Assembly: GCA_030532895.1 (NCBI GenBank) | Contig: JAUNKF010000001.1 | Span: forward strand, 186,001 to 250,000 | DNA from: Lautropia sp. | Lineage (GTDB): Bacteria > Pseudomonadota > Gammaproteobacteria > Burkholderiales > Burkholderiaceae_E | DNA: 64,000 nt | Direction: 5' to 3' | In this document: piece by piece, positions 1 to 64,000 of the stretch | Numbering within the stretch: position 1 is the first letter of the stretch | Layout of the letters: the number at the start of each line of letters is the position of its first letter | Made by a program: the position numbers and the translations under genes | The notes under the pieces: model-generated | Told to the model about the DNA's origin: nothing | The model's database searches: none | Seen by the model: the letters and a program-made list of their open reading frames with translations, nothing else

Positions 1-1
1 G

Positions 2-1396
2 CTGGTTCATGGCGGCGTTCGCTATCTGGCACAGGGTTATGTGGATCTGGTTCGGGAGGCGCTGCGTGAGCGTGGTCGCCTCGCCCGGAATGCACCGCAT
101 CTGTTCAAGACCCAGGCATTCATCATTCCTGGCGAGAAATGGTGGACGGCCCCCTACTACACCTTCGGGCTGTGGATGTATGACCGCCTCTCGGGCAAAC
201 TCAGCATCGGCAAGACCCGGCACCTGTCTCAAACCGAAGCGCGTCAGCGCCTCTCGGGCGTGAAGGACGACAAGCTGCACGCTGGCGTATGCTACTTCGA
301 CGGGCAGTTTGACGACGCCCGCCTGGCTGTCTGCCTCGCGCAGACCGTGGTCGACAACGGCGGGGTCGTCATCAACCATTGTCCGGTCACGGGGCTGTTG
401 AAGAACGCTGCCGGCAAGATCGAAGGCGTCACCTGCCTGGACGAGCTCAGTGACGAGTCGTATCAGTTGAAGGCTCGCTGTGTGATCAACGCCACCGGCG
501 TCTTCACGAATCCGATCAGCGCGATGGATGAACCGGGCAGCCAGCCACCGATCATCCCGAGCCAGGGCATCCACCTGGTGCTCGATCGTGACTTCCTGCC
601 GGGCGAGGATGCCCTGATGGTGCCCAAGACATCCGATGGCCGCGTGCTCTTTGCCGTGCCCTGGCATGGCAAGCTGGTCGTCGGCACGACCGACACGCTG
701 ATCAAGGATGCTTCCTACGAGCCAAAGCCACTGGAGGAAGAAATCGACTTCATCCTGGCCACCGCCAAGGATTATCTGAAGCGTGCGCCAACCCGTGCCG
801 ATGTCCGCAGCGTGTTCGTGGGCCTGCGCCCGCTGGCTGCACCGAAGGACAAGAACCAGTCGACGAAGGAAGTCTCCCGCAGCCACAAGGTCGAGATCAG
901 CCCCTCGGGTCTGGTCAACATCGTGGGCGGCAAGTGGACGACCTATCGGCAGATGGCTGAAGACGCGGTGGACGACGCGATGAAGCACGGACTGCTGCCT
1001 CAGCGCCCATGCCAGACGCAAGAGCTGCGCCTGCATGGTTATGCCGGCACCCACCAGCATCTGGACGACACGCCGCTCACGCTCTACGGCAGCGACATGC
1101 GTTCGATCGAGGCGCTGGCCGCGAGCGACCCGGCGCTGGCCAAGCAGCTGCATCCCGAGTTCCCCTACACCTATGCCCAGGTGCAGTGGGCAATCGAGGC
1201 CGAGATGGCCGAAAGCCTCGAAGACATGCTGGCTCGCCGAATTCGGCTGCTCTTTCTCGACGCCAAAGCGGCCGAGGCGGTGGCCCCCGACGTGGCGTCC
1301 TTCATGGCACAGAAACTGGGCTGGAGTCCGGCCCGCGTGGCGGCCGAGGTAGAGGCGTTCCAGACGCTCGCACGTCAGTATCAGCTGGCGGCCTGA
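2..1396 (+). CDS. glpD: Aerobic glycerol-3-phosphate dehydrogenase, C-terminal part (cut by window edge)
   Basis: FAD enzyme that oxidises sn-glycerol 3-phosphate to dihydroxyacetone phosphate and feeds electrons to the quinone pool at the inner membrane. The frame is open from base 2 and starts LVHGGVRYLAQG, a conserved GlpD stretch that lies some 50-60 residues into the family, so the N-terminal FAD-binding glycine motif lies outside the window. Visible family blocks are KWWTAPYYTFGLWMYDRLSG, VINATGVF, RVLFAVPWHGKLVVGTTDT, VFVGLRPLA and IVGGKWTTYRQMAEDAVD, followed by the C-terminal helical cap. 464 residues are visible. No other glp gene is in view. Identification is secure; only the start is missing. 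Confidence 0.95.
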   Translation: MVHGGVRYLAQGYVDLVREALRERGRLARNAPHLFKTQAFIIPGEKWWTAPYYTFGLWMYDRLSGKLSIGKTRHLSQTEARQRLSGVKDDKLHAGVCYFDGQFDDARLAVCLAQTVVDNGGVVINHCPVTGLLKNAAGKIEGVTCLDELSDESYQLKARCVINATGVFTNPISAMDEPGSQPPIIPSQGIHLVLDRDFLPGEDALMVPKTSDGRVLFAVPWHGKLVVGTTDTLIKDASYEPKPLEEEIDFILATAKDYLKRAPTRADVRSVFVGLRPLAAPKDKNQSTKEVSRSHKVEISPSGLVNIVGGKWTTYRQMAEDAVDDAMKHGLLPQRPCQTQELRLHGYAGTHQHLDDTPLTLYGSDMRSIEALAASDPALAKQLHPEFPYTYAQVQWAIEAEMAESLEDMLARRIRLLFLDAKAAEAVAPDVASFMAQKLGWSPARVAAEVEAFQTLARQYQLAA

Positions 1397-1797
1397 AGCT
1401 GTCTGTCGCCCATCTTGGCCAAAGTTGGCAGCTATCCACGGATGGAAGCTGATGGCGGCGAGTTGGGCGATTGAGCTGATATAAGCTGGCAACATGGCTG
1501 ATACAGGGTGAGTCAGCCGATTGTCGAAGCGCCTTCCCCTGCTGCCAACCAGACAGCAAGGCAAAGGGGTGGATGATTCAGCCATGGCCGTGTCTTTGAG
1601 AAGCGATTCCCAAAGGCACGGCTTTTTTGCGCTCGTGTCACGCCACCGTCGGCGCTCGATCAGCACTCAGACTGGCAACGCCCCTCTCCCAAACGGGCAA
1701 GACGCCACGAGCAATCAAGACAGGAACGCCACAAGGGAGTATCGTCATCGTCAGCGCACGCATCTGCACACCCACTTCCACAGCTCATAGCCCCCTT
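1397..1797. other. Intergenic region between convergent glpD and dsdA
   Basis: No convincing gene. It holds one clear terminator hairpin at 1587-1628, about 190 bases past the glpD stop. The left part could be the 3' UTR of glpD or a short independent transcript. I see nothing recognisable between 1629 and the end of dsdA. Confidence 0.6.
1587..1628 (+). terminator. Rho-independent terminator
   Basis: A 12-bp stem (GCCGTGTCTTTG with CAAAGGCACGGC, one G-T pair) closes a 12-base loop and is followed directly by six T. It is oriented to stop rightward transcription from glpD or from a short transcript in the gap. Confidence 0.8.
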
Positions 1798-3282
1798 TTA
1801 TTTTCGCTGCAAATAGGATTGGAACACCTCGTCCGGCACCATTCGGCCGCCGGTGGCCCAGACCAAGTGCGTGGCACGCTGTGCCCGCTCGGGCGTGAGG
1901 CCGATACGCCGGTGGTAGTCGGCATCGCTCAGCACCGGCAACACGCCTGACAAACCTGCCAACGCGGAGGGTTCGAGCCGGATGCCTTCCAGCTCGAACA
2001 TCTGCTTCAAGTCCCTGAACAAGGTTTCGTCGCTCACCGTGACGTAGCCATCAATCAGACGCTGCATCGCCCGACCGACGAAGCCCGAGGGGCGGGCCAC
2101 GGCCAGCCCGTCAGCCGCCGTCCGGTTGTCCAGCCCGATATCGGCCACGCTGATTCCCTCATGCAGGCCCGTGTAGACGCCCAGCAGCATGCAGGGCGAA
2201 TGGGTCGGCTCGGCAAACACGCAGTGGACGGCATCGCCAAACACGCATTTGAGGCCAAAGGCCACGCCCCCTGGGCCGCCCCCCACCCCGCACGGCAGGT
2301 AGACGAAGAGCGGGTGCTCGGCACCGACGATCACCCCTTGATCCTTGAACTGCCGTGCCAGGCGCTCGGCCGCCACCGCATAGCCGAGGAACAGATGGGG
2401 CGAGTTTTCATCATCGACAAAATAGGTGTGGGGATCAGCCTCGGCCTGCACCCGCCCCGCCGCCACGGCCGCCCCATAATCCGAGGCATGCTCCACCACC
2501 GTGACACCGTGGGCACGCAGTAGCGCTTTCTTCCACGGCTGGGCATCGGCCGACATGTGCACGCTGACCTGAAAGCCCAGCTTGGCACTCATGATGCCGA
2601 TCGACAGCCCCAGGTTACCAGTGGAACCCACAGCGATCCGGTGCTGGCTGAAGAAGGCGCGCGCCGCCTCGCTGTCAAGACTGGCATAGTCATCGCCGGG
2701 TCGGATCAACCCAGCCGTCAGGGCCAGGTCTTCCGCATGCTTCAGCACCTCATGGATGCCGCCACGCGCCTTGATCGAACCGGCAATGGGCAGGCTGTTG
2801 TCGGCCTTGAGCCATAAGCGCCCCCAGGGCAAGCCGGATGCAGACGCTCCCTGCCCCTCGGGCGCGGCTTCCTGTGCCGATGCCAGTACCACCTTTAGCG
2901 GCACCGCTGCCGATGACACTGTCTGAGCTGCCCCTGCGCCAACCTCCTTTTCCGCCCGTGCCTTTGGCTGTGCCTGTGCCTGTGCCTGCAAGGCAGTTTG
3001 CAGCCTCGTCAAAAGCACCACAGGCGACTCGATGAGACCACCAGCCTCAGCCGTTTCCGGAAACACCTGGGCGATATACGGCGCAAAGCGGTGCAGGCGC
3101 TGGCTGGCCACGTCGATATCGGCCTGTCCAAGGCCCACATCTGCCAGTGCTTCAGCAACCGGGGCAATGGCCGGGTTGAACCAGGCGGTTGGCCGGAGAG
3201 TTTTCAGGTGGCTGATCAACGGGTGACTTTGTAGCCAGTGTGCATCACTCATCACACGGTTGGCTACGCCAGTGCTCTTCAT
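1798..3282 (-). CDS. dsdA: D-serine dehydratase (ammonia-lyase)
   Basis: PLP enzyme that converts D-serine to pyruvate and ammonia, detoxifying D-serine or using it as a nutrient. The PLP lysine is K171 in [10 protein letters not shown], and the phosphate-binding glycine loop is [10 protein letters not shown]. The N-terminal block [17 protein letters not shown] and the [20 protein letters not shown] block are typical of DsdA rather than threonine dehydratase. At 494 residues it is about 50 longer than the usual ~440. The excess is an Ala/Gln-rich stretch at residues 100-150, just before the [15 protein letters not shown] motif. The first ATG has GGAG nine bases upstream. No dsdC-type regulator or transporter gene lies beside it. 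Confidence 0.93.
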
Positions 3283-3520
3283 ATCCTTGACTCCAAGATG
3301 GCGGCCTCTGCTCCTGCCGTTTTGACCGCCGATGCTTCAGGCGCTTGCTCGCCTCTCTAGAAAAGCTACTATTTTTAACGTTTCTGCCCTAGCACCGCTT
3401 CGTCCTGCCTGAGCTGTCTGAAATCAGATTTGCTCAACTGTTGGAAACGCTGAGACAAAACATGGCGGGCAGGCATGCTGGCTCCATGACTCTTCACCTT
3501 CGTTCCATATACACATCATC

Positions 3521-4483
3521 ATGGACATCCCCGCCTACGACATCATGTTTCAGCCGTTGCTCACGCTGTTGAACGAACAAACACCAACCCCGAAATCTGA
3601 CCTGATCAAACCTCTGGCACAGCATTTCAGCCTAAGCGATGAAGATCTGGAGAAAACTTATGACAACAGAAGCACAAAGGTTTTTGAAGACCGGATGTCT
3701 TGGACACTGAGCTATCTGAGCATGGCCAAACTGCTGGAGCGTCCAAGACGCGGACACTATCGGTTGACCCAACTGGGGAAACAATACGCCCTGAAGGACA
3801 ACTCGGACATCAAGACCTATGTCAAAGCGCAGGTAGCACAACGCCAGAACCAGAATGTCGGTACGGCATTGGCCGCAGAAAATCTTGGCCCAGACGCTTC
3901 CATCGATCAGAACAGTCTGTCACCCGAAGATGCTTTGAGCCATTCACACAATCAGATTCGCGACAGCCTCCATGACGAAATTCTGGATACGATTCTTAGC
4001 AAGGATCCTACAGTACTTGAGGATCTGGCCGTTAAGCTATTGCAGAAGATGGGCTATGGCGGTGCTCTAAAAGACTCAGGTACCACAACCCCTCGTAGCC
4101 GTGATGGCGGAATCGATGGTGAGATCCGACAAGACATACTTGGCTTTGAACGAGTCTATATCCAGACCAAACGCTACCATCGGGACAACAAAGTTGACCG
4201 GGAACAAATCCAGGCTTTTGTCGGCGCCCTTCATGGCAAAAAAGCCAGCAAAGGCGTGTTCATCACGACATCATCCTATACCAAAGACGCAGAAAAATAC
4301 GCCAACGACGAACTGGCCAGTCAGCACGTCAAACTGATCGATGGCCAAAAACTGGCTGAGTACATCTACGAATACGACCTGGGCTTGCAAACTAAGGAAA
4401 CCCTGACGCTGAAGAAACTGGATGACGACTTCTGGACAGGCTTAAAGGATGATTCCAAACAAACATCCGGTGCAGCCTGCTGA
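3521..4483 (+). CDS. mrr: Mrr-family type IV restriction endonuclease
   Basis: Predicted modification-dependent nuclease that cuts foreign or methylated DNA. 320 residues. The N-terminal winged-helix (Mrr_N-like) part covers about residues 5-95 (IMFQPLLTLL, RPRRGHYRLTQLGK). A linker rich in Q, N and D follows, then the C-terminal PD-(D/E)XK-like catalytic domain from about 163. There SRDGGIDG (D195/D199) and YIQTKRY (Q215, K217) form the expected acidic and Q-x-K pair. The tail KLIDGQKLAEYIYEYDLGL is typical of Mrr. No methyltransferase or specificity gene adjoins it. The gene is clearly less GC-rich than its neighbours, which suggests transfer. No good ribosome site precedes the ATG. Confidence 0.88.
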   Translation: MDIPAYDIMFQPLLTLLNEQTPTPKSDLIKPLAQHFSLSDEDLEKTYDNRSTKVFEDRMSWTLSYLSMAKLLERPRRGHYRLTQLGKQYALKDNSDIKTYVKAQVAQRQNQNVGTALAAENLGPDASIDQNSLSPEDALSHSHNQIRDSLHDEILDTILSKDPTVLEDLAVKLLQKMGYGGALKDSGTTTPRSRDGGIDGEIRQDILGFERVYIQTKRYHRDNKVDREQIQAFVGALHGKKASKGVFITTSSYTKDAEKYANDELASQHVKLIDGQKLAEYIYEYDLGLQTKETLTLKKLDDDFWTGLKDDSKQTSGAAC

Positions 4484-4498
4484 AAGCCAGCTGTCTGC

Positions 4499-5881
4499 TC
4501 AGGCCGCGGCCATCTTCTGCCGCACGACCGGTGCCTCGCGGATTGGCAGGTTCAGCACAGCCGCCAGCCCCGACAGCGCCACGTCGGCGTACCACATCCA
4601 GCCGTAGTCGCCGAAGGTGGTGATCGCAATGCCGCCCAACCAGGCGCCCAGAAAACCGCCGATCTGGTGTGACAGCAAGGTGAGGCCAAAGAGCGTGGCC
4701 AGGTAGCGCACGCCGAAGAGCTTGCCCACCAGCGTGGCGGTGGGCGGCACAGTGGCAAGCCAGGTCAGCCCGAGGCCAGCTGCGAACAGGTAGAAATTGA
4801 GGTCGGTGCGAGGCGCGGCCAGATAGGCGAGGATCAGCAGCGCCCGCGAGCCATACATCCAGAAGAGCACATGCTTACTGCGCACCCGGCTCACGAGCCA
4901 GCCCGCCATCAGGCTGCCCACGACATTTGAGATGCCGATGATCGCGAGCGACCACGAGGCCACACTGGGCGGCAGCCCGCACAGATTGACCTCGGTGGGC
5001 AGGTGTGTGACCAGAAAGGAGATATGAAAACCGCAGGTGAAAAAGCCCAGATGCAAGAGGATGTAGCTGCGATCCTGAAAAGCCTCGCGGATGGCTTGCC
5101 GGATGGTCTGGACGGGTACCGCCTGAGCTGACTTGGCGGTAGCGGTGGTCGTGGCTTCTCCATTAGCGCCAGCGGCGGAGACGGATGCCTTGCCGCTGTC
5201 GCTCGCAGCCTCGGGCACTGCCGCAGCGTTGCCCCGCCCCGCCTTGGCTGCCGCCGAGATGCCAGCCCCCCCTGCCGCGGCCACCCGGCTACCCTCACCC
5301 CGCGTCAACCACCAGCAGATCGGCAAGGTGCTGAGGCTGATGATGGCCAGCACATACATGGCGCCCTGCCAGCCGAAGGCCGGCAACATGATCAGCCCCT
5401 GCACGATCGGGGCAAAGATGAATTGACCAAAAGACCCACCAGCATTGAGCACGCCCGCGGCCATGCCGCGCACCTGCTGGGGTAGCTGGTTGGCAAGCTG
5501 GCTCATCAGGATCGAGTAACTGCCGGCACCTGCGCCCATCGCGATCATCAGGCCGATGGTGAGCGTCAGGCCGACAGGGCTGGCGAGCGAGGGCACGAGC
5601 GCACAACCGGCCACCAGCAGCAACGTGCCCCACAACAGCACGGGCCGCGCGCCATAGCGATCGGCCATCGCACCGGTGAGCGGTTGGGCCACGCCCCACA
5701 TCAACTGGCTGACGGCCATCGCCAGGCTGATGTTGGCCATCGTCAGCGTGGTGCCCTGCAAGAGCGGCTGCACGAAGAGGCCCAAGGACATCCGCAGCCC
5801 CATCGTTACCATCAGCACGAAGGCGGTGCTGGCCACCAGCAACAGCATCCAGTGCGGGTTTTCCTGATTGTTCTGCATCAT
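4499..5881 (-). CDS. Major facilitator superfamily transporter
   Basis: Predicted inner-membrane secondary transporter; substrate unknown. About twelve hydrophobic segments are visible in two halves. The first half has the MFS loop motif GAMADRYGARPVLLWG. The halves are separated by an unusually long hydrophilic linker of some 65-70 residues, rich in Ala, Gly and Ser (after CWWLTRGEG, up to VPVQTIRQAI). The architecture resembles monocarboxylate/oxalate-type (OFA/MCT) members, but no substrate motif is decisive. The frame could extend upstream to 6007. I chose 5881 because GGGGA lies just upstream and the extension is not membrane-like. It is convergent with mrr, with only 15 bases between the stops. 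Confidence 0.85.
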   Translation of the reverse strand: MMQNNQENPHWMLLLVASTAFVLMVTMGLRMSLGLFVQPLLQGTTLTMANISLAMAVSQLMWGVAQPLTGAMADRYGARPVLLWGTLLLVAGCALVPSLASPVGLTLTIGLMIAMGAGAGSYSILMSQLANQLPQQVRGMAAGVLNAGGSFGQFIFAPIVQGLIMLPAFGWQGAMYVLAIISLSTLPICWWLTRGEGSRVAAAGGAGISAAAKAGRGNAAAVPEAASDSGKASVSAAGANGEATTTATAKSAQAVPVQTIRQAIREAFQDRSYILLHLGFFTCGFHISFLVTHLPTEVNLCGLPPSVASWSLAIIGISNVVGSLMAGWLVSRVRSKHVLFWMYGSRALLILAYLAAPRTDLNFYLFAAGLGLTWLATVPPTATLVGKLFGVRYLATLFGLTLLSHQIGGFLGAWLGGIAITTFGDYGWMWYADVALSGLAAVLNLPIREAPVVRQKMAAA

Positions 5882-6033
5882 TGACGATCCCCGTTCGCTT
5901 CTGGCTGCGGTCAGTGCGGCAAACTTGACACCCGCCTTCTCCTGAAGGGCTGGCACCTGTGATGCACTCCGCGCGCGCATTCGGCCACGAAACAGTGCAT
6001 CACACATTCCGCACGATTTTTGGCCTTGATTTT

Positions 6034-6064
6034 CGCCATGCTACAACTTATCTGTAGAATGGCG
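6034..6064. promoter_or_regulatory. Inverted repeat between divergent genes
   Basis: CGCCAT-g-CTAC and GTAG-a-ATGGCG form a 10-bp imperfect stem around a 9-base AT-rich loop. It could be an operator for either divergent gene or a small hairpin. TAGAAT at 6055-6060 inside it resembles a -10 box, but no matching -35 stands at the right distance. Confidence 0.35.
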
Positions 6065-6189
6065 GCGCTGTCCGGGTGGTGGCGTCATTCGACGCCACCC
6101 TCACCGGCTCGCTTGCCAGAGACAGCCTGATCCGGCTGACCGGCCTCACTCATCCTCTCTTGCCGCCTGGATGAACAGGCGAAAACGAT

Positions 6190-6281
6190 GACAGGACATC
6201 CTTGCATGGCATGCCTGTCAGCCCCGAAACGTGTCACGTACAGCTTCATCCCCGCGAACTTTTGCGGGCGGGCGTGACACG
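6190..6281 (+). promoter_or_regulatory. Structured 5' leader of the small lipoprotein gene
   Basis: Two hairpins precede the start codon at 6319. The first pairs GACAGG (6190-6195) with CCTGTC (6214-6219). The second pairs CGTGTCACG (6230-6238) with CGTGACACG (6273-6281) and nests an inner CCCGC/GCGGG stem (6251-6255 with 6264-6268). A pyrimidine-rich run, CTCTTTCTT, follows. This could be an attenuator or a stability element. I recognise no known riboswitch class. Confidence 0.4.
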
Positions 6282-6318
6282 CTCTTTCTTCAAGCTCTCT
6301 TACAGGAAAAGAAAAACC

Positions 6319-6714
6319 ATGCGTAAATTGATGTTTGCCGCTCCGCTGCTGGCCCTGGCTCTGGTTGGCTGCAACAAGCAGGAGACGGCTTCCACCGAAG
6401 CCGACAAGGCGATGGACGCAGCCAAGGAAAGCGCCACCCAGGCCGTGGAAGCCGCCAAGGATGCGGCTGCCAATGCGAAGGATGCCGCCGGGCACGCCAT
6501 CGAGGCTGGCAAGGAAAAGGCTGCCGAGCAGATGGACAAGGCCAAGGACGCAGCTGCCAACATGAAGGATGCCGCGGCCGAGAAGTATGATGCCGCCAAG
6601 GAAGCCGCCGCCGAAAAGTATGATGCTGCCAAGGCCGCCACCAATGAGAAGGTGGACGAAGCCAAAGCCGCAGCTGACCGCGCGGTCGAAGCCGCCAAGC
6701 AAAAGGCCAACTGA
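6319..6714 (+). CDS. Small Ala/Lys-rich lipoprotein with LEA-like 11-residue repeats (paralogue 1)
   Basis: Predicted lipoprotein of 131 residues. The signal peptide MRKLMFAAPLLALALVGC ends in a good lipobox (LVGC, C18). The rest is almost pure amphipathic helix built of A, K, D and E, with a near-perfect tandem 11-residue unit (AAEKYDAAKEA, AAEKYDAAKAA) like group 3 LEA proteins. It is closely related to the gene at 11668. The start is the ATG after AGGAAAAG; the frame is open further upstream, but only the ATG gives a signal peptide. Location is probably the envelope; function is unknown. Lpp-like tethering and desiccation or stress protection are both guesses. Confidence 0.85.
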   Translation: MRKLMFAAPLLALALVGCNKQETASTEADKAMDAAKESATQAVEAAKDAAANAKDAAGHAIEAGKEKAAEQMDKAKDAAANMKDAAAEKYDAAKEAAAEKYDAAKAATNEKVDEAKAAADRAVEAAKQKAN

Positions 6715-7390
6715 GCAAATAACAGGACAGGGGCTTGCCCCCGTCGGCCCGATCATGCGTCCGTGTTCCGAGCTCTGCAACGGACGCATGACATCTTCGC
6801 TGCGATCGGTGCCTCAGTCATGACCGATCGCAGCCGAAGGCATAGCGCACAGCACCGGCCCATCCGCCATGACGCCTGCCGAGCGCCGCCTTCTCTTGTC
6901 ATTGCCCCGTCTCCGTTACCCCTTCCTTTACCGCCTCCCGTCCTTTACCGCTTCCATTACCCCGACCCCGCCGGTCGCGCGCCTTCCCCCAAGTCTGCCG
7001 TCATCCCTCCGGCCCCCGATCTGCTGACCGATGATCATGGGATCGTGCCCAGCATGGCCCCCGAACGCCCGCCTCGCCTCCCGCCACGCTCCGCCCACGC
7101 CATGTTTCAACGCGGCCGGGCCAACGCTTTCCTGTTCGGGTGCTTGAAATCCGTTCACCGGAACCGACATCCTGAGAAGATGCATCGGCGCCCCGCTTGC
7201 GCGCAGCGCCATTTTGTCGCATTTGTGGCACAATCCTGACCCTTCTGCTCGGACATCCATCAGCACCTAAGAACCCATCGTGCCGGTGCGTATCGGTGAT
7301 ACAACCCCTGCGTGATACCCCTTGGGTGTACAAGGCTCTCTGGTCTGACGCGCACCGGAGCGATGCCTGTCCGTTCCTCCTGTCATCCTC
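6715..7390. other. Long non-coding gap upstream of mutS
   Basis: 676 bases with no supported gene; open frames here look like chance. It contains two tandem strong hairpins (6753-6834) and a pyrimidine-rich tract with a repeated TCCTTTACCGC unit at 6924-6934 and 6941-6951. The mutS promoter must lie in the right half, but I cannot assign it. Confidence 0.6.
6753..6834 (+). terminator. Two tandem hairpins after the lipoprotein gene
   Basis: The first hairpin has a perfect 12-bp stem (6753-6764 with 6780-6791) and a 15-base loop. The second has a perfect 12-bp stem (6799-6810 with 6823-6834) and a 12-base loop. Neither is followed by a T run, so they may stabilise the mRNA end or assist termination rather than be classical terminators. 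Confidence 0.45.
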
Positions 7391-10117
7391 ATGAAAGACA
7401 TCGATCTGTCCTCCCACACCCCGATGATGCGTCAGTATCTGAGCATCAAGGCCGAGCATCCGGATGCGCTGGTGTTCTACCGGATGGGGGACTTCTATGA
7501 GCTGTTCTATGAGGATGCGCGGCGGGCGGCGTCGTTGCTGTCGATCACGCTGACGAAACGGGGGGCCTCGGCCGGTGAACCCATCCCGATGGCAGGGGTG
7601 CCGGTACAAGCGCTGGAGCAGTACCTGGCCCGGCTGGTGTCTGCGGGCGAATCGGTGGCCATCTGCGAGCAGATTGGTGACCCCGCCACGAGCAAGGGGC
7701 CGGTCGAGCGCAAGGTGGTGCGCACCATCACGCCTGGTACGCTCACCGATGCGCAGCTGCTGCCCGAGCGCGAAGACAGGCCGCTCGTGGCACTGGTGTT
7801 CAGGGGGGCAGGCAAAGAAGCCGTGGTGACGGTGGCCAGTGTGGTGGCGGCCAGCGGCCAATGCACGCTGATCACGTTGCCCGAGGCCGAGCTGGAGGCC
7901 GAAATCGAACGCATCGCCCCTGGTGAGCTGTTGATCACCGAGAAGGCCGCCCGACACAAGGCGGTGCTGATCGAGCGGATCAGGCAGCGGCTGCGTCAGG
8001 GGCCGGTGATGCCGGTCCTGGCCCGGCCTGACTGGCAGTTCGATGCCCAACGGGGCAGCCGCGAGATTCTGGAGAGCCTCGGCCTGCAGACACTGCACGC
8101 CACCGAGCTGCAGGATGATCCGGATGCGCTGTCGGCACTCGGCGCACTGCTGGCCTACCTGAACCAGCGCATCGGCCAGCCCTTCCGGCATTTGCAGCCC
8201 GTGCGCCGTCTGAGCCGCGAATCACTGATCACCATCGACCAGGTGGCGCGTCGCAATCTGGAGTTGATCCGGCCACTGCAGGATGAACAGGGCGCGACGC
8301 TGCTCTCCCGCATGGACGAATGCGCCACCTCGGCAGGCAGCCGACTGTTGCGCCAATGGCTGCTCGCGCCGCTTCAGGATCGGGCCGAAGTGCGGGCACG
8401 GCAGGCACTGGTGAGCCTGCTCGTGGATCAGCAGCTGAGCCACCCGATCGGTCAATTGCTCAAGCAGACGGCCGACATCGAGCGGATCAGCTCACGGATC
8501 ATGTTGGGCAGTGCGCGCCCTCGTGAACTGGTGGCGCTGCGCGACAGCCTGCCGATTCTGGCCGCCTGCGTGGAACAGTTGCAGACGTATGCCGATGGGG
8601 CCGAGCCGGAGGCCATCGAGGCGCTGGCGCACCTCGCCCAGGCTGCCAGCATCGACCCGGCCATTGGCGCCCGTCTGCACGACACCCTGCTCGACGAGCC
8701 GGCCACGATGATCCGCGATGGTGGGGTGATTCGGCCCGGCTTCGATGCCGAGCTGGACGAGCTGCGCCAGATCGATCAGGGCTGCGACGCCTTCCTCGCC
8801 GAGATGGAGCAACGCGAGCGCGAGCGCACGGGCATCCCCACGCTGAAGGTGGGCCACAACAGCGTTCATGGCTTCTACATCGAGCTGGGACGAACGCACA
8901 GCGACAAGGTGCCGGTCGAGTACCGCCGCCGTCAGACACTGAAAGCAGCCGAGCGTTACATCACCCCTGAGCTGAAAGCCTTTGAAGACAAGGCGTTGTC
9001 GGCCCGCGAGCGGGCGCTGGCCCGCGAACGGGTGTTGTACGAACAGTTGCTGGCCGAGCTGAAACCTCAGGTAAGCACCCTGCAGCAGATGGCAGGCGCA
9101 CTGGCTCGTCTGGATGTGTGCCACGCCTTTGCCGTGGTGGCGGCCCAATCCGGCTGGGTGCGGCCCACGATGCTGAGTGTGCCAGGTCTGCGCATCAAGG
9201 CCGGCCGGCATCCGGTGGTCGAACAGGTGGTCGAGCAATTCATCGCCAATGACTGCGACCTGAACCCGCAGCGGCGCCTATTGATCATCACCGGCCCCAA
9301 CATGGGCGGCAAATCCACCTACATGCGCCAATCGGCACTGATCGCGATCCTGGCCTGGTGCGGCAGTTTCGTGCCGGCGGCGGCTTGTGAAGTGGGGCCG
9401 ATCGACCGGATCTTCACACGGATCGGCGCCTCGGACGACCTGGCCGGCGGTCGCTCCACCTTCATGGTCGAAATGACCGAAGCGGCCGTCATCGTCAACG
9501 CCGCCACGGAGCGCTCGCTCGTCCTGGTCGACGAGATCGGTCGTGGCACCTCAACCTTCGACGGACTGGCGCTGGCCCATGCGATTGCACGTCATCTGCT
9601 CGTGCAGCGTCGCTGCCTGACGATGTTCGCCACCCATTATTTCGAGCTGACCTCATTGGCCGAACATGACGCAGCCGCCATCAACCTGCACCTGTCGGCC
9701 ACCGAGCACAATGGCGGTATCGTCTTCCTGCATCAGGTCTGCCCCGGCCCGGCCAACCAGAGCCACGGGCTTCAGGTGGCGCGGCTGGCCGGGCTGCCGG
9801 CGGGTCTGCTACGCCATGCCCGCAGCCTGTTGCAGCAGCTCGAAGCCTCGGCGGCCGACAAGGGGCCGCAGATGGATCTGTTTGCGGCAAATGTCCCAGA
9901 CGAACACGATGTCATGGATAGTCCCGAAAATGACAATCTGAGACAATCTGACCGGGCTGACAGTTCGCCAGCCTCATCAGCCACGCCGGTGATCGACGCA
10001 CGCGCCGCACGCATCGCTGCCGAATTGCTGGCGCTGGAGTTGGACTCGCTGAGTCCACGACAAGCCATCGATCAACTCTATCAATGGCGACAGGCGTTGG
10101 ATACGCTGGACACATGA
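7391..10117 (+). CDS. mutS: DNA mismatch repair protein MutS
   Basis: Recognises base mismatches and small loops and starts methyl-directed or nick-directed repair with MutL. 908 residues. The mismatch-binding F-Y-E is at residues 35-37 (MGDFYELFY). Connector, core and clamp domains follow. The ABC-type ATPase has the Walker A motif [13 protein letters not shown] near residue 635, and further on the Walker B ([20 protein letters not shown]) and the FATHYFEL switch. The C-terminal tail (about 825-908) includes the short helical oligomerisation segment [30 protein letters not shown]. The stop overlaps the next start as ATGA. Confidence 0.98.
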
Positions 10118-11286
10118 GCACCCCCTCCCCCGAGCGTCCCTTTTCCGAATTACGGCGGCGTCACCTGCGAAGACTCTCAAGCAGCGCCGTCGCCCTACCG
10201 GCCCTGGCCCTCACAGGCACGCCGCCCAACGCGGCCCCACCGCCGGAGCACCTGCAACGGCTCGACAGCATGGTACTCGCGCAAAACGGCAAGCCTTTCG
10301 GCCATGAACCCCATGTCAATGGCTGGGGCAGCGGAACCGTGCCCTTCGACAATACCGATCGACGCTTTCGATTCGGCTTCATCGGTGACACCCCGTACAA
10401 CCGCCTGGATCAGTACGGCTTGTCGCAGGTGATGAAAGGGCTGGATGAAACCGATCTGGAATTCGTGCTGCACGTGGGCGATATCAAGGGGCGAAGTGAG
10501 GCATGCTCCGACACGCTGCTCTGTGACCGCCTGGAGACGCTTGATCGCAGCCGTCACCCGCTGATTCTCACGCCCGGCGACAACGAATGGACGGACTGTT
10601 TCAACCGCAAGACAGACGACCCCTTTGCCCCTGGCGCGCCGCTGGACAGGCTGCATTGGCTACGCAAGCAGATCTATCACCATCCTGAATCGATGGGACA
10701 GCGTCGCATTCAGGTCGAGCAGCAGCGCCAGATGATCACCCAACTCTCGGTGCGAGACTCGAACCAGATCGAGCAACCCCGCCTGCCAGAAAACCTTCGC
10801 TGGCGGATCGGCTCGCTACAGTTCTGCACCATTCATGTGGTGGGCAGCAACAATGGCATGGCCTACACCGCCGAGCTGCGCCAGGCCTGGGCGCTCCGGC
10901 AGCAGGCCAATGCCATCTGGCTCACCGAAACGGCACTGTTGGCCAAGCGCTATGGCGCCAAGGGGCTGGTGATCGCCACGCACGCCAACATGCGGTTCGA
11001 GCAGGACAACAACGACGGCTGGACATCCACACGACAGGCCATCATCTCGGCAGCCACCGATTTCGATGGCCCGGTTGCGCTCCTGCATGGCGATACACAC
11101 ATCTTCCGCACCGACCGGTTGTTGCTGAAGTCTCATGGGCTGGATCGCTTCATCCGGGTGGAATGCTTCGGCTCCCCCTTCAGCTGGCAATGGGTGACGA
11201 TTCGCTGGAACCCGGAAGCCGCCACCCTGGCCAAGCCAGATCCCGACATCGGCCCGGCCTTTCAGGTGTACACCCATCACGCCTGA
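10114..11286 (+). CDS. Calcineurin-like metallophosphoesterase, probably exported
   Basis: Predicted metal-dependent phosphoesterase of 390 residues; substrate unknown. The metallophosphatase signature appears in order as [35 protein letters not shown] and LLHGDTHIF, which supply the metal-binding D, D, N, H and H residues. The N-terminus is Arg-rich followed by a short hydrophobic stretch ([20 protein letters not shown]) and may be a Tat-like signal, though the consensus is weak. The start overlaps the mutS stop by ATGA, so it is translationally coupled to mutS. That pairing is unusual and its meaning is unclear. A phosphohydrolase acting outside the cytoplasm seems likeliest. Confidence 0.82.
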
Positions 11287-11667
11287 TGCCCATGCGTGCA
11301 TCCGCCCGGAAGCCTTTTATGGGACGAATCAGCGCCTGAGTCACGCCAGGCGCCCGTGGGCGCCTGCACTGCCAGCCCCTCGAAGCGCCACCAACCGCGA
11401 CAGCACATGTCGGGGATATTGCGAGCCAGCCCCTAATCTTTCAGCAAGTATCAAATGGGCGCATTGGCTGACACCTTCACACAGCCCGCGACATCAGCCT
11501 CACACAAGGTGCCGAAGCGACTGATAGGATGGCAACGCCGCTCGTGCATGGGTTCCTGCCCACGATGGCCCATTCGGGTGTCATGGCATGAGGCTGGCCA
11601 GCGTCTGTTGAGAAAGGTGGCAACAGAACGACAGAAAGCAACGTGATTCCACCTGAACGGAGAGATT
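11287..11667. other. Intergenic region before the second lipoprotein
   Basis: No gene is supported. A perfect 8-bp hairpin (CAGGCGCC/GGCGCCTG, 11347-11366) follows the phosphoesterase gene without a T run. GGGACGAAT at 11321-11329 weakly resembles part of the short repeat described at 35935. The ribosome site for the next gene, GGAGAG, is at the right end. Confidence 0.5.
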
Positions 11668-11991
11668 ATGCGCAAACTGATTTTTGCTGCCCCGCTGCTG
11701 GCTTTGGGTCTCGTGGCCTGCAAACAGGAAGCCCCCGCACCAGACGCAAGCCAGTCGATGGATGCCGCCAAGGAAAGTGCTGCCCAAGCGGCCGATGCAG
11801 CCAAAGATGCAGCCGCTGAAGCCAAGGATGCCGCTGGCCATGCAGCCGATGCAGCACGTGCCGAAGGCGCTGCAGCAGCAGAAAAGGCTGAAGAATCAGC
11901 AACCCAGCTGAAAAACGACGCCGCCCGGACGGCCGAAGAAGCCAAGGCTGCAGCCGAGCGAGCCGTGGAAGCTGCCAAACAGAATCAGTGA
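11668..11991 (+). CDS. Small Ala-rich lipoprotein with LEA-like repeats (paralogue 2)
   Basis: Predicted lipoprotein of 107 residues, paralogous to the gene at 6319. The signal peptide MRKLIFAAPLLALGLVAC differs from that of paralogue 1 at only three positions. The mature part again has MDAAKESAAQA, AAKDAA and AKDAAGHA blocks and ends in RAVEAAKQ. It is shorter and lacks the EKYDAAK units. GGAGAG lies just before the ATG and a strong terminator follows. Upstream regions of the two copies are not alike, so they may be expressed under different conditions. Function unknown; probably anchored in the envelope as an amphipathic helix. Confidence 0.85.
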   Translation: MRKLIFAAPLLALGLVACKQEAPAPDASQSMDAAKESAAQAADAAKDAAAEAKDAAGHAADAARAEGAAAAEKAEESATQLKNDAARTAEEAKAAAERAVEAAKQNQ

Positions 11992-12032
11992 TGCGGCAGC
12001 TGGCCGTGGCATGGACACGGCCCAAATGAACG

Positions 12033-12070
12033 AGGCGCTTGTCAGCTCGATGGCTGACAAGCGCCTTTTC
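12033..12070 (+). terminator. Rho-independent terminator
   Basis: A perfect 14-bp stem (12033-12046 with 12053-12066) with a 6-base loop, followed by TTTCC. It ends transcription of the lipoprotein gene and lies between it and the convergent bamC. Confidence 0.85.
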
Positions 12071-12092
12071 CGTGAAACGGTCTGGCCGGCAC

Positions 12093-13292
12093 TCAGCGCA
12101 GGTTTTCCTGCATGACCCGGACGATGGTGTTGGCCACGCGGCGATCGGCTTGCGTCTGCACCGGGCTGCCATCGGCCAGCCGTACCGTGAGCACCGACTG
12201 TTCGCCTTCGCCCGCGATGTGCAGCTGATAATGCTGCCCGCTCAGATCCTTGCGCTCGCCCGAGAAGATGCGGGACAAGGCGCCTTGTTGTTCATCGCGA
12301 CGCTGCGGATCGACATAACGGATGTTGTAGGTGCCCTGATCGCGATGGCGGTCTTCGATGACGAAATCGAGCCGATCAAGGATCAGCCCCACCTCGCGCC
12401 AGGCTCGCTCGAAAGCGTCGGCGATCTGCAACTGCGGCGGCTGATCTGCGATCTCGATGACGCGGGCACGCTCGGCGGCCGGCGCCGAGACACCGTCGGC
12501 GGCATCAGCCGCTGCCGGCGTGGTCTGGACGCCCTGCCGGGCATCCGCCTGCCGGGCCACAGGCTGGCCCAGGCGCGCCAGCATCCTGCGCAGATATTCC
12601 ACCTCCAGCACCGGACGATTGTCGTTGTTGGCCACCCATTTGGAGCTGTCCTTGTTGGCGCCTGTCAGCACCTCTTCCCGACCATAATAGGTGAGATAGA
12701 TTTCAGTGCCACCGCCCGGCGCCCGCTCGATGCGGGTGCGATACTTGTCGCGCTCACCGGTGGCGTAAATGGCGCCTGCCTTGCTGGCCATGATGCCGCG
12801 CAGGCCCGAGTTTTCCACGCGCTGGTAACGCTCGGCCCAGTCGGTTTCCATGATGCCGAGCTGGGGCGAGGCCATCTCCAGGTTGAAGCCCTGAACGGCC
12901 CAGAAATCGAGCAACACCGGCCAGACGGCATCCGGCTCGGCATCCACCTCGATCCAGCGAACCTGCCCATGCCGATGGATGCGTGCGCCCGACGACTCGG
13001 GCAGCACCCCACCGGCACGAGGCTGATCCTGCCCTTGGAGCGTTTCACGACGACGGTTGTATTCGCTCAGGCTCTCGCCTTCGTCGGCACGGCGAGGCAA
13101 TGCATAGCGGCCATCGGCCTTCGGCGTGACCAGATCGGGCGGCACGTCCAGCATCGGCCCCTGGCGAGCATTGCGATACTCGACCCCATCGGGTTCGAGT
13201 GCGCTACGCAGGGACGTGCAACCACCCGCCAGCAGAAAGGGAATCAACAGAACGGGCCAGGCAGCCCCCAACGGGCGGCGCACAGTCGTCAT
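12093..13292 (-). CDS. bamC: Outer-membrane assembly lipoprotein BamC (NlpB/DapX family)
   Basis: Lipoprotein subunit of the beta-barrel assembly (BAM) complex at the periplasmic face of the outer membrane. 399 residues. The signal peptide ends in a lipobox, LLAGGC. The unstructured segment YRNARQGPMLDVPPDLVTPKADGRY is the BamC hallmark that contacts BamD. Two helix-grip domains follow (about residues 105-230 and 280-399), with WIEVDAEPDAVWPVLLDFW and ENSGLRGIMASKAGAIYATGERDKYRTR visible. The ATG at 13292 overlaps the dapA stop (ATGA) and has AGGAG upstream, so I did not use the longer frame to 13415. The dapA-bamC order is classical. Confidence 0.9.
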   Translation of the reverse strand: MTTVRRPLGAAWPVLLIPFLLAGGCTSLRSALEPDGVEYRNARQGPMLDVPPDLVTPKADGRYALPRRADEGESLSEYNRRRETLQGQDQPRAGGVLPESSGARIHRHGQVRWIEVDAEPDAVWPVLLDFWAVQGFNLEMASPQLGIMETDWAERYQRVENSGLRGIMASKAGAIYATGERDKYRTRIERAPGGGTEIYLTYYGREEVLTGANKDSSKWVANNDNRPVLEVEYLRRMLARLGQPVARQADARQGVQTTPAAADAADGVSAPAAERARVIEIADQPPQLQIADAFERAWREVGLILDRLDFVIEDRHRDQGTYNIRYVDPQRRDEQQGALSRIFSGERKDLSGQHYQLHIAGEGEQSVLTVRLADGSPVQTQADRRVANTIVRVMQENLR

Positions 13293-14173
13293 CAGGCAGA
13301 CACTCCTACGGTTTGCATGGCTTTCATCACCAGGGATTCGGCCGCCGGCGACAGTGGCGCCAGCGGCAAACGCACGGCAGCGCTCTGGATACGGCCCATC
13401 TTCGCCAATGCCCATTTGACCGGCACCGGATTCGGCTCACAGAACAGGCCGGTATGCAGTGGCATCAGCTGCCGGTTGATGGCCCGCGCCGTGACGAAAT
13501 CACCGGCCAGCGCAGCCTCGCACATCTTCGCCATCTCGGCCGGCGCCACATTGGCCGTGACGGAGATGACACCGTGCGAACCGACCGACATCAGCGCCAG
13601 GGCCGAGTCGTCATTGCCGCTGTAGACGCCGAAATCATCGGGCAACTGCGCCAGCAGCGCCGCACCACGACCCACATCGCCGGTGGCGTCTTTCAAACCG
13701 ATGATGCCGGGCACGCTGGCCAGCCGCAACACCGTGTCGTTGCTGATGTCGGCCACGGTACGGCCCGGCACATTGTAGAGAATGACGGGCAGGCCGCCTT
13801 CCTTGGCCACGGCACTGAAATGCTGGAACAGCCCTTCCTGCGAGGGCTTGTTGTAATAAGGTGCCACCTGCAACGTGGCATCGGCCCCGAGCGCCTTGGC
13901 ATGACGGGTGAGGTCGATGGCTTCGCGAGTGGCATTGGCCCCGGTACCCGCCACGATCGGCACTCGGCCACGTGCCTGCTCGACCGCCACCTTGATCAGC
14001 TCGCAATGCTCTTCGACGCTGACGGTTGGGGATTCACCGGTGGTGCCCACCGAAACGATGGCACTGGTACCCGACTGGATGTGCCAGTCAATCAGTTGGC
14101 GGTAGGTGTCCAGGTCAAGCTCGCCACCGGCCTTCATAGGCGAGACGACGGCGACCATGCTGCCTTTGATCAT
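13292..14173 (-). CDS. dapA: 4-hydroxy-tetrahydrodipicolinate synthase
   Basis: Condenses pyruvate with aspartate semialdehyde, the first committed step to diaminopimelate and lysine. 293 residues, the normal length. TIM-barrel family marks are VGTTGESPT, VPIVAGTGANATREAI, YYNKPSQEGL, ILYNVPGRT (catalytic Tyr) and IIGLKDATGD (Schiff-base Lys). The ATG at 14173 is preceded by GGGAG. The gene is followed directly by bamC with an ATGA overlap. Its aspartate semialdehyde substrate comes from asd at 52490. Confidence 0.97.
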   Translation of the reverse strand: MIKGSMVAVVSPMKAGGELDLDTYRQLIDWHIQSGTSAIVSVGTTGESPTVSVEEHCELIKVAVEQARGRVPIVAGTGANATREAIDLTRHAKALGADATLQVAPYYNKPSQEGLFQHFSAVAKEGGLPVILYNVPGRTVADISNDTVLRLASVPGIIGLKDATGDVGRGAALLAQLPDDFGVYSGNDDSALALMSVGSHGVISVTANVAPAEMAKMCEAALAGDFVTARAINRQLMPLHTGLFCEPNPVPVKWALAKMGRIQSAAVRLPLAPLSPAAESLVMKAMQTVGVSA

Positions 14174-14281
14174 GATTGCTCCCGATTGATGATCGGCTGT
14201 ATGGTGAGATGCTGCGTGTGGTCCACCACCGGCCCGAGCGGGCAAACCGGCATGGTGCAGCACCAAGACTTGCCGGCCATT

Positions 14282-14833
14282 CTAGCGCAGCCGTTCAGGC
14301 GCCGGGTTCCGCCAGGCCACGATTCGCTGAATCACGGCCGGGCGCGGTGAGCCAAGTACCCCCTGCTCGAAGGCACACACCCGCAATGCCGCCCGTCGTG
14401 CCGCCGTCAACAATTCGTCGGGTTGCAGCAGGAAGGCCGGATTGGCCGGCCTACCATAGCGCGCATGACCAGCGGCGAAGGTTTCATAGATCAGGCAACC
14501 GCCGTCTGCCAACAATCCCAACAGCATATCCAGTCTTGGACGAAACAGGTATCGGCTGACCACTATGACGGCAAAGCGCTCCGAGCAGAAATCCCAGGCG
14601 GTCGACTCCAGATCGACCACCCGCGCTTCGATGCCCGGTACCTCATTCAACACCAGGCAGGCCGGGTTGCGATCCAAAGCCAACACCTCGAACCCCCGTT
14701 CGGCAGCCAGTTTGGCATGCCGGCCGGCGCCACAGGCAAAATCCAAGGCACGCCCCGGCCCTGTCGGCTCGGGCAACCAACGTGCCACCCAGTCACTGGG
14801 CTGGGCATCATGGGCAAGTTCCTGGGCTGACAT
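14282..14833 (-). CDS. Class I SAM-dependent methyltransferase
   Basis: Small soluble methyltransferase of 183 residues, substrate unknown. SAM-binding motif I is RALDFACGAGRHAKLAAERG (about residues 29-48); the acidic post-I residue is in EVLALDRN; then come FAVIVVSRYLFRPRLDMLLGLLADGGCLIYETF (motifs IV-V). The fold and length resemble TehB-like or tRNA/metabolite methyltransferases. The ATG at 14833 has AGGAG upstream. It is divergent from the GGDEF/EAL gene, whose GTG start lies only 44 bases away. Confidence 0.8.
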   Translation of the reverse strand: MSAQELAHDAQPSDWVARWLPEPTGPGRALDFACGAGRHAKLAAERGFEVLALDRNPACLVLNEVPGIEARVVDLESTAWDFCSERFAVIVVSRYLFRPRLDMLLGLLADGGCLIYETFAAGHARYGRPANPAFLLQPDELLTAARRAALRVCAFEQGVLGSPRPAVIQRIVAWRNPAPERLR

Positions 14834-14877
14834 GGCAGCAGCTCCTGTTATCACGGTACGGGGTGGGTTCAACTGAC

Positions 14878-17751
14878 GTGGCAAAGCGCAAATCACGCCA
14901 ATTCTATTCACATCAGGTGCTGGGGCCACGGCGCCTGGTGATCTTCGGCCTGCCAACCGTGGTGGCGAGCCTCATCGTGCTCGGCTATTTTCATGGCAAC
15001 ACCTGGCTCAACGATTACCTCGGATACGTCAGCCCGGTCATCCTGTGCGCCGTCACGCTCTTCAGCTATGGTCTGCTGAAAGTCTCGCTGGAATTGCGGG
15101 AGCAAAGCCGTATCAACCGCCGGCTCAAGGAAGTCCAGGCCCAGCACGGGCTGGCTGAAGGACTGGCCCGGATGGGATCATGGGTGCTCGACATCGCCGA
15201 AGACCGTTTCTACTGGAGCGAGGGCTGCTTTCAGGTTTTCGACCTCGATCCGGCCCACGGTGCCCCTTCCCGGCAGGCTTTCTTCATCTGCATCCACCCC
15301 GAAGATCAGCAGGGCTGGAAGGACGCGCACCGTCGTGCCGTGCGTCAGGGTGAGCAGATCCTTCACAAGTACCGCTATAAAAAACCCAATGGTGAGGTCA
15401 TCTGGATCAGCTCCATCGCCGAGCCGGAATACGATTCGGACGGCAAGCATCTGCTGCGGCTGGCCGGCTCGATCCAGGACATCACGCAAGCCGAGCGGAT
15501 GCAGGCCGAACGCGCCGCCAGCGAGCAGAAATACAAGAACCTGACCGAACTCAGCTCGGACTGGGAGTGGGCGATGAATGCCAACTTCCTGATCACGCAG
15601 ATCACCGGGCGGGTCGATGCCGATCTGAAAGCCTGGTCGGATCATGTGCCCGGTCACTTCCTGTGGGACAACCCCGGCATGCGACTGCTGCCGAACGACT
15701 GGGCCAAGCTGAAAGCCAGCCTTCAGGCCCGTGAAGCCTTCAAGAATCTGAGATTCACGGTACTGGCGCCCACCAAGGAGCTGTATACGATTCAGCTCTC
15801 CGGCCGCCCCACCCTGGATGCAGACACCCAGCAATTCAACGGTTATCACGGCGTGGGCCGTAACGTCACGCTCGAAACCAAGCATGACCTGCTGCTCGCA
15901 CTTGAAAGCAAGTTTGCCGAGCTGGTACGGGAACATGATGAAGAATCGGACGTGATCACCGGCACGATCCGGACGGTCTGCCAGCAGCTCGGCTGGCATG
16001 GCGGCGCGATGCTGGCATTGATCGAAAGCACCCAATCGTTCCGGGTTCAGGAGCACTGGGGCAACGAGGCCATTACCGCGGTACTGGGTCAGATGACCAA
16101 GCCGATTCCGATCCTGAACAACTCCTGCGAGAAACAGGCTTGGGAGGGTGGCGCCGTCTGGCTGGACAACACGGCCCTCGACCGGGCATTCTCGCAGCGC
16201 TACGAAACGACGGCCACACAGTCACAAGCGGCATTCATCACGCCGATCATGGACGAAAAGAACAAGGTGCTGCGGGTGCTGATCTTCTTCTCGCCGATCA
16301 GCTACAAGCAGACCCCCTTCCTGCGCGAGCTGGCAGGCGCGCTCTCGCGCATGATGTCGCTGTATCTGCAGCGAAAGAATGCTGAAGATCGGCTGCGCCG
16401 TGCGTCACAGCACGACGCGCTGACCGGGCTGCCCAATCGGGCGTTTCTCACCGAACACCTGGAGCGGCGGCTTGCGAAGCGGGAACCGCTCGCCCTGCTC
16501 TACATCGACCTTGACCGCTACAAGGCGATCAACGACACGCTGGGCCACCAGGCTGGTGACCAGGTGCTGATCGAGGTGTCGCAGCGCTTCAAGTCCACCA
16601 TCGGGCCGAACAACATCGCGGCGCGGATGGGGGGTGACGAATTCGTGCTGCTGCTCGACAAGCAGAACAATGCGCAGTTCGCCGAGGATCTGGCCCGCCA
16701 GGTGCTGGCCGCGGTCGAACGTCCCTTCATCCTGAAGGGCCGTGCACACTTCCTGTCGGCCAGTATCGGCATCGCCCTCTCTCCGCTGCACGGCAGCGAT
16801 GCGAGCACGCTGATCCGCTGCGCCGACAACGCGATGTACACGGTGAAGTCCGAGGGCCGCAACGATGTACGCCTGTACACGCAAAAGGATGTGAAGCATC
16901 GCGATCCGCAGCAACTCACGGCCGATCTGCCGCTCGCCATGGAGCGTGGTGAGGTGGAGCTGCACTATCAGCCCGTGATTTCGGTGCACGACAACCGCGT
17001 GGTGGGCATGGAGGGGTTGATCCGCTGGCGTCACCCGACGCTGGGCATCTTGATGCCGGATGCCTTCCTGCCACTGGCCGAGCAAAGCAACCTGATGCGT
17101 GAAGTGGGTCTGTGGACGATCCGCCGGGCGCTGGACGACCGCATCAAGCTGGGCCTTGGCTCGCACGATGACCTGGTCGTGTCGGTCAACATCTCGCCCA
17201 CGCAGATGAACGAGGACGATTTCCTCACCAAGGTGCAGACGCTGCTCAGCGAGCGGAAGTTTCCGCCCAAGCTGCTGCGTCTGGAGCTGGTGGAGAACAC
17301 GCTGATCGAAGGCTCGACGAAGACGATCAACCGGCTGAATGCACTGCGCCGGTTGGGTGTGGAAGTGGTGGTGGACAACTTCGGCACCGGCTATGCCTCT
17401 CTCTCTTATCTGCGCAACCTGCCCGTGAGCGGACTGAAGATCGATCACACCTTCGTGAAAGGCTTGCCGGCCGACAAGAGTAACGCTGCCATCATCCACG
17501 CGATCATGACGCTGGCTGAAAAGCTGGGACTCAAAGTGATCGCTGAAGGCGTCAGCTCACGTGAGGAGATGCTGGCGCTACGCGATGTCGGCTGCTCACG
17601 GATGCAGGGCAATTTCATCTCGCGCCCGCTGACGATGGTCGAGATGGCGGCCTTCCTGCAGCATGTGCGAAAGCCGCAGGCGGCTGCCACCGCCCCTGCC
17701 CGGCCCACCAAGCCGGCGCCAAATCCGATGGCCACCCCCGGCCGGTTCTAG
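14878..17751 (+). CDS. Membrane-anchored PAS/GAF/GGDEF/EAL cyclic-di-GMP signalling protein
   Basis: Predicted c-di-GMP turnover or sensing protein, 957 residues. Two transmembrane helices near the N-terminus (VIFGLPTVVASLIVLGYFHG and YVSPVILCAVTLFSYGLL) precede PAS-like domains (about 85-340), then a GAF-like region (about 345-500). The GGDEF domain starts at DALTGLPNRAFL and has an intact GGDEF near residue 584; the RxxD inhibitory site is absent. The EAL domain carries E712-G713-L714 in place of EAL and D833-N834 where the family has the metal-binding DD, while the lysine (K854), the AEGV glutamate (E890) and the NISP asparagine are kept. It is therefore probably a diguanylate cyclase with a weakened or c-di-GMP-sensing EAL. 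The start is GTG (GGGGTGGG upstream); an ATG at 14782 is an alternative. Confidence 0.88.
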   Translation: MAKRKSRQFYSHQVLGPRRLVIFGLPTVVASLIVLGYFHGNTWLNDYLGYVSPVILCAVTLFSYGLLKVSLELREQSRINRRLKEVQAQHGLAEGLARMGSWVLDIAEDRFYWSEGCFQVFDLDPAHGAPSRQAFFICIHPEDQQGWKDAHRRAVRQGEQILHKYRYKKPNGEVIWISSIAEPEYDSDGKHLLRLAGSIQDITQAERMQAERAASEQKYKNLTELSSDWEWAMNANFLITQITGRVDADLKAWSDHVPGHFLWDNPGMRLLPNDWAKLKASLQAREAFKNLRFTVLAPTKELYTIQLSGRPTLDADTQQFNGYHGVGRNVTLETKHDLLLALESKFAELVREHDEESDVITGTIRTVCQQLGWHGGAMLALIESTQSFRVQEHWGNEAITAVLGQMTKPIPILNNSCEKQAWEGGAVWLDNTALDRAFSQRYETTATQSQAAFITPIMDEKNKVLRVLIFFSPISYKQTPFLRELAGALSRMMSLYLQRKNAEDRLRRASQHDALTGLPNRAFLTEHLERRLAKREPLALLYIDLDRYKAINDTLGHQAGDQVLIEVSQRFKSTIGPNNIAARMGGDEFVLLLDKQNNAQFAEDLARQVLAAVERPFILKGRAHFLSASIGIALSPLHGSDASTLIRCADNAMYTVKSEGRNDVRLYTQKDVKHRDPQQLTADLPLAMERGEVELHYQPVISVHDNRVVGMEGLIRWRHPTLGILMPDAFLPLAEQSNLMREVGLWTIRRALDDRIKLGLGSHDDLVVSVNISPTQMNEDDFLTKVQTLLSERKFPPKLLRLELVENTLIEGSTKTINRLNALRRLGVEVVVDNFGTGYASLSYLRNLPVSGLKIDHTFVKGLPADKSNAAIIHAIMTLAEKLGLKVIAEGVSSREEMLALRDVGCSRMQGNFISRPLTMVEMAAFLQHVRKPQAAATAPARPTKPAPNPMATPGRF

Positions 17752-17880
17752 AGCGTGTTATGAACTTATTCGTCCCCGCGCTGGCCCCAAAACCGCGGGC
17801 TGACAAGGCGCCACGCGCCGCCAAGGCTTGATGCCTTCGCAAGCGTGGCAACGCCGTCAGCATGTGGATTTGGGGCCAGC
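17751..17880 (+). repeat. Palindromic intergenic repeat, copy A (full)
   Basis: The left arm GAGCGTGTTATGAACTTATT (17751-17770) with CGTCCCC precedes a 101-bp core (17780-17880). The core has 15-bp terminal inverted repeats, GCTGGCCCCAAAACC and GGATTTGGGGCCAGC, with 14 of 15 matching. Further paired blocks lie inside: GCTGAC with GTCAGC, CCACGC with GCGTGG, and AAGGC-TTGAT-GCCTT at the centre, so the whole core can fold as one long nested hairpin. The near-identical copy B lies at 37489-37613. It sits between two convergent genes. Confidence 0.85.
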
Positions 17881-17954
17881 CCGATGAAGACCAGCCCGGC
17901 ACCGGAAAGACAGGCAGTGCCGGGCAGCTGACCACGCACGCACCACGCAAGCGC

Positions 17955-19301
17955 TTACTCGGCCACCAGAGCGAGCAAGGTCTCGGTGACCGCCTCGAGC
18001 TGATCGCTCGGCACGGCTTCCAGCCACTGGGCCTGCGCCTGCCAACCGGCCGGATCGGCCTTCAGGGCGGCGATGCACTGGCCACAGGCTTTGGGGTTTT
18101 CGAAACCCCGGCTCTGCAACAGCAACGCACCATCGACCGACAGCAGCTTGAAATAAAACCGCCCATCGGACTCGCGATACTGCTTCACGAGCGGTTTGGC
18201 TGCCTTGGCGGCACGCGGCGCATCGGCTGCGCCACGCGCCCCTGTGCCGGCCGCAGCGCCGAGCCGGGTGTCAACGGCCCCGACCAGCGACCGGATCCCC
18301 ACCGCCCGACGCACCTCGGCCATCAGTGGTGCCGCCACGGCCCTGGCCCGCTCGGCCCCTGCCTTCAGGGTGGCTTCGATCTCGGCAGGCTGGGCGATCA
18401 ACGCCCGATAACGCTCACGAATCGGCGCAAGACGCTCATCCAGCTGCTCGAAAAGCGCCTGTTTGGCCTCACCCCAGCTGAGACCATCCACCAACGACTG
18501 GCGAAAGGCGGCCGCCTGCTCGGGCGAGGCAAACGCCTGATAGAGCTGGTAAAGGGCCGAGGCATCGGCATCCTTCGGCTCACCCGGCCCGCGGGAATCG
18601 GTGACGATGCCCTTGATCAGCTGGTTGAGCTGGCGGCTGTCGGCAAAGAGCGGAATCGTGTTGTCATAGCTCTTGCTCATCTTGCGGCCATCCAGACCGG
18701 GCAAGGTGCCCACGCTCTCGTCCACCTGCACGCTTGGCAAGGTGAGCACCTCCCCATAGAGGTGGTTGAAGCGCTGGGCAATGTCGCGGGTGATCTCCAG
18801 ATGCTGAACCTGGTCACGCCCGACCGGCACGCGGTCGGCGCTGAAGATGAGGATGTCGGCCGCCATCAGCACGGGGTACATGAACAGCCCGGCCGTCACA
18901 TCGGTATCCAGATCGACGCCGGCCTCCCGGTTGCGGTCATTGGCGGCCTTGTAGGCATGGGCGCGATTCAACAAGCCCTTGCCCGTCACACAGGTCAGGT
19001 ACCAGCACAACTCGGGAATTTCCGGCAGGTCGGACTGGCGATAGAAGAACACGCGCTCGGGATCAAGACCGGCGGCCAACCAGCAGGCGGCAATGTCGAG
19101 TGTCGAGCGCTGGATCCGCTCGGGTTCAGGGCATTTGATCAGCCCATGAAAATCGGCCAGAAAGAAGAAGCTCTCGACCTGCGGATTCTGGCTGGCAGCA
19201 ATGGCCGGCCGGATCGCGCCGGCGAAATTGCCCAGATGGGGGGTGCCGGTGGTCGTGATGCCGGTGAGAACACGTGGCAATCGGGTATCAGCTTGGGTCA
19301 T
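17955..19301 (-). CDS. trpS: Tryptophanyl-tRNA synthetase with C-terminal extension
   Basis: Charges tRNA-Trp with tryptophan. 448 residues. The class I signatures are GTPHLGN (HIGH equivalent, residues 17-23) and GRKMSKSYDN (KMSKS). RDQVQHLEITRDIAQRFNH is typical of TrpS. The catalytic body ends near residue 335. Beyond it is a low-complexity Ala/Gly linker and then about 80 residues (QYRESDGRFYFKLLSVDGA...) that look like a YegP/DUF1508-type beta domain, absent from the ~334-residue E. coli enzyme. The ATG at 19301 is preferred; the frame extends to an in-frame GTG at 19334 inside a repeat motif. Confidence 0.95.
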   Translation of the reverse strand: MTQADTRLPRVLTGITTTGTPHLGNFAGAIRPAIAASQNPQVESFFFLADFHGLIKCPEPERIQRSTLDIAACWLAAGLDPERVFFYRQSDLPEIPELCWYLTCVTGKGLLNRAHAYKAANDRNREAGVDLDTDVTAGLFMYPVLMAADILIFSADRVPVGRDQVQHLEITRDIAQRFNHLYGEVLTLPSVQVDESVGTLPGLDGRKMSKSYDNTIPLFADSRQLNQLIKGIVTDSRGPGEPKDADASALYQLYQAFASPEQAAAFRQSLVDGLSWGEAKQALFEQLDERLAPIRERYRALIAQPAEIEATLKAGAERARAVAAPLMAEVRRAVGIRSLVGAVDTRLGAAAGTGARGAADAPRAAKAAKPLVKQYRESDGRFYFKLLSVDGALLLQSRGFENPKACGQCIAALKADPAGWQAQAQWLEAVPSDQLEAVTETLLALVAE

Positions 19302-19312
19302 GAGAAAGCGGG

Positions 19313-19338
19313 AGGACGAACAAATACATAACACGCGC
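19313..19338 (-). repeat. Solo left-arm repeat upstream of trpS
   Basis: On the reverse strand this reads GCGCGTGTTATGTATTTGTT followed by CGTCCT. It matches the left arm of the palindromic repeat (copy A at 17751-17777) at most positions, but without the palindromic core. It lies just before the trpS start and may touch its leader. Confidence 0.5.
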
Positions 19339-19356
19339 GAGGATGAAAGATAGCAC

Positions 19357-19977
19357 TCAGCGCGTCATCGCATCGACCGGCCCCAGGCCGACCCGGACGA
19401 TCAACGGCTCGTCCCCCGTCACATCGATGACGCTCGTCGGCTCGAACTGGCCTGCACCACCATCGACGAGCAAATCGATCCGCTTGCCGATCCGATCCTC
19501 GATGTCGTCCGGATCGGCCAACGGGTCGGTGTCGCCCGGCAGGATCAGCGAGGCACAAAGCAGCGGCGTGCCGAGCGCTTCGAGCAGTGCCAGCACGATC
19601 GGTGCGTCCGGCACCCGCAGGCCAACCGTCTTTCGGGACGGATGGTGCAGACGGCGCGGCACCTCTTTCGTGGCCGGCAGGATGAAGGTGTAGGCGCCCG
19701 GCGTCCACTCCTTCAGGAACCGGAACTGGCGATTGTCCACCTGCGCATATTGCGACAGCTCGGACAGGTCACGACACATCAGCGTGAGCAGGTGCTTGTC
19801 ATCGATGCCGCGGATGGCGCGCATCCGCTCGACGGCCGACTTGTCCTCCAGATGACAAGCGAGCACATAGCTCGCATCGGTGGGCAGCGCGGCCAGCGCC
19901 CCTTTCTGGAACTGGTCGGCCACCTGACGGATCAGGCGATCCTGGGGGTTTTTGGGATGGATGGCGATACGTTTCAT
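19357..19977 (-). CDS. YciO/Sua5/YrdC-family protein
   Basis: 206 residues with the YrdC-like fold: GALAALPTDASYVLACHLEDKSAVERMRAIRG, LTLMCRDLSELSQYAQV, PGAYTFILPATKEVPRR and TVGLRVPDAPIVLALLEALG are the family blocks. This is the short form, without the C-terminal Sua5 domain, and it most resembles YciO. YciO proteins bind nucleotides and RNA and are related to TsaC, which makes threonylcarbamoyl-AMP for the t6A tRNA modification. Whether this copy is catalytic is not decidable here. It lies between trpS and a PHP phosphatase on the same strand, a frequent arrangement in betaproteobacteria. Confidence 0.85.
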   Translation of the reverse strand: MKRIAIHPKNPQDRLIRQVADQFQKGALAALPTDASYVLACHLEDKSAVERMRAIRGIDDKHLLTLMCRDLSELSQYAQVDNRQFRFLKEWTPGAYTFILPATKEVPRRLHHPSRKTVGLRVPDAPIVLALLEALGTPLLCASLILPGDTDPLADPDDIEDRIGKRIDLLVDGGAGQFEPTSVIDVTGDEPLIVRVGLGPVDAMTR

Positions 19978-20118
19978 CAGAAACCTTTGATCTCATGGAT
20001 CGGCTATCGGCATATGGTAAAACAGCGCCGGCAGCCGTGGTCTTGCAGCACGCGATGACCGTTGACCTACCTCGCCACTGACGAGCCGAGCACGGCGCAC
20101 ACCTTGCAAGCCATTGAC

Positions 20119-20979
20119 TCAGGGACACAAGGTACGCGGCAACCGGGGCCAGCCTGCCCAGATCGGCACCAGATCGCCGGGCAGCGGTGGCACCCGGCCC
20201 AGGTCGAATCGGCTCTCGGCCGGGTCATGAAAATCCGAGCCGCGCGAGGCGGCCAGCGGCAAGCGTCGGCTCCAGTCGGCAAAGCGGCGGATGTCCTCCT
20301 CGCCATGACTGCCAGAGACGACCTCGATGCCTTCGCCCCCGGCCGCCACGAAAGCTTCGGCGAGCAACCACAACGCCGTGTCGTCAAAGCGGTAACGGGC
20401 CGGATGTGCCAGCACCGCCTGGCCGCCCGCCCCGCGAATCCAGCTGACGGCCTCTGAAAGGCTCGCCCAGCGCTGCGGCACGAAACCGGGCTTACCGGGC
20501 ACCAGCCAGTTGGCAAACACCTCCCGTGTGTTGGCGGCCCGGCCGATCTGCACCAGATAACGGCCGAAGTGACTGCGCGAGATCAGCGCCGGGTTGCCCA
20601 CATAGGCCATGGCCCCCTCATAGGCATCGGGCACACCGGCCCGGGCCAGCTCACGCGCGATCTCATGTGCCCGTGCATCACGCCCGGAACGATTTGCTGC
20701 CAAACCATCCTGCAACGCCTGATTGCCGATATCGACGCCCAGGCCGACGATATGAACGGTTTCACCAGCCCAGGTGATCGACACCTCGACCCCCGGCACG
20801 AGCGTGATGCCGAGTGTCTCGGCCACCTCGGCCGCCTCGGGTATGCCATCGAGAATGTCGTGATCGGTGAGCGCCAGCACCTGCACCCCGTTCTGGTGGG
20901 CACGCCGGACGACCTCGGCGGGCGACAGCACCCCATCGGATCGCAGGGAATGACAATGCAGGTCGATATTGAGGGACAT
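20119..20979 (-). CDS. PHP-domain phosphoesterase (RNase AM / YciV-TrpH family)
   Basis: Predicted metal-dependent hydrolase of 286 residues. In characterised relatives this family removes 3'-phosphate from nucleoside 3',5'-bisphosphates or acts as a 5'-3' exonuclease on short RNA. PHP motifs are DLHCHSLRSDG (H8, H10), ALTDHDILDG, VPGVEVSI, AVLAHPARY and SRGSDFHDP. The ATG at 20979 starts directly at the PHP fold; the longer frame to 21099 adds an unrelated Cys-rich segment. A yciO-like gene lies downstream, as in other genomes. Confidence 0.9.
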   Translation of the reverse strand: MSLNIDLHCHSLRSDGVLSPAEVVRRAHQNGVQVLALTDHDILDGIPEAAEVAETLGITLVPGVEVSITWAGETVHIVGLGVDIGNQALQDGLAANRSGRDARAHEIARELARAGVPDAYEGAMAYVGNPALISRSHFGRYLVQIGRAANTREVFANWLVPGKPGFVPQRWASLSEAVSWIRGAGGQAVLAHPARYRFDDTALWLLAEAFVAAGGEGIEVVSGSHGEEDIRRFADWSRRLPLAASRGSDFHDPAESRFDLGRVPPLPGDLVPIWAGWPRLPRTLCP

Positions 20980-21548
20980 GAGGCAGCTCAGACAGACATG
21001 GGACAAACGTATCGTGACAGGCAAGCATGCCTCACACGCCGGGGATACCCCCTCATCAAACGCCACGCCTGGGCAGGGCTGGCCCACACGCATCATCAAC
21101 GTTCAAAGGGAATCATGCACGGACTCGTGCCGGCAACGGTGCCCGACACCCAAATGTAGCAGCCCGCCGGCCTTCTCCGTGAAAACCCTGAGACCGCTGG
21201 CATCGTCCGCCAGCCCCCCCCCAAGCGGATTCAGGCCGAGCCGCCCCTGTCTGGCTTCACACACCGGTTGTCGCGGCGCAATACACCCACGCAACCGCGG
21301 CGCCCGGATTCGCCAGCCATGCAGCTCACCGGGCAGTGCCGATGCCAAAGCATTGCAACACGTCGAGCGGCCCCCGCCCCGTCCCGTGTCCAACGCGTCA
21401 TCACCAGCTCAAACCGTCACCCACGACGGCCAACCGTCCAGGAGCCTGATTTACCCCCTGAACAAAGGTGAGGCGGCCCGAATGGGCTGCCGATGCCTGA
21501 TAGCATCTCAAGCACCTAAAGCGCATGAGCGCACGCAAGGAGTTCCAC
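20980..21548. other. Divergent intergenic region before brnQ
   Basis: 569 bases between the divergent PHP gene and brnQ. Open frames on both strands lack protein-like composition and start sites. I see no strong promoter, only the AAGGAG ribosome site at about 21537 for brnQ. Nothing else is recognised. Confidence 0.5.
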
Positions 21549-22889
21549 ATGCTCTCCAATAAAGATGTCATCGCCTTGGGCATGATGATTTTCGCCCTGT
21601 TCCTCGGCGCCGGAAACATCATTTTTCCACCGATGGAGGGCTATCTGTCCGGCACCCAATGGTCATGGGCGGCTCTGGGCTTCATCCTGACCGGGGTGAT
21701 GATGCCTTTCGTGACCCTGGTGATCGTGGCCATTCGAGGCAAGGGCGAGGCGCTCTCGAAAGACCTGCCCCAATGGGCACAGGTGATGTTCTGGGTGACG
21801 CTCTATCTGATCATCGGCCCGACCTTTGCGGCCCCCCGCGTGACGAACGTGGCCTACGAGATGGCGTGGTTGCCGCTCGGATTGAGCAACCCGGAAAATG
21901 CCACCTCGCATGTGGTCTTTGCCGTCGGCTTCGTGCTGATCGGCATGTATTTCATGCTGCGCAAAAACGCGATGATTTCGACCATCGGTGAAGTGATGAC
22001 ACCACTGCTGCTGCTGTTGCTGGCGATCGTGGCCATCCGCGTGATCCAGGTGCCACTGTCGGCGGTTCAGGCCCCCGCACAAGCCTATGCACAAGGCTCG
22101 CCACTGGTGATCGGCATGGTGGGCGGCTATCAGACGATGGATCTGCTGGCGGCGATGGCCTTTGGCGGGCTGGTGGCCAACGTGATGCGCGCCCGTCAGG
22201 TGAACGATGCCAGGCGCGTCATCCGCTACACGCTGAAGGCGGGCATGGTCTCGCTCGTCTGCCTCTCGCTGCTCTACACCTCCCTCTTCTATATGGGCGC
22301 CACCAGCCATGCGGTGGCACAAGGGGCCGACAACGGTGGTCAGATTTTCTCCCGCTATGTGAATGAGCTGTTCGGCACGGCCGGCGTCTGGATGATGAGC
22401 GGCATCGTGATGCTGGCCAACCTGACCACACTGGTGGGGGTGATCAGCTCGGCCTCCGATTATTTCAGCCGGTTGCTTCCCGGCATCCGTTACCCCGTGT
22501 GGGTCGTGATCTTCACCGCCATGACCGCTTTCGTGGCCGAGATGGGTCTCACCACGCTATTGCGCGTCACGATCCCGGCACTGCTGCTGATCTACCCGGT
22601 GGCGATCATGCTGGTCGTCCTGCAATTCCTGCGCCCCTACCTCGGCGACATCAAGCGCACGTATCATGTCGTCATCGGCGTGACCGTGCTCTTCAGCGCC
22701 ATCGACAGCCTGAACAACCTGGGCTGGCTGCCGGCCTCGGTCAACAGCACGCTGAGCCACCTGCCCTTGTATCAGGAACAGCTCGCCTGGCTGGCCCCCG
22801 CACTGATCACGCTGCTGATCATGTTCTTTCGCGGCAAAGCCTTGAAGGTATCCTCTGACACACGCACCACAGGAGAAGAAACCGCATGA
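21549..22889 (+). CDS. brnQ: Branched-chain amino acid transporter (LIVCS family)
   Basis: Inner-membrane cation-coupled uptake of leucine, isoleucine and valine. 446 residues with about twelve hydrophobic segments. The N-terminus LSNKDVIALGMMIFALFLGAGNIIFPP is the BrnQ hallmark, and IIGPTFAAPRVTNVAYEM, GGYQTMDLLAAMAFGGLVAN and TTLVGVISSASDYFS agree with the family. AAGGAG stands six bases before the ATG at 21549; the frame opens slightly earlier at 21525. The stop overlaps the next start as ATGA. It complements the leuBCD genes further along. Confidence 0.95.
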   Translation: MLSNKDVIALGMMIFALFLGAGNIIFPPMEGYLSGTQWSWAALGFILTGVMMPFVTLVIVAIRGKGEALSKDLPQWAQVMFWVTLYLIIGPTFAAPRVTNVAYEMAWLPLGLSNPENATSHVVFAVGFVLIGMYFMLRKNAMISTIGEVMTPLLLLLLAIVAIRVIQVPLSAVQAPAQAYAQGSPLVIGMVGGYQTMDLLAAMAFGGLVANVMRARQVNDARRVIRYTLKAGMVSLVCLSLLYTSLFYMGATSHAVAQGADNGGQIFSRYVNELFGTAGVWMMSGIVMLANLTTLVGVISSASDYFSRLLPGIRYPVWVVIFTAMTAFVAEMGLTTLLRVTIPALLLIYPVAIMLVVLQFLRPYLGDIKRTYHVVIGVTVLFSAIDSLNNLGWLPASVNSTLSHLPLYQEQLAWLAPALITLLIMFFRGKALKVSSDTRTTGEETA

Positions 22890-23413
22890 GTCTCTATGCA
22901 CTGGGTGAGCAGCGCCCCACCCTGTCGCCCTCGGCCTGGGTCGCCCCCGGCGCCTCGGTGATCGGCGACGTTCAGCTGGGCGATCAGGTCAGCATCTGGT
23001 TTGGCGCCGTACTACGTGGGGACAATGAACCGATCCGTATCGGCAACGGCAGCAACGTGCAGGAAAACGCCGTGCTGCATGTGGATCATGGCTGCCCGAT
23101 CGAGGTGGGCGAGAACGTCACCATCGGCCATCAGGCCATGCTGCACGGCTGCAGCATCGGCGACAACAGCCTGATCGGCATCCAGGCCGTGGTCTTGAAT
23201 CGGGCACGTATCGGCCGCAACTGTCTGGTTGGGGCCGGCGCCCTGGTCACGGAAGGCAAGGTGTTCGAGGACGGATGGCTGATCCTCGGCTCACCCGCCA
23301 AGGCCGTTCGCCGGCTGAGCGAAGAAGAAATCGCCGGTCTGGCGGCCTCGGCAGCCAGCTACCGGGCGCATTTAGGGCATTACGCCACGGAACTGACAGC
23401 ATGGACACCCTGA
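22886..23413 (+). CDS. Gamma carbonic anhydrase-like hexapeptide-repeat protein
   Basis: 175 residues forming a left-handed beta helix from hexapeptide repeats (VIGDVQLGDQVSIWFGAVLRGD, IRIGNGSNVQENAVLHVD, IGENV and IGHQ type units). The three metal-binding histidines are in VLHVDHG and ITIGHQAMLHGC-type positions, and the R in VLRGDNEPI is also kept. The YrdA/CaiE-type family is common; carbonic anhydrase activity is proven only for some members. It starts within the brnQ stop (ATGA) and overlaps the hslO start by 13 bases, so all three genes are probably co-transcribed. Confidence 0.88.
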   Translation: MSLYALGEQRPTLSPSAWVAPGASVIGDVQLGDQVSIWFGAVLRGDNEPIRIGNGSNVQENAVLHVDHGCPIEVGENVTIGHQAMLHGCSIGDNSLIGIQAVVLNRARIGRNCLVGAGALVTEGKVFEDGWLILGSPAKAVRRLSEEEIAGLAASAASYRAHLGHYATELTAWTP

Positions 23414-24309
23414 TCCGATTTGGCTTTGCGAACAAGGTACGCGGCCAGATCGTCAAACTCGACGAGAGCTGGCAAGCCATCGTCAAGAACCATCAACACT
23501 ATGGCACCAGGGACGTTCCCCCCACGGTGCGCGAGCGCCTGGGCGAGCTGACGGCAGCGGGGCTGTTGCTGTCGGCATCGCTCAAGTTCGACGGCAGCCT
23601 GCTCTTGCAGATTCAGGGCAGCGGCCCGGCACGCCTTTTCGTGGCCGAATGCCAGCCCGATGGGCGCTACCGTGCCACCGTGAAACTGAACGAACAGGTG
23701 GCCATTCCGCACGATGCCTCGTTCAACGATCTGGTGAACCCCGACAACCGGGGCCGCTTCGTCGTCACGCTGATTCCGGCTGCAGCCAATCAGGGCGGCG
23801 GGCCGGACAACCCCTATCAGGGCATCATCCCCTTCGAGGGCGACACGGTGGCCGAAGTGCTGGAACACTACATGGCACAGTCGGAGCAGATTCCCACGCG
23901 GCTGTGGCTGGCCGCCGATGAGACATCGGCCTTCGGCCTGCTGCTGCAGATGATGCCGACACAGGGTGATGCCGGCGCGCCCGACGAGCTGGAAAGCCGC
24001 CAGACCTGGGAGCAGGTACAGGTGCTGGCCGACACGCTCTCACGCGATGAAATGCTGGGCTTGCCGCCTGAAGAGGTACTGCACCGACTGTTCTGGGAAA
24101 CCGATATCGCCGGCTACGGCAAGATGCGGCCTGTCTTTGAATGCACCTGCTCGCGTGAGAAGGTCGCAGGCATGCTGAAGATGCTGGGCGAGACGGAAGT
24201 GCGGCACATCCTGGATGAACAGCCGAACATCCTCGTCAATTGCGAGTTCTGCCGCAAGCCCTATGACTTCAATGAAGCGCAGGCGATGGCGCTCTTCGAT
24301 GAAAGCTGA
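23401..24309 (+). CDS. hslO: Redox-regulated chaperone Hsp33
   Basis: ATP-independent holdase activated by oxidative unfolding. 302 residues. The N-terminal core shows DTLIRFGFANKVRGQIVKLDESW, LLSASLKFDGSLLLQIQGSGP and YQGIIPFEGDTVAEVLEHYMAQSEQIPT. The zinc redox switch near the C-terminus has C248-T-C250 and C281-E-F-C284, the expected CxC and CxxC. The start is the ATG inside the end of the carbonic anhydrase-like gene. The stop abuts that of the convergent ftsB, with no space for a separate terminator. Confidence 0.96.
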   Translation: MDTLIRFGFANKVRGQIVKLDESWQAIVKNHQHYGTRDVPPTVRERLGELTAAGLLLSASLKFDGSLLLQIQGSGPARLFVAECQPDGRYRATVKLNEQVAIPHDASFNDLVNPDNRGRFVVTLIPAAANQGGGPDNPYQGIIPFEGDTVAEVLEHYMAQSEQIPTRLWLAADETSAFGLLLQMMPTQGDAGAPDELESRQTWEQVQVLADTLSRDEMLGLPPEEVLHRLFWETDIAGYGKMRPVFECTCSREKVAGMLKMLGETEVRHILDEQPNILVNCEFCRKPYDFNEAQAMALFDES

Positions 24310-24615
24310 TCACTCGGCGCTGCCCGGCTCGGTGCTTTCGGCCGGGGCGGGGTTGATCTGCACGAAGATCTCGTCCTCGCGCACCATGCCCAGGCTGTAA
24401 CGGGCACGTTCCTCGACGGCCGATGCCCCGCTTTTCAGGTCTTCGGCCTCGGCTTCCAGCCCTTCATTGCGAAGACGCTTGCCGACATTGATTTCCTTTT
24501 GCAGCGCGAGCTGCTGGTCGAGCTTCCAGACACGCAGCCAGCTGCCCTGACCCAGCCACAATGGGTACTGGATCAGGACGAGCAACGTGAACAGAACCGC
24601 GGCCAGCAGTCTCAT
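24310..24615 (-). CDS. ftsB: Cell division protein FtsB (DivIC-like)
   Basis: Bitopic divisome protein that joins FtsL and FtsQ. 101 residues: an N-terminal transmembrane helix (LLAAVLFTLLVLIQYPLWLG), then the coiled coil LDQQLALQKEINVGKRLRNEGLEAEAEDLKSG, and the conserved VEERARYSLGMVREDEIFVQI segment typical of FtsB. It lies 19 bases after enolase, the usual eno-ftsB neighbourhood. Confidence 0.93.
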   Translation of the reverse strand: MRLLAAVLFTLLVLIQYPLWLGQGSWLRVWKLDQQLALQKEINVGKRLRNEGLEAEAEDLKSGASAVEERARYSLGMVREDEIFVQINPAPAESTEPGSAE

Positions 24616-24634
24616 GCGCCGTGTTTACAACCGA

Positions 24635-28861
<4,227 letters not shown>

Positions 28862-28982
28862 TCATGGCAATCCGCGCCCGGCCCCGCTTGACCATCCATG
28901 CTCCCATTTGATCCATTCGGCACGAGGTGCTGTCAAAAGTGCCTCAGGCAAGCTGTTTGGCAGGATTTGCCCCTAGCACCGT

Positions 28983-29023
28983 TTGCATCGGGCCATGCGC
29001 TAACGGACAATAGCCAGCGCATG
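28983..29023 (+). promoter_or_regulatory. Possible promoter with overlapping inverted repeat before the ETF-QO gene
   Basis: TTGCAT (28983-28988), a 17-base spacer and GACAAT (29006-29011) resemble a sigma-70 promoter. Perfect 8-bp arms CATGCGCT (28994-29001) and AGCGCATG (29016-29023) straddle the -10 region and could be an operator. No regulator gene is adjacent. Confidence 0.35.
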
Positions 29024-29140
29024 TCATGACTGTCTGATGAATGATGGGCGCGTGTCACCGCTGCACGTCCTGCATGGCTTCGCCGGCGCGACAGCCCCGC
29101 AGGGCACACAGGATCCGCACGGCTCAGCCAGGAGAATAGG

Positions 29141-30808
29141 ATGAGTTCAGAAGAAATCGCGATCGAACGCGACTCGATGGAATTTGATGTCGTGATCGTC
29201 GGCGCCGGCCCCGCCGGGCTGTCCACCGCGATCCGGCTCAAGCAGTTGGCTGCCGAAAGCGGTCAGGAAATCAATGTCTGTGTCATCGAGAAAGCCGCCG
29301 AGGTTGGCGCGCACACGCTCTCGGGCGCCGTGGTCGACCCACGCTCGCTGAACGAGCTGATACCGGACTGGAAGGAACGGGGCGCCCCACTCAAGACCGA
29401 GGCCACGAAGGATGAGGTCATCTTCCTCAGCAAGACGGGCAGCTTCAAGGTGCCTGCCTGGGCCACGCCGCCGGGCTTTCACAACGAAGGCTGTTATATC
29501 GTCGGGCTGGGCAACGTCGTGGCCTGGCTCGGCGAGCAGGCCGAAGCCCTGGGGGTCGAGATCTACCCCGGTTTCCCGGCCGCATCCATCCTCTATGGCG
29601 ACGATGGCCAGGTGCGCGGAGTCATCACCGGCGACATGGGCCTGGATCGGGACGGCCAACCCACCGACGCCTTCCAGCCCGGCATGGCGCTGCTCGGCAA
29701 GTACGTGGTCTTCGCCGAAGGCGCCCGTGGCCACCTGGGGCGCGAGCTGATCGAGCGCTTCAACCTGAATGCCGAATCCGACCCGCAGAGCTACGGCATC
29801 GGCATCAAGGAACTGTGGGAGGTCGATCCCGCCAAGTTCAAGCCCGGCCTTGTCGTGCACACGGCCGGCTGGCCGCTCGACAATGACACCTATGGCGGGG
29901 GTTTCCTCTACCACTTCGAAGACAACAAGGTCACGATCGGCTTCGTCGTGGGCCTGAACTACCAGAATCCTTACCTCTCCCCCTTCGAGGAGTTTCAGCG
30001 CTGGAAAACCCATCCCGTCATCCGCGACACTTTCGAGGGCGCACGCCGTATCGGCTACGGCGCACGCGCCATCACCGCGGGTGGCTACAACGCACTGCCC
30101 AAACTGATCTTCCCCGGTGGTTGCCTGGTGGGCTGCGAGGCGGGCTTTCTCAATGCGGCCCGCATCAAGGGCACCCACACGGCGATGAAATCCGGCATGC
30201 TGGCGGCCGAGAGCATCGCCAAAGCGCTGGCCTCAGGCCGGGCGGGTGATCTGCTCGACACCTATCCGGAAGCCTACCGCAGCTCGTGGCTGCATGATGA
30301 GCTTTGGGGCACGCGCAACTTCAAACCCGCCATGAGCAAAGGGCTGGTGCTGGGCAGCCTGCTCGTCGGCATCGACCAGATCCTGTTCCGTGGCAAGGCC
30401 CCCTTCACGCTGCACACGAAACAGGAAGACTGTCGATACCTGAAACCGGCCTCGGACTGTACACCCATCGAGTATCCAAAACCCGATGGCAAGCTGACCT
30501 TCGACCGGTTATCCTCCGTCTTCATTTCCAATGCCAACCACAAGGAGGATCAACCGGTTCACCTGCGTCTGAAGGATCCGTCGGTGCCGATCGACATCAA
30601 TCTGGCCCGCTATGCCGGGCCGGAAGCGCGGTACTGTCCGGCCGGCGTCTATGAATTCGTCGAGCGGGAAGATGGCGGCGGGCAGCGCTTGCAGATCAAT
30701 GCGCAGAACTGTGTACACTGCAAGACCTGTGACATCAAGGATCCCACCCAGAATATCGTGTGGGTCACGCCGGAAGGTGGTGGTGGCCCCGGATACAGTG
30801 GCATGTGA
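29141..30808 (+). CDS. Electron transfer flavoprotein-ubiquinone oxidoreductase
   Basis: Inner-membrane iron-sulfur flavoprotein that passes electrons from acyl-CoA and other dehydrogenases, via ETF, to ubiquinone. 555 residues. FAD motif DVVIVGAGPAGLSTAIRLKQ starts near residue 16; GAHTLSGAVVDPRSLNELIPDW and GGYNALPKLIFPGGCLVGCEAGFLN are typical. The C-terminal 4Fe-4S cysteines are in YCPAGVYEF and NCVHCKTCDIKDPTQNI. GGAGAATAGG stands directly before the ATG. The ETF subunits are not in the window. The CoA-transferase genes follow on the same strand. Confidence 0.95.
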   Translation: MSSEEIAIERDSMEFDVVIVGAGPAGLSTAIRLKQLAAESGQEINVCVIEKAAEVGAHTLSGAVVDPRSLNELIPDWKERGAPLKTEATKDEVIFLSKTGSFKVPAWATPPGFHNEGCYIVGLGNVVAWLGEQAEALGVEIYPGFPAASILYGDDGQVRGVITGDMGLDRDGQPTDAFQPGMALLGKYVVFAEGARGHLGRELIERFNLNAESDPQSYGIGIKELWEVDPAKFKPGLVVHTAGWPLDNDTYGGGFLYHFEDNKVTIGFVVGLNYQNPYLSPFEEFQRWKTHPVIRDTFEGARRIGYGARAITAGGYNALPKLIFPGGCLVGCEAGFLNAARIKGTHTAMKSGMLAAESIAKALASGRAGDLLDTYPEAYRSSWLHDELWGTRNFKPAMSKGLVLGSLLVGIDQILFRGKAPFTLHTKQEDCRYLKPASDCTPIEYPKPDGKLTFDRLSSVFISNANHKEDQPVHLRLKDPSVPIDINLARYAGPEARYCPAGVYEFVEREDGGGQRLQINAQNCVHCKTCDIKDPTQNIVWVTPEGGGGPGYSGM

Positions 30809-31010
30809 TGCTCGTCTGCCCTGCCGGCAACGCACATGGTAGCGGCACGGTGTTGGCACAGGTGATGCACGTTTTCGTCCCCGCACAACTCGCCCTGCCT
30901 GTGCAGGGCATGTTCCAGGGCGGCACGGTTTCAAGGTGCCGTCCTTCGTATCGACCGTTTCACCATTGGTTCTCCACTCGTTTCACGATCAATCAAAAAC
31001 AGGAAGAGAC

Positions 31011-31709
31011 ATGAGAAAACTCTATGCTTCTGCCGCGGAAGCCTTGCAGGGTATCGTCGAAGATGGTCAGACGATTGCCGTGGGCGGCTTTGGTCTGTGC
31101 GGCATCCCCGAGGCGCTGATCACCGCGCTGCGTGACACCGGCGTCAAGGATCTGACCTGCATCAGCAACAACGCGGGCGTCGACGACTTTGGCCTGGGCA
31201 TGCTGCTCACCACCCGTCAGATCAAGAAGATGATCGCCAGCTACGTGGGCGAGAACAAGGAGTTCGAGCGGCAATACCTGTCGGGCGAGCTGGAGCTGGA
31301 ATTCACCCCGCAGGGCACGCTCGCCGAGAAGCTGCGCGCCGGTGGCGCCGGCATCCCGGCCTTCTTCACCCGCACCGGGGTGGGCACCATCGTGGCCGAG
31401 GGCAAGGAAACCCGTGATTTCGATGGCCACACCTATGTGATGGAACGCGGCCTCACGGCCGATGTGGCCCTCGTCAAAGCCTGGAAGGCCGACCGCGCCG
31501 GCAATCTGATCTATCACCGCACGGCTCGCAACTTCAACCCGATGTGCGCCACGGCCGGCAAGATCACGGTGGCCGAAGTCGAAGAGCTGGTCGAGGTGGG
31601 TGAGCTGGATCCCGACCAGATCCACACGCCCGGCATCTTCGTGCAGCGCCTGATCGTCAACCCGACGCCCGAGAAGCGCATCGAACAGCGCACCACCCGC
31701 CCCAACTGA
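31011..31709 (+). CDS. scoA: 3-oxoacid CoA-transferase subunit A
   Basis: Alpha subunit of a heterotetrameric family I CoA-transferase that moves CoA between succinyl-CoA and acetoacetate or a similar 3-oxoacid. 232 residues. [37 protein letters not shown], the [10 protein letters not shown] block and [19 protein letters not shown] are family marks. AGGAAGAG stands before the ATG at 31011; the frame is open further upstream, but that part is unrelated. Two small hairpins precede it. The partner subunit follows 20 bases later. Confidence 0.93.
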
Positions 31710-31729
31710 TCACCCAGGAGACAACGAAC

Positions 31730-32377
31730 ATGGCATGGGATAGAAATCAAATGGCGGCACGTGCCGCTGCCGAGCTGCAGGACGGCTTTTATGTGAACCT
31801 GGGCATCGGCCTGCCCACCCTGGTGGCCAACCATGTGCCCGAGGGGATGGAGGTCTGGCTGCAGTCTGAAAACGGCCTGCTCGGCATCGGCCCCTTCCCG
31901 ACGGAGGATGAAGTGGATGCCGACGTGATCAACGCGGGCAAGCAGACCGTCACCACCCTGCCCGGCTCATCGATTTTCAGCTCAGCCGATTCCTTCGGCA
32001 TGATCCGCGGCGGCCACATCAATCTGGCCATCCTCGGCGCGATGCAGGTCTCCACCTCGGGCGATCTGGCCAACTGGATGATTCCCGGCAAGATGGTCAA
32101 AGGCATGGGGGGAGCAATGGATCTGGTGGCCGGCGTCGGCCGTGTCGTCGTGCTGATGGAGCACGTGGCCAAAGGGGGGGCGCACAAGATCCTGCCGGCC
32201 TGCACGCTGCCCTTGACCGGCGTGGGTGTGGTCAACCGCATCATCACCGACCTGGCCGTGCTGGATGTGACGCCCGATGGCCTCGAACTGGTGGAGCTGG
32301 CCGATGGCGTGACCATCGAAGAGCTGCAGGAAAAAACGGGCGGCCCCATCCGGGTGCCGGAAGGCGTGCTGAAGTAA
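31730..32377 (+). CDS. scoB: 3-oxoacid CoA-transferase subunit B
   Basis: Beta subunit with the catalytic glutamate, E47 in [13 protein letters not shown], which forms the enzyme-CoA thioester. 215 residues, normal length. [46 protein letters not shown] and [22 protein letters not shown] match the family. AGGAG stands before the ATG. It is followed by a strong terminator, so scoAB (perhaps with the ETF-QO gene) ends here. Confidence 0.95.
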
Positions 32378-32679
32378 GCCAGCCCGCCTGAAGCCGGGAA
32401 GCAAGGAAGCCTCCCGGAACACGATGACAGCCATGATGCCCGCACCGGGCACATGGCTGTCTGTTTTTGATGATCTGTCAGATATGAGGATGAGGCGTCG
32501 GCCGCCTTCATGAGGAGGAGATCCCGACACCGACGATCAACGGCACACAACGGGGGCACACCCGGATGCCGGGACGTACCGACCCGGTGCGGTGGTGAAC
32601 GGGGTGCGTGCCGGCTGCACTGAGGACGTACCCTGCCCGCCCGGTGAGGCAGGCAGGCACGCAACCAGGCTTCAATCCC
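32378..32679. other. Gap between convergent scoB and the RRM gene
   Basis: Holds the scoB terminator at 32426-32467. The remaining roughly 210 bases contain no supported gene and no obvious terminator for the RRM gene. Confidence 0.5.
32426..32467 (+). terminator. Rho-independent terminator after scoB
   Basis: GACAGCCATG (32426-32435) pairs with CATGGCTGTC (32452-32461), and an inner TGCCCG/CGGGCA stem extends the hairpin. TGTTTTT follows. A strong rightward terminator. Confidence 0.88.
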
Positions 32680-32997
32680 TCAGTGCTCACCACCAGGCAC
32701 AGGTCGTGGCCCCGAGCGACGAGGGCCAGCACCACCCGGCGGGCGGTTCCCCTGATCATTGGCCTCGTTGACCACCAGGGCACGACCACCAAGCAGCGAA
32801 CCGTTGAGCGCGGCGATGGCAGCTTTGGCCCCTTCCGCCGTCGCAATGGTCACAAAGGCAAAACCCCGTGAGCGACCGGTATCCCGATCCGAGACAATAC
32901 GGACACTGACGACTTCACCATAAGGCACGAACAGCTCGCTCAGCTGCGCTTCCGTGGTACGCCACGGCAAATTACCGACGTAGATCTTGGTTGACAT
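32680..32997 (-). CDS. Small RNA-recognition-motif (RRM) protein
   Basis: 105 residues, one RRM domain. RNP2 is IYVGNL (residues 5-10) and RNP1 is RGFAFVTI (from residue 44), each with the aromatic RNA-stacking residues. The tail after residue 80 is Pro/Gly/Arg-rich and disordered (GNRPPGGAGPRRSGPRP). Proteins like this occur in many proteobacteria and cyanobacteria, sometimes as cold-induced RNA-binding proteins; the role here is unknown. The ATG at 32997 is chosen because RRM proteins start MxxKIYVGNL; the longer frame to 33129 has no matching sequence. Confidence 0.9.
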   Translation of the reverse strand: MSTKIYVGNLPWRTTEAQLSELFVPYGEVVSVRIVSDRDTGRSRGFAFVTIATAEGAKAAIAALNGSLLGGRALVVNEANDQGNRPPGGAGPRRSGPRPVPGGEH

Positions 32998-33522
32998 TAA
33001 AAGGCACTTCCAGCAAAAGACCGAAATGTTGCGCGGTCGATGCCAACCAGGCGATATCCCTGACACGCACCGGCCCGAGCAACCCATTCGAGTTGTTTGT
33101 GCCGACCCGTGCCGGACGCCAAACTTCAACGAATCAAAACGAGAGGCGAACGGAAACCATCCTGCCGGGATGCTCAGGCATGTCCAGCAGCGGTTTCAAG
33201 GAGCTAGGCCGAGACAGGCATCGCAGGGTGTGCGCTGCCCTGTGGAGGAGGCCCTCATCGGGGCAAACCAGGTACGGTTTGTACCCAAGGCGCACTGGCC
33301 ACGACCGCCTGCCGCCCAAGCTCCTGACGATGTAAAAACATCCTGACCACCACGCTACAAACCATGACAGCCTGTTGAATGACCGCCATCAGTCCGCCGC
33401 GCGAAGTCATGAAGGCAGTGTAACGTTTTTTGGCAGTTATGGTGCACATAAGGATCAAAAAAGCTTGTCAGGATTACGATACTGTATGAAAATACAGGAA
33501 ATCATTCTGGAAGGCTTTGTAC
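32998..33522. other. Divergent intergenic region before lexA
   Basis: 525 bases with no supported gene. The right end carries the lexA promoter region and its SOS box. The left end must hold the RRM gene promoter, which I cannot place. Confidence 0.55.
33465..33497 (+). promoter_or_regulatory. lexA promoter region with SOS (LexA) box
   Basis: CTGTATGAAAATACAG at 33482-33497 is a perfect CTGT-N8-ACAG LexA operator, 25 bases before the ATG, which shows autorepression. TTGTCA at 33465-33470 with GAAAAT at 33488-33493 (17-base spacer) is the likeliest promoter; the operator covers its -10. Confidence 0.85.
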
Positions 33523-34290
33523 ATGCGTCCGCTTACGCCACGACAACTGGAAGTCCTTGCCCTGATCAAGTTCCATCTGGAAAACACCGGGTTCCCCCCT
33601 ACCCGCGCCGAAATCGCGGCCGAGTTGGGTTTTCGGTCGGCCAATGCCGCCGAAGACCACCTCCGTGCGCTGGCGCGCAAAGGCATCATCGAACTCTGCC
33701 CTGGTGCCTCCCGCGGCATCCGGGTCATGCCCGCAGCCGAGGCCGCACTCGAAGGCCAGCCCGTGCCGCTGCGCCGCACGCCGCTTCGCGCGCAACAGGC
33801 CGCGCTGCGCGGCCACCTGTCGCCCTTCTCGCCCCCCACGACAACCCCCGGTGGCATGCCCTTTGGCGCCGAGCCACTCAGTCCACTGCAGCAACTGCCG
33901 CTCGTAGGCCGCGTGGCGGCCGGCCAACCCATTCTGGCCGACAGCCACATCGAATCCAGCTACAGCGTCGATGCCGCCCTGTTCAGCATGGTTCCAGACT
34001 ATCTGCTGCGGATCAAGGGCGCCAGCATGCGCGACGCAGGCATGCTCGATGGTGACCTGCTCGCCGTCAAGGCATCACCCGATGCACACAACGGGCAGAT
34101 CGTCGTGGCCCGCATCGGCAACGAGGTCACGGTCAAGCGCTTCAGGCGCCACCGGGATGATGGCACCATCGAGCTGCTGCCCGAAAACCCCGACTATGAA
34201 CCCATCACGCTCACGCCAGGCCAGGACGAATTCCAGATCGAGGGGATCGCTGTCGGTCTGATTCGCCAGCAACCTGGCCGCTATTTCTGA
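33523..34290 (+). CDS. lexA: SOS transcriptional repressor LexA
   Basis: Represses DNA-damage genes and cleaves itself when RecA is activated. 255 residues, longer than the ~200-residue E. coli protein. The N-terminal winged helix is [22 protein letters not shown]...[12 protein letters not shown]. The autocleavage site is A133-G134 in [11 protein letters not shown], with catalytic S168 ([11 protein letters not shown]) and K205 (VTVKRFRR). The extra length is a Pro/Arg-rich linker of some 45 residues between the domains. The ATG at 33523 has GGAAGG eight bases upstream; an in-frame TTG lies two codons earlier. Confidence 0.97.
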
Positions 34291-34374
34291 GCGCGGAGCC
34301 GAATCTGAGCGCGGGGCCCAAAGCGCGCAAGCGCCGCAAAGCCCCCGTCCATGCCAGCCTGCCCTGTTGAACGC

Positions 34375-35004
34375 TCAGGCCAGCAGCCGGGCGTTCAACG
34401 TGTAAGTGCCGCCAATGCTGGCCGATCCGAGGCTGTGGCCTTCCAGCAGTTCAGTGATCAGGCGTCCGTCGAAACGCCCATCCACGGGCAGCCGTGCCAC
34501 ATCCAGTGCATGCACGATGAACTCATAACGGTGAACACGGGCATCATTCCACGGCGGACAGGGGCCATCGTAGCCATGGTAATCGCCACTCATGTCGTGG
34601 TCGTTGGCAAACCACTGGGTGTAATCATTGATGCCCTGACGGCTTCCATCCGGCAGCTCGACACCGGCCTTGCCGCGAGGCGTCACCTCGCGCGAGTAGG
34701 CGCCCTCGGCCAGCACCCGTGTGTCGGCTGGCAGATCGATCAGGATCCAATGATAGAAATCAGCCCGAGGCAGATCGGCCGGCACTTCCCGGTCAGGGTG
34801 GTTCACGTCATCGGGCTTCGTCGGCGCATCCCGATCCACACACAACACGACGAAGGATTGCGTCCCGGCCGGCACCTCATCCCAGGCCAGATGCGGGTTG
34901 ATGTTGTCGGCCAGCGCCACCTTGGCTTCGGCATCGTGCCGGGCAAAGGCAAGTCGCTCAGGCAATGGCGCCTGATCGGCGAAGGAATCGCTGTGCAGTT
35001 TCAT
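34375..35004 (-). CDS. YbhB/YbcL-family PEBP-like protein
   Basis: 209 residues of the phosphatidylethanolamine-binding (Raf kinase inhibitor-like) family. NPHLAWDEVPAGTQSFVVLCVDRDAP, FYHWILIDLPADTRVLAEGAYS, YDGPCPPWNDARVHRYEFIVHALDV are the family blocks, including the conserved D-x-D-A-P and G-P-x-P-P anion pocket. Its bacterial function is not established. AGGAG precedes the ATG at 35004. It lies 34 bases after the META-domain gene on the same strand. Confidence 0.9.
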   Translation of the reverse strand: MKLHSDSFADQAPLPERLAFARHDAEAKVALADNINPHLAWDEVPAGTQSFVVLCVDRDAPTKPDDVNHPDREVPADLPRADFYHWILIDLPADTRVLAEGAYSREVTPRGKAGVELPDGSRQGINDYTQWFANDHDMSGDYHGYDGPCPPWNDARVHRYEFIVHALDVARLPVDGRFDGRLITELLEGHSLGSASIGGTYTLNARLLA

Positions 35005-35038
35005 GGCGTGATCTCCTGAGAATGGGGAACTCGGGTCT

Positions 35039-35734
35039 TCATTCGGAACAGCTCGATGCCGGGCCATCACCCCCCGGCGTCGGCAGCGAAGCCTCTCCCC
35101 GATCCGCTGGCATCAGGCGCGTCTCGGCCGGATCAGCCTCGAAGCGCAACAGCATGTTGCCCGAAGCATCCTGCAAGACCAATTGCGTTCCATCCTTCAC
35201 CAGACGATCGGTCGCGTTCAAGGCGGCCAGAAAGGCACGCTCGAGCTGATTGGCCGCCGGGTCACACAGGCGCTTCGTGACGCCCAACTGGCCAAGACTC
35301 AGGCGTTTTTCGTGCAGACGGTATGTTCCAAAATAACGATTACAGCCGGCAAACCCCGCCACGGCCGAACCATCTGCCTGCAACAACAGGTTAGGCGGCT
35401 CCACCCATGGCGCCGAACCATCGTGGCCCGCCATCGAAACGAGACGCCAGCGTGTGCCACGCAGCGCGATACCCGGTGGCGGAAAAGATTTCAAGTCGGT
35501 CACGACGCCATCCTTGTTGGGAGCGGGCTGCATCGCCGATGAGGCAGGCGCGCCACCGCTCGTGCTGACGCAAGCCGCCAGCAGGATGGCCGCGCCGCCC
35601 AGCGCCAGCAGCCGGCACGCACGGCCCAAGGCTTGGCGAGGCCCCACCTGGTGAGGGAGGGCAACGGCTGCCATCGATGCCTGAGCAGCTGGCTGCCCGG
35701 CCCGGCCAGGGGTGTATTGAAAGCGCTTTGCCAC
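35039..35734 (-). CDS. META-domain lipoprotein (HslJ-like)
   Basis: 231 residues. A hydrophobic signal (LLALGGAAILLAAC, lipobox LAAC) lies about 45 residues in, so the true start may be a downstream codon. The META domain runs from GTRWRLVSMAG (about residue 93) through LLLQADGSAVAGFAGCNRYFGTYRL and LGQLGVTKRLC to LERAFLAALNATDRLVKDG. META/HslJ proteins are envelope proteins linked to novobiocin resistance or heat shock in E. coli; the role here is unknown. The tail is low-complexity and ends SSCSE. Confidence 0.8.
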   Translation of the reverse strand: MAKRFQYTPGRAGQPAAQASMAAVALPHQVGPRQALGRACRLLALGGAAILLAACVSTSGGAPASSAMQPAPNKDGVVTDLKSFPPPGIALRGTRWRLVSMAGHDGSAPWVEPPNLLLQADGSAVAGFAGCNRYFGTYRLHEKRLSLGQLGVTKRLCDPAANQLERAFLAALNATDRLVKDGTQLVLQDASGNMLLRFEADPAETRLMPADRGEASLPTPGGDGPASSCSE

Positions 35735-36244
35735 CGGATGATGCTCCGTTTGAAGGGGTTGAGAGGGATCAGAACCGGTGAAGCGGACGCCTGCACGCTG
35801 CCGATGCGCGCCAAATACGCGTCACATGCTCTGACAATCATTCTCAAGTGTAGCATTCAAGCCACCATCCCCGGCCCTGCCAGCCCTGGAGCGGGTTGGC
35901 AACGCAGTGCTGCGCACCCAGAGGGGCTTATCAAGGGGACGAATAAGTGCATAACACGCTCTATCCCGACAGGCGACGCGGCAGACTGAAAGACGGAAGC
36001 CAGCACGGCCCACCCAAGCCCGACATGATGGCTTGGCCCGTTTCTGTGTAATATCGTGACGTAAGATCAGCACACCACGATAGCCAGCCCACGGACAGCC
36101 CTCGGCCGTCCACGTCACCACGTGGCCAAGTGGCGTCAGGTGCTGGCACATCACGGGGGCATCGCCCATCGCCTGAGGCGTGCCGCACCTGAATGCCACA
36201 TCGTCTGCTGATCAAGCCGGTTTTTCCAAGAGGACACCCAGCCC
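35735..36244. other. Divergent intergenic region with solo repeat arm
   Basis: 510 bases upstream of the hydratase-family gene. It carries a short repeat at 35935-35962. The open frames here have no recognisable protein character, and I could not place a promoter. Confidence 0.5.
35935..35962 (-). repeat. Solo left-arm repeat
   Basis: On the reverse strand it reads AGAGCGTGTTATGCACTTAT then TCGTCCCC, identical to the left arm of copy A (17751-17777) except for one base within the shared stretch. The palindromic core does not follow: the neighbouring sequence is unrelated. Confidence 0.7.
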
Positions 36245-37363
36245 ATGACAGAATCCAGTGTGGTCATTTTCGATGAACCCGTCACCGTCGACGGCCGCCG
36301 GGTAGGCCATGCCACCCTCAACGCCCCCGCCTCACTGAATGCCTTGTCACTGGCGATGGTCGAGCAACTCGGCCCCAAGCTCGAACAATGGATCGCCGAC
36401 CCCGACATCGTCTGCATCGTCCTGGATGGCGCGGGCGAACGCGCTTTCTGTGCGGGGGGTGACATCCGCGACCTTTACCACTCGATCCGGGAATATGGTT
36501 CGTCTCCCAATCCCTATGCCCAGCGCTTCTTTTCCCTGGAATATGCGCTCGACTACCGGATTCACACCTGTCCCAAGCCCATCGTCTGCTGGGGGCACGG
36601 CATCGTCATGGGGGGTGGCCTGGGGTTGCTGGCGGGCGCTTCACACCGGGTCGTCACGCCCGAAACCCGCATCGCCATGCCGGAAATCAGCATCGGTCTC
36701 TTCCCGGACGTGGGTGGCAGCTGGTTCCTGAACCGTCTGCCCGGCCGTGCGGGGCTTTTCATGGCGCTGACGGCAGCCCCGATGAACGCCTCCGATGCCC
36801 TCTTCTCCAGCATGGCCGATTTCTGTATCGACAACGCGGCACGCGAGCAGGTGCTGGCCGAGATGCTGGCCAGCCGCTGGCATGACGACGCGGCGTCGAA
36901 CAAGGTTCAGATGACGCATCTGCTCGACCGCCATGAAACCCGAACCGAGCTGGCGCCTTCCAATCTGCGCAAGCACTTCGACCTGATCCGCAAGACGGTG
37001 GGCCTGGGCAGCCTGAAGGACACGGCCGAACACCTGCTGGCCCTCCCCACCGGCGATGACCGCTGGCTCGCCACGGCCGTGGAAACCTTCCGGCGGGGCA
37101 GCCCGACCTCGGCCGCGCTCTCGTGGGAACTGCTGCAGCGCTGCCGCCACCGTTCGCTGGCCGACATCTTCCGCATCGAATACAACGTGGCCATCAGCTG
37201 CTGCGCCGCCCACGATTTCGCCGAAGGTGTGCGTGCGCTCCTGATCGACAAGGACAAGAACCCGGCCTGGAAGCCGCCCACCCTCGACGCGGTGGAGTCC
37301 TCCGTGATCGAAAGTCATTTCCGGGACCACCACGAGGTGCATCCGCTGGCCGACCGGCGCTGA
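36245..37363 (+). CDS. Enoyl-CoA hydratase/isomerase-family protein (3-hydroxyisobutyryl-CoA hydrolase-like)
   Basis: 372 residues, the size of 3-hydroxyisobutyryl-CoA hydrolase (valine degradation) rather than the ~260-residue enoyl-CoA hydratases. Crotonase-fold blocks are ATLNAPASLNALSLAMVEQL, FCAGGDIRDLYHSI (oxyanion-hole Gly), CWGHGIVMGGGLGLLAGASHRVVTPETRIAMPEI and IGLFPDVGGSWFLNRLPG, with the E and D positions of HIBYL-CoA hydrolases. The C-terminal half contains RRGSPTSAALSWELLQR and FRIEYNVAISCCAAHDFAEGVRALLIDKDKNPAW, also typical. The ATG is the first in frame; no other branched-chain catabolic gene adjoins. Confidence 0.87.
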   Translation: MTESSVVIFDEPVTVDGRRVGHATLNAPASLNALSLAMVEQLGPKLEQWIADPDIVCIVLDGAGERAFCAGGDIRDLYHSIREYGSSPNPYAQRFFSLEYALDYRIHTCPKPIVCWGHGIVMGGGLGLLAGASHRVVTPETRIAMPEISIGLFPDVGGSWFLNRLPGRAGLFMALTAAPMNASDALFSSMADFCIDNAAREQVLAEMLASRWHDDAASNKVQMTHLLDRHETRTELAPSNLRKHFDLIRKTVGLGSLKDTAEHLLALPTGDDRWLATAVETFRRGSPTSAALSWELLQRCRHRSLADIFRIEYNVAISCCAAHDFAEGVRALLIDKDKNPAWKPPTLDAVESSVIESHFRDHHEVHPLADRR

Positions 37364-37410
37364 AGCGCCAGGAAGGGCTGGCGCTTTGACGGTATCCCCG
37401 CGGTACGTCG

Positions 37411-37471
37411 CGCGTGTTGCGCACTTGTACATCTAGGCGCTGACCCCAAAACCCTAGGCTGACCAGCGCCT
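37411..37471 (+). repeat. Palindromic intergenic repeat, partial copy
   Basis: The left arm is degenerate (GCGTGTTGCGCACTTGTACAT from 37412), followed by the first part of the core, GCGCTGACCCCAAAACCC and AGGCTGACCAGCGCC. This shortened copy has its own 8-bp hairpin, AGGCGCTG (37435-37442) with CAGCGCCT (37464-37471). Confidence 0.7.
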
Positions 37472-37488
37472 GTTGTGCATCTTTTGTT

Positions 37489-37613
37489 GTTGCACCTAAT
37501 TAGTCCCCGCGCTGGCCCCAAAACCCTGGGCTGACAAGGCGCCAGGCGCCGCCAAGGCTGGCTGCCGTTACAAGCGTGGCAACGCGCCGTCAGCGTGCGG
37601 TTTTGGAGCCAGC
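37489..37613 (+). repeat. Palindromic intergenic repeat, copy B (full core)
   Basis: The core at 37511-37613 (103 bp) has terminal inverted repeats GCTGGCCCCAAAACC and GGTTTTGGAGCCAGC (14 of 15). It aligns to copy A at 17780-17880 almost base for base, including GGCTGACAAGGCGCCA, CCGCCAAGGCT, CAAGCGTGGCAACG and CGTCAGC. The left arm is degenerate (TTGCACCTAATTAGTCCCCG). Confidence 0.85.
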
Positions 37614-37665
37614 CCGGCCAAGCTTGCCGGCCCAGGCCGGCTGCTTGTACTCACAGCGCTTGTGC

Positions 37666-38316
37666 TCAGCTGGCCGGCGTCTCCAGGCTCTCCAGCTCTG
37701 GCGCCCCGTCGAAGAAATCGACGATGCCGGTCTCCAGCGAATACTCGGCCCCCACCACCATCACGCCTTCATTGGCAATCCAATGTTCGAGCACGCGTGA
37801 GCCATGCCGCAGGTGATCGGCCGCGTTGCGGATGTTGGCCCGTACCGCATGACGCAGCAGTGCCTCACGATCATCGCCCAGATAGCTTTCAAGGATCGGC
37901 TCGACCGAAGGACGAATTCGATCGACAACGGCTCGGAGGTTGGGCGAACGCCCCTTCACAGGCAGCTGCAACTCTTCGATGGTGGCGGCCACCGCACCAC
38001 AGTTTGAATGCCCGAGCACCACGACCAGCTTCGTCTTGAAGCGTTCGACCGCAAACTCGACACTGCCGATCTGGGATGGCGCCACAATATTGCCTGCCAC
38101 CCGAATCACGAACAACTCGCCCAGGCCCTGATCGAAGACCAGCTCTGCAGGCACGCGGGAATCGGCGCAGCCTAACAGGATGGCAAAGGGTTGCTGACCT
38201 GCCAGCAACTGATTGCGACGCGCATGATTGGTGGGTGCCGACAAGCCACCCAGGCCCGCCACGAAACGCCGATTACCGTTCTGCAGGCGCAGCAGCGCCT
38301 CATGAGCTTCTATCAT
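37666..38316 (-). CDS. Beta-class carbonic anhydrase
   Basis: Zinc enzyme that interconverts CO2 and bicarbonate, supplying bicarbonate for carboxylases such as acetyl-CoA carboxylase. 216 residues. Zinc ligands C50 (LLGCADSRVP), H103 and C106 (VVVLGHSNCGAV) and the catalytic dyad D52/R54 are all present. LFVIRVAGNIVAPSQIGSVEFAV is the family block. It is convergent with the hydratase-family gene across the repeat block. It is distinct from the gamma-class protein at 22886. Confidence 0.95.
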   Translation of the reverse strand: MIEAHEALLRLQNGNRRFVAGLGGLSAPTNHARRNQLLAGQQPFAILLGCADSRVPAELVFDQGLGELFVIRVAGNIVAPSQIGSVEFAVERFKTKLVVVLGHSNCGAVAATIEELQLPVKGRSPNLRAVVDRIRPSVEPILESYLGDDREALLRHAVRANIRNAADHLRHGSRVLEHWIANEGVMVVGAEYSLETGIVDFFDGAPELESLETPAS

Positions 38317-38551
38317 CGATCACACCAGGGACAGTCTTGGAGCGCAGGATAAGCCATTCCCCCCACCGGGGTCGATCAGTCACCCTGCCGACAGGTGCCA
38401 TGCAACCCTGACCGAACGATCGCCGGTACGCACGGGGCGCCTCAGCCACAGCCTCAGCCAAAGGCTGCGTTCGCCAAGGCCGATCAGGGCATGGGCATGA
38501 CCTGACTATTATGATCCTTTTGTGCCTGCTGCCGTGCAGTATCCGGCTGCT

Positions 38552-39790
38552 TCATTTCCGCGAAGCCACAATGCTGGCCCCCGCCATCCGGAACACGCCA
38601 TCACGGCGCGCCAGCACCGAGGCACCACCGGCTGCCCCGATGAAGTGATACCCACGGGCCACCTGGGTCGGCTTCAAGCGATCCCCAAAGCTGCCATCGG
38701 CCAACTGGCCGAAACCATTGCTGCCCCAGGCCCAGACCGTGCCATCGCGCTTGAGTGCGAGCGTATGCCCACCACCGGCGGATACCGACACGAAACCTTC
38801 ACCGATCTTGACCGGACTGAAGCGGTCATCGCGCGTACCATCCCCGAGCTGGCCCAACATGTTGCTGCCCCAGGCCCAGAGGCTGCCGTCCGCCTTGATG
38901 GCAAAGGACTGGGCGCGTGATGCCGTCACGGTCACATACCCCTCGCCTATCTGAACCGGCTTCAACAGATCCTGATCATTGCCCGTGCCCAGACGGCCGG
39001 ACTCGCCTCGGCCCCAGACCCAGAGCCGCCCCTGCCCGTCGATCGCCATCGAATAACCGGAGCCGGCAGCCACCTGCCGAAAGCCATGACCGATCTCGAC
39101 CGGCCGGGCCGAGGTTTTGCGGGTGCCGTCACCCAGCTCACCAAAACGGTTCTCGCCCCAGGCGAGCAAGGTGCCATCCTGTCTCACGGCCAGGCTATGC
39201 TGCTCACCCGCCGCAATGCTGATGATGTGCTCGGCCACCTGAACCGGGCGCCGTTCCGGCCTGGCCTCGGCCCTGCCCGTACCCAGTTGGCCCTGATGGT
39301 TGTCGCCCCAAGCCCACAGCGCCCCCCGCCGGTCGAGGGCCAGCGCATGAGCACCGCCCGCAACCACCGACCGATAGCCCTGCCCCGGCAGGGGCAGGAA
39401 ACCGCCCGATTCGAGCATCGACATGCCAATGCCCAGCTGGCCACGGTCATTCATGCCCCGAGACCAGAGGCGCCCATCCCTACCCAGCACCAGCGTGAAG
39501 TCACGCGCATGCGACAAGCCCGCCACCGGCCCGATCAGGGCCGTGGGCAGCTCCCGCAAGGCATCCACCCGGAGTCCATCGACGGGTGGCAGGCGCGGCG
39601 TGGCGGCCTGCCCGGCCTGCTTGCCCCGAGGCTGCGGTGAGGAGCTGACGACGGTATCGGGTTCGCCCCAGGACTGGTAGGCCGCGCCCACGAAAGCCGT
39701 GATGCCCAGTACCCCTGCAAATCCCAGACCACTCAACACCCCGCTCACGAGAACCTTGTGGGTTCTCTGCCGCATCATCGCCACCGTCAT
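38552..39790 (-). CDS. Membrane-anchored RCC1-like beta-propeller protein
   Basis: 412 residues. An N-terminal hydrophobic helix (KVLVSGVLSGLGFAGVLGITAFVGA, about 12-36) is followed by a Pro-rich linker and then RCC1/ATS1-type repeats. Six clear blades contain W.RGMNDRGQLGIG, WAWGDNHQGQLGTG, LAWGENRFGELGDG, WVWGRGESGRLGTG, WAWGSNMLGQLGDG and WAWGSNGFGQLADG, plus a weaker last unit, consistent with a seven-bladed propeller outside the membrane. Function unknown; such folds bind proteins. GGGAG stands just before the first ATG. It lies 207 bases beyond purF on the same strand and may be read through. Confidence 0.85.
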   Translation of the reverse strand: MTVAMMRQRTHKVLVSGVLSGLGFAGVLGITAFVGAAYQSWGEPDTVVSSSPQPRGKQAGQAATPRLPPVDGLRVDALRELPTALIGPVAGLSHARDFTLVLGRDGRLWSRGMNDRGQLGIGMSMLESGGFLPLPGQGYRSVVAGGAHALALDRRGALWAWGDNHQGQLGTGRAEARPERRPVQVAEHIISIAAGEQHSLAVRQDGTLLAWGENRFGELGDGTRKTSARPVEIGHGFRQVAAGSGYSMAIDGQGRLWVWGRGESGRLGTGNDQDLLKPVQIGEGYVTVTASRAQSFAIKADGSLWAWGSNMLGQLGDGTRDDRFSPVKIGEGFVSVSAGGGHTLALKRDGTVWAWGSNGFGQLADGSFGDRLKPTQVARGYHFIGAAGGASVLARRDGVFRMAGASIVASRK

Positions 39791-39997
39791 GCTCCCTTCA
39801 AGTCAGATGTCGTGATTCTGAAGGGACTGCCGCGCCCGGCCCGAGGCGCAAAGGCCGTCAAGGCGTCAACGGCGTGCGTGACGGGCTGTCTGGCACCCTG
39901 ATGTCGAGCGCGAACAACAAAAGCGTCGCCCCGTGGCAACGAGGCCATTCAATAAATGCCCCACCGTCCACCCGGCAAGCCCCCCGGCCCAGCTGCC

Positions 39998-41473
39998 TCA
40001 GCTTCGGCCAGCCGCTTCACGGCGCGCGGCTTCCATCCGCCGCAGGCTCTCCGGCGTCACATCACCGGTGGGGTAGATGCCATCGAAGCAGGACGCCTCG
40101 AAATCCTGGGCATGCACCCCTGCATCGAGCACGGATTTCTTCATCGCGGCAATCGACTGGTAGACGAGCGCATCGGCGCCGATCGCCTGGCGAATGGCCT
40201 CGTCATCGCGCTGATAGGCGATCAGCTCATCATGCGTCGGCATGTCGATGCCGTAGACGTTCGGATACAGCACCGGGGGCGCCGCCGAGGCAAAGAAGAC
40301 CTTGTTCGCCCCGGCCTCGCGCGCCATCTGCACGATCTCGCGCGAGGTCGTGCCGCGCACGATCGAGTCATCGACCAGCAGCACGTTCTTGCCCTTGAAC
40401 TCGATGCTCATCGCATTGAGCTTCTGACGCACCGATTTCTGCCGCACCGCCTGCCCCGGCATGATGAAGGTACGTCCCACATAACGGTTTTTGATGAAAC
40501 CCTCGCGATAATCGAGGTTCAGGCAGCTGGCCAGCTGCATGGCCGAGGGACGGGAGGTGTCAGGAATCGGGATCACCACATCGATGTCGCCTGTCCGCAT
40601 CTGCTGGCGAACCGTCTCGGCCAGGTTCTCGCCGAGCTTCAAGCGGGCGTCATACACCGAGGCACCATCGAGCACCGAATCAGGCCGCGCAAAATACACA
40701 TATTCGAAGATGCAGGGCGTGAGCGGCCCGGCCCTGTCATACTGGCGGCTGTGAAAGCCCCCGTCCAGGTCGATGAAGATCGCCTCACCAGGCGCCAGAT
40801 CGCGCACCAGTTTGAAGCCCATGCCTTCCAGCGCCACCGACTCGGACGCCACCAGATACTCGGTACGACCATTGTCGCCTTCGGCCGTGCCGAAACAGAT
40901 CGGGCGGATGCCGAGCGGATCACGAAAGGCCAGCAGGCCATAGCCGGAAATTTCTGCCACACAGGCATAAGCCCCGGAAGCCCGCTGATGCAGCCCGGCC
41001 ACTGCATCGAAAATCGTCTCGGGATCCAGCGACACCCCCTTGGCCCGCGCATCCAGCTCGTGAGCCAGTACGTTCAGCAGCACCTCCGAGTCGGAGTCGG
41101 TGTTGATATGCCGGCGGTCACGCCGGAACAGCTCCTGCTTGAGCGCTTCAGCGTTCGTCAGGTTGCCATTGTGAGCAAAGGTGATGCCAAAAGGCGCATT
41201 CACGTAAAAGGGCTGCGCCTCCTCGTGGCTCGACGACGAACCAGCCGTGGGATAACGGACATGACCGATGCCCGAAAAACCGGGCAAGGCCCGCATGTTC
41301 CGCGTGCGGAACACGTCACGCACCAAGCCATTGCCCTTGTGCATGGCAAAGCCCTGTCCGTTGCAAGTGGTGATGCCGGCCGCATCCTGTCCCCGGTGCT
41401 GCAACAGCAGCAAGCCGTCGTACAGCAGCTGGTTGACGGCCGCGTTGCCCACCACGCCCAAGATTCCACACAT
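39998..41473 (-). CDS. purF: Amidophosphoribosyltransferase
   Basis: First step of purine synthesis: PRPP plus glutamine to phosphoribosylamine. 491 residues. The N-terminal nucleophile is C2 (MCGILGVVG), without a propeptide. QHRGQDAAGI, IGHVRYPTAGSSS, FAHNGNLTN are the glutaminase blocks. The PRPP loop is VLLVDDSIVRGTTSREIV. No iron-sulfur ligands are expected in this E. coli-like form. It follows cvpA, the classical cvpA-purF order, with a gap of 231 bases. Confidence 0.97.
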   Translation of the reverse strand: MCGILGVVGNAAVNQLLYDGLLLLQHRGQDAAGITTCNGQGFAMHKGNGLVRDVFRTRNMRALPGFSGIGHVRYPTAGSSSSHEEAQPFYVNAPFGITFAHNGNLTNAEALKQELFRRDRRHINTDSDSEVLLNVLAHELDARAKGVSLDPETIFDAVAGLHQRASGAYACVAEISGYGLLAFRDPLGIRPICFGTAEGDNGRTEYLVASESVALEGMGFKLVRDLAPGEAIFIDLDGGFHSRQYDRAGPLTPCIFEYVYFARPDSVLDGASVYDARLKLGENLAETVRQQMRTGDIDVVIPIPDTSRPSAMQLASCLNLDYREGFIKNRYVGRTFIMPGQAVRQKSVRQKLNAMSIEFKGKNVLLVDDSIVRGTTSREIVQMAREAGANKVFFASAAPPVLYPNVYGIDMPTHDELIAYQRDDEAIRQAIGADALVYQSIAAMKKSVLDAGVHAQDFEASCFDGIYPTGDVTPESLRRMEAARREAAGRS

Positions 41474-41704
41474 GGTTCAACCCTCACATGAACAAATTGT
41501 TAGCCAGCCTCAAAGCGGATGAAGCAGCAAGCCGCCAATGGCACTGTGGCACGACATCGAACACGATCCGTGCCCGGCTGAAACGGTTTTCACGCGCCCT
41601 GATGCCCAGGCATCCCGCCACTGCGCATCGCCCAAACCCCACCGGGCGCACGTCGTGGCTGCCCCGAGGGGCTTTCGCCGCCACGCATGCGTGCATCACA
41701 CGCG

Positions 41705-42196
41705 CTAGCCAGGCTGATACTGGTTCAACAACGCAAAACCATTGGCCGCCAAGGCATCGAGCATCATGCGGCTGTGCGCCATCTGCCAGGCCGGTTCGGT
41801 ATGAAAACCGAAGCGGTGCGCCAGCATGGCAGCCACCGTGATGATGACCACCGCACGGGCCGCGCCCAGCAACATGCCGAAGAAACGATCCAGGCCACCC
41901 AGGCCGATAGCCCTGAAACCGCGCGCCGTCAGTTGCCCACCGATCTGCACCAACAGATAGACAAGCACGAAGGCCAGAATCTGGAAGACGACAATGGGGG
42001 CCGTGAACACGTCGCTCAGGAGGGGGGCGATGAAAGCCGCCAGCGGCCCGCACAACAGAAAGCCCAAAATCCAGGCACCCAACCCGAAACCCGTCCGGAT
42101 GAATCCTCGCCAAAAACCCATCCCTGACGAAATCAGCAACGTGAGGGCGATGAACCAATCCCAAAAGGTTGCACTGGCTGTGTAGGTGGAGAGCAT
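41705..42196 (-). CDS. cvpA: CvpA family membrane protein
   Basis: 163 residues with four hydrophobic segments: FWDWFIALTLLISSGMGFWRG, FGLGAWILGFLLCGPLAAFIAP, IVVFQILAFVLVYLLVQIGG and RFFGMLLGAARAVVIITVAAML. The amphipathic GFIRTGF block and DRFFGMLLGAARA are CvpA marks. It is linked to colicin V production, envelope stress and bile tolerance in other bacteria; the molecular function is unclear. Typical location upstream of purF and downstream of the SPOR-domain gene. Confidence 0.92.
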   Translation of the reverse strand: MLSTYTASATFWDWFIALTLLISSGMGFWRGFIRTGFGLGAWILGFLLCGPLAAFIAPLLSDVFTAPIVVFQILAFVLVYLLVQIGGQLTARGFRAIGLGGLDRFFGMLLGAARAVVIITVAAMLAHRFGFHTEPAWQMAHSRMMLDALAANGFALLNQYQPG

Positions 42197-42260
42197 GAGC
42201 AGTGGCGGGCGTGGTCAGAAAGGAAGCGCAAGGATCCAAGGCATCGTGGCGGCACCGGGG

Positions 42261-43142
42261 CTAGAGCGCGATCAGCGCGGCCGTGACGCCGGCCTGCTTC
42301 AACGTCTTTTGCGCCTTCTCGGCCTCTTCACGGGATTCGAAAGGGCCGATGCGCACGCGGATCCAGTCGCCATTGGCCGTCTTCACCGTCTCGTGATAGG
42401 CCGTCATGCCAGCCTTGCTGACGCGGTCAGAGGCCAGGCGAGCACTTTTCACATTGCTGTAGGCCCCCACCTGAACCAGGAAGCGGCGAACCTGGCGCTC
42501 GGGCCGCTTGGCCCCCGGCTTGGATGGATCCACCTGATCGATCAGGCGGGCCAGCACGTCCGGCCGCTCGGCTGGCGTCGGTGCCGGCTGACGCGTGGGC
42601 ACCGGCGGTCGGAAAGGATCGGTCACCCGCCCCGAAGGCGCGGGGGCGCCGTTGGCGCCTGCTCGCTCCTGGGCAGTCGAGGGTGGCGTGCCTGCCGGCG
42701 CATCAGGGGCAGCGCCGCCGCGCCCCGCAGGGGGCGCAAATACGGATTCGCGTGTTGGTTGCGAGGGTTGCGGGGCGGCTGGGGGCGGTGCGCTGGATGC
42801 AGTGGGCGCGGCAGCCCGTTCTTCGAGCATCACCAGACGGTCTGGTGTCTGGCTGGGTGAATCGGCCGGCACCTCGGCTTCGGCGCCGGTACCCAGGGCC
42901 GTGTCCGCGCCTGAACGGGTCGGCTCGCCGAAGCCCGCCACCGCTTGCTGCTCGGTGACGATGGCAAGCGGCAGGTTGCGCTCGGCATTGCGTGGCTCCG
43001 ACTCAAGCAGGATAGGCACGATGATGGCGGCTACCAGACACAATGCGATCGCGCCCACCAGACGGTGCCGAGCCTTCTTCTTCTCAGTGAGCGAAGCATC
43101 AGCGGTGCCGTCACTCATACTCCGGGATTTTTGGCGTGACAT
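42261..43142 (-). CDS. dedD: SPOR-domain protein, DedD-like
   Basis: Predicted septal protein that binds denuded glycan strands at the division site. 293 residues: a short Lys/Arg-rich cytoplasmic N-terminus, one transmembrane helix (LVGAIALCLVAAIIVPILL, about 28-46), a long Pro/Ala-rich periplasmic linker, and the C-terminal SPOR domain (VRRFLVQVGAYSNVKSARLASDRVSKAGMTAYHETVKTANGDW... VRIGPFESREEAEKAQKTLKQAG). The start overlaps the folC stop (ATGA). The folC-dedD-cvpA order is classical. Confidence 0.92.
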   Translation of the reverse strand: MSRQKSRSMSDGTADASLTEKKKARHRLVGAIALCLVAAIIVPILLESEPRNAERNLPLAIVTEQQAVAGFGEPTRSGADTALGTGAEAEVPADSPSQTPDRLVMLEERAAAPTASSAPPPAAPQPSQPTRESVFAPPAGRGGAAPDAPAGTPPSTAQERAGANGAPAPSGRVTDPFRPPVPTRQPAPTPAERPDVLARLIDQVDPSKPGAKRPERQVRRFLVQVGAYSNVKSARLASDRVSKAGMTAYHETVKTANGDWIRVRIGPFESREEAEKAQKTLKQAGVTAALIAL

Positions 43143-44473
43143 CAGTGTGAGCGCTGCGTTGTGGACGTTTCTTCACGGGCGGCCGGGATGGCGAGCGCCA
43201 CGGTCAGAAATGAGCCAAAGACGATGATTCTATCATCGGCGTCAGCCCGAGACCGGGCCAGACGCAAACCATCAGCCGGCGAAGTGCTGCAGACGACGCT
43301 CTGCTCGATGCCCCGTTTGCGATCCACCTTGTCCTCGATGCCCGCTGAGCGCAAATGCTCGGCCAGCATGTCTGCCGACATGCCTCGTGGCCCTGGCAGG
43401 TCGCAACAGATCCAATGATTGATTCGGCTTGCCATATGATCGATCACCGACTGAATATCCTTGTCGGCCAGCATACCGAATACCGCATAAGTTGCCGGAA
43501 AGAAACCCATATGGTCGAGATTGTGCGCCAGATGGCCGGCCGCATGGGGGTTGTGCGCCACATCCAGGATGACGGTGGGCCGCCCCGGCAACACCTGGAA
43601 ACGCCCCGGTATGTCGACGAGCGACAGACCACGGCGGATGTCCTGGGCGCTCACGGGCAGCTCGGCCCGCATCGCCTGCAGGGCCGCCAGCACACCAGCG
43701 GCGTTCAGCAACTGGTTGGCACCACGCAAGGCGGGATAAGCCAAGCCGGCACGCCGTTGCCCCCGACCGCTCCAGGCCCACTGCTGGCGGTCGCCCGAGT
43801 AGTTGTAATCCCGGCCGAACAACCACAGGTCTGCACCGATGGCCTCGGCATGGCGGATCAGGCTGGCGGGTGGCTGCGGATCACTGCAAATGGCGGGCCG
43901 GCCCGGCCGAAAGATGTGCGCTTTCTCCAGCCCGATCGTCTCCCGGTCGTTGCCCAGCCACTCGGCATGATCGATGTCCACCGAGGTGACGATCGCACAA
44001 TGCGCATCCACCAGGTTGATCGCATCGAGCCGGCCACCCAGACCCACTTCGAGAATGACGGCATCGAGCGGTGCCTCGGCGAAAGCCAGCAGCGTCACCA
44101 GCGTGGTGAACTCGAAATAGGTCAACGAGATGTCACCACGCGCCAGCTCCACCCGCTCGAAGAGCGGCAACAGCGCGGCGTCCGTCAGCATCTCCCCATT
44201 GATGCGCACCCGCTCATTGAAATCGATCAGGTGCGGAGAGGTATGGCAGCCAACCCGGTAACCCGCTGCCAGCAGGATCGATTCCAGCATGGCGCAGGTC
44301 GACCCCTTGCCATTGGTGCCCGCCACGACGAACTGCACGCCCGGCAACTGGATGCCAAGCTTGCGGTAGACCTGACCGATCCGCTCAAGCCCCAGGTCGA
44401 TCGGTCGGCTGTGGCGGGTTTCCAGCAGGTTCAGCCACGCATCGAGCGTGGTGGGCAGCGTGAAGGCGCTCAT
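43142..44473 (-). CDS. folC: Folylpolyglutamate synthase / dihydrofolate synthase
   Basis: Adds glutamate to dihydropteroate and to folates. 443 residues. The P-loop is FVVAGTNGKGSTCAMLE (G52-S58), SPHLIDFNERVRING and YFEFTTLVTLLAF follow, and the Mur-ligase-like lysine region and DVAHNPHAAGHLAHNL are intact. It lies 29 bases after accD and overlaps dedD by ATGA. Confidence 0.96.
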   Translation of the reverse strand: MSAFTLPTTLDAWLNLLETRHSRPIDLGLERIGQVYRKLGIQLPGVQFVVAGTNGKGSTCAMLESILLAAGYRVGCHTSPHLIDFNERVRINGEMLTDAALLPLFERVELARGDISLTYFEFTTLVTLLAFAEAPLDAVILEVGLGGRLDAINLVDAHCAIVTSVDIDHAEWLGNDRETIGLEKAHIFRPGRPAICSDPQPPASLIRHAEAIGADLWLFGRDYNYSGDRQQWAWSGRGQRRAGLAYPALRGANQLLNAAGVLAALQAMRAELPVSAQDIRRGLSLVDIPGRFQVLPGRPTVILDVAHNPHAAGHLAHNLDHMGFFPATYAVFGMLADKDIQSVIDHMASRINHWICCDLPGPRGMSADMLAEHLRSAGIEDKVDRKRGIEQSVVCSTSPADGLRLARSRADADDRIIVFGSFLTVALAIPAAREETSTTQRSH

Positions 44474-44502
44474 TCGGTACGGGTCTCGGTGATGGTCGTC
44501 GA

Positions 44503-45420
44503 TCAGGCAGGACTGTCGGCCGCGGCTTCGACCTCCGGCTCAGGCTTCTGGATGAGCGGCGGCGGCAGCTTCTGCAACAGCGCCATCAGGCTCGCCAGTG
44601 TCTCACGCATGTCGCGCCGGTGCACGATCATGTCGATGGCACCCTTCTCCAGCAGGAACTCCGCCCGCTGGAAGCCCTCGGGCAGCTTCTCGCGCACGGT
44701 CTGCTCGATCACGCGTGGCCCGGCAAAGCCCACGAGCGCGTTCGGCTCGGCGATGACCACATCACCGAGGAAGGCGAAACTGGCCGACACGCCCCCCATC
44801 GTCGGATCGGTCAGCACGGAAAAATACGGCAGCCGTTCAGCTGACAACCGCGCCAGTGCCGCCGTGGTCTTGGCCATCTGCATCAACGACAGCAGCCCTT
44901 CCTGCATCCGAGCACCCCCCGAGGCGGCGATGGAAATGAACGCGCAACGCTTCTCGATGGCACGCGCCACCCCGCGCGCGAAGCGCTCACCCACGACCGA
45001 CCCCATCGAGCCACCCATGAACTCGAACTCGAAGCAGGCCACCACCACCGGCATGCCCTCGATCGTGCCCTCCATCACCACCAGCGCATCGGTTTCACCC
45101 GATGCATCGTTGGCCTGCGAGAGGCGATCGGTATATTTGCGCGAGTCCTTGAACTTCAGCGCATCCACCGGCCGGATGTTTTCGGCGATTTCCTTGTGGC
45201 TGCCCTCATCCAGCATTCGCTCGACGCGAAGCCGCGCGCGCAACCGCATGTGATGATCACACTTGGGACAAACGTTCAGGTTCTTCTCAAGCTCGGTGGA
45301 ATACAGCACCGAGTCACAGGCCGGGCATTTGACCCACAGCCCTTCGGGCACCTGCTTGGCACGTGAGGCGCTGCTGGAACGTTTCAGCCCCGGCGGCAGG
45401 ATTTTGTTAAGCCAGCTCAT
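44503..45420 (-). CDS. accD: Acetyl-CoA carboxylase carboxyltransferase subunit beta
   Basis: Transfers carboxyl from biotin to acetyl-CoA, with AccA, for fatty acid synthesis. 305 residues. The N-terminal zinc ribbon has C32, C35 (KCPACDS) and C51, C54 (VCPKCDHH). The crotonase-like catalytic part contains [46 protein letters not shown] and [32 protein letters not shown]. It follows trpA after 38 bases, the standard trpBA-accD-folC order. Confidence 0.98.
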
Positions 45421-45458
45421 AAAAGACGAACTCCTGTTCTGATGTCGGGGTCAGACCG

Positions 45459-46289
45459 TCAACGGGCCACCGCATCCATCGCGGTACGCACCTCACGCAA
45501 CCAGGCTTCGGCGCGAGCCGGTGCATGGGGCACCTCTGCCGCCTCCAGCACCTCGATCAAGGCACTGCCGATGATGACTGCATCGGCAAAGGCTGCCACC
45601 TTGGCAGCCGTGACCGCATCCTTGATGCCGAACCCCACCCCCACGGGCAGCCCGACAGCCGCCTGGATGGCGGGTAGAACCTCGGCCACCGCGTCGATGT
45701 CCAGATGCCCTGCCCCCGTCACCCCTTTCAGCGACACATAGTAAATGTAACCACTGCCGATCGCCGCCATCTGTTGGTAACGCGCCGCTGTGGAGGTGGG
45801 CGCCAACAGATAGATCAGATCGATGCCTTGCCCGTTCAAGGCTTCCGCATAGGGGGCAGCCTCTTCAGGCGGGCAGTCGACAGCCAGCACGCCGTCGATA
45901 CCGGCCGAAGCGGCCGCTTCGGCAAATGCCTGGATGCCCATCGATTCGATCGGGTTGCAGTAACCCATCAGCACGATCGGCGTCGTCTGGTTTTCGATCC
46001 GGAAAAGGCGCACCAGCTCCAGCACGTTCGCCAGGCTCACGCCCGCCGCCAACGCGCGATCATTCGCACGCTGAATGGTTGGCCCATCGGCCGACGGGTC
46101 GGAAAACGGCACGCCCAGCTCGATGATGTCGGCCCCGCCCTTGACGAGTGCCCGCATCACGTCGAGCGCCACGGCCGGCTCGGGAAAGCCCGCCGTCACA
46201 TAAGGCACGAGCGCCGCACGGCCCTCGGCCCGCGCCTGCTGAAAGACCGCGGCAATGCGCGGAGACAAGGTCTTGTCACGCTTCGTCAT
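45459..46289 (-). CDS. trpA: Tryptophan synthase alpha chain
   Basis: Cleaves indole-3-glycerol phosphate to indole, passed to TrpB. 276 residues, TIM barrel. [36 protein letters not shown] (catalytic Glu and Asp), [22 protein letters not shown] and [11 protein letters not shown] are present. The start overlaps the trpB stop by four bases. Confidence 0.97.
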
Positions 46290-47497
46290 GCCCAGCTCTC
46301 TCCTTCTACGCTGTGTTGTGCCACCGTGTGCATGTCCTTGTCACCCCGGCCCGACAGGTTGACCAGAATGATCTGGTCAGGCCGCATCGACGGGGCCAGC
46401 CGAACCGCCTCAGCCAGCGCGTGGCTGGATTCCAGCGCCGGAATGATGCCCTCGATACGGCAGCAATCATGAAAGGCCCGCAGGGCTTGCTGGTCGTCGA
46501 TCGGCACATACTGCACCCGCCCACTGTCATGCCACCAGGCATGCTCCGGCCCCACACCGGGATAATCCAGCCCGGCCGAGACGGAATGGGTGTCGATGAT
46601 CTGGCCGTTGGCATCCTGCAGCACGTAGGTGCGATTGCCATGCAGCACGCCAGGGCGGCCCTTCTGAAGCGAGGCGGCATGGTGCGGCGTGTCGATGCCG
46701 TCGCCGGCGGCCTCCACCCCCACGAGCCGGATGTCCGCCTCGTTCAGGTACGGATAGAAAATGCCGGCCGCATTCGAGCCGCCCCCCACGCATGCGATGA
46801 TCACATCCGGCTGGCGGCCAGCACGCCGGGGCATCTGCTGACGGCATTCCTCACCGATGATCGACTGAAAATCGCGCACCATCATCGGATACGGGTGCGG
46901 GCCAGCCACCGTGCCGATGATGTAGAACGTGTCATCCACATGCGTGACCCAGGCACGAAGCGCCTCGTTCATCGCATCTTTCAGCGTGGCCGAGCCCGAG
47001 GTGACGGGCACCACCTTCGCGCCCAGCAGATTCATCCGGTAGACGTTCTGCTTCTGCCGAGCCACATCGTCGGCCCCCATGTAGACCGTGCAATCCATGC
47101 CGAAGCGGGCGGCCACCGTGGCCGTGGCCACGCCATGCTGGCCGGCTCCCGTTTCGGCAAAGATCCGACGCTTGCCCATGCGGCGCGCCAGCAGCGCCTG
47201 CCCCACCGTGTTGTTCACCTTGTGCGCGCCCGTGTGGTTCAGGTCTTCGCGCTTCAGGTAGATCTGAGCGCCGCCCAATTGCTCCGACCAGCGACGGGCG
47301 TGATAAACCGGGCTGGGACGCCCGACAAAGTGGGCCAGCTCCTCACGGAACTCGGCCTGAAAATCCGGATCCTGCCGATAATGCTCATACGCCTCGCGCA
47401 GCTCTGCCAGCGCGGCGATCAGCGTCTCGGACACGAAAAGACCGCCATACGGGCCAAAATGCCCTGACGCATCAGGTAAATCGTAAGTCATCGTCAT
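46286..47497 (-). CDS. trpB: Tryptophan synthase beta chain
   Basis: PLP enzyme that joins indole and serine. 403 residues. The PLP lysine is K93 in [14 protein letters not shown], the phosphate loop is [12 protein letters not shown], and [14 protein letters not shown] holds the catalytic glutamate region. The first ATG (47497) overlaps the trpF stop as ATGA; a second ATG lies two codons later. Confidence 0.98.
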
Positions 47498-48231
47498 CCA
47501 CGGCCCCGTTCGATATCGGCAGCCCTCGTCCGCGCATGCCTCGCATCCGCCTCAAGTACCGCTGCCATGAAACCTTCCATTTTAATCACGTCTTTCCGTC
47601 GTGCATCGTCGGCCTGGATGCCGCTTGACACATCGACGGCCACAGGCCGCACGTCGGCAATGGCCTGCCCCACGGTGCCGGCCGTCAGGCCACCCGCCAA
47701 CACGATCGGCAAGGGTGCCGGACGCGGCAGCACCGACCAATCGAAAGCATGGCCACTGCCCCCGAAGCCCTGGCTGGCGCTGTCGACCAGACAAGCCTCC
47801 ACCACCGGATCGAAACCGGCCAGCGCCTGCCTCACCAGGCCAGGATCAGCCGGCACCCTGCCCTGAGCCAGATGTTCATGACGTGCATGTCCATCCTCCG
47901 TGGGGCGCGGGCCACCAATACGCAGCGCCTTCCAACAGGGCACGGGCAAATCGGCCAGCTCGGTAGCCAGCTCGTCACCATGGGCTTGCACCACATCCAG
48001 CCCCGCCTCGCGCACCCCCTGCATCAGCCATGCCCGCTCGGCGTTCACGAAAAGCCCTACCGCCCGAACCCATGAGGGCAGCCGTCGGCGCAGCCCGGCT
48101 GCCGCCTCAAAGCTCAGATAACGGGCACTTCTGGGATAAAAAACGAAGCCGACTGCATCAACCCCGATGGCCACGGCTGCATCCACATCCTCGGGCCGCA
48201 CCAGGCCGCAGAATTTCACACGAGTTCGCAT
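47494..48231 (-). CDS. trpF: Phosphoribosylanthranilate isomerase
   Basis: Amadori isomerisation in tryptophan synthesis. 245 residues. [36 protein letters not shown] contains the catalytic cysteine. [48 protein letters not shown] and AVDVSSGIQ complete the barrel. The substrate-side segment around residues 105-130 is longer than usual. The start at 48231 (MRTRVKF) overlaps the end of truA by 16 bases; the frame opens earlier at 48267. The trpF-trpB-trpA genes are contiguous; trpE, trpG, trpD and trpC are elsewhere. Confidence 0.95.
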
Positions 48232-49124
48232 AGCGACAACGCCTTCTCCTGAATGGGCAAGCGCCAATGCGGCTCGTAGCGCACCGAACGCAGATACAGA
48301 CCACCGGCCGCAAAGGTGGGCGCCGCCGCCTGCCGGCTACGCGCGGCCAGCACCTCGGCCAACCACTCGGACGGCCGGCGGCCATCGCCCACATAAACGA
48401 GTGAACCGACCAGATTGCGCACCATGTGATGCAAAAAGGCATTGGCCGTGAGCGACATCAGGATGAAAGCGCCATGACGCTCGATGCGCCAGGATTCGAG
48501 TGTGCGCACGGGCGAAGCAGCCTGGCATTCAGCCGCCCGGAAACTGCTGAAATCATGCGTGCCGATCAAGGGTTCCACCGCCACCTGCATTGCATCCACA
48601 TCGAGCGGGCGATGCGTCCAGCCCGCCCGCCCCTGCCACAGTGGGGGCGCTACCGGGCTGTCGATCAGCAGGTACCAGTAGGTTCTGGCCCTGGCACTGA
48701 AACGCGCATCGAAATCGGCCTCTGGCGGCAGCGGCACCGCCCAACGCATCGCAACATCATCAGGCAGATGCGCATTGGCGCCCCGCACCCAGGCTGTGGT
48801 CGGCCGATCGACCCCGACGGCGAATTCGATCACCTGCTCCAACGCATGCACACCCGCATCGGTGCGCCCGGCACAGCGGATGTCCACCGGCTCACCGGCC
48901 ACCGCCGACAAGGCTGCCTCCACGGTCATCTGCACGGACGGTTTGAGACCCGGCACCACAGGCTGCTTCTGCCAGCCGCAGTAGTGCCGGCCATCATAAG
49001 ACAGACCGCACACCCAGCGCTGTCTCACTCGGTCTTGCGCGCTGCCCGGTGCCTTGTCCTGTGGCCTGTCCTGAACATTATCCTGCGCCTTGTCCTGCAC
49101 GCCGTCTCGCATCCTGTCTTCCAT
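48216..49124 (-). CDS. truA: tRNA pseudouridine(38-40) synthase with N-terminal QD-rich extension
   Basis: Makes pseudouridine at positions 38-40 of tRNA anticodon arms. 302 residues. The catalytic aspartate is D89 in CAGRTDAGVHA (position 60 in the E. coli enzyme), so the protein has about 30 extra N-terminal residues. These are repetitive and hydrophilic (QDKAQDNVQDRPQDKAPGSAQ). The core begins at RWVCGLSYDGRHYCGWQ. Later blocks are ANAHLPDDVAMRWA, ARTYWYLL, GTHDFSSFRA and NAFLHHMVRNLVGSLVYVG. The true start could be internal, but no better start lies before the core. Confidence 0.93.
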   Translation of the reverse strand: MEDRMRDGVQDKAQDNVQDRPQDKAPGSAQDRVRQRWVCGLSYDGRHYCGWQKQPVVPGLKPSVQMTVEAALSAVAGEPVDIRCAGRTDAGVHALEQVIEFAVGVDRPTTAWVRGANAHLPDDVAMRWAVPLPPEADFDARFSARARTYWYLLIDSPVAPPLWQGRAGWTHRPLDVDAMQVAVEPLIGTHDFSSFRAAECQAASPVRTLESWRIERHGAFILMSLTANAFLHHMVRNLVGSLVYVGDGRRPSEWLAEVLAARSRQAAAPTFAAGGLYLRSVRYEPHWRLPIQEKALSLCELV

Positions 49125-49319
49125 CTTTCATCAGGCCGCCCCTTTTGAGAAACCCGGCCATACACACCCAAGGCGCCCAAAATGGCCATAACAGCCAAAG
49201 CCCCGGCTGGACGGTGCCTTCCGTGCCATCATGCGCATGCCTGGCCCAACCGACGCCTGGTACGCCCCCTGCCCAACGGACATACCCCCGCTGTCTTTAC
49301 CAGGCATCAAAACGGCGAT

Positions 49320-49351
49320 GGCCGACCAGACTGTTGCCAGTCGGGTCGGCC
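49320..49351 (-). terminator. Probable terminator after fimV
   Basis: GGCCGACC-a-GACT and AGTC-g-GGTCGGCC form a 12-bp stem with one mismatch around GTTGCC. On the reverse strand a TTTT run follows about seven bases later. It lies about 50 bases past the fimV stop. Confidence 0.5.
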
Positions 49352-49400
49352 GGGATCGGCCCCTCACGAGGCCGTTTCATGAGCCGGGCACTACTGCCGA

Positions 49401-52382
49401 TCAGAGTTCGGCCAGCATGTCACGGGCGCGCTGCTGCTGCACGGCATCGCCACCGGTCAGCACTTCTTCCAACAACTCACGCGCGCCTTCCTTGTCACCG
49501 ATTTCGGTGTAGGCCGAGGCCAGATCGAGCTTGCTGGCCATTTCCTGCCACTGGCTCGATGCGGCACCACTCATCGTGATCGGGCCGGAGATCGTCGAAG
49601 GCGACAGATCGAGACCGATCGAGGCCAGATCCGCCTCATCACCCACGTCGGACGACTCAGCCTGAATGCTGAGCGAATCCTCGATCGAGGTATCCATGCT
49701 CAGGTCTGTCACGGTGCTCGGGCCATCATCCAGATCAAGCGGCGCATCCAGATCGAGCGACGGCAGCTCGACACTCGGCATCGCGGCCAGCGGGCCGGAG
49801 CGGGTCGCCGGGAAACCCACGCCCTGCGTGTCATTCGCCGGTTCGGCAACGTCGGCATCCAGCTCGGCCAACGACTGATCCAGGTTCGATTCGAAAGCCA
49901 GACCCATGTCTTCGGCCGGTTGCTCGGCAACCTCCACCGACGCCGCAACCTCGTCGGCCACCGGTGCCGACGACTCGGCACTGGCCGACTGAGCGGCAGC
50001 CACACCGGCTGCCACGGCCGCTGCCGCGCCCATGCCGGCAAAGGCATCCTGGGCCGGGGCCGCAGCCGGTGCCTGCGAACCATCGCCATACAGCGGGTTG
50101 TCCGGATCGAGGGTGGCGCCCATCGAGGCGACACGCGGCCATTCCTCGTTCATGCCGCCCGTCATCTCGTGCATTTCACGTGCCATCTGGCTGAAGGCAA
50201 CCGTGTCCTTGCGGCCCGAGAAGATCTCCAGGAGCTTCAGGCGGATGGCCTGACGCTCGGGCTGACGCTTGAGCGCCTCGCGCAGAATCTCTTCCGCTTG
50301 CGTCTCACGGCCGTAGGCGATGTACACCTCGGCTTCGGCGATCGGATCGACCTCGGTCGGCGTGCTCTCGCTGATCGTCGTGATCTGCGTGGTGCCACCG
50401 GTCATCGTGTCCACACTCTGGCCGCCCGTGGTACCGAAAAGCGAATTGGCCGTGAACTCGTCCGCACCGATGCTGTCACCAAAACCGTCCTCATCGCGAC
50501 GGCGACGACGCAGCACCATGTAGCCCAGACCGGCGATCACGGCAAAGACGCCCAGCACCGGCAGCACCATCGGGCTTTGCGCCAGCCCTTCGATCAGGCC
50601 CGGTTGCTCGTCGGCGGCCGGCTCTTCAGCCGGCTTCTGCACAGGTGGAACCGGCTTGGCCTGCCCGGCCTTGTCGCCGTCGGTCGTCACTTTGTCCAAC
50701 TCGGCCTTGGCATCGGCAGCCGCCTTCTCGGCAGCCGCTTTCGTGTCGGCCTCACCAGCCTTCAGCTTCTCGGCCACGGCCTTGGCTTCCGCTTCCGCCT
50801 TGGCCTTCATGTCGGCCGCGGCCTTTTCAGCAGCAGCTTTCTCGGCAGCCATCTTCTCGGCCAGCGCCTTCTCCTGGGCAGCCTTTTCAGCAGCCAGCTT
50901 GTCAGCCGCTTCCTTCGCTTTGGCTTCAGCAGCAGCCTTGTCCGCGGCCAGCTTGTCGGCCGCCGCCTGCTCAGCCGCGGCCTTCTCGGCAGCTGCCTTG
51001 TCGGCGGCAGCCTTGGCCTTCTCGGCAGCCGCTGTACCGGCTGCGGCAACGGCACCGCTCACCGACGCGCCAGCAGCACGCGATTGCTCCAGCTGCTGCT
51101 GCAGATCGGCCAGCGACTTGTTCTTGAGCTCCAGCATCCGCTGCAAGTCGTTGACGTTGCGCTCCAGCTCGACGATTCGGCTGTTGGCTTCCTTCAAGGC
51201 CGCCTCGCGAGCCACCAGCGCCTCGGCATCACGGGCGCCGATAGCGCTCGCGCTCTTGTCGGTGCTCTCATCGGAGCGGCTCAGCTCCAGACGGTCGACA
51301 TCGGCGCTCTTGCCGGCCTGATCATCGACCTTGGCCGAGATGGAACCACTGGCCGTCGTGCCGGCGACCTGGTTGCCCACCTCGACCGGCACGGCAGCCA
51401 GACGTTCCTTGTAGCTGCGGAAATCGCGAGCCGCGACACGCAGCTGGCGGGTGGCCTCGGCACTGTCCACCGACACGATCTCGCCTTCGGACGGGATGTC
51501 GAGCGTGCGGCCCTGACGAATCAGGTTCGGGTTGTTCTGGATGAAAGCGCTGGGGTTGTTCCGATAGATGGCGACGATCGTCTGCTCCAGCGTGGCACTG
51601 GCCGGACGCACACGAGCGGCGATGATGCCGAGGGTTTCGCCCTCGCCCACCACGACGCTGCTGGTACCCGCCGCGGCACCGCCCGCGGCAGCCGGTGAGC
51701 TGCTGGTCGGCCGCGCAGCCTGGCGTGGCTGTTGCTCACGCGATGGCCGGTTGGCCGAGGCAGAAGCGGCACGCTGCTGACGATCCGGGCTGATCAGCCG
51801 CCCGGTCACCGGGTCGATCGTGCGAACGCCGGAGGCAGCCGGCTGAGCCATCGAAGCCGTGGCCGCCGTGCTGCCGGCAGCCCCCACCACCGGCGCACCG
51901 GCGCGAGAGGTCTGCTGGTTGGCCTGACGCTGAATCGGCGGATCGAGCAGGAAGGTGTATTCACGCACGAATTTGCCGGCCGCCCAGCTCAGCTCCACCA
52001 TCAGATCGACGAAAGGCTCGTTGATGGGGCGCGAGGACGACAGCTTGATGACATAACGGCCATTGCGCTCTTCGACCGCCATCTGAACGGCCGATAGCGC
52101 TTCCTTGTACTGAAGTCCGGCCTTGCTGAACGCATCAGGCGTCGCCAGCTTGGCGGTGAGCGAGGCGGCCTCATCAGGACGCACCGATGTCACCTCAACT
52201 TCGGCACGCAGTGGCTGCCCAAGCGCCGACTGCACCGTCAGGCGCCCGAGACCGGCTGCCTCGGCAGGCGAGCTGCCACCGGCCAGGAATGCCAGGGCAA
52301 GGGCGACCGCAGACGCAAGCTGGGCACGTCCAGCGCCACCGGACGTAATCGAATGCAATTTACTGCGAGGCTGTTCAGACAA
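49401..52382 (-). CDS. fimV: FimV-family pilus assembly / polar hub protein
   Basis: Large peptidoglycan-binding inner-membrane protein linked to type IV pili, polarity and secretion. 993 residues. A signal peptide (about 1-43, ending SSPAEAA) precedes the FimV N-terminal domain (LGRLTVQSALGQPLRAEVEVTS). A LysM module (SVVVGEGETLGIIAARV...DIPSEGE) is near residues 240-305. A coiled coil (about 390-430) and a TolA-like Ala/Lys/Glu helix of more than 130 residues follow, then one transmembrane helix (VLPVLGVFAVIAGLGYMVL). The acidic cytoplasmic part ends in a TPR-like FimV domain (DLASAYTEIGDKEGARELLEEVLTGG). It lies between asd and truA, its usual place in betaproteobacteria. Confidence 0.93.
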   Translation of the reverse strand: MSEQPRSKLHSITSGGAGRAQLASAVALALAFLAGGSSPAEAAGLGRLTVQSALGQPLRAEVEVTSVRPDEAASLTAKLATPDAFSKAGLQYKEALSAVQMAVEERNGRYVIKLSSSRPINEPFVDLMVELSWAAGKFVREYTFLLDPPIQRQANQQTSRAGAPVVGAAGSTAATASMAQPAASGVRTIDPVTGRLISPDRQQRAASASANRPSREQQPRQAARPTSSSPAAAGGAAAGTSSVVVGEGETLGIIAARVRPASATLEQTIVAIYRNNPSAFIQNNPNLIRQGRTLDIPSEGEIVSVDSAEATRQLRVAARDFRSYKERLAAVPVEVGNQVAGTTASGSISAKVDDQAGKSADVDRLELSRSDESTDKSASAIGARDAEALVAREAALKEANSRIVELERNVNDLQRMLELKNKSLADLQQQLEQSRAAGASVSGAVAAAGTAAAEKAKAAADKAAAEKAAAEQAAADKLAADKAAAEAKAKEAADKLAAEKAAQEKALAEKMAAEKAAAEKAAADMKAKAEAEAKAVAEKLKAGEADTKAAAEKAAADAKAELDKVTTDGDKAGQAKPVPPVQKPAEEPAADEQPGLIEGLAQSPMVLPVLGVFAVIAGLGYMVLRRRRRDEDGFGDSIGADEFTANSLFGTTGGQSVDTMTGGTTQITTISESTPTEVDPIAEAEVYIAYGRETQAEEILREALKRQPERQAIRLKLLEIFSGRKDTVAFSQMAREMHEMTGGMNEEWPRVASMGATLDPDNPLYGDGSQAPAAAPAQDAFAGMGAAAAVAAGVAAAQSASAESSAPVADEVAASVEVAEQPAEDMGLAFESNLDQSLAELDADVAEPANDTQGVGFPATRSGPLAAMPSVELPSLDLDAPLDLDDGPSTVTDLSMDTSIEDSLSIQAESSDVGDEADLASIGLDLSPSTISGPITMSGAASSQWQEMASKLDLASAYTEIGDKEGARELLEEVLTGGDAVQQQRARDMLAEL

Positions 52383-52489
52383 GGTACACCTCTTACGGGA
52401 ACAGGAAGGAAAGACTTCTTTGACTCAAAACCACCGACACGACGGTCTTCACCAGCCGCACCAGCACGAAACCACAGTTCAACCAGACC

Positions 52490-53623
52490 TCACTGAACCG
52501 TCTCGACCGGACGCTCCAGCATGATTCTCAGCATCCGCCGCAGCGGCTCGGCCGCGCCCCACAGCAACTGGTCACCCACAGTGAACGCGCTGAGATAGCC
52601 AGGGCCAAGCGTGAGCTTGCGCAAACGACCGATCGGCACCGTCAGCTTACCGGTGACGGCCGTGGGGGTCAGCTGTTCGAGCGACGCTTCCCGCTCGTTG
52701 GGCACCACCCTCACCCAGTCGTTTGCACCTGCCAGCATCTCTTCGATCTGCGGCAGCGGCAAATCCTCTCGCAGCTTGATCGTCAGGGCCTGGCTGTGGC
52801 AACGCATGGCACCCACACGAACGCAGATGCTCTCCACCGGAATATGCCGGTCTTCGGTGCGGCCCAGCATCTTGTTCAGCTCGGCATCACCTTTCCACTC
52901 TTCACGCGACATCCCATTGCCCAGATCCTTGTCGATCCAGGGCATCAGACTGCCCGCCAGCGGATAGCCAAACTGAGTCGTGGGGAAGGCATCACTGCGC
53001 ATCGTGTCGGCCACCTGCCGATCAATGTCGAGGATGTTCGACCCTGCTGACCCAAGCTCATCGGCCACCGATGCATGGATCCGACCCATTTGACTGACCA
53101 GTTCTCTCATGTGTTGCGCCCCACCGCCCGAAGCGGACTGGTACGTCATCGCCGTGACCCATTCCACCTGATCGGCCTGAAGCAAACCGCCAAGAGCCAT
53201 CATCATCAGGCTAACCGTGCAGTTACCACCAATGAAATCCCGATTACCGGTTTGAATGGCCGCATCAATGACGGAACGGTTAACAGGATCCAACACAATC
53301 ACGGCATCCTGGTTCATCCGCAGCGTGGAAGCCGCATCGATCCAGAAGCCCTTCCAGCCGGCCGCGCGCAGCTTCGGGTGGATCTCCTGGGTGTAATCGC
53401 CGCCCTGGCAGGTGACGACCGCATCCAGCTTGGCCAGCTCCCCGATGTCATGGGCATCCAGCAACGCCTGCTCGCCGATCGGCGCCTTGCCGCCTGCGTT
53501 CGAGGTGCTGAAGAACACCGGCTCGAAGCGCTCGAAATCCCCTTCCTCACGCATCCGATCCATCAGCACGGAACCCACCATGCCACGCCAGCCAACCAAA
53601 CCTACCCGATACTTCCTGTTCAT
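52490..53623 (-). CDS. asd: Aspartate-semialdehyde dehydrogenase
   Basis: Reduces aspartyl phosphate to aspartate semialdehyde, the branch point to lysine/DAP, threonine and methionine. 377 residues. NADP motif [18 protein letters not shown] at the N-terminus; catalytic C135 in [31 protein letters not shown] and the [15 protein letters not shown] block with the catalytic His agree with the E. coli-type enzyme. It follows leuB after 33 bases. Confidence 0.97.
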
Positions 53624-53656
53624 CTTCTCTCTCTCAGTCGTCTTCCCGGCAGCCGC

Positions 53657-54721
53657 TCAAAGCGCGGCCACCACCGCATCACCCATTTCGGTGCAACTCA
53701 ACACCTTGTCGCCTTGTTGCGCGATATCACCCGTGCGTGCACCAGCTGCCAACACCTTACGGACGGCTGCCTCGACCCGATCGGCAGCCGCCGTCTGATC
53801 GAGCGAATACCGCAGCAACATGGCCAGCGACAGGATCGTGGCCAACGGATTGGCCTGATCCTTGCCCGCGATATCGGGCGCCGATCCATGAATCGGCTCA
53901 TACATGCCGAAACCATCCTGGTTGAGCGAAGCCGACGGCAACATGCCGATCGACCCGGTCAACATCGAGGCGAGATCGGACAGGATGTCCCCAAACATGT
54001 TGCCGGTCAGGATCACATCGAACTGACGCGGATGACGAACCAACTGCATCGCTGCATTATCCACATACATGTGCGAAAGCTCGACCTCCGGGTAATCGGC
54101 AGCCACCTCAGTGACGACATCACGCCACAATTGAGTTGTTTCCAACACATTGGCCTTGTCCACCGAGCACACCCGACGGTGACGCTTCATCGCTGCTTCG
54201 AAGGCCCACCGGGCAATCCGGCGAATCTCCGACTCACTGTAACGCATCGTGTCGAAGCCTTCCCGCTCACCTGCCTCGTTGGTACGGATGCCACGGGGCT
54301 GACCAAAATAAATGTCACCCGTCAGCTCACGCAGGATCAACAGATCCAGTCCGGCCACGAAGGCAGGCTTCAACGAAGAAGCCTCGGCCAGCTCAGGATA
54401 GACCAGTGCCGGGCGCAAATTGGCAAACAAATCAAAATGCTTGCGCAAACGCAACAGTCCTTGTTCAGGACGCATCGGCCGAGGCAACGCATCATAGGCC
54501 GGGCCACCCACCGCGCCGAACAGGATCGCACGCGAAGATTCACACACCTTCAGCGTCTCCTCCGGCAGCGGATCGCCCTTGGCCTCATAGGCAGCCCCCC
54601 CCACCAGCGCCGATTCGGTTTCCACGGCCAGGCCATCCCGGCGCAACACATCCAGCACCCGCACGGCCTGTGCCGTGATTTCCGGACCAATGCCATCCCC
54701 TGCCAATACGGCGATCTTCAT
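53657..54721 (-). CDS. leuB: 3-isopropylmalate dehydrogenase
   Basis: NAD-dependent oxidative decarboxylation of 3-isopropylmalate in leucine synthesis. 354 residues. [14 protein letters not shown] opens the chain. [29 protein letters not shown] (catalytic Tyr region), [13 protein letters not shown] (catalytic Lys), [29 protein letters not shown] and [13 protein letters not shown] are intact. Two adjacent ATG codons exist (54724, 54721), with GGAAGG upstream; the second gives better spacing. Confidence 0.97.
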
Positions 54722-54894
54722 CATTCCTTCCTCTCCCAGTCCCTTGCAACCCGCCCCTGTCCAACTTCCCACGCCCCAGGACGTGACAACCTGCGTTCGA
54801 GCTGCACCAAAAACAAAACCCGGCCCGGCCGGCTGTCGCATCCCATCCTGCCCATGCGCACAGCCTCAGCCAGCGGCCGGATTTGCCGTTTCGA

Positions 54895-55545
54895 TCAACC
54901 CAGGCGCGTCTGCAACCAAGGCTCGGCAGCAAACCGCCGGGCCTCATAAGCCCGGATGTCATCGGCGTGCTGCAAGGTCAGCCCGATCTCGTCCAAGCCC
55001 TTCAACAGGTTGTTCTTGCGAAACTCGTCAATCTCGAAACGGCCAATCACCTCACCCTGCGTCGTGCTCACCACCTGCTCGGGCAGGTCGATCACCAGCT
55101 CATAGCCGATGAAGGCATCCACGTCGGCAAAAATGCGCGCCACCTCCGACTCTGACAGCCGGATCGGCAACAAGCCGTTCTTGAAACAGTTGTTGAAAAA
55201 AATGTCGGCAAAGCTCGGCGCGATGATGGCCCGAAAACCATAGTCGTCAAGCGCCCACGGCGCATGCTCACGCGAGGACCCACAGCCGAAGTTTTCACGC
55301 GCCACGAGCACCGACGCGCCCTTGTAGCGTGGCTGATTCAAGACGAAATCAGGGTTCAGTGGTCGCTTGCTGTTGTCCTGACCCGGTTGCCCCACGTCCA
55401 GATACCGCCATTCGTCGAACAGGTTCGGGCCAAAACCCGAGCGCTTGATCGACTTCAGAAACTGCTTCGGAATGATGGCATCGGTATCGACGTTGGCCCG
55501 GTCGAGCGGCGCCACGATGCCGCGATGGACATTGAAAACCTTCAT
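54895..55545 (-). CDS. leuD: 3-isopropylmalate dehydratase small subunit
   Basis: Swivel-domain partner of LeuC; isomerises 2- to 3-isopropylmalate. 216 residues. [57 protein letters not shown] are the family blocks. The ATG at 55545 overlaps the leuC stop (ATGA); the frame opens earlier without relevance. leuB follows after about 170 bases. Confidence 0.97.
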
Positions 55546-56954
55546 GCAAGCCTCCGCACATCGACGAAATGACCGAACACGCCCGCCGCGGCAGCCATGG
55601 CCGGGCTGACCAGATGGGTACGACCACCGGCGCCCTGCCGGCCCTCGAAGTTGCGGTTCGAGGTGGACGCACATCGCTCACCCGGCTCCAGCCGGTCGGC
55701 GTTCATGGCCAGACACATCGAACAGCCCGGATCACGCCACTCGAAACCGGCCTCACGGAAGATGCGATCCAGACCTTCGGCCTCGGCCTGCTGTTTCACC
55801 AGCCCTGACCCCGGCACGACCATCGCAAGCTTCACGTTGTCGGCCCGGCGACGGCCCTTCACGATGGCCGCTGCCTGACGCAGATCCTCGATGCGGGAAT
55901 TGGTGCAGGAACCGATGAACACCTTGTCGATCTTGATGCTCGACATCGGCATGTTGGGCGAAAGCCCCATGTACTGCAGTGCACGGGCCATGCCTTCACG
56001 CTTGACGCTGTCCTTCTCCCGATCAGGATCGGGCACACGATCCTCGATGCCCACCACCATCTCGGGCGAGGTACCCCAGGTGACGAGCGGTTGCAGCTCG
56101 GCCGCGTCGATCTTCACGACCTTGTCGAACTGGGCGCCCTCGTCGCTTTTCAGCGTGCGCCAGTAGGCCACGGCCTTGTCCCAATCCTCACCCTTCGGTG
56201 CCATCGGGCGGCCCTTCAGGTACTGGATCGTGATGTCGTCGACCGCCACCATGCCGCTGCGGGCACCGGCCTCGATCGCCATGTTGCACACCGTCATCCG
56301 GCCTTCCATGGACAGCTGCCGGAAGACCGATCCGCCAAATTCGATCGCATAACCGGTGCCACCGGCCGTGCCGATGCGACCGATGATGCCCAGCACGACA
56401 TCCTTGGCCGTGACGCCAGCAGGCAACCGGCCATCGACCTGCACCAGCATGCGCTTCGATTTCTTGGCCACCAGCGTCTGCGTGGCGAGCACATGCTCGA
56501 CTTCAGACGTGCCGATGCCAAAGGCCAGACAGGCAAAGGCCCCATGCGTGCTGGTGTGCGAATCGCCACAGACCACCGTCATGCCGGGCAGCGTCGCCCC
56601 CTGCTCGGGGCCGATCACATGGACGATGCCCTGACGCATGTCGTTCAGGCCAAAATAGGTGAGACCAAAATCCTGCGTGTTCTGCGTGAGCGTGTCGACC
56701 TGCAGGCGGGAGACCGGATCGGCAATGCCTTGATCGCGGCCCGCGGTGGGCACGTTGTGATCGACCACGGCCAGATTGGCACTCAGCCGCCAGGGCTGAC
56801 GCTCGGCCTGTTTCAGACCTTCAAAGGCTTGTGGACTGGTGACTTCATGCAGCAGATGCCGGTCGATGTACAACAGGCTGCTGCCATCAGCTTCTTCACG
56901 GACGACGTGCGCGTCCCAGAGCTTGTCGTAGAGGGTTCGGGCAGTATTTGACAT
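55542..56954 (-). CDS. leuC: 3-isopropylmalate dehydratase large subunit
   Basis: Aconitase-family 4Fe-4S subunit of isopropylmalate isomerase. 470 residues. [13 protein letters not shown] opens the protein; [51 protein letters not shown] and [13 protein letters not shown] supply the cluster cysteines. The ATG at 56954 is chosen because the family starts with (M)xxTLYDKLW; the longer frame to 57155 is not protein-like. Confidence 0.97.
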
Positions 56955-57216
56955 CCGGGAATTATGCCACGCTGCCCGTGACAGATGCCCTTTTCTTCGT
57001 GCCCGAATCGCCGCAAACCGGGTGAAAACCCTCGCCAGCGCGGCCGCTTCACCTTCGCTCACACCCGGCAGCACACTGCCATGCCCGGAGACGCTGCACA
57101 AAGCTGCCCGCCTCCCCGGAACGGACACATGCCGGCCTTGGCGCGCGCGCGTCATCCGGCCCCGATACGCCTCGGCTCACGGGATGTGTGCAGCACCTTC
57201 GTGGCAGGTCAGACCC

Positions 57217-58245
57217 TCATTTGACCCCGCCCGGCTTGTAGAGCGGCAGTACACGCTGCGAGTAGTCCTGCAAGTCCTTGATCCGGGTCTTGGCCGAAGG
57301 GTGCGTGGACAGGAACTCGGGCGTACCGCCACCACCACTGGCCTGCGCCATCTTCTGCCACAAGGTGATGGCCGCCCTCGGATCGTAGCCGGCCCGTGCC
57401 GACAACTCCACACCGATCCGGTCGGCCTCCGTTTCGTGCAGGCGGCTGTGACGCAGGCCGAAGGTCGTCTGATAGGCTAGCTGCCCCAGATCCTGGCCGG
57501 CCTGCCCCACCCCGGCCGCGGCCGCCCCGATGCCGATCAACAGCCCGGCCGTTGCCTGCTCCGAGGCCCGCTCACGGGCGTGCTCACGCAGCGCGTGCGC
57601 GATCTCGTGCCCCATGATCGCGGCAATCTCGTCATCGCTCAGCTTCAGCCGGTTGATGATGCCGCTGTAGAAGGCAATTTTCCCCCCCGGCATGCACCAG
57701 GCATTCAGCTCGTCGCTCTGAATGACATTGACCTCCCACTTCCACTTCAGGGCATCCGGGCGGAAGGCTTCGACCGCCGGAATCAGCCGGCTCGCAATGC
57801 CACGCACCCGCTTCGTCATGGCCGCATCGACATTCAGGGCACTAGCCGACTGGCTCTTCGACAACACCTCGGCATAGGCCGCCTCGGCACTGCGGTTCAG
57901 ATCGGCCTCCGAGACGAGTGGCGACATCCGCTGCGTGCGATTCAGGCCGATATGTCCCTGCTCGGTCGTCTTCACCGCCGCACAGGCCGCCACCATCATG
58001 CACACGCCGAGCACCGACGTGAGTGCCGCCCGAACCCGCCAACGCGGCTGCACCTGCCGCCTGATCGGGTCTTGCCCCCGGCCTTTCCCTGCTGTCGGGT
58101 TCTTGGCGCTCGGGTTCAGTCCTCTTGGGTCCACTCTCGGGTTCATCAAGGCAGCCGTGCCGGGCACCGCCGCAGCGCGCGCAGCCTCCGGCACCATCGA
58201 TGCGCTGCCGGCTTTCATGTCCTTCGTGTGTTCAGTCAATGACAT
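57217..58245 (-). CDS. M48-family metallopeptidase, probable lipoprotein
   Basis: Predicted zinc protease of the envelope, akin to Oma1/LoiP-type proteins that degrade misfolded outer-membrane proteins. The zinc site is HEIAH near residues 213-217, with the third ligand glutamate in LHETEADRIGVEL. FLSTHPSAKTRIKDLQ closes the domain. The signal and lipobox (LGVCMMVAAC) lie about 80 residues from the first ATG, an awkward distance. The start at 58245 has GGGGAAAG upstream, but a GTG at 58053, just before RWRVRAALTS, with AGGCGG upstream, would give a normal lipoprotein signal. The function call is firm; the start is not. Confidence 0.82.
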   Translation of the reverse strand: MSLTEHTKDMKAGSASMVPEAARAAAVPGTAALMNPRVDPRGLNPSAKNPTAGKGRGQDPIRRQVQPRWRVRAALTSVLGVCMMVAACAAVKTTEQGHIGLNRTQRMSPLVSEADLNRSAEAAYAEVLSKSQSASALNVDAAMTKRVRGIASRLIPAVEAFRPDALKWKWEVNVIQSDELNAWCMPGGKIAFYSGIINRLKLSDDEIAAIMGHEIAHALREHARERASEQATAGLLIGIGAAAAGVGQAGQDLGQLAYQTTFGLRHSRLHETEADRIGVELSARAGYDPRAAITLWQKMAQASGGGGTPEFLSTHPSAKTRIKDLQDYSQRVLPLYKPGGVK

Positions 58246-58388
58246 CCGCTTTCCCCAACCTGATCTCATTTGCGCTTATTTACCTTTATCGAGCGCCATC
58301 CACCCTCATTCGCCAACAATCAGCCACTGGGGCATGACCAGCCCATCAGGCATGAGCGGCGCGGATTGACCCCGCGCCGCCAACGCCC

Positions 58389-59498
58389 TCAGCTCGCCCG
58401 GTCGACCGAAGCGGGCAACGGCGCCAGCCCCGACTCCACCGTCGCACACTGGGCACGATGCAGCATCACATGATCGATCAGCACCAGCGCCAACATCGCC
58501 TCGATGATCGGTGTGGCACGGATGCCCACGCACGGATCATGCCGGCCCAGGGTCTGCAGCATCACCGGCTCGCCCTTCATGTTGACCGAGCGCCGCTCGA
58601 TGCGAATGCTGGAAGTTGGCTTGATCGCCAGCGACACCCGCAAATCCTGCCCGGACGAAATGCCGCCCAGAATGCCGCCCGCCTCGTTGCCGATGAAGCC
58701 CTCGGGCGTCATCTCGTCGCCATGCTGGCTGCCACGCTGCACCACCGACTCGAAGCCCGCGCCAATCTCCACGCCCTTCACCGCATTGATCGCCATCATC
58801 GCCTTGGCAATGTCGGCATCCAGACGGTCATACAGCGGTGCGCCCAACCCCACCGGCATGCCGGTGGCCACCACCTCCAGCCGCGCGCCACACGAATCCC
58901 CCGCGCGCCGCAGGTTGTCCATGTAGGTTTCGAGTTCGGGCACCTTGTCGGCATCGGCCACCCAGAACGGATTGGCGCCCACGTCTGCCCAGCGCTTGAA
59001 GGGGACGGGAATCTCCCCGAGTTGCGACAGGTAGCCGCGAATCTCGATGCCGAAGCGCTCACGCAACCACTTGCGCGCCACCGCGCCGGCCGCCACGATC
59101 GGCGCCGTGAGCCGCGCCGACGAACGGCCGCCACCACGATAATCCCGCAGCCCGTACTTCTGAAAGTAGGTGTAATCCGCATGCCCCGGCCGGAAGGTGT
59201 CGACCAGATTGCCGTAATCGCGGCTGCGCGCATCCTGATTGCGAATCACGAGCGCAATCGGCGTGCCGGTGGTCTGCCCCTCGAAAATGCCTGACAGGAT
59301 CTCCACCGCATCCGGCTCCTGACGCTGCGTCACATGACGCGAGGTGCCCGGCCGACGCCGATCCAGCTCCGGCTGGATGTCCTCCACCCCCAGCGCCATG
59401 CCCGGCGGGCACCCATCGATCACGCAGCCGATGGCCGGCCCGTGCGATTCGCCAAAGGTCGTGACACAAAACAACTTGCCCAGCGTATTTCCGGCCAT
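58389..59498 (-). CDS. aroC: Chorismate synthase
   Basis: Last step of the shikimate pathway; needs reduced FMN. 369 residues. [65 protein letters not shown] and [16 protein letters not shown] are the family signatures. It ends VDRAS. The start at 59498 follows gltX by 22 bases, so the two are probably co-transcribed. Confidence 0.98.
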
Positions 59499-59520
59499 CG
59501 CGCCTTCTCCCTGTTTCCGA

Positions 59521-61011
59521 TCAGCCCACGTCGACCGAGGCCAGTCCCCGCGCCACGCGCGCCCGAATGTCCGCCGGCGGCACCAGCGCCAGCATCGCAT
59601 CGACCGACGGCGTCTGCGCCACACCGAACACCAGAAGCCGCAGCGGCACTGCCAGTTGCGGCATCTTCAACCCATGCGCCTTCAGCGTGCGCTTGAGCAG
59701 CGCATTGATGCCCTCCTTGTCGCCGGCCACCGCATCCAGCCCGGTCATGAAGTCATCCAGTGCCGGCCGTACCGCAGCCCCCAGATGATCCCCCGCCGCC
59801 TCGGCCGTGAGCGGCTGCGGCGCAAAGAAGTGCGCCACCAGATCCGTCAGCACCACCCAGGTGGGCGAACGATCCTTCCACAGCGCGCACATCGCGCCCA
59901 GCACCTGATCCGACACCGGCTCACCGCCCAGCACCGGCTCGATGCCGCGTTGCTGCAGGCGCCCGCGCACCTCGACGGCCAGCGCCTCGTCCGGCAGCGC
60001 TTTCAGATACTGCTGGTTCACCCAGCGGAACTTGTCGAAATCCAGCTGCGAGGGCGAGAGCGACAGATGCGTGCCATCGAACCACGCGATCAGCTGCTCA
60101 CGCGAGAAAATTTCGTCATCCCCGTGACTCCAGCCCAGCCGCGCCAGATAATTGATGATGGCCTCAGGCAGGTAACCCTCCTCCTGATACTGCAACACCG
60201 AAACCGCCCCGTGCCGCTTCGAGAGCTTCTGCCCATCCGGCCCGTTGATCATCGGCAGGTGCCCATACACCGGCTCTTGCCCGCCCAGGGCGCGCAGGAT
60301 GTTGATCTGCCGCGGCGTGTTGTTGACATGATCATCACCCCGGATCACATGCGTGATGCCCATGTCCATGTCATCCACCACCACACAGAAGTTGTAGGTG
60401 GGCGTGCCATCGGAGCGTGCAATCACCAGATCGTCCAGCTCGGTGTTGGCAATGCTGATACGGCCCTTGACCATGTCATCCCACACCACCGCGCCATCAT
60501 CAGGGTTACGAAAGCGCAGTACCGGCTTCACCCCGGCAGGCGGTGTCTTGCCCACCGCATTCTCGGGCCGCCAGCGGCCGTCATAACGAGGCTTTTCACC
60601 ACGGGCACGCTGCGCCTCACGCATCTCGTCCAGCTCCTCGGGCGTGGCATAGCAGGGATAGGCTTTGCCCTCGGCCAGCAGCTGATCCAATACCGCCTGA
60701 TAACGTGGCATCCGCTGCATCTGGTAGAACGGCCCTTCGTCTTCCTTCAAACCCAACCAGGCCAGTCCTTCCAGAATGGCGGCCACCGCCTCGGGGGTGG
60801 AGCGCTCCACATCCGTATCTTCGATCCGCAGCACGTAGTCCCCGCCAAAATGCTTGGCATAGGCCCAGGCATAGAGTGCCGTGCGCACCCCGCCAATGTG
60901 CAGAAAACCGGTAGGGCTGGGCGCAAAACGGGTTCGGACACGCGCCGGCTGTGTGGCGCCGGCAGCCGACGCACCAGCCGCGCCGGCATCAGTCAAGGAA
61001 GCATCAGACAT
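59521..61011 (-). CDS. gltX: Glutamyl-tRNA synthetase
   Basis: Charges tRNA-Glu. 496 residues. HIGH motif [32 protein letters not shown] is the KMSKS equivalent; [18 protein letters not shown] and RWRPENAV are family blocks. An Ala-rich N-terminal tail of about 20 residues precedes the core. The ATG at 61011 is chosen; the frame extends to 61323 but overlaps the tRNA promoter. It is divergent from the tRNA-Val gene. Confidence 0.97.
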
Positions 61012-61324
61012 GAGGTAGGAATAAGCTCGGAAAGGAAAGCCAACCAGCGAACACGCGGGAAAACCAATGCCAGACACGACAAACGCCGCCGAACGGTCGC
61101 CCCGCCGACCGCGCCCGGCAGCCAGACTCCCAGCCTGAACAACACGAACACGGCACCATTCATCAACCACGAATGGTAGAACAACTTGCCCTGGCTTGAC
61201 CGCCCCGGCTCGTGTGATGCTGTGATGCACACAGGCGTGGAACAACGCGCTTGCAAAGCGATTCATGCACGCACGTTTTACATCCGGGATTTTCCGTGTA
61301 TACTGTCGTCTTTCCGGTAGCACC
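61012..61324. other. Divergent region between gltX and tRNA-Val
   Basis: 313 bases. It holds the tRNA promoter at 61277-61304 and, presumably, the gltX promoter, which I could not place. No gene. Confidence 0.6.
61277..61304 (+). promoter_or_regulatory. tRNA-Val promoter
   Basis: TTTACA (61277-61282), a 16-base spacer and TATACT (61299-61304) form a good sigma-70 promoter about 20 bases upstream of the mature tRNA 5' end. Confidence 0.75.
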
Positions 61325-61399
61325 GGGCGGTTAGCTCAGCGGTAGAGCACTGCCTTCACACGGCAGGGGTCACTGGTTCGAACCCAGTATCGCCCACCA
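61325..61399 (+). tRNA. tRNA-Val (anticodon CAC)
   Basis: Cloverleaf read by eye: acceptor GGGCGGT with ATCGCCC (one G-T pair), D arm with TTAGCTCAGCGGTAGAGC, anticodon stem CTGCC/GGCAG around loop TTCACAC (anticodon CAC, for GUG codons), T arm CTGGTTCGAACCCAG, encoded CCA. 75 bases. Confidence 0.93.
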
Positions 61400-61400
61400 T
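61372..61400 (+). other. Candidate attachment site at the tRNA 3' end
   Basis: The 3' part of tRNA-Val, from the T arm to CCA, is the usual crossover for tyrosine integrases, and an integrase gene begins 81 bases beyond it. The matching direct repeat at the far end of the element would lie outside this window, so this is inference from position. Confidence 0.4.
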
Positions 61401-61480
61401 TTCCTTTGTGAGTCAAAGACTTAGCCACCAAACACCCGTCGGCACAAGAAAGTGCAAAAAAGACCTGTTTGGAGCTAAAA

Positions 61481-62437
61481 ATGACCTCAGATTTGGCCTT
61501 TCCGCTCCCCTTGACTAGGGGTCAAGCGTTTACGTTTCGAGAACTCGCAGACGTTTACATGTCCTGCTACCAAGGCAGGGACAAATGGATCGGCACTCGC
61601 TTGGCGTTCTTCGTCGAGCAGTTCGGCAACAAGGTTGCCTCCGACATCGATGGCGATGATGTCCACGACGCCCTCGAAGCGCTCGCTCGGCGAGGGCGAG
61701 TCATCAACCACGGTGGCAGGCATGCCGATGCAGTCCGGCTCGTCAACTCCGGTAAGCCACTGGCCCCGGCCACCATCAACCGCCATCGCACTGTTCTCCA
61801 GGGCATTTTGACTTGGGCGCAAAAGCGCAGACTGATGCCCAGAGGCTGGACAAACCCCGTTGTCGAAACCGAGGTACTGCCAGTCGGCGCTGGCCGTCTC
61901 CGCTACTTGAGTCCAGAAGAATACGAGCGCCTGCTCAAAGCCGCTCGGGCCTCCAACTGGAAGAAGCTCCACGTGTTGATCAAGCTTGCCGTCACGACAG
62001 GCGCAAGAAAAGGCGCGCTGCTGGGCTTGCGCTGGCAAGACATCGACCTGAAGAACAGGCGCGCCTTCGTGGAACGAACCAAAAACGACGAGCCGTTCGT
62101 CATGGTGCTCCAGGAGGATGTCGCATGGGAACTGTCCAAACTCAAGGGGTCGTCGCGTCGTGATGATCTGGTGTTCTGTGGTCGCGACCCAGAGAAGCCC
62201 ATGAGCATTCGCTACCCGCTGATCACCGCGCTGGCAGACGCCGGCATCGAGGGCGTGGTCTTCCACACATTCAGGCACACCCACGCCTCATGGCTCGCCC
62301 AGAAAGGCGTGCCACTGTTGACTATCGCCGAATCCATGAACCACAAAACCCTGGCCATGACCAAGCGATATGCGCATCTGTGCGTGGACAGCCGCGCACA
62401 GACGCTTCAACAGGTTTTCGGAAACTCCGCCGCATAA
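61481..62437 (+). CDS. Tyrosine-type site-specific integrase
   Basis: Phage/island integrase of 318 residues. The N-terminal SAM-like core-binding part (FTFRELADVYMSCYQGRDKW... PATINRHRTVLQGILTWAQKRRLM) precedes the catalytic domain with R176 (TTGARKGALLGLRW), K201 (VERTKNDEPF), H262 and R265 (FHTFRHTHASWLAQ), H288 (SMNHKTL) and nucleophile Y297 (TKRYAHL). All catalytic positions are intact. The ATG at 61481 has GGAG seven bases upstream; an in-frame TTG lies at 61469. Its place directly after tRNA-Val, reading away from it, marks the end of an integrated element. Confidence 0.93.
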   Translation: MTSDLAFPLPLTRGQAFTFRELADVYMSCYQGRDKWIGTRLAFFVEQFGNKVASDIDGDDVHDALEALARRGRVINHGGRHADAVRLVNSGKPLAPATINRHRTVLQGILTWAQKRRLMPRGWTNPVVETEVLPVGAGRLRYLSPEEYERLLKAARASNWKKLHVLIKLAVTTGARKGALLGLRWQDIDLKNRRAFVERTKNDEPFVMVLQEDVAWELSKLKGSSRRDDLVFCGRDPEKPMSIRYPLITALADAGIEGVVFHTFRHTHASWLAQKGVPLLTIAESMNHKTLAMTKRYAHLCVDSRAQTLQQVFGNSAA

Positions 62438-62457
62438 GCACTCACGGCGGCAACGCA

Positions 62458-62486
62458 CAGCACCAGCCCTCGCACGGCTGGTGCTG
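62458..62486 (+). terminator. Hairpin after the integrase gene
   Basis: A perfect 11-bp stem, CAGCACCAGCC (62458-62468) with GGCTGGTGCTG (62476-62486), 7-base loop. No T run follows, so it may act as a weak terminator or processing site. Confidence 0.45.
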
Positions 62487-62509
62487 CGCCCATACGATAC
62501 CACCTCCGC

Positions 62510-63196
62510 ATGACCGCCACATCCCCGCCACCGGCACCAGCCGGCCCCGCCTTTTCCGCCATCTCCCCGGCTCGCACCAACCAACGCACCCCCAGCCTGT
62601 TTGCGCCCTCCGAGCAGCAACAAGCCCGCCTGATGGCGCTCCTGGGCGAAGATGAAGCCGTCAACCAACTGCTGGCCGCTGCCCTCGCCTACGGCCTGCC
62701 CATCGGCCCACCCAAGCCCGGCATCCAGACCCGGCAGCTCGCCAAAGACGCGCGCAGCCTGGCTCGCACCCTCTCCACACTCAGCGCCCTCATCGAGGCC
62801 GACAGCCCCACCTGGCAGGCACTCCAACAGGAGGCCGCCGACCATCCCCCGAACAGCCCTACTCGCGCCCTGGTGACCGCACTCTGCACCAGCGCCCTAC
62901 CTGATCTGATCGAGCGCACCGAACAGCTCGCAGCAGCCACGCCCACCCAGCGCGGCCGGCCCGCCGACACCGAGCGAGAACAGCGCATGCAGCTCGTGCG
63001 AGACATCGCCCGCATCGCCGAAAGCCGTGGCCTACATGTCGCGCGCCTCGCGCCGGGCTTCACCGAACTGCTGGAAATCGTCTTCGACCTCACCTACATC
63101 ACCGGCATCTCGGTCGATACGGCCATCCGTGATCTACTGGACGAACGATCAGCTCAGACCCGACAAGGTGTCCGACGGATACGAAACCTCACCTAG
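62510..63196 (+). CDS. Unrecognised protein of the integrated element
   Basis: 228 residues, not recognised. Residues 1-30 are Pro/Ala-rich and probably disordered. From about 31 the chain is mostly predicted helix: SEQQQARLMALLGEDEAVNQLLAAALAYGLPIG, RSLARTLSTLSALIEAD, and a C-terminal block LLEIVFDLTYITGISVDTAIRDLLDERS. A basic patch (QRGRPADTEREQRMQLVRDIARIAESRG) links them. No catalytic motif or membrane segment is visible. It follows the integrase after 72 bases on the same strand. A regulatory or replication-accessory role would be a guess. Confidence 0.7.
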   Translation: MTATSPPPAPAGPAFSAISPARTNQRTPSLFAPSEQQQARLMALLGEDEAVNQLLAAALAYGLPIGPPKPGIQTRQLAKDARSLARTLSTLSALIEADSPTWQALQQEAADHPPNSPTRALVTALCTSALPDLIERTEQLAAATPTQRGRPADTEREQRMQLVRDIARIAESRGLHVARLAPGFTELLEIVFDLTYITGISVDTAIRDLLDERSAQTRQGVRRIRNLT

Positions 63197-63214
63197 CACT
63201 TTAACTACGAAGCG

Positions 63215-63265
63215 GTGGGGAAAATTCCGACAAAAATTACATTTTTCCCCACGTTTGTTTCTTTT
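63215..63265 (+). terminator. AT-rich hairpin, probable terminator or operator
   Basis: GTGGGGAAAA (63215-63224) and TTTTCCCCAC (63243-63252) are perfect 10-bp arms around an AT-rich loop, followed by the T-rich GTTTGTTTCTTTTC. It fits a terminator for the preceding gene, but the AT-rich setting could also be a protein-binding site or the promoter region of the next gene. Confidence 0.5.
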
Positions 63266-63354
63266 CTAACTATTGGCAAACATACCGACTGCGTGGCCTA
63301 GTCAACCGACGCACAAAGGAAAACCAACAACACCAACACGAGGAAAGAAACACC

Positions 63355-63855
63355 ATGACAGCCGAATGCGCGCATACGCCTGCGCCAGGCACCGCACCGT
63401 TTGATGAGCAGGATCCACCGATGGTCTTCGGCGCGACCGACAAGACCGAGCCGGCCGACGGCCTCGATGCGCCCGAAGTCCCCGGCACCAGCACTGATGC
63501 AAGCCCCGATGCCGAGGAGAAACCCCCACTGCTCAGCGCCATCGCCGAATCGCTTGACAAAGAAGTGCAGCCCGACGAGGGCATGCAGCCAGAAGCAGCG
63601 CCACAGGAGGCCGAACCCCGCTCGCCCCTGGACAACATCCTGAGCCTGCAAGGCTTTGTCGATACCGCCGACGGCCGGCGCTTCTTCCCTACCACCGACT
63701 CGCTTCGCTGGTTCCTGCGCACCAACTATCGGGCGCTCGCGCACGCCGGCGCCATCGTCAGAATGGGGCGCCGAACCCTGATCGTCCGCCCTCAGTTCGA
63801 CCAGGCCATGATCGACATCCTGCAAACCCAGGCGCGGGCATCGCTGGCTGATTGA
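63355..63855 (+). CDS. Unrecognised protein with acidic tail and possible small DNA-binding domain
   Basis: 166 residues. Residues 1-95 are acidic, Pro/Glu/Asp-rich and probably disordered. The last 65 residues look folded: SLQGFVDTADGRRFFPTTDSLRWFLRTNYRALAHAGAIVRMGRRTLIVRPQF. The pattern FPTxxSLRWFLRxN...L...GAIV..GRR.LI..xxF resembles small proteins found beside integrases in mobile elements, perhaps with a winged-helix-like fold. That likeness is from memory and not proved. AGGAAAG stands before the ATG. Confidence 0.7.
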   Translation: MTAECAHTPAPGTAPFDEQDPPMVFGATDKTEPADGLDAPEVPGTSTDASPDAEEKPPLLSAIAESLDKEVQPDEGMQPEAAPQEAEPRSPLDNILSLQGFVDTADGRRFFPTTDSLRWFLRTNYRALAHAGAIVRMGRRTLIVRPQFDQAMIDILQTQARASLAD

Positions 63856-63871
63856 CCCGACGCCGCCCTTT

Positions 63872-63911
63872 CCGGCCAGGCCGCACTACGACCCGTAGCG
63901 CGCCTGGCCGG
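63872..63911. terminator. Bidirectional hairpin between convergent genes
   Basis: CCGGCCAGGC (63872-63881) pairs with GCCTGGCCGG (63902-63911), and an inner CTACG/CGTAG stem extends the fold almost to the loop. No T run, but its place between the convergent genes suggests termination. Confidence 0.5.
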
Positions 63912-63944
63912 GCAATACGCCTGATTTCGAGTCAGTCTAGGCAG

Positions 63945-64000
63945 TTACCACTCAAGCGCCAGCCTGGCCCTGATCTTGTAACTGCCGTCGCGCACCTGCA
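63945..64000 (-). CDS. C-terminal end of a reverse-strand gene (cut by window edge)
   Basis: On the reverse strand an open frame enters from the right edge, encodes QVRDGSYKIRARLALEW and stops with TAA. The codon choice is plausible and a convergent hairpin lies just beyond the stop. Only 17 residues are visible, so neither identity nor reality is certain. Confidence 0.35.
   Translation of the reverse strand, partial: QVRDGSYKIRARLALEW

Follow-up and report, generated by a model that had tools for sequence, protein, structure and literature searches.

What are the near-identical palindromes that lie between convergent genes in this DNA, and how did they come to be there? The 64-kb stretch of the Lautropia genome that we analysed (hereafter the window) had been described, in an earlier note made from its letters, as carrying two such palindromes and a truncated third copy, which were read as REP-like or MITE-like repeats moved in trans and possibly serving as terminators. 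Our results indicate that these repeats are, with high confidence, mostly truncated copies of a Lautropia MITE that was most likely moved in trans by a transposase of the IS5/IS427 type.

Palindromic repeats in the window

The motif GCTGGCCCCAAAACC and its inverted partner were found at 17780-17794/17866-17880 and at 37511-37525/37599-37613, with one mismatch in each right arm, and a third copy of the motif, also with one mismatch, is located at 37439-37453. Allowing up to three mismatches, the motif matched the window nine times against an expectation of 3.35, and none of 100 shuffles reached nine matches. The two palindromes share 89% identity over 90 ungapped bases and each of them folds better than all of its 200 shuffles (z of -6.5 for copy 1 folded as DNA and of -3.1 for copy 2 folded as RNA). 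The positions of the two palindromes and of the truncated copy, as well as their foldability, are therefore borne out beyond chance expectation. The true left end of copy 1 was located at 17749, TAGAGCGTGTTATGAACTTATTCGTCCCCG. The truncated head is a direct repeat just upstream of copy 2 and was also matched by blastn (C4:223437-223470). Although all the copies named in the earlier note are real, its inventory missed a short copy and two weaker ones (Table 1). Searching the window against Rfam returned nothing but a tRNA. Besides these repeats, the window encodes two small Ala/Lys-rich repeat proteins (6330-6714 and 11655-11976) with similar leader sequences (75% identity over the first 69 bases), which, judging from these sequences, are apparently paralogues.

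Table 1. Positions of the MITE copies in the window and of the larger repeat that hosts the MITE in L. dentalis
Feature	Position	Strand	Evidence or remark
MITE copy 1, left part	17749..17886	+	nhmmer full-length profile, E 4.8e-41, profile 1-137; right half absent
Copy 1, TA and 30-bp TIR	17749-17779		
Copy 1, hairpin 2	~17780-17880		
MITE copy 2, worn left end and hairpin 2	37496..37617	+	nhmmer E 1.1e-31, profile 16-135
Truncated MITE head, TIR GCGCGTGTTGCGCACTTGTAC... and start of hairpin 2	37408..37466	+	nhmmer E 4.5e-5, profile 4-58
Short MITE version without hairpin 2, divergent gap	35911..35963	-	nhmmer short-form profile, E 6.9e-15; exact TIR 35947-35962
Degenerate short MITE copy, upstream of purF-like gene	41652..41707	-	nhmmer E 1.3e-6; exact TIR-pattern match
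Degenerate short MITE copy, both TIRs, upstream of small Ala/Lys-rich protein gene	6227..6286	.	nhmmer E 5.1e-6
Larger L. dentalis repeat, empty	L095:143-312, L172:500-675, L141:1520-1689		
Larger L. dentalis repeat, MITE-filled	L092-L095 and L103		

Architecture and fold of the complete element

Reading outwards from the copies, we found a conserved end motif, TAGAGCGTGTTATGCACTTATTCGTCCCCG. This motif occurs as a convergent pair separated by 269-291 bp in congeners and once in the source genome (C2:59497-59786), and whole elements with both terminal inverted repeats (TIRs) were found in four Lautropia genomes. The complete element is 269-291 bp long and consists of a TA, a 30-bp TIR, two long hairpins separated by a short linker, a second 30-bp TIR and a TA. 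Hairpin 1 corresponds to AAAGCCCC...GGGGCTTT and hairpin 2, which is the one that had been noticed initially, to GCTGGCCCCAAAACC...GGTTTTGGGGCCAGC. The 15-bp arms reported as terminal inverted repeats are real, but belong to an internal hairpin instead of forming the ends of the element. Reduced copies are common in the source genome, where they retain either the left TIR and hairpin 2, as at both window sites, or form a version of ~64 bp that lacks hairpin 2.

Nearly the entire element folds into a single Y, composed of the TIR stem and the two hairpins. The folding energy of one full copy was -210.7 kcal/mol versus -121 for its shuffles (z of -17.3). We derived the consensus pairing from the full-length set; RNAalifold yielded a poor consensus on the mixed and partly truncated hairpins of the source genome. 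Four genomes supplied 20 full copies for this set; of their 2019 cells, 98.9% were paired (98.7% in the TIR stem), versus 35-44% in a control where partners were slid by one to three columns, and both sides had changed with pairing kept in 20 of the 101 pairs. Palindromes are prone to hairpin-templated correction, and these compensating changes may result from selection or from such correction, since both fit the data. It is possible, but rather unlikely, that the Y-shaped fold is maintained, for instance because recognition, copying or processing acts on a folded single strand or a cruciform. If so, the interior would not be due to chance, and the element would exceed a simple IS5 MITE.

Distribution, insertion sites and neighbouring genes

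The copies would have told against a mobile element, according to the earlier note, had they been unique in the genome and their sites invariant among relatives. Instead, a search of the 3.64-Mb draft genome with the hairpin gave 43 matches, and both window sites lack the element in congeners. The end motif, with up to two mismatches, has 90 copies in the source genome and none in the reversed control. The hairpin was detected in four of eight genomes of the same genus and in none of 32 genomes of other genera, and the exact degenerate TIR-motif pattern retrieved 61 stretches, all labelled Lautropia, from a genome collection of 84,980 species. Mean identity among full copies is 96%, 95% and 91% in the congener genomes G003, G001 and G006, respectively, and the family was therefore active fairly recently in those lineages. 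The source genome, with one full copy seen to possess both ends, suggests a decaying MITE population. The start of five G006 contigs (C9, C16, C24, C33 and C35) lies ~25 bases within a MITE end, and these repeats thus seem to break short-read assemblies of Lautropia.

At both window sites, the element is absent from the orthologous gaps of 7-8 congeners, although these gaps are much diverged. L050, another site of the source genome, carries the element whereas its counterpart in G006 does not, but the duplication there is ambiguous. In L. dentalis, a larger repeat is interrupted by the MITE at the same point in five of its copies and is empty in three others (Table 1). The flanks of the filled copy L092 correspond to the empty copy L141 plus two bases, which is the length expected for a 2-bp duplication of TA; four filled copies have altered flanking dinucleotides, which preclude a clean reading of the duplication. 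These four copies have identical mutated MITE ends, and the composite of repeat and MITE itself therefore seems to have multiplied. The larger repeat, which exceeds 170 bp and comprises two hairpins around TTTTAGCGCTGAAGG, constitutes a second palindromic family and provides the MITE with a host site. These presence/absence comparisons were made between species and do not by themselves prove recent transposition. The target duplication that we looked for is further reflected at the ends: TA precedes 122 of 176 distinct ends, 102 of these with a pyrimidine before it (Y-TA), and the next commonest dinucleotides, TG and CA, are transitions of TA. The MITE-like nature and movement in trans proposed earlier are upheld by TIRs shared with IS5 elements and flanked by TA, by dispersed copies, by presence/absence among congeners and by empty copies of the insertion site.

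To determine gene contexts, we used a gene finder based on codon usage, for which the window and stretches of the source genome and G006 served as training data. Among 53 distinct sites of the source genome, 30 are in tandem gaps, nine in convergent and eight in divergent ones, six are unclear, and none lies within a gene. Gaps in the background are ~66-69% tandem, 16% convergent and 15-18% divergent. With nine of 47 classified sites versus ~16% of gaps, convergent placement is not a property of the family: both palindromes named in the earlier note do lie between convergent genes, but genome-wide such sites occur at the background rate. This bears on a possible retention of the hairpin as a bidirectional transcription terminator or as a stabiliser of mRNA 3' ends between convergent genes. 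The position of both hairpin-bearing window sites, the very stable fold and the pairs that changed on both sides yet remained paired would fit such a role. However, a terminator scan of both window sites identified no T-run following a GC-rich stem, orientations are near the gap background, orthologous gaps are devoid of copies and the hairpin is missing from many copies, which makes this role very unlikely.

The neighbouring genes present another regularity. At 18 of 176 ends, the adjoining gene stops at a TAG that consists of TA and the element's first G, whereas any other single distance between -40 and +60 accounts for at most two ends. In the window, the end of copy 1 supplies the stop codon (17749-17751) of an EAL/GGDEF gene (14782-17751). 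The orthologue of this gene in G006 has a TGA stop at the corresponding place. The 18 ends represent an excess relative to simple TA availability (P of 4e-6 to 6e-4) but not relative to a YTAR target (P of 0.17). We do not postulate a dedicated targeting of stop codons: a YTAR target, with survival limited to insertions in intergenic DNA or stop codons, would account for the excess. Since the element begins with G, a TAA or TAG codon whose TA is hit by an insertion would be rebuilt as TAG, and stop codons would thus be tolerated landing sites in a GC-rich genome.

Relation to IS5/IS427 transposases and to known repeats

The end of the MITE is identical to one end of each of two IS5-family elements over exactly 19 bases, including the TA, after which the sequences diverge abruptly, and the interiors are unrelated. 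A decayed IS5-family element of 863 bp in G006 (L166:900-1762, on contig C16), with several stops and frameshifts, has the ends TAGAGCGTGTTATGAACTT and TAGAGCGTGTGATGACTT; its left end matches the MITE at 19/19 positions and its right end at 15-16/19. A protein search identified intact relatives with the same style of ends in plasmids of Burkholderiaceae. Similarly, one end of an intact Mycetohabitans IS (861 bp including TA, encoding WP_235091535.1), TAGAGCGTGTTATGCACTTTTC, matches the MITE at 19/19 positions and the other end at 16-17/19, and its interior is unrelated. The IS5/IS427 elements of Paracoccus, which include IS1248 and ISPpa6, present TA at their ends and are mostly 832-865 bp long; their inverted repeats measure ~13-21 bp and most have a direct repeat of 2 bp, a duplication typical of the group (PMC3281130). 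These dimensions fit those of the G006 and Mycetohabitans elements. In contrast to such ISs, the Lautropia element lacks a transposase, its interior is unrelated and its TIR extends to 30 bp.

No intact transposase of the IS5/IS427 group was found in the nine Lautropia genomes examined; the partner-like transposases of the genus amount to the decayed G006 element and a C-terminal match in G008. MITEs of this type usually coexist with an intact partner in their genome or genus, but the partner can disappear and its presence is not obligatory. The source genome has no match to IS5-type domains (PF13340, PF01609) or to the Mycetohabitans transposase. We also considered the DDE_Tnp_1 transposases of L. 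dentalis (L169, L178 and others) as partners and rejected them, as no paired MITE-like ends surround them. The TA target could alternatively point to a different TA-targeting family such as IS630, and the RUP element of Streptococcus pneumoniae has been proposed to be moved by IS630-Spn1 (PMC2229807). The MITE ends, however, match IS5-family elements over 19 bp, and DDE_3 (PF13358) was matched only in G005, a genome free of the MITE, and not in the source genome; a mover of this kind is highly improbable.

The shared ends rather point to mobilisation by an IS427-type transposase. Such a DDE enzyme would have moved the element by binding these ends and linking them to a TA dinucleotide, which would be duplicated in the process. 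It has probably since been lost or has decayed in the source genome, which would explain why the local copies are wearing out. Sequence comparison indicates that the interior of the MITE is not derived from the IS. No host function is required to account for the copies.

Several known repeats resemble this element. The Correia/NEMIS elements of Neisseria are likewise small, mainly intergenic TIR elements with TA ends, a stable fold and a target duplication, but they occur in another host and measure ~107 and 155 bp (PMC2229807); the Lautropia element differs by the two long hairpins within its TIR stem. For the Correia TIRs, the same review reports no match to IS ends. Other bacterial MITEs, among them ERIC and RUP, share TIRs, a TA motif, little or no coding capacity and foldability (PMC2229807); ERIC and RUP differ in host and sequence, and RUP is tied to IS630 whereas the Lautropia MITE is tied to IS5/IS427. 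REP sequences, including GTAG- and CGTC-tagged palindromes, are also dispersed intergenic palindromes (PMC3733652). Short intergenic palindromes in many copies would fit a REP/BIME-type element dispersed by a RAYT, a Y1 tyrosine transposase, as raised in the earlier note. This is nevertheless the least credible reading, since no Y1_Tnp (PF01797) match, and hence none of the RAYTs to which GTAG-type REPs are tied, was found in the source genome by a search that was positive in five control genomes, and since the whole element spans 269-291 bp with long TIRs and TA at both sides, with a CGTC that is base-paired within the TIR, whereas REPs are palindromes of 20-40 bp with stems of 8-9 bp (CGTC type), an unpaired tag and neither TIRs nor TA duplication (PMC3733652).

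Among the papers searched, none named MITE, IS5 and Lautropia together, and those retrieved for palindromic or repetitive Lautropia DNA were only a CRISPR survey and a review. The repeats represent a MITE family of the IS5/IS427 type that is new and whose Y-shaped fold is unusually complete; the family belongs to a known kind of mobile DNA and is not a new kind of system. In oral Lautropia, this family, which is tied to a transposase group, marks numerous intergenic regions, where it probably disrupts short-read assemblies. It also provides a clear case of a transposon end (TA followed by G) that restores a stop codon after insertion into one, which explains how such elements can adjoin genes directly without harm.
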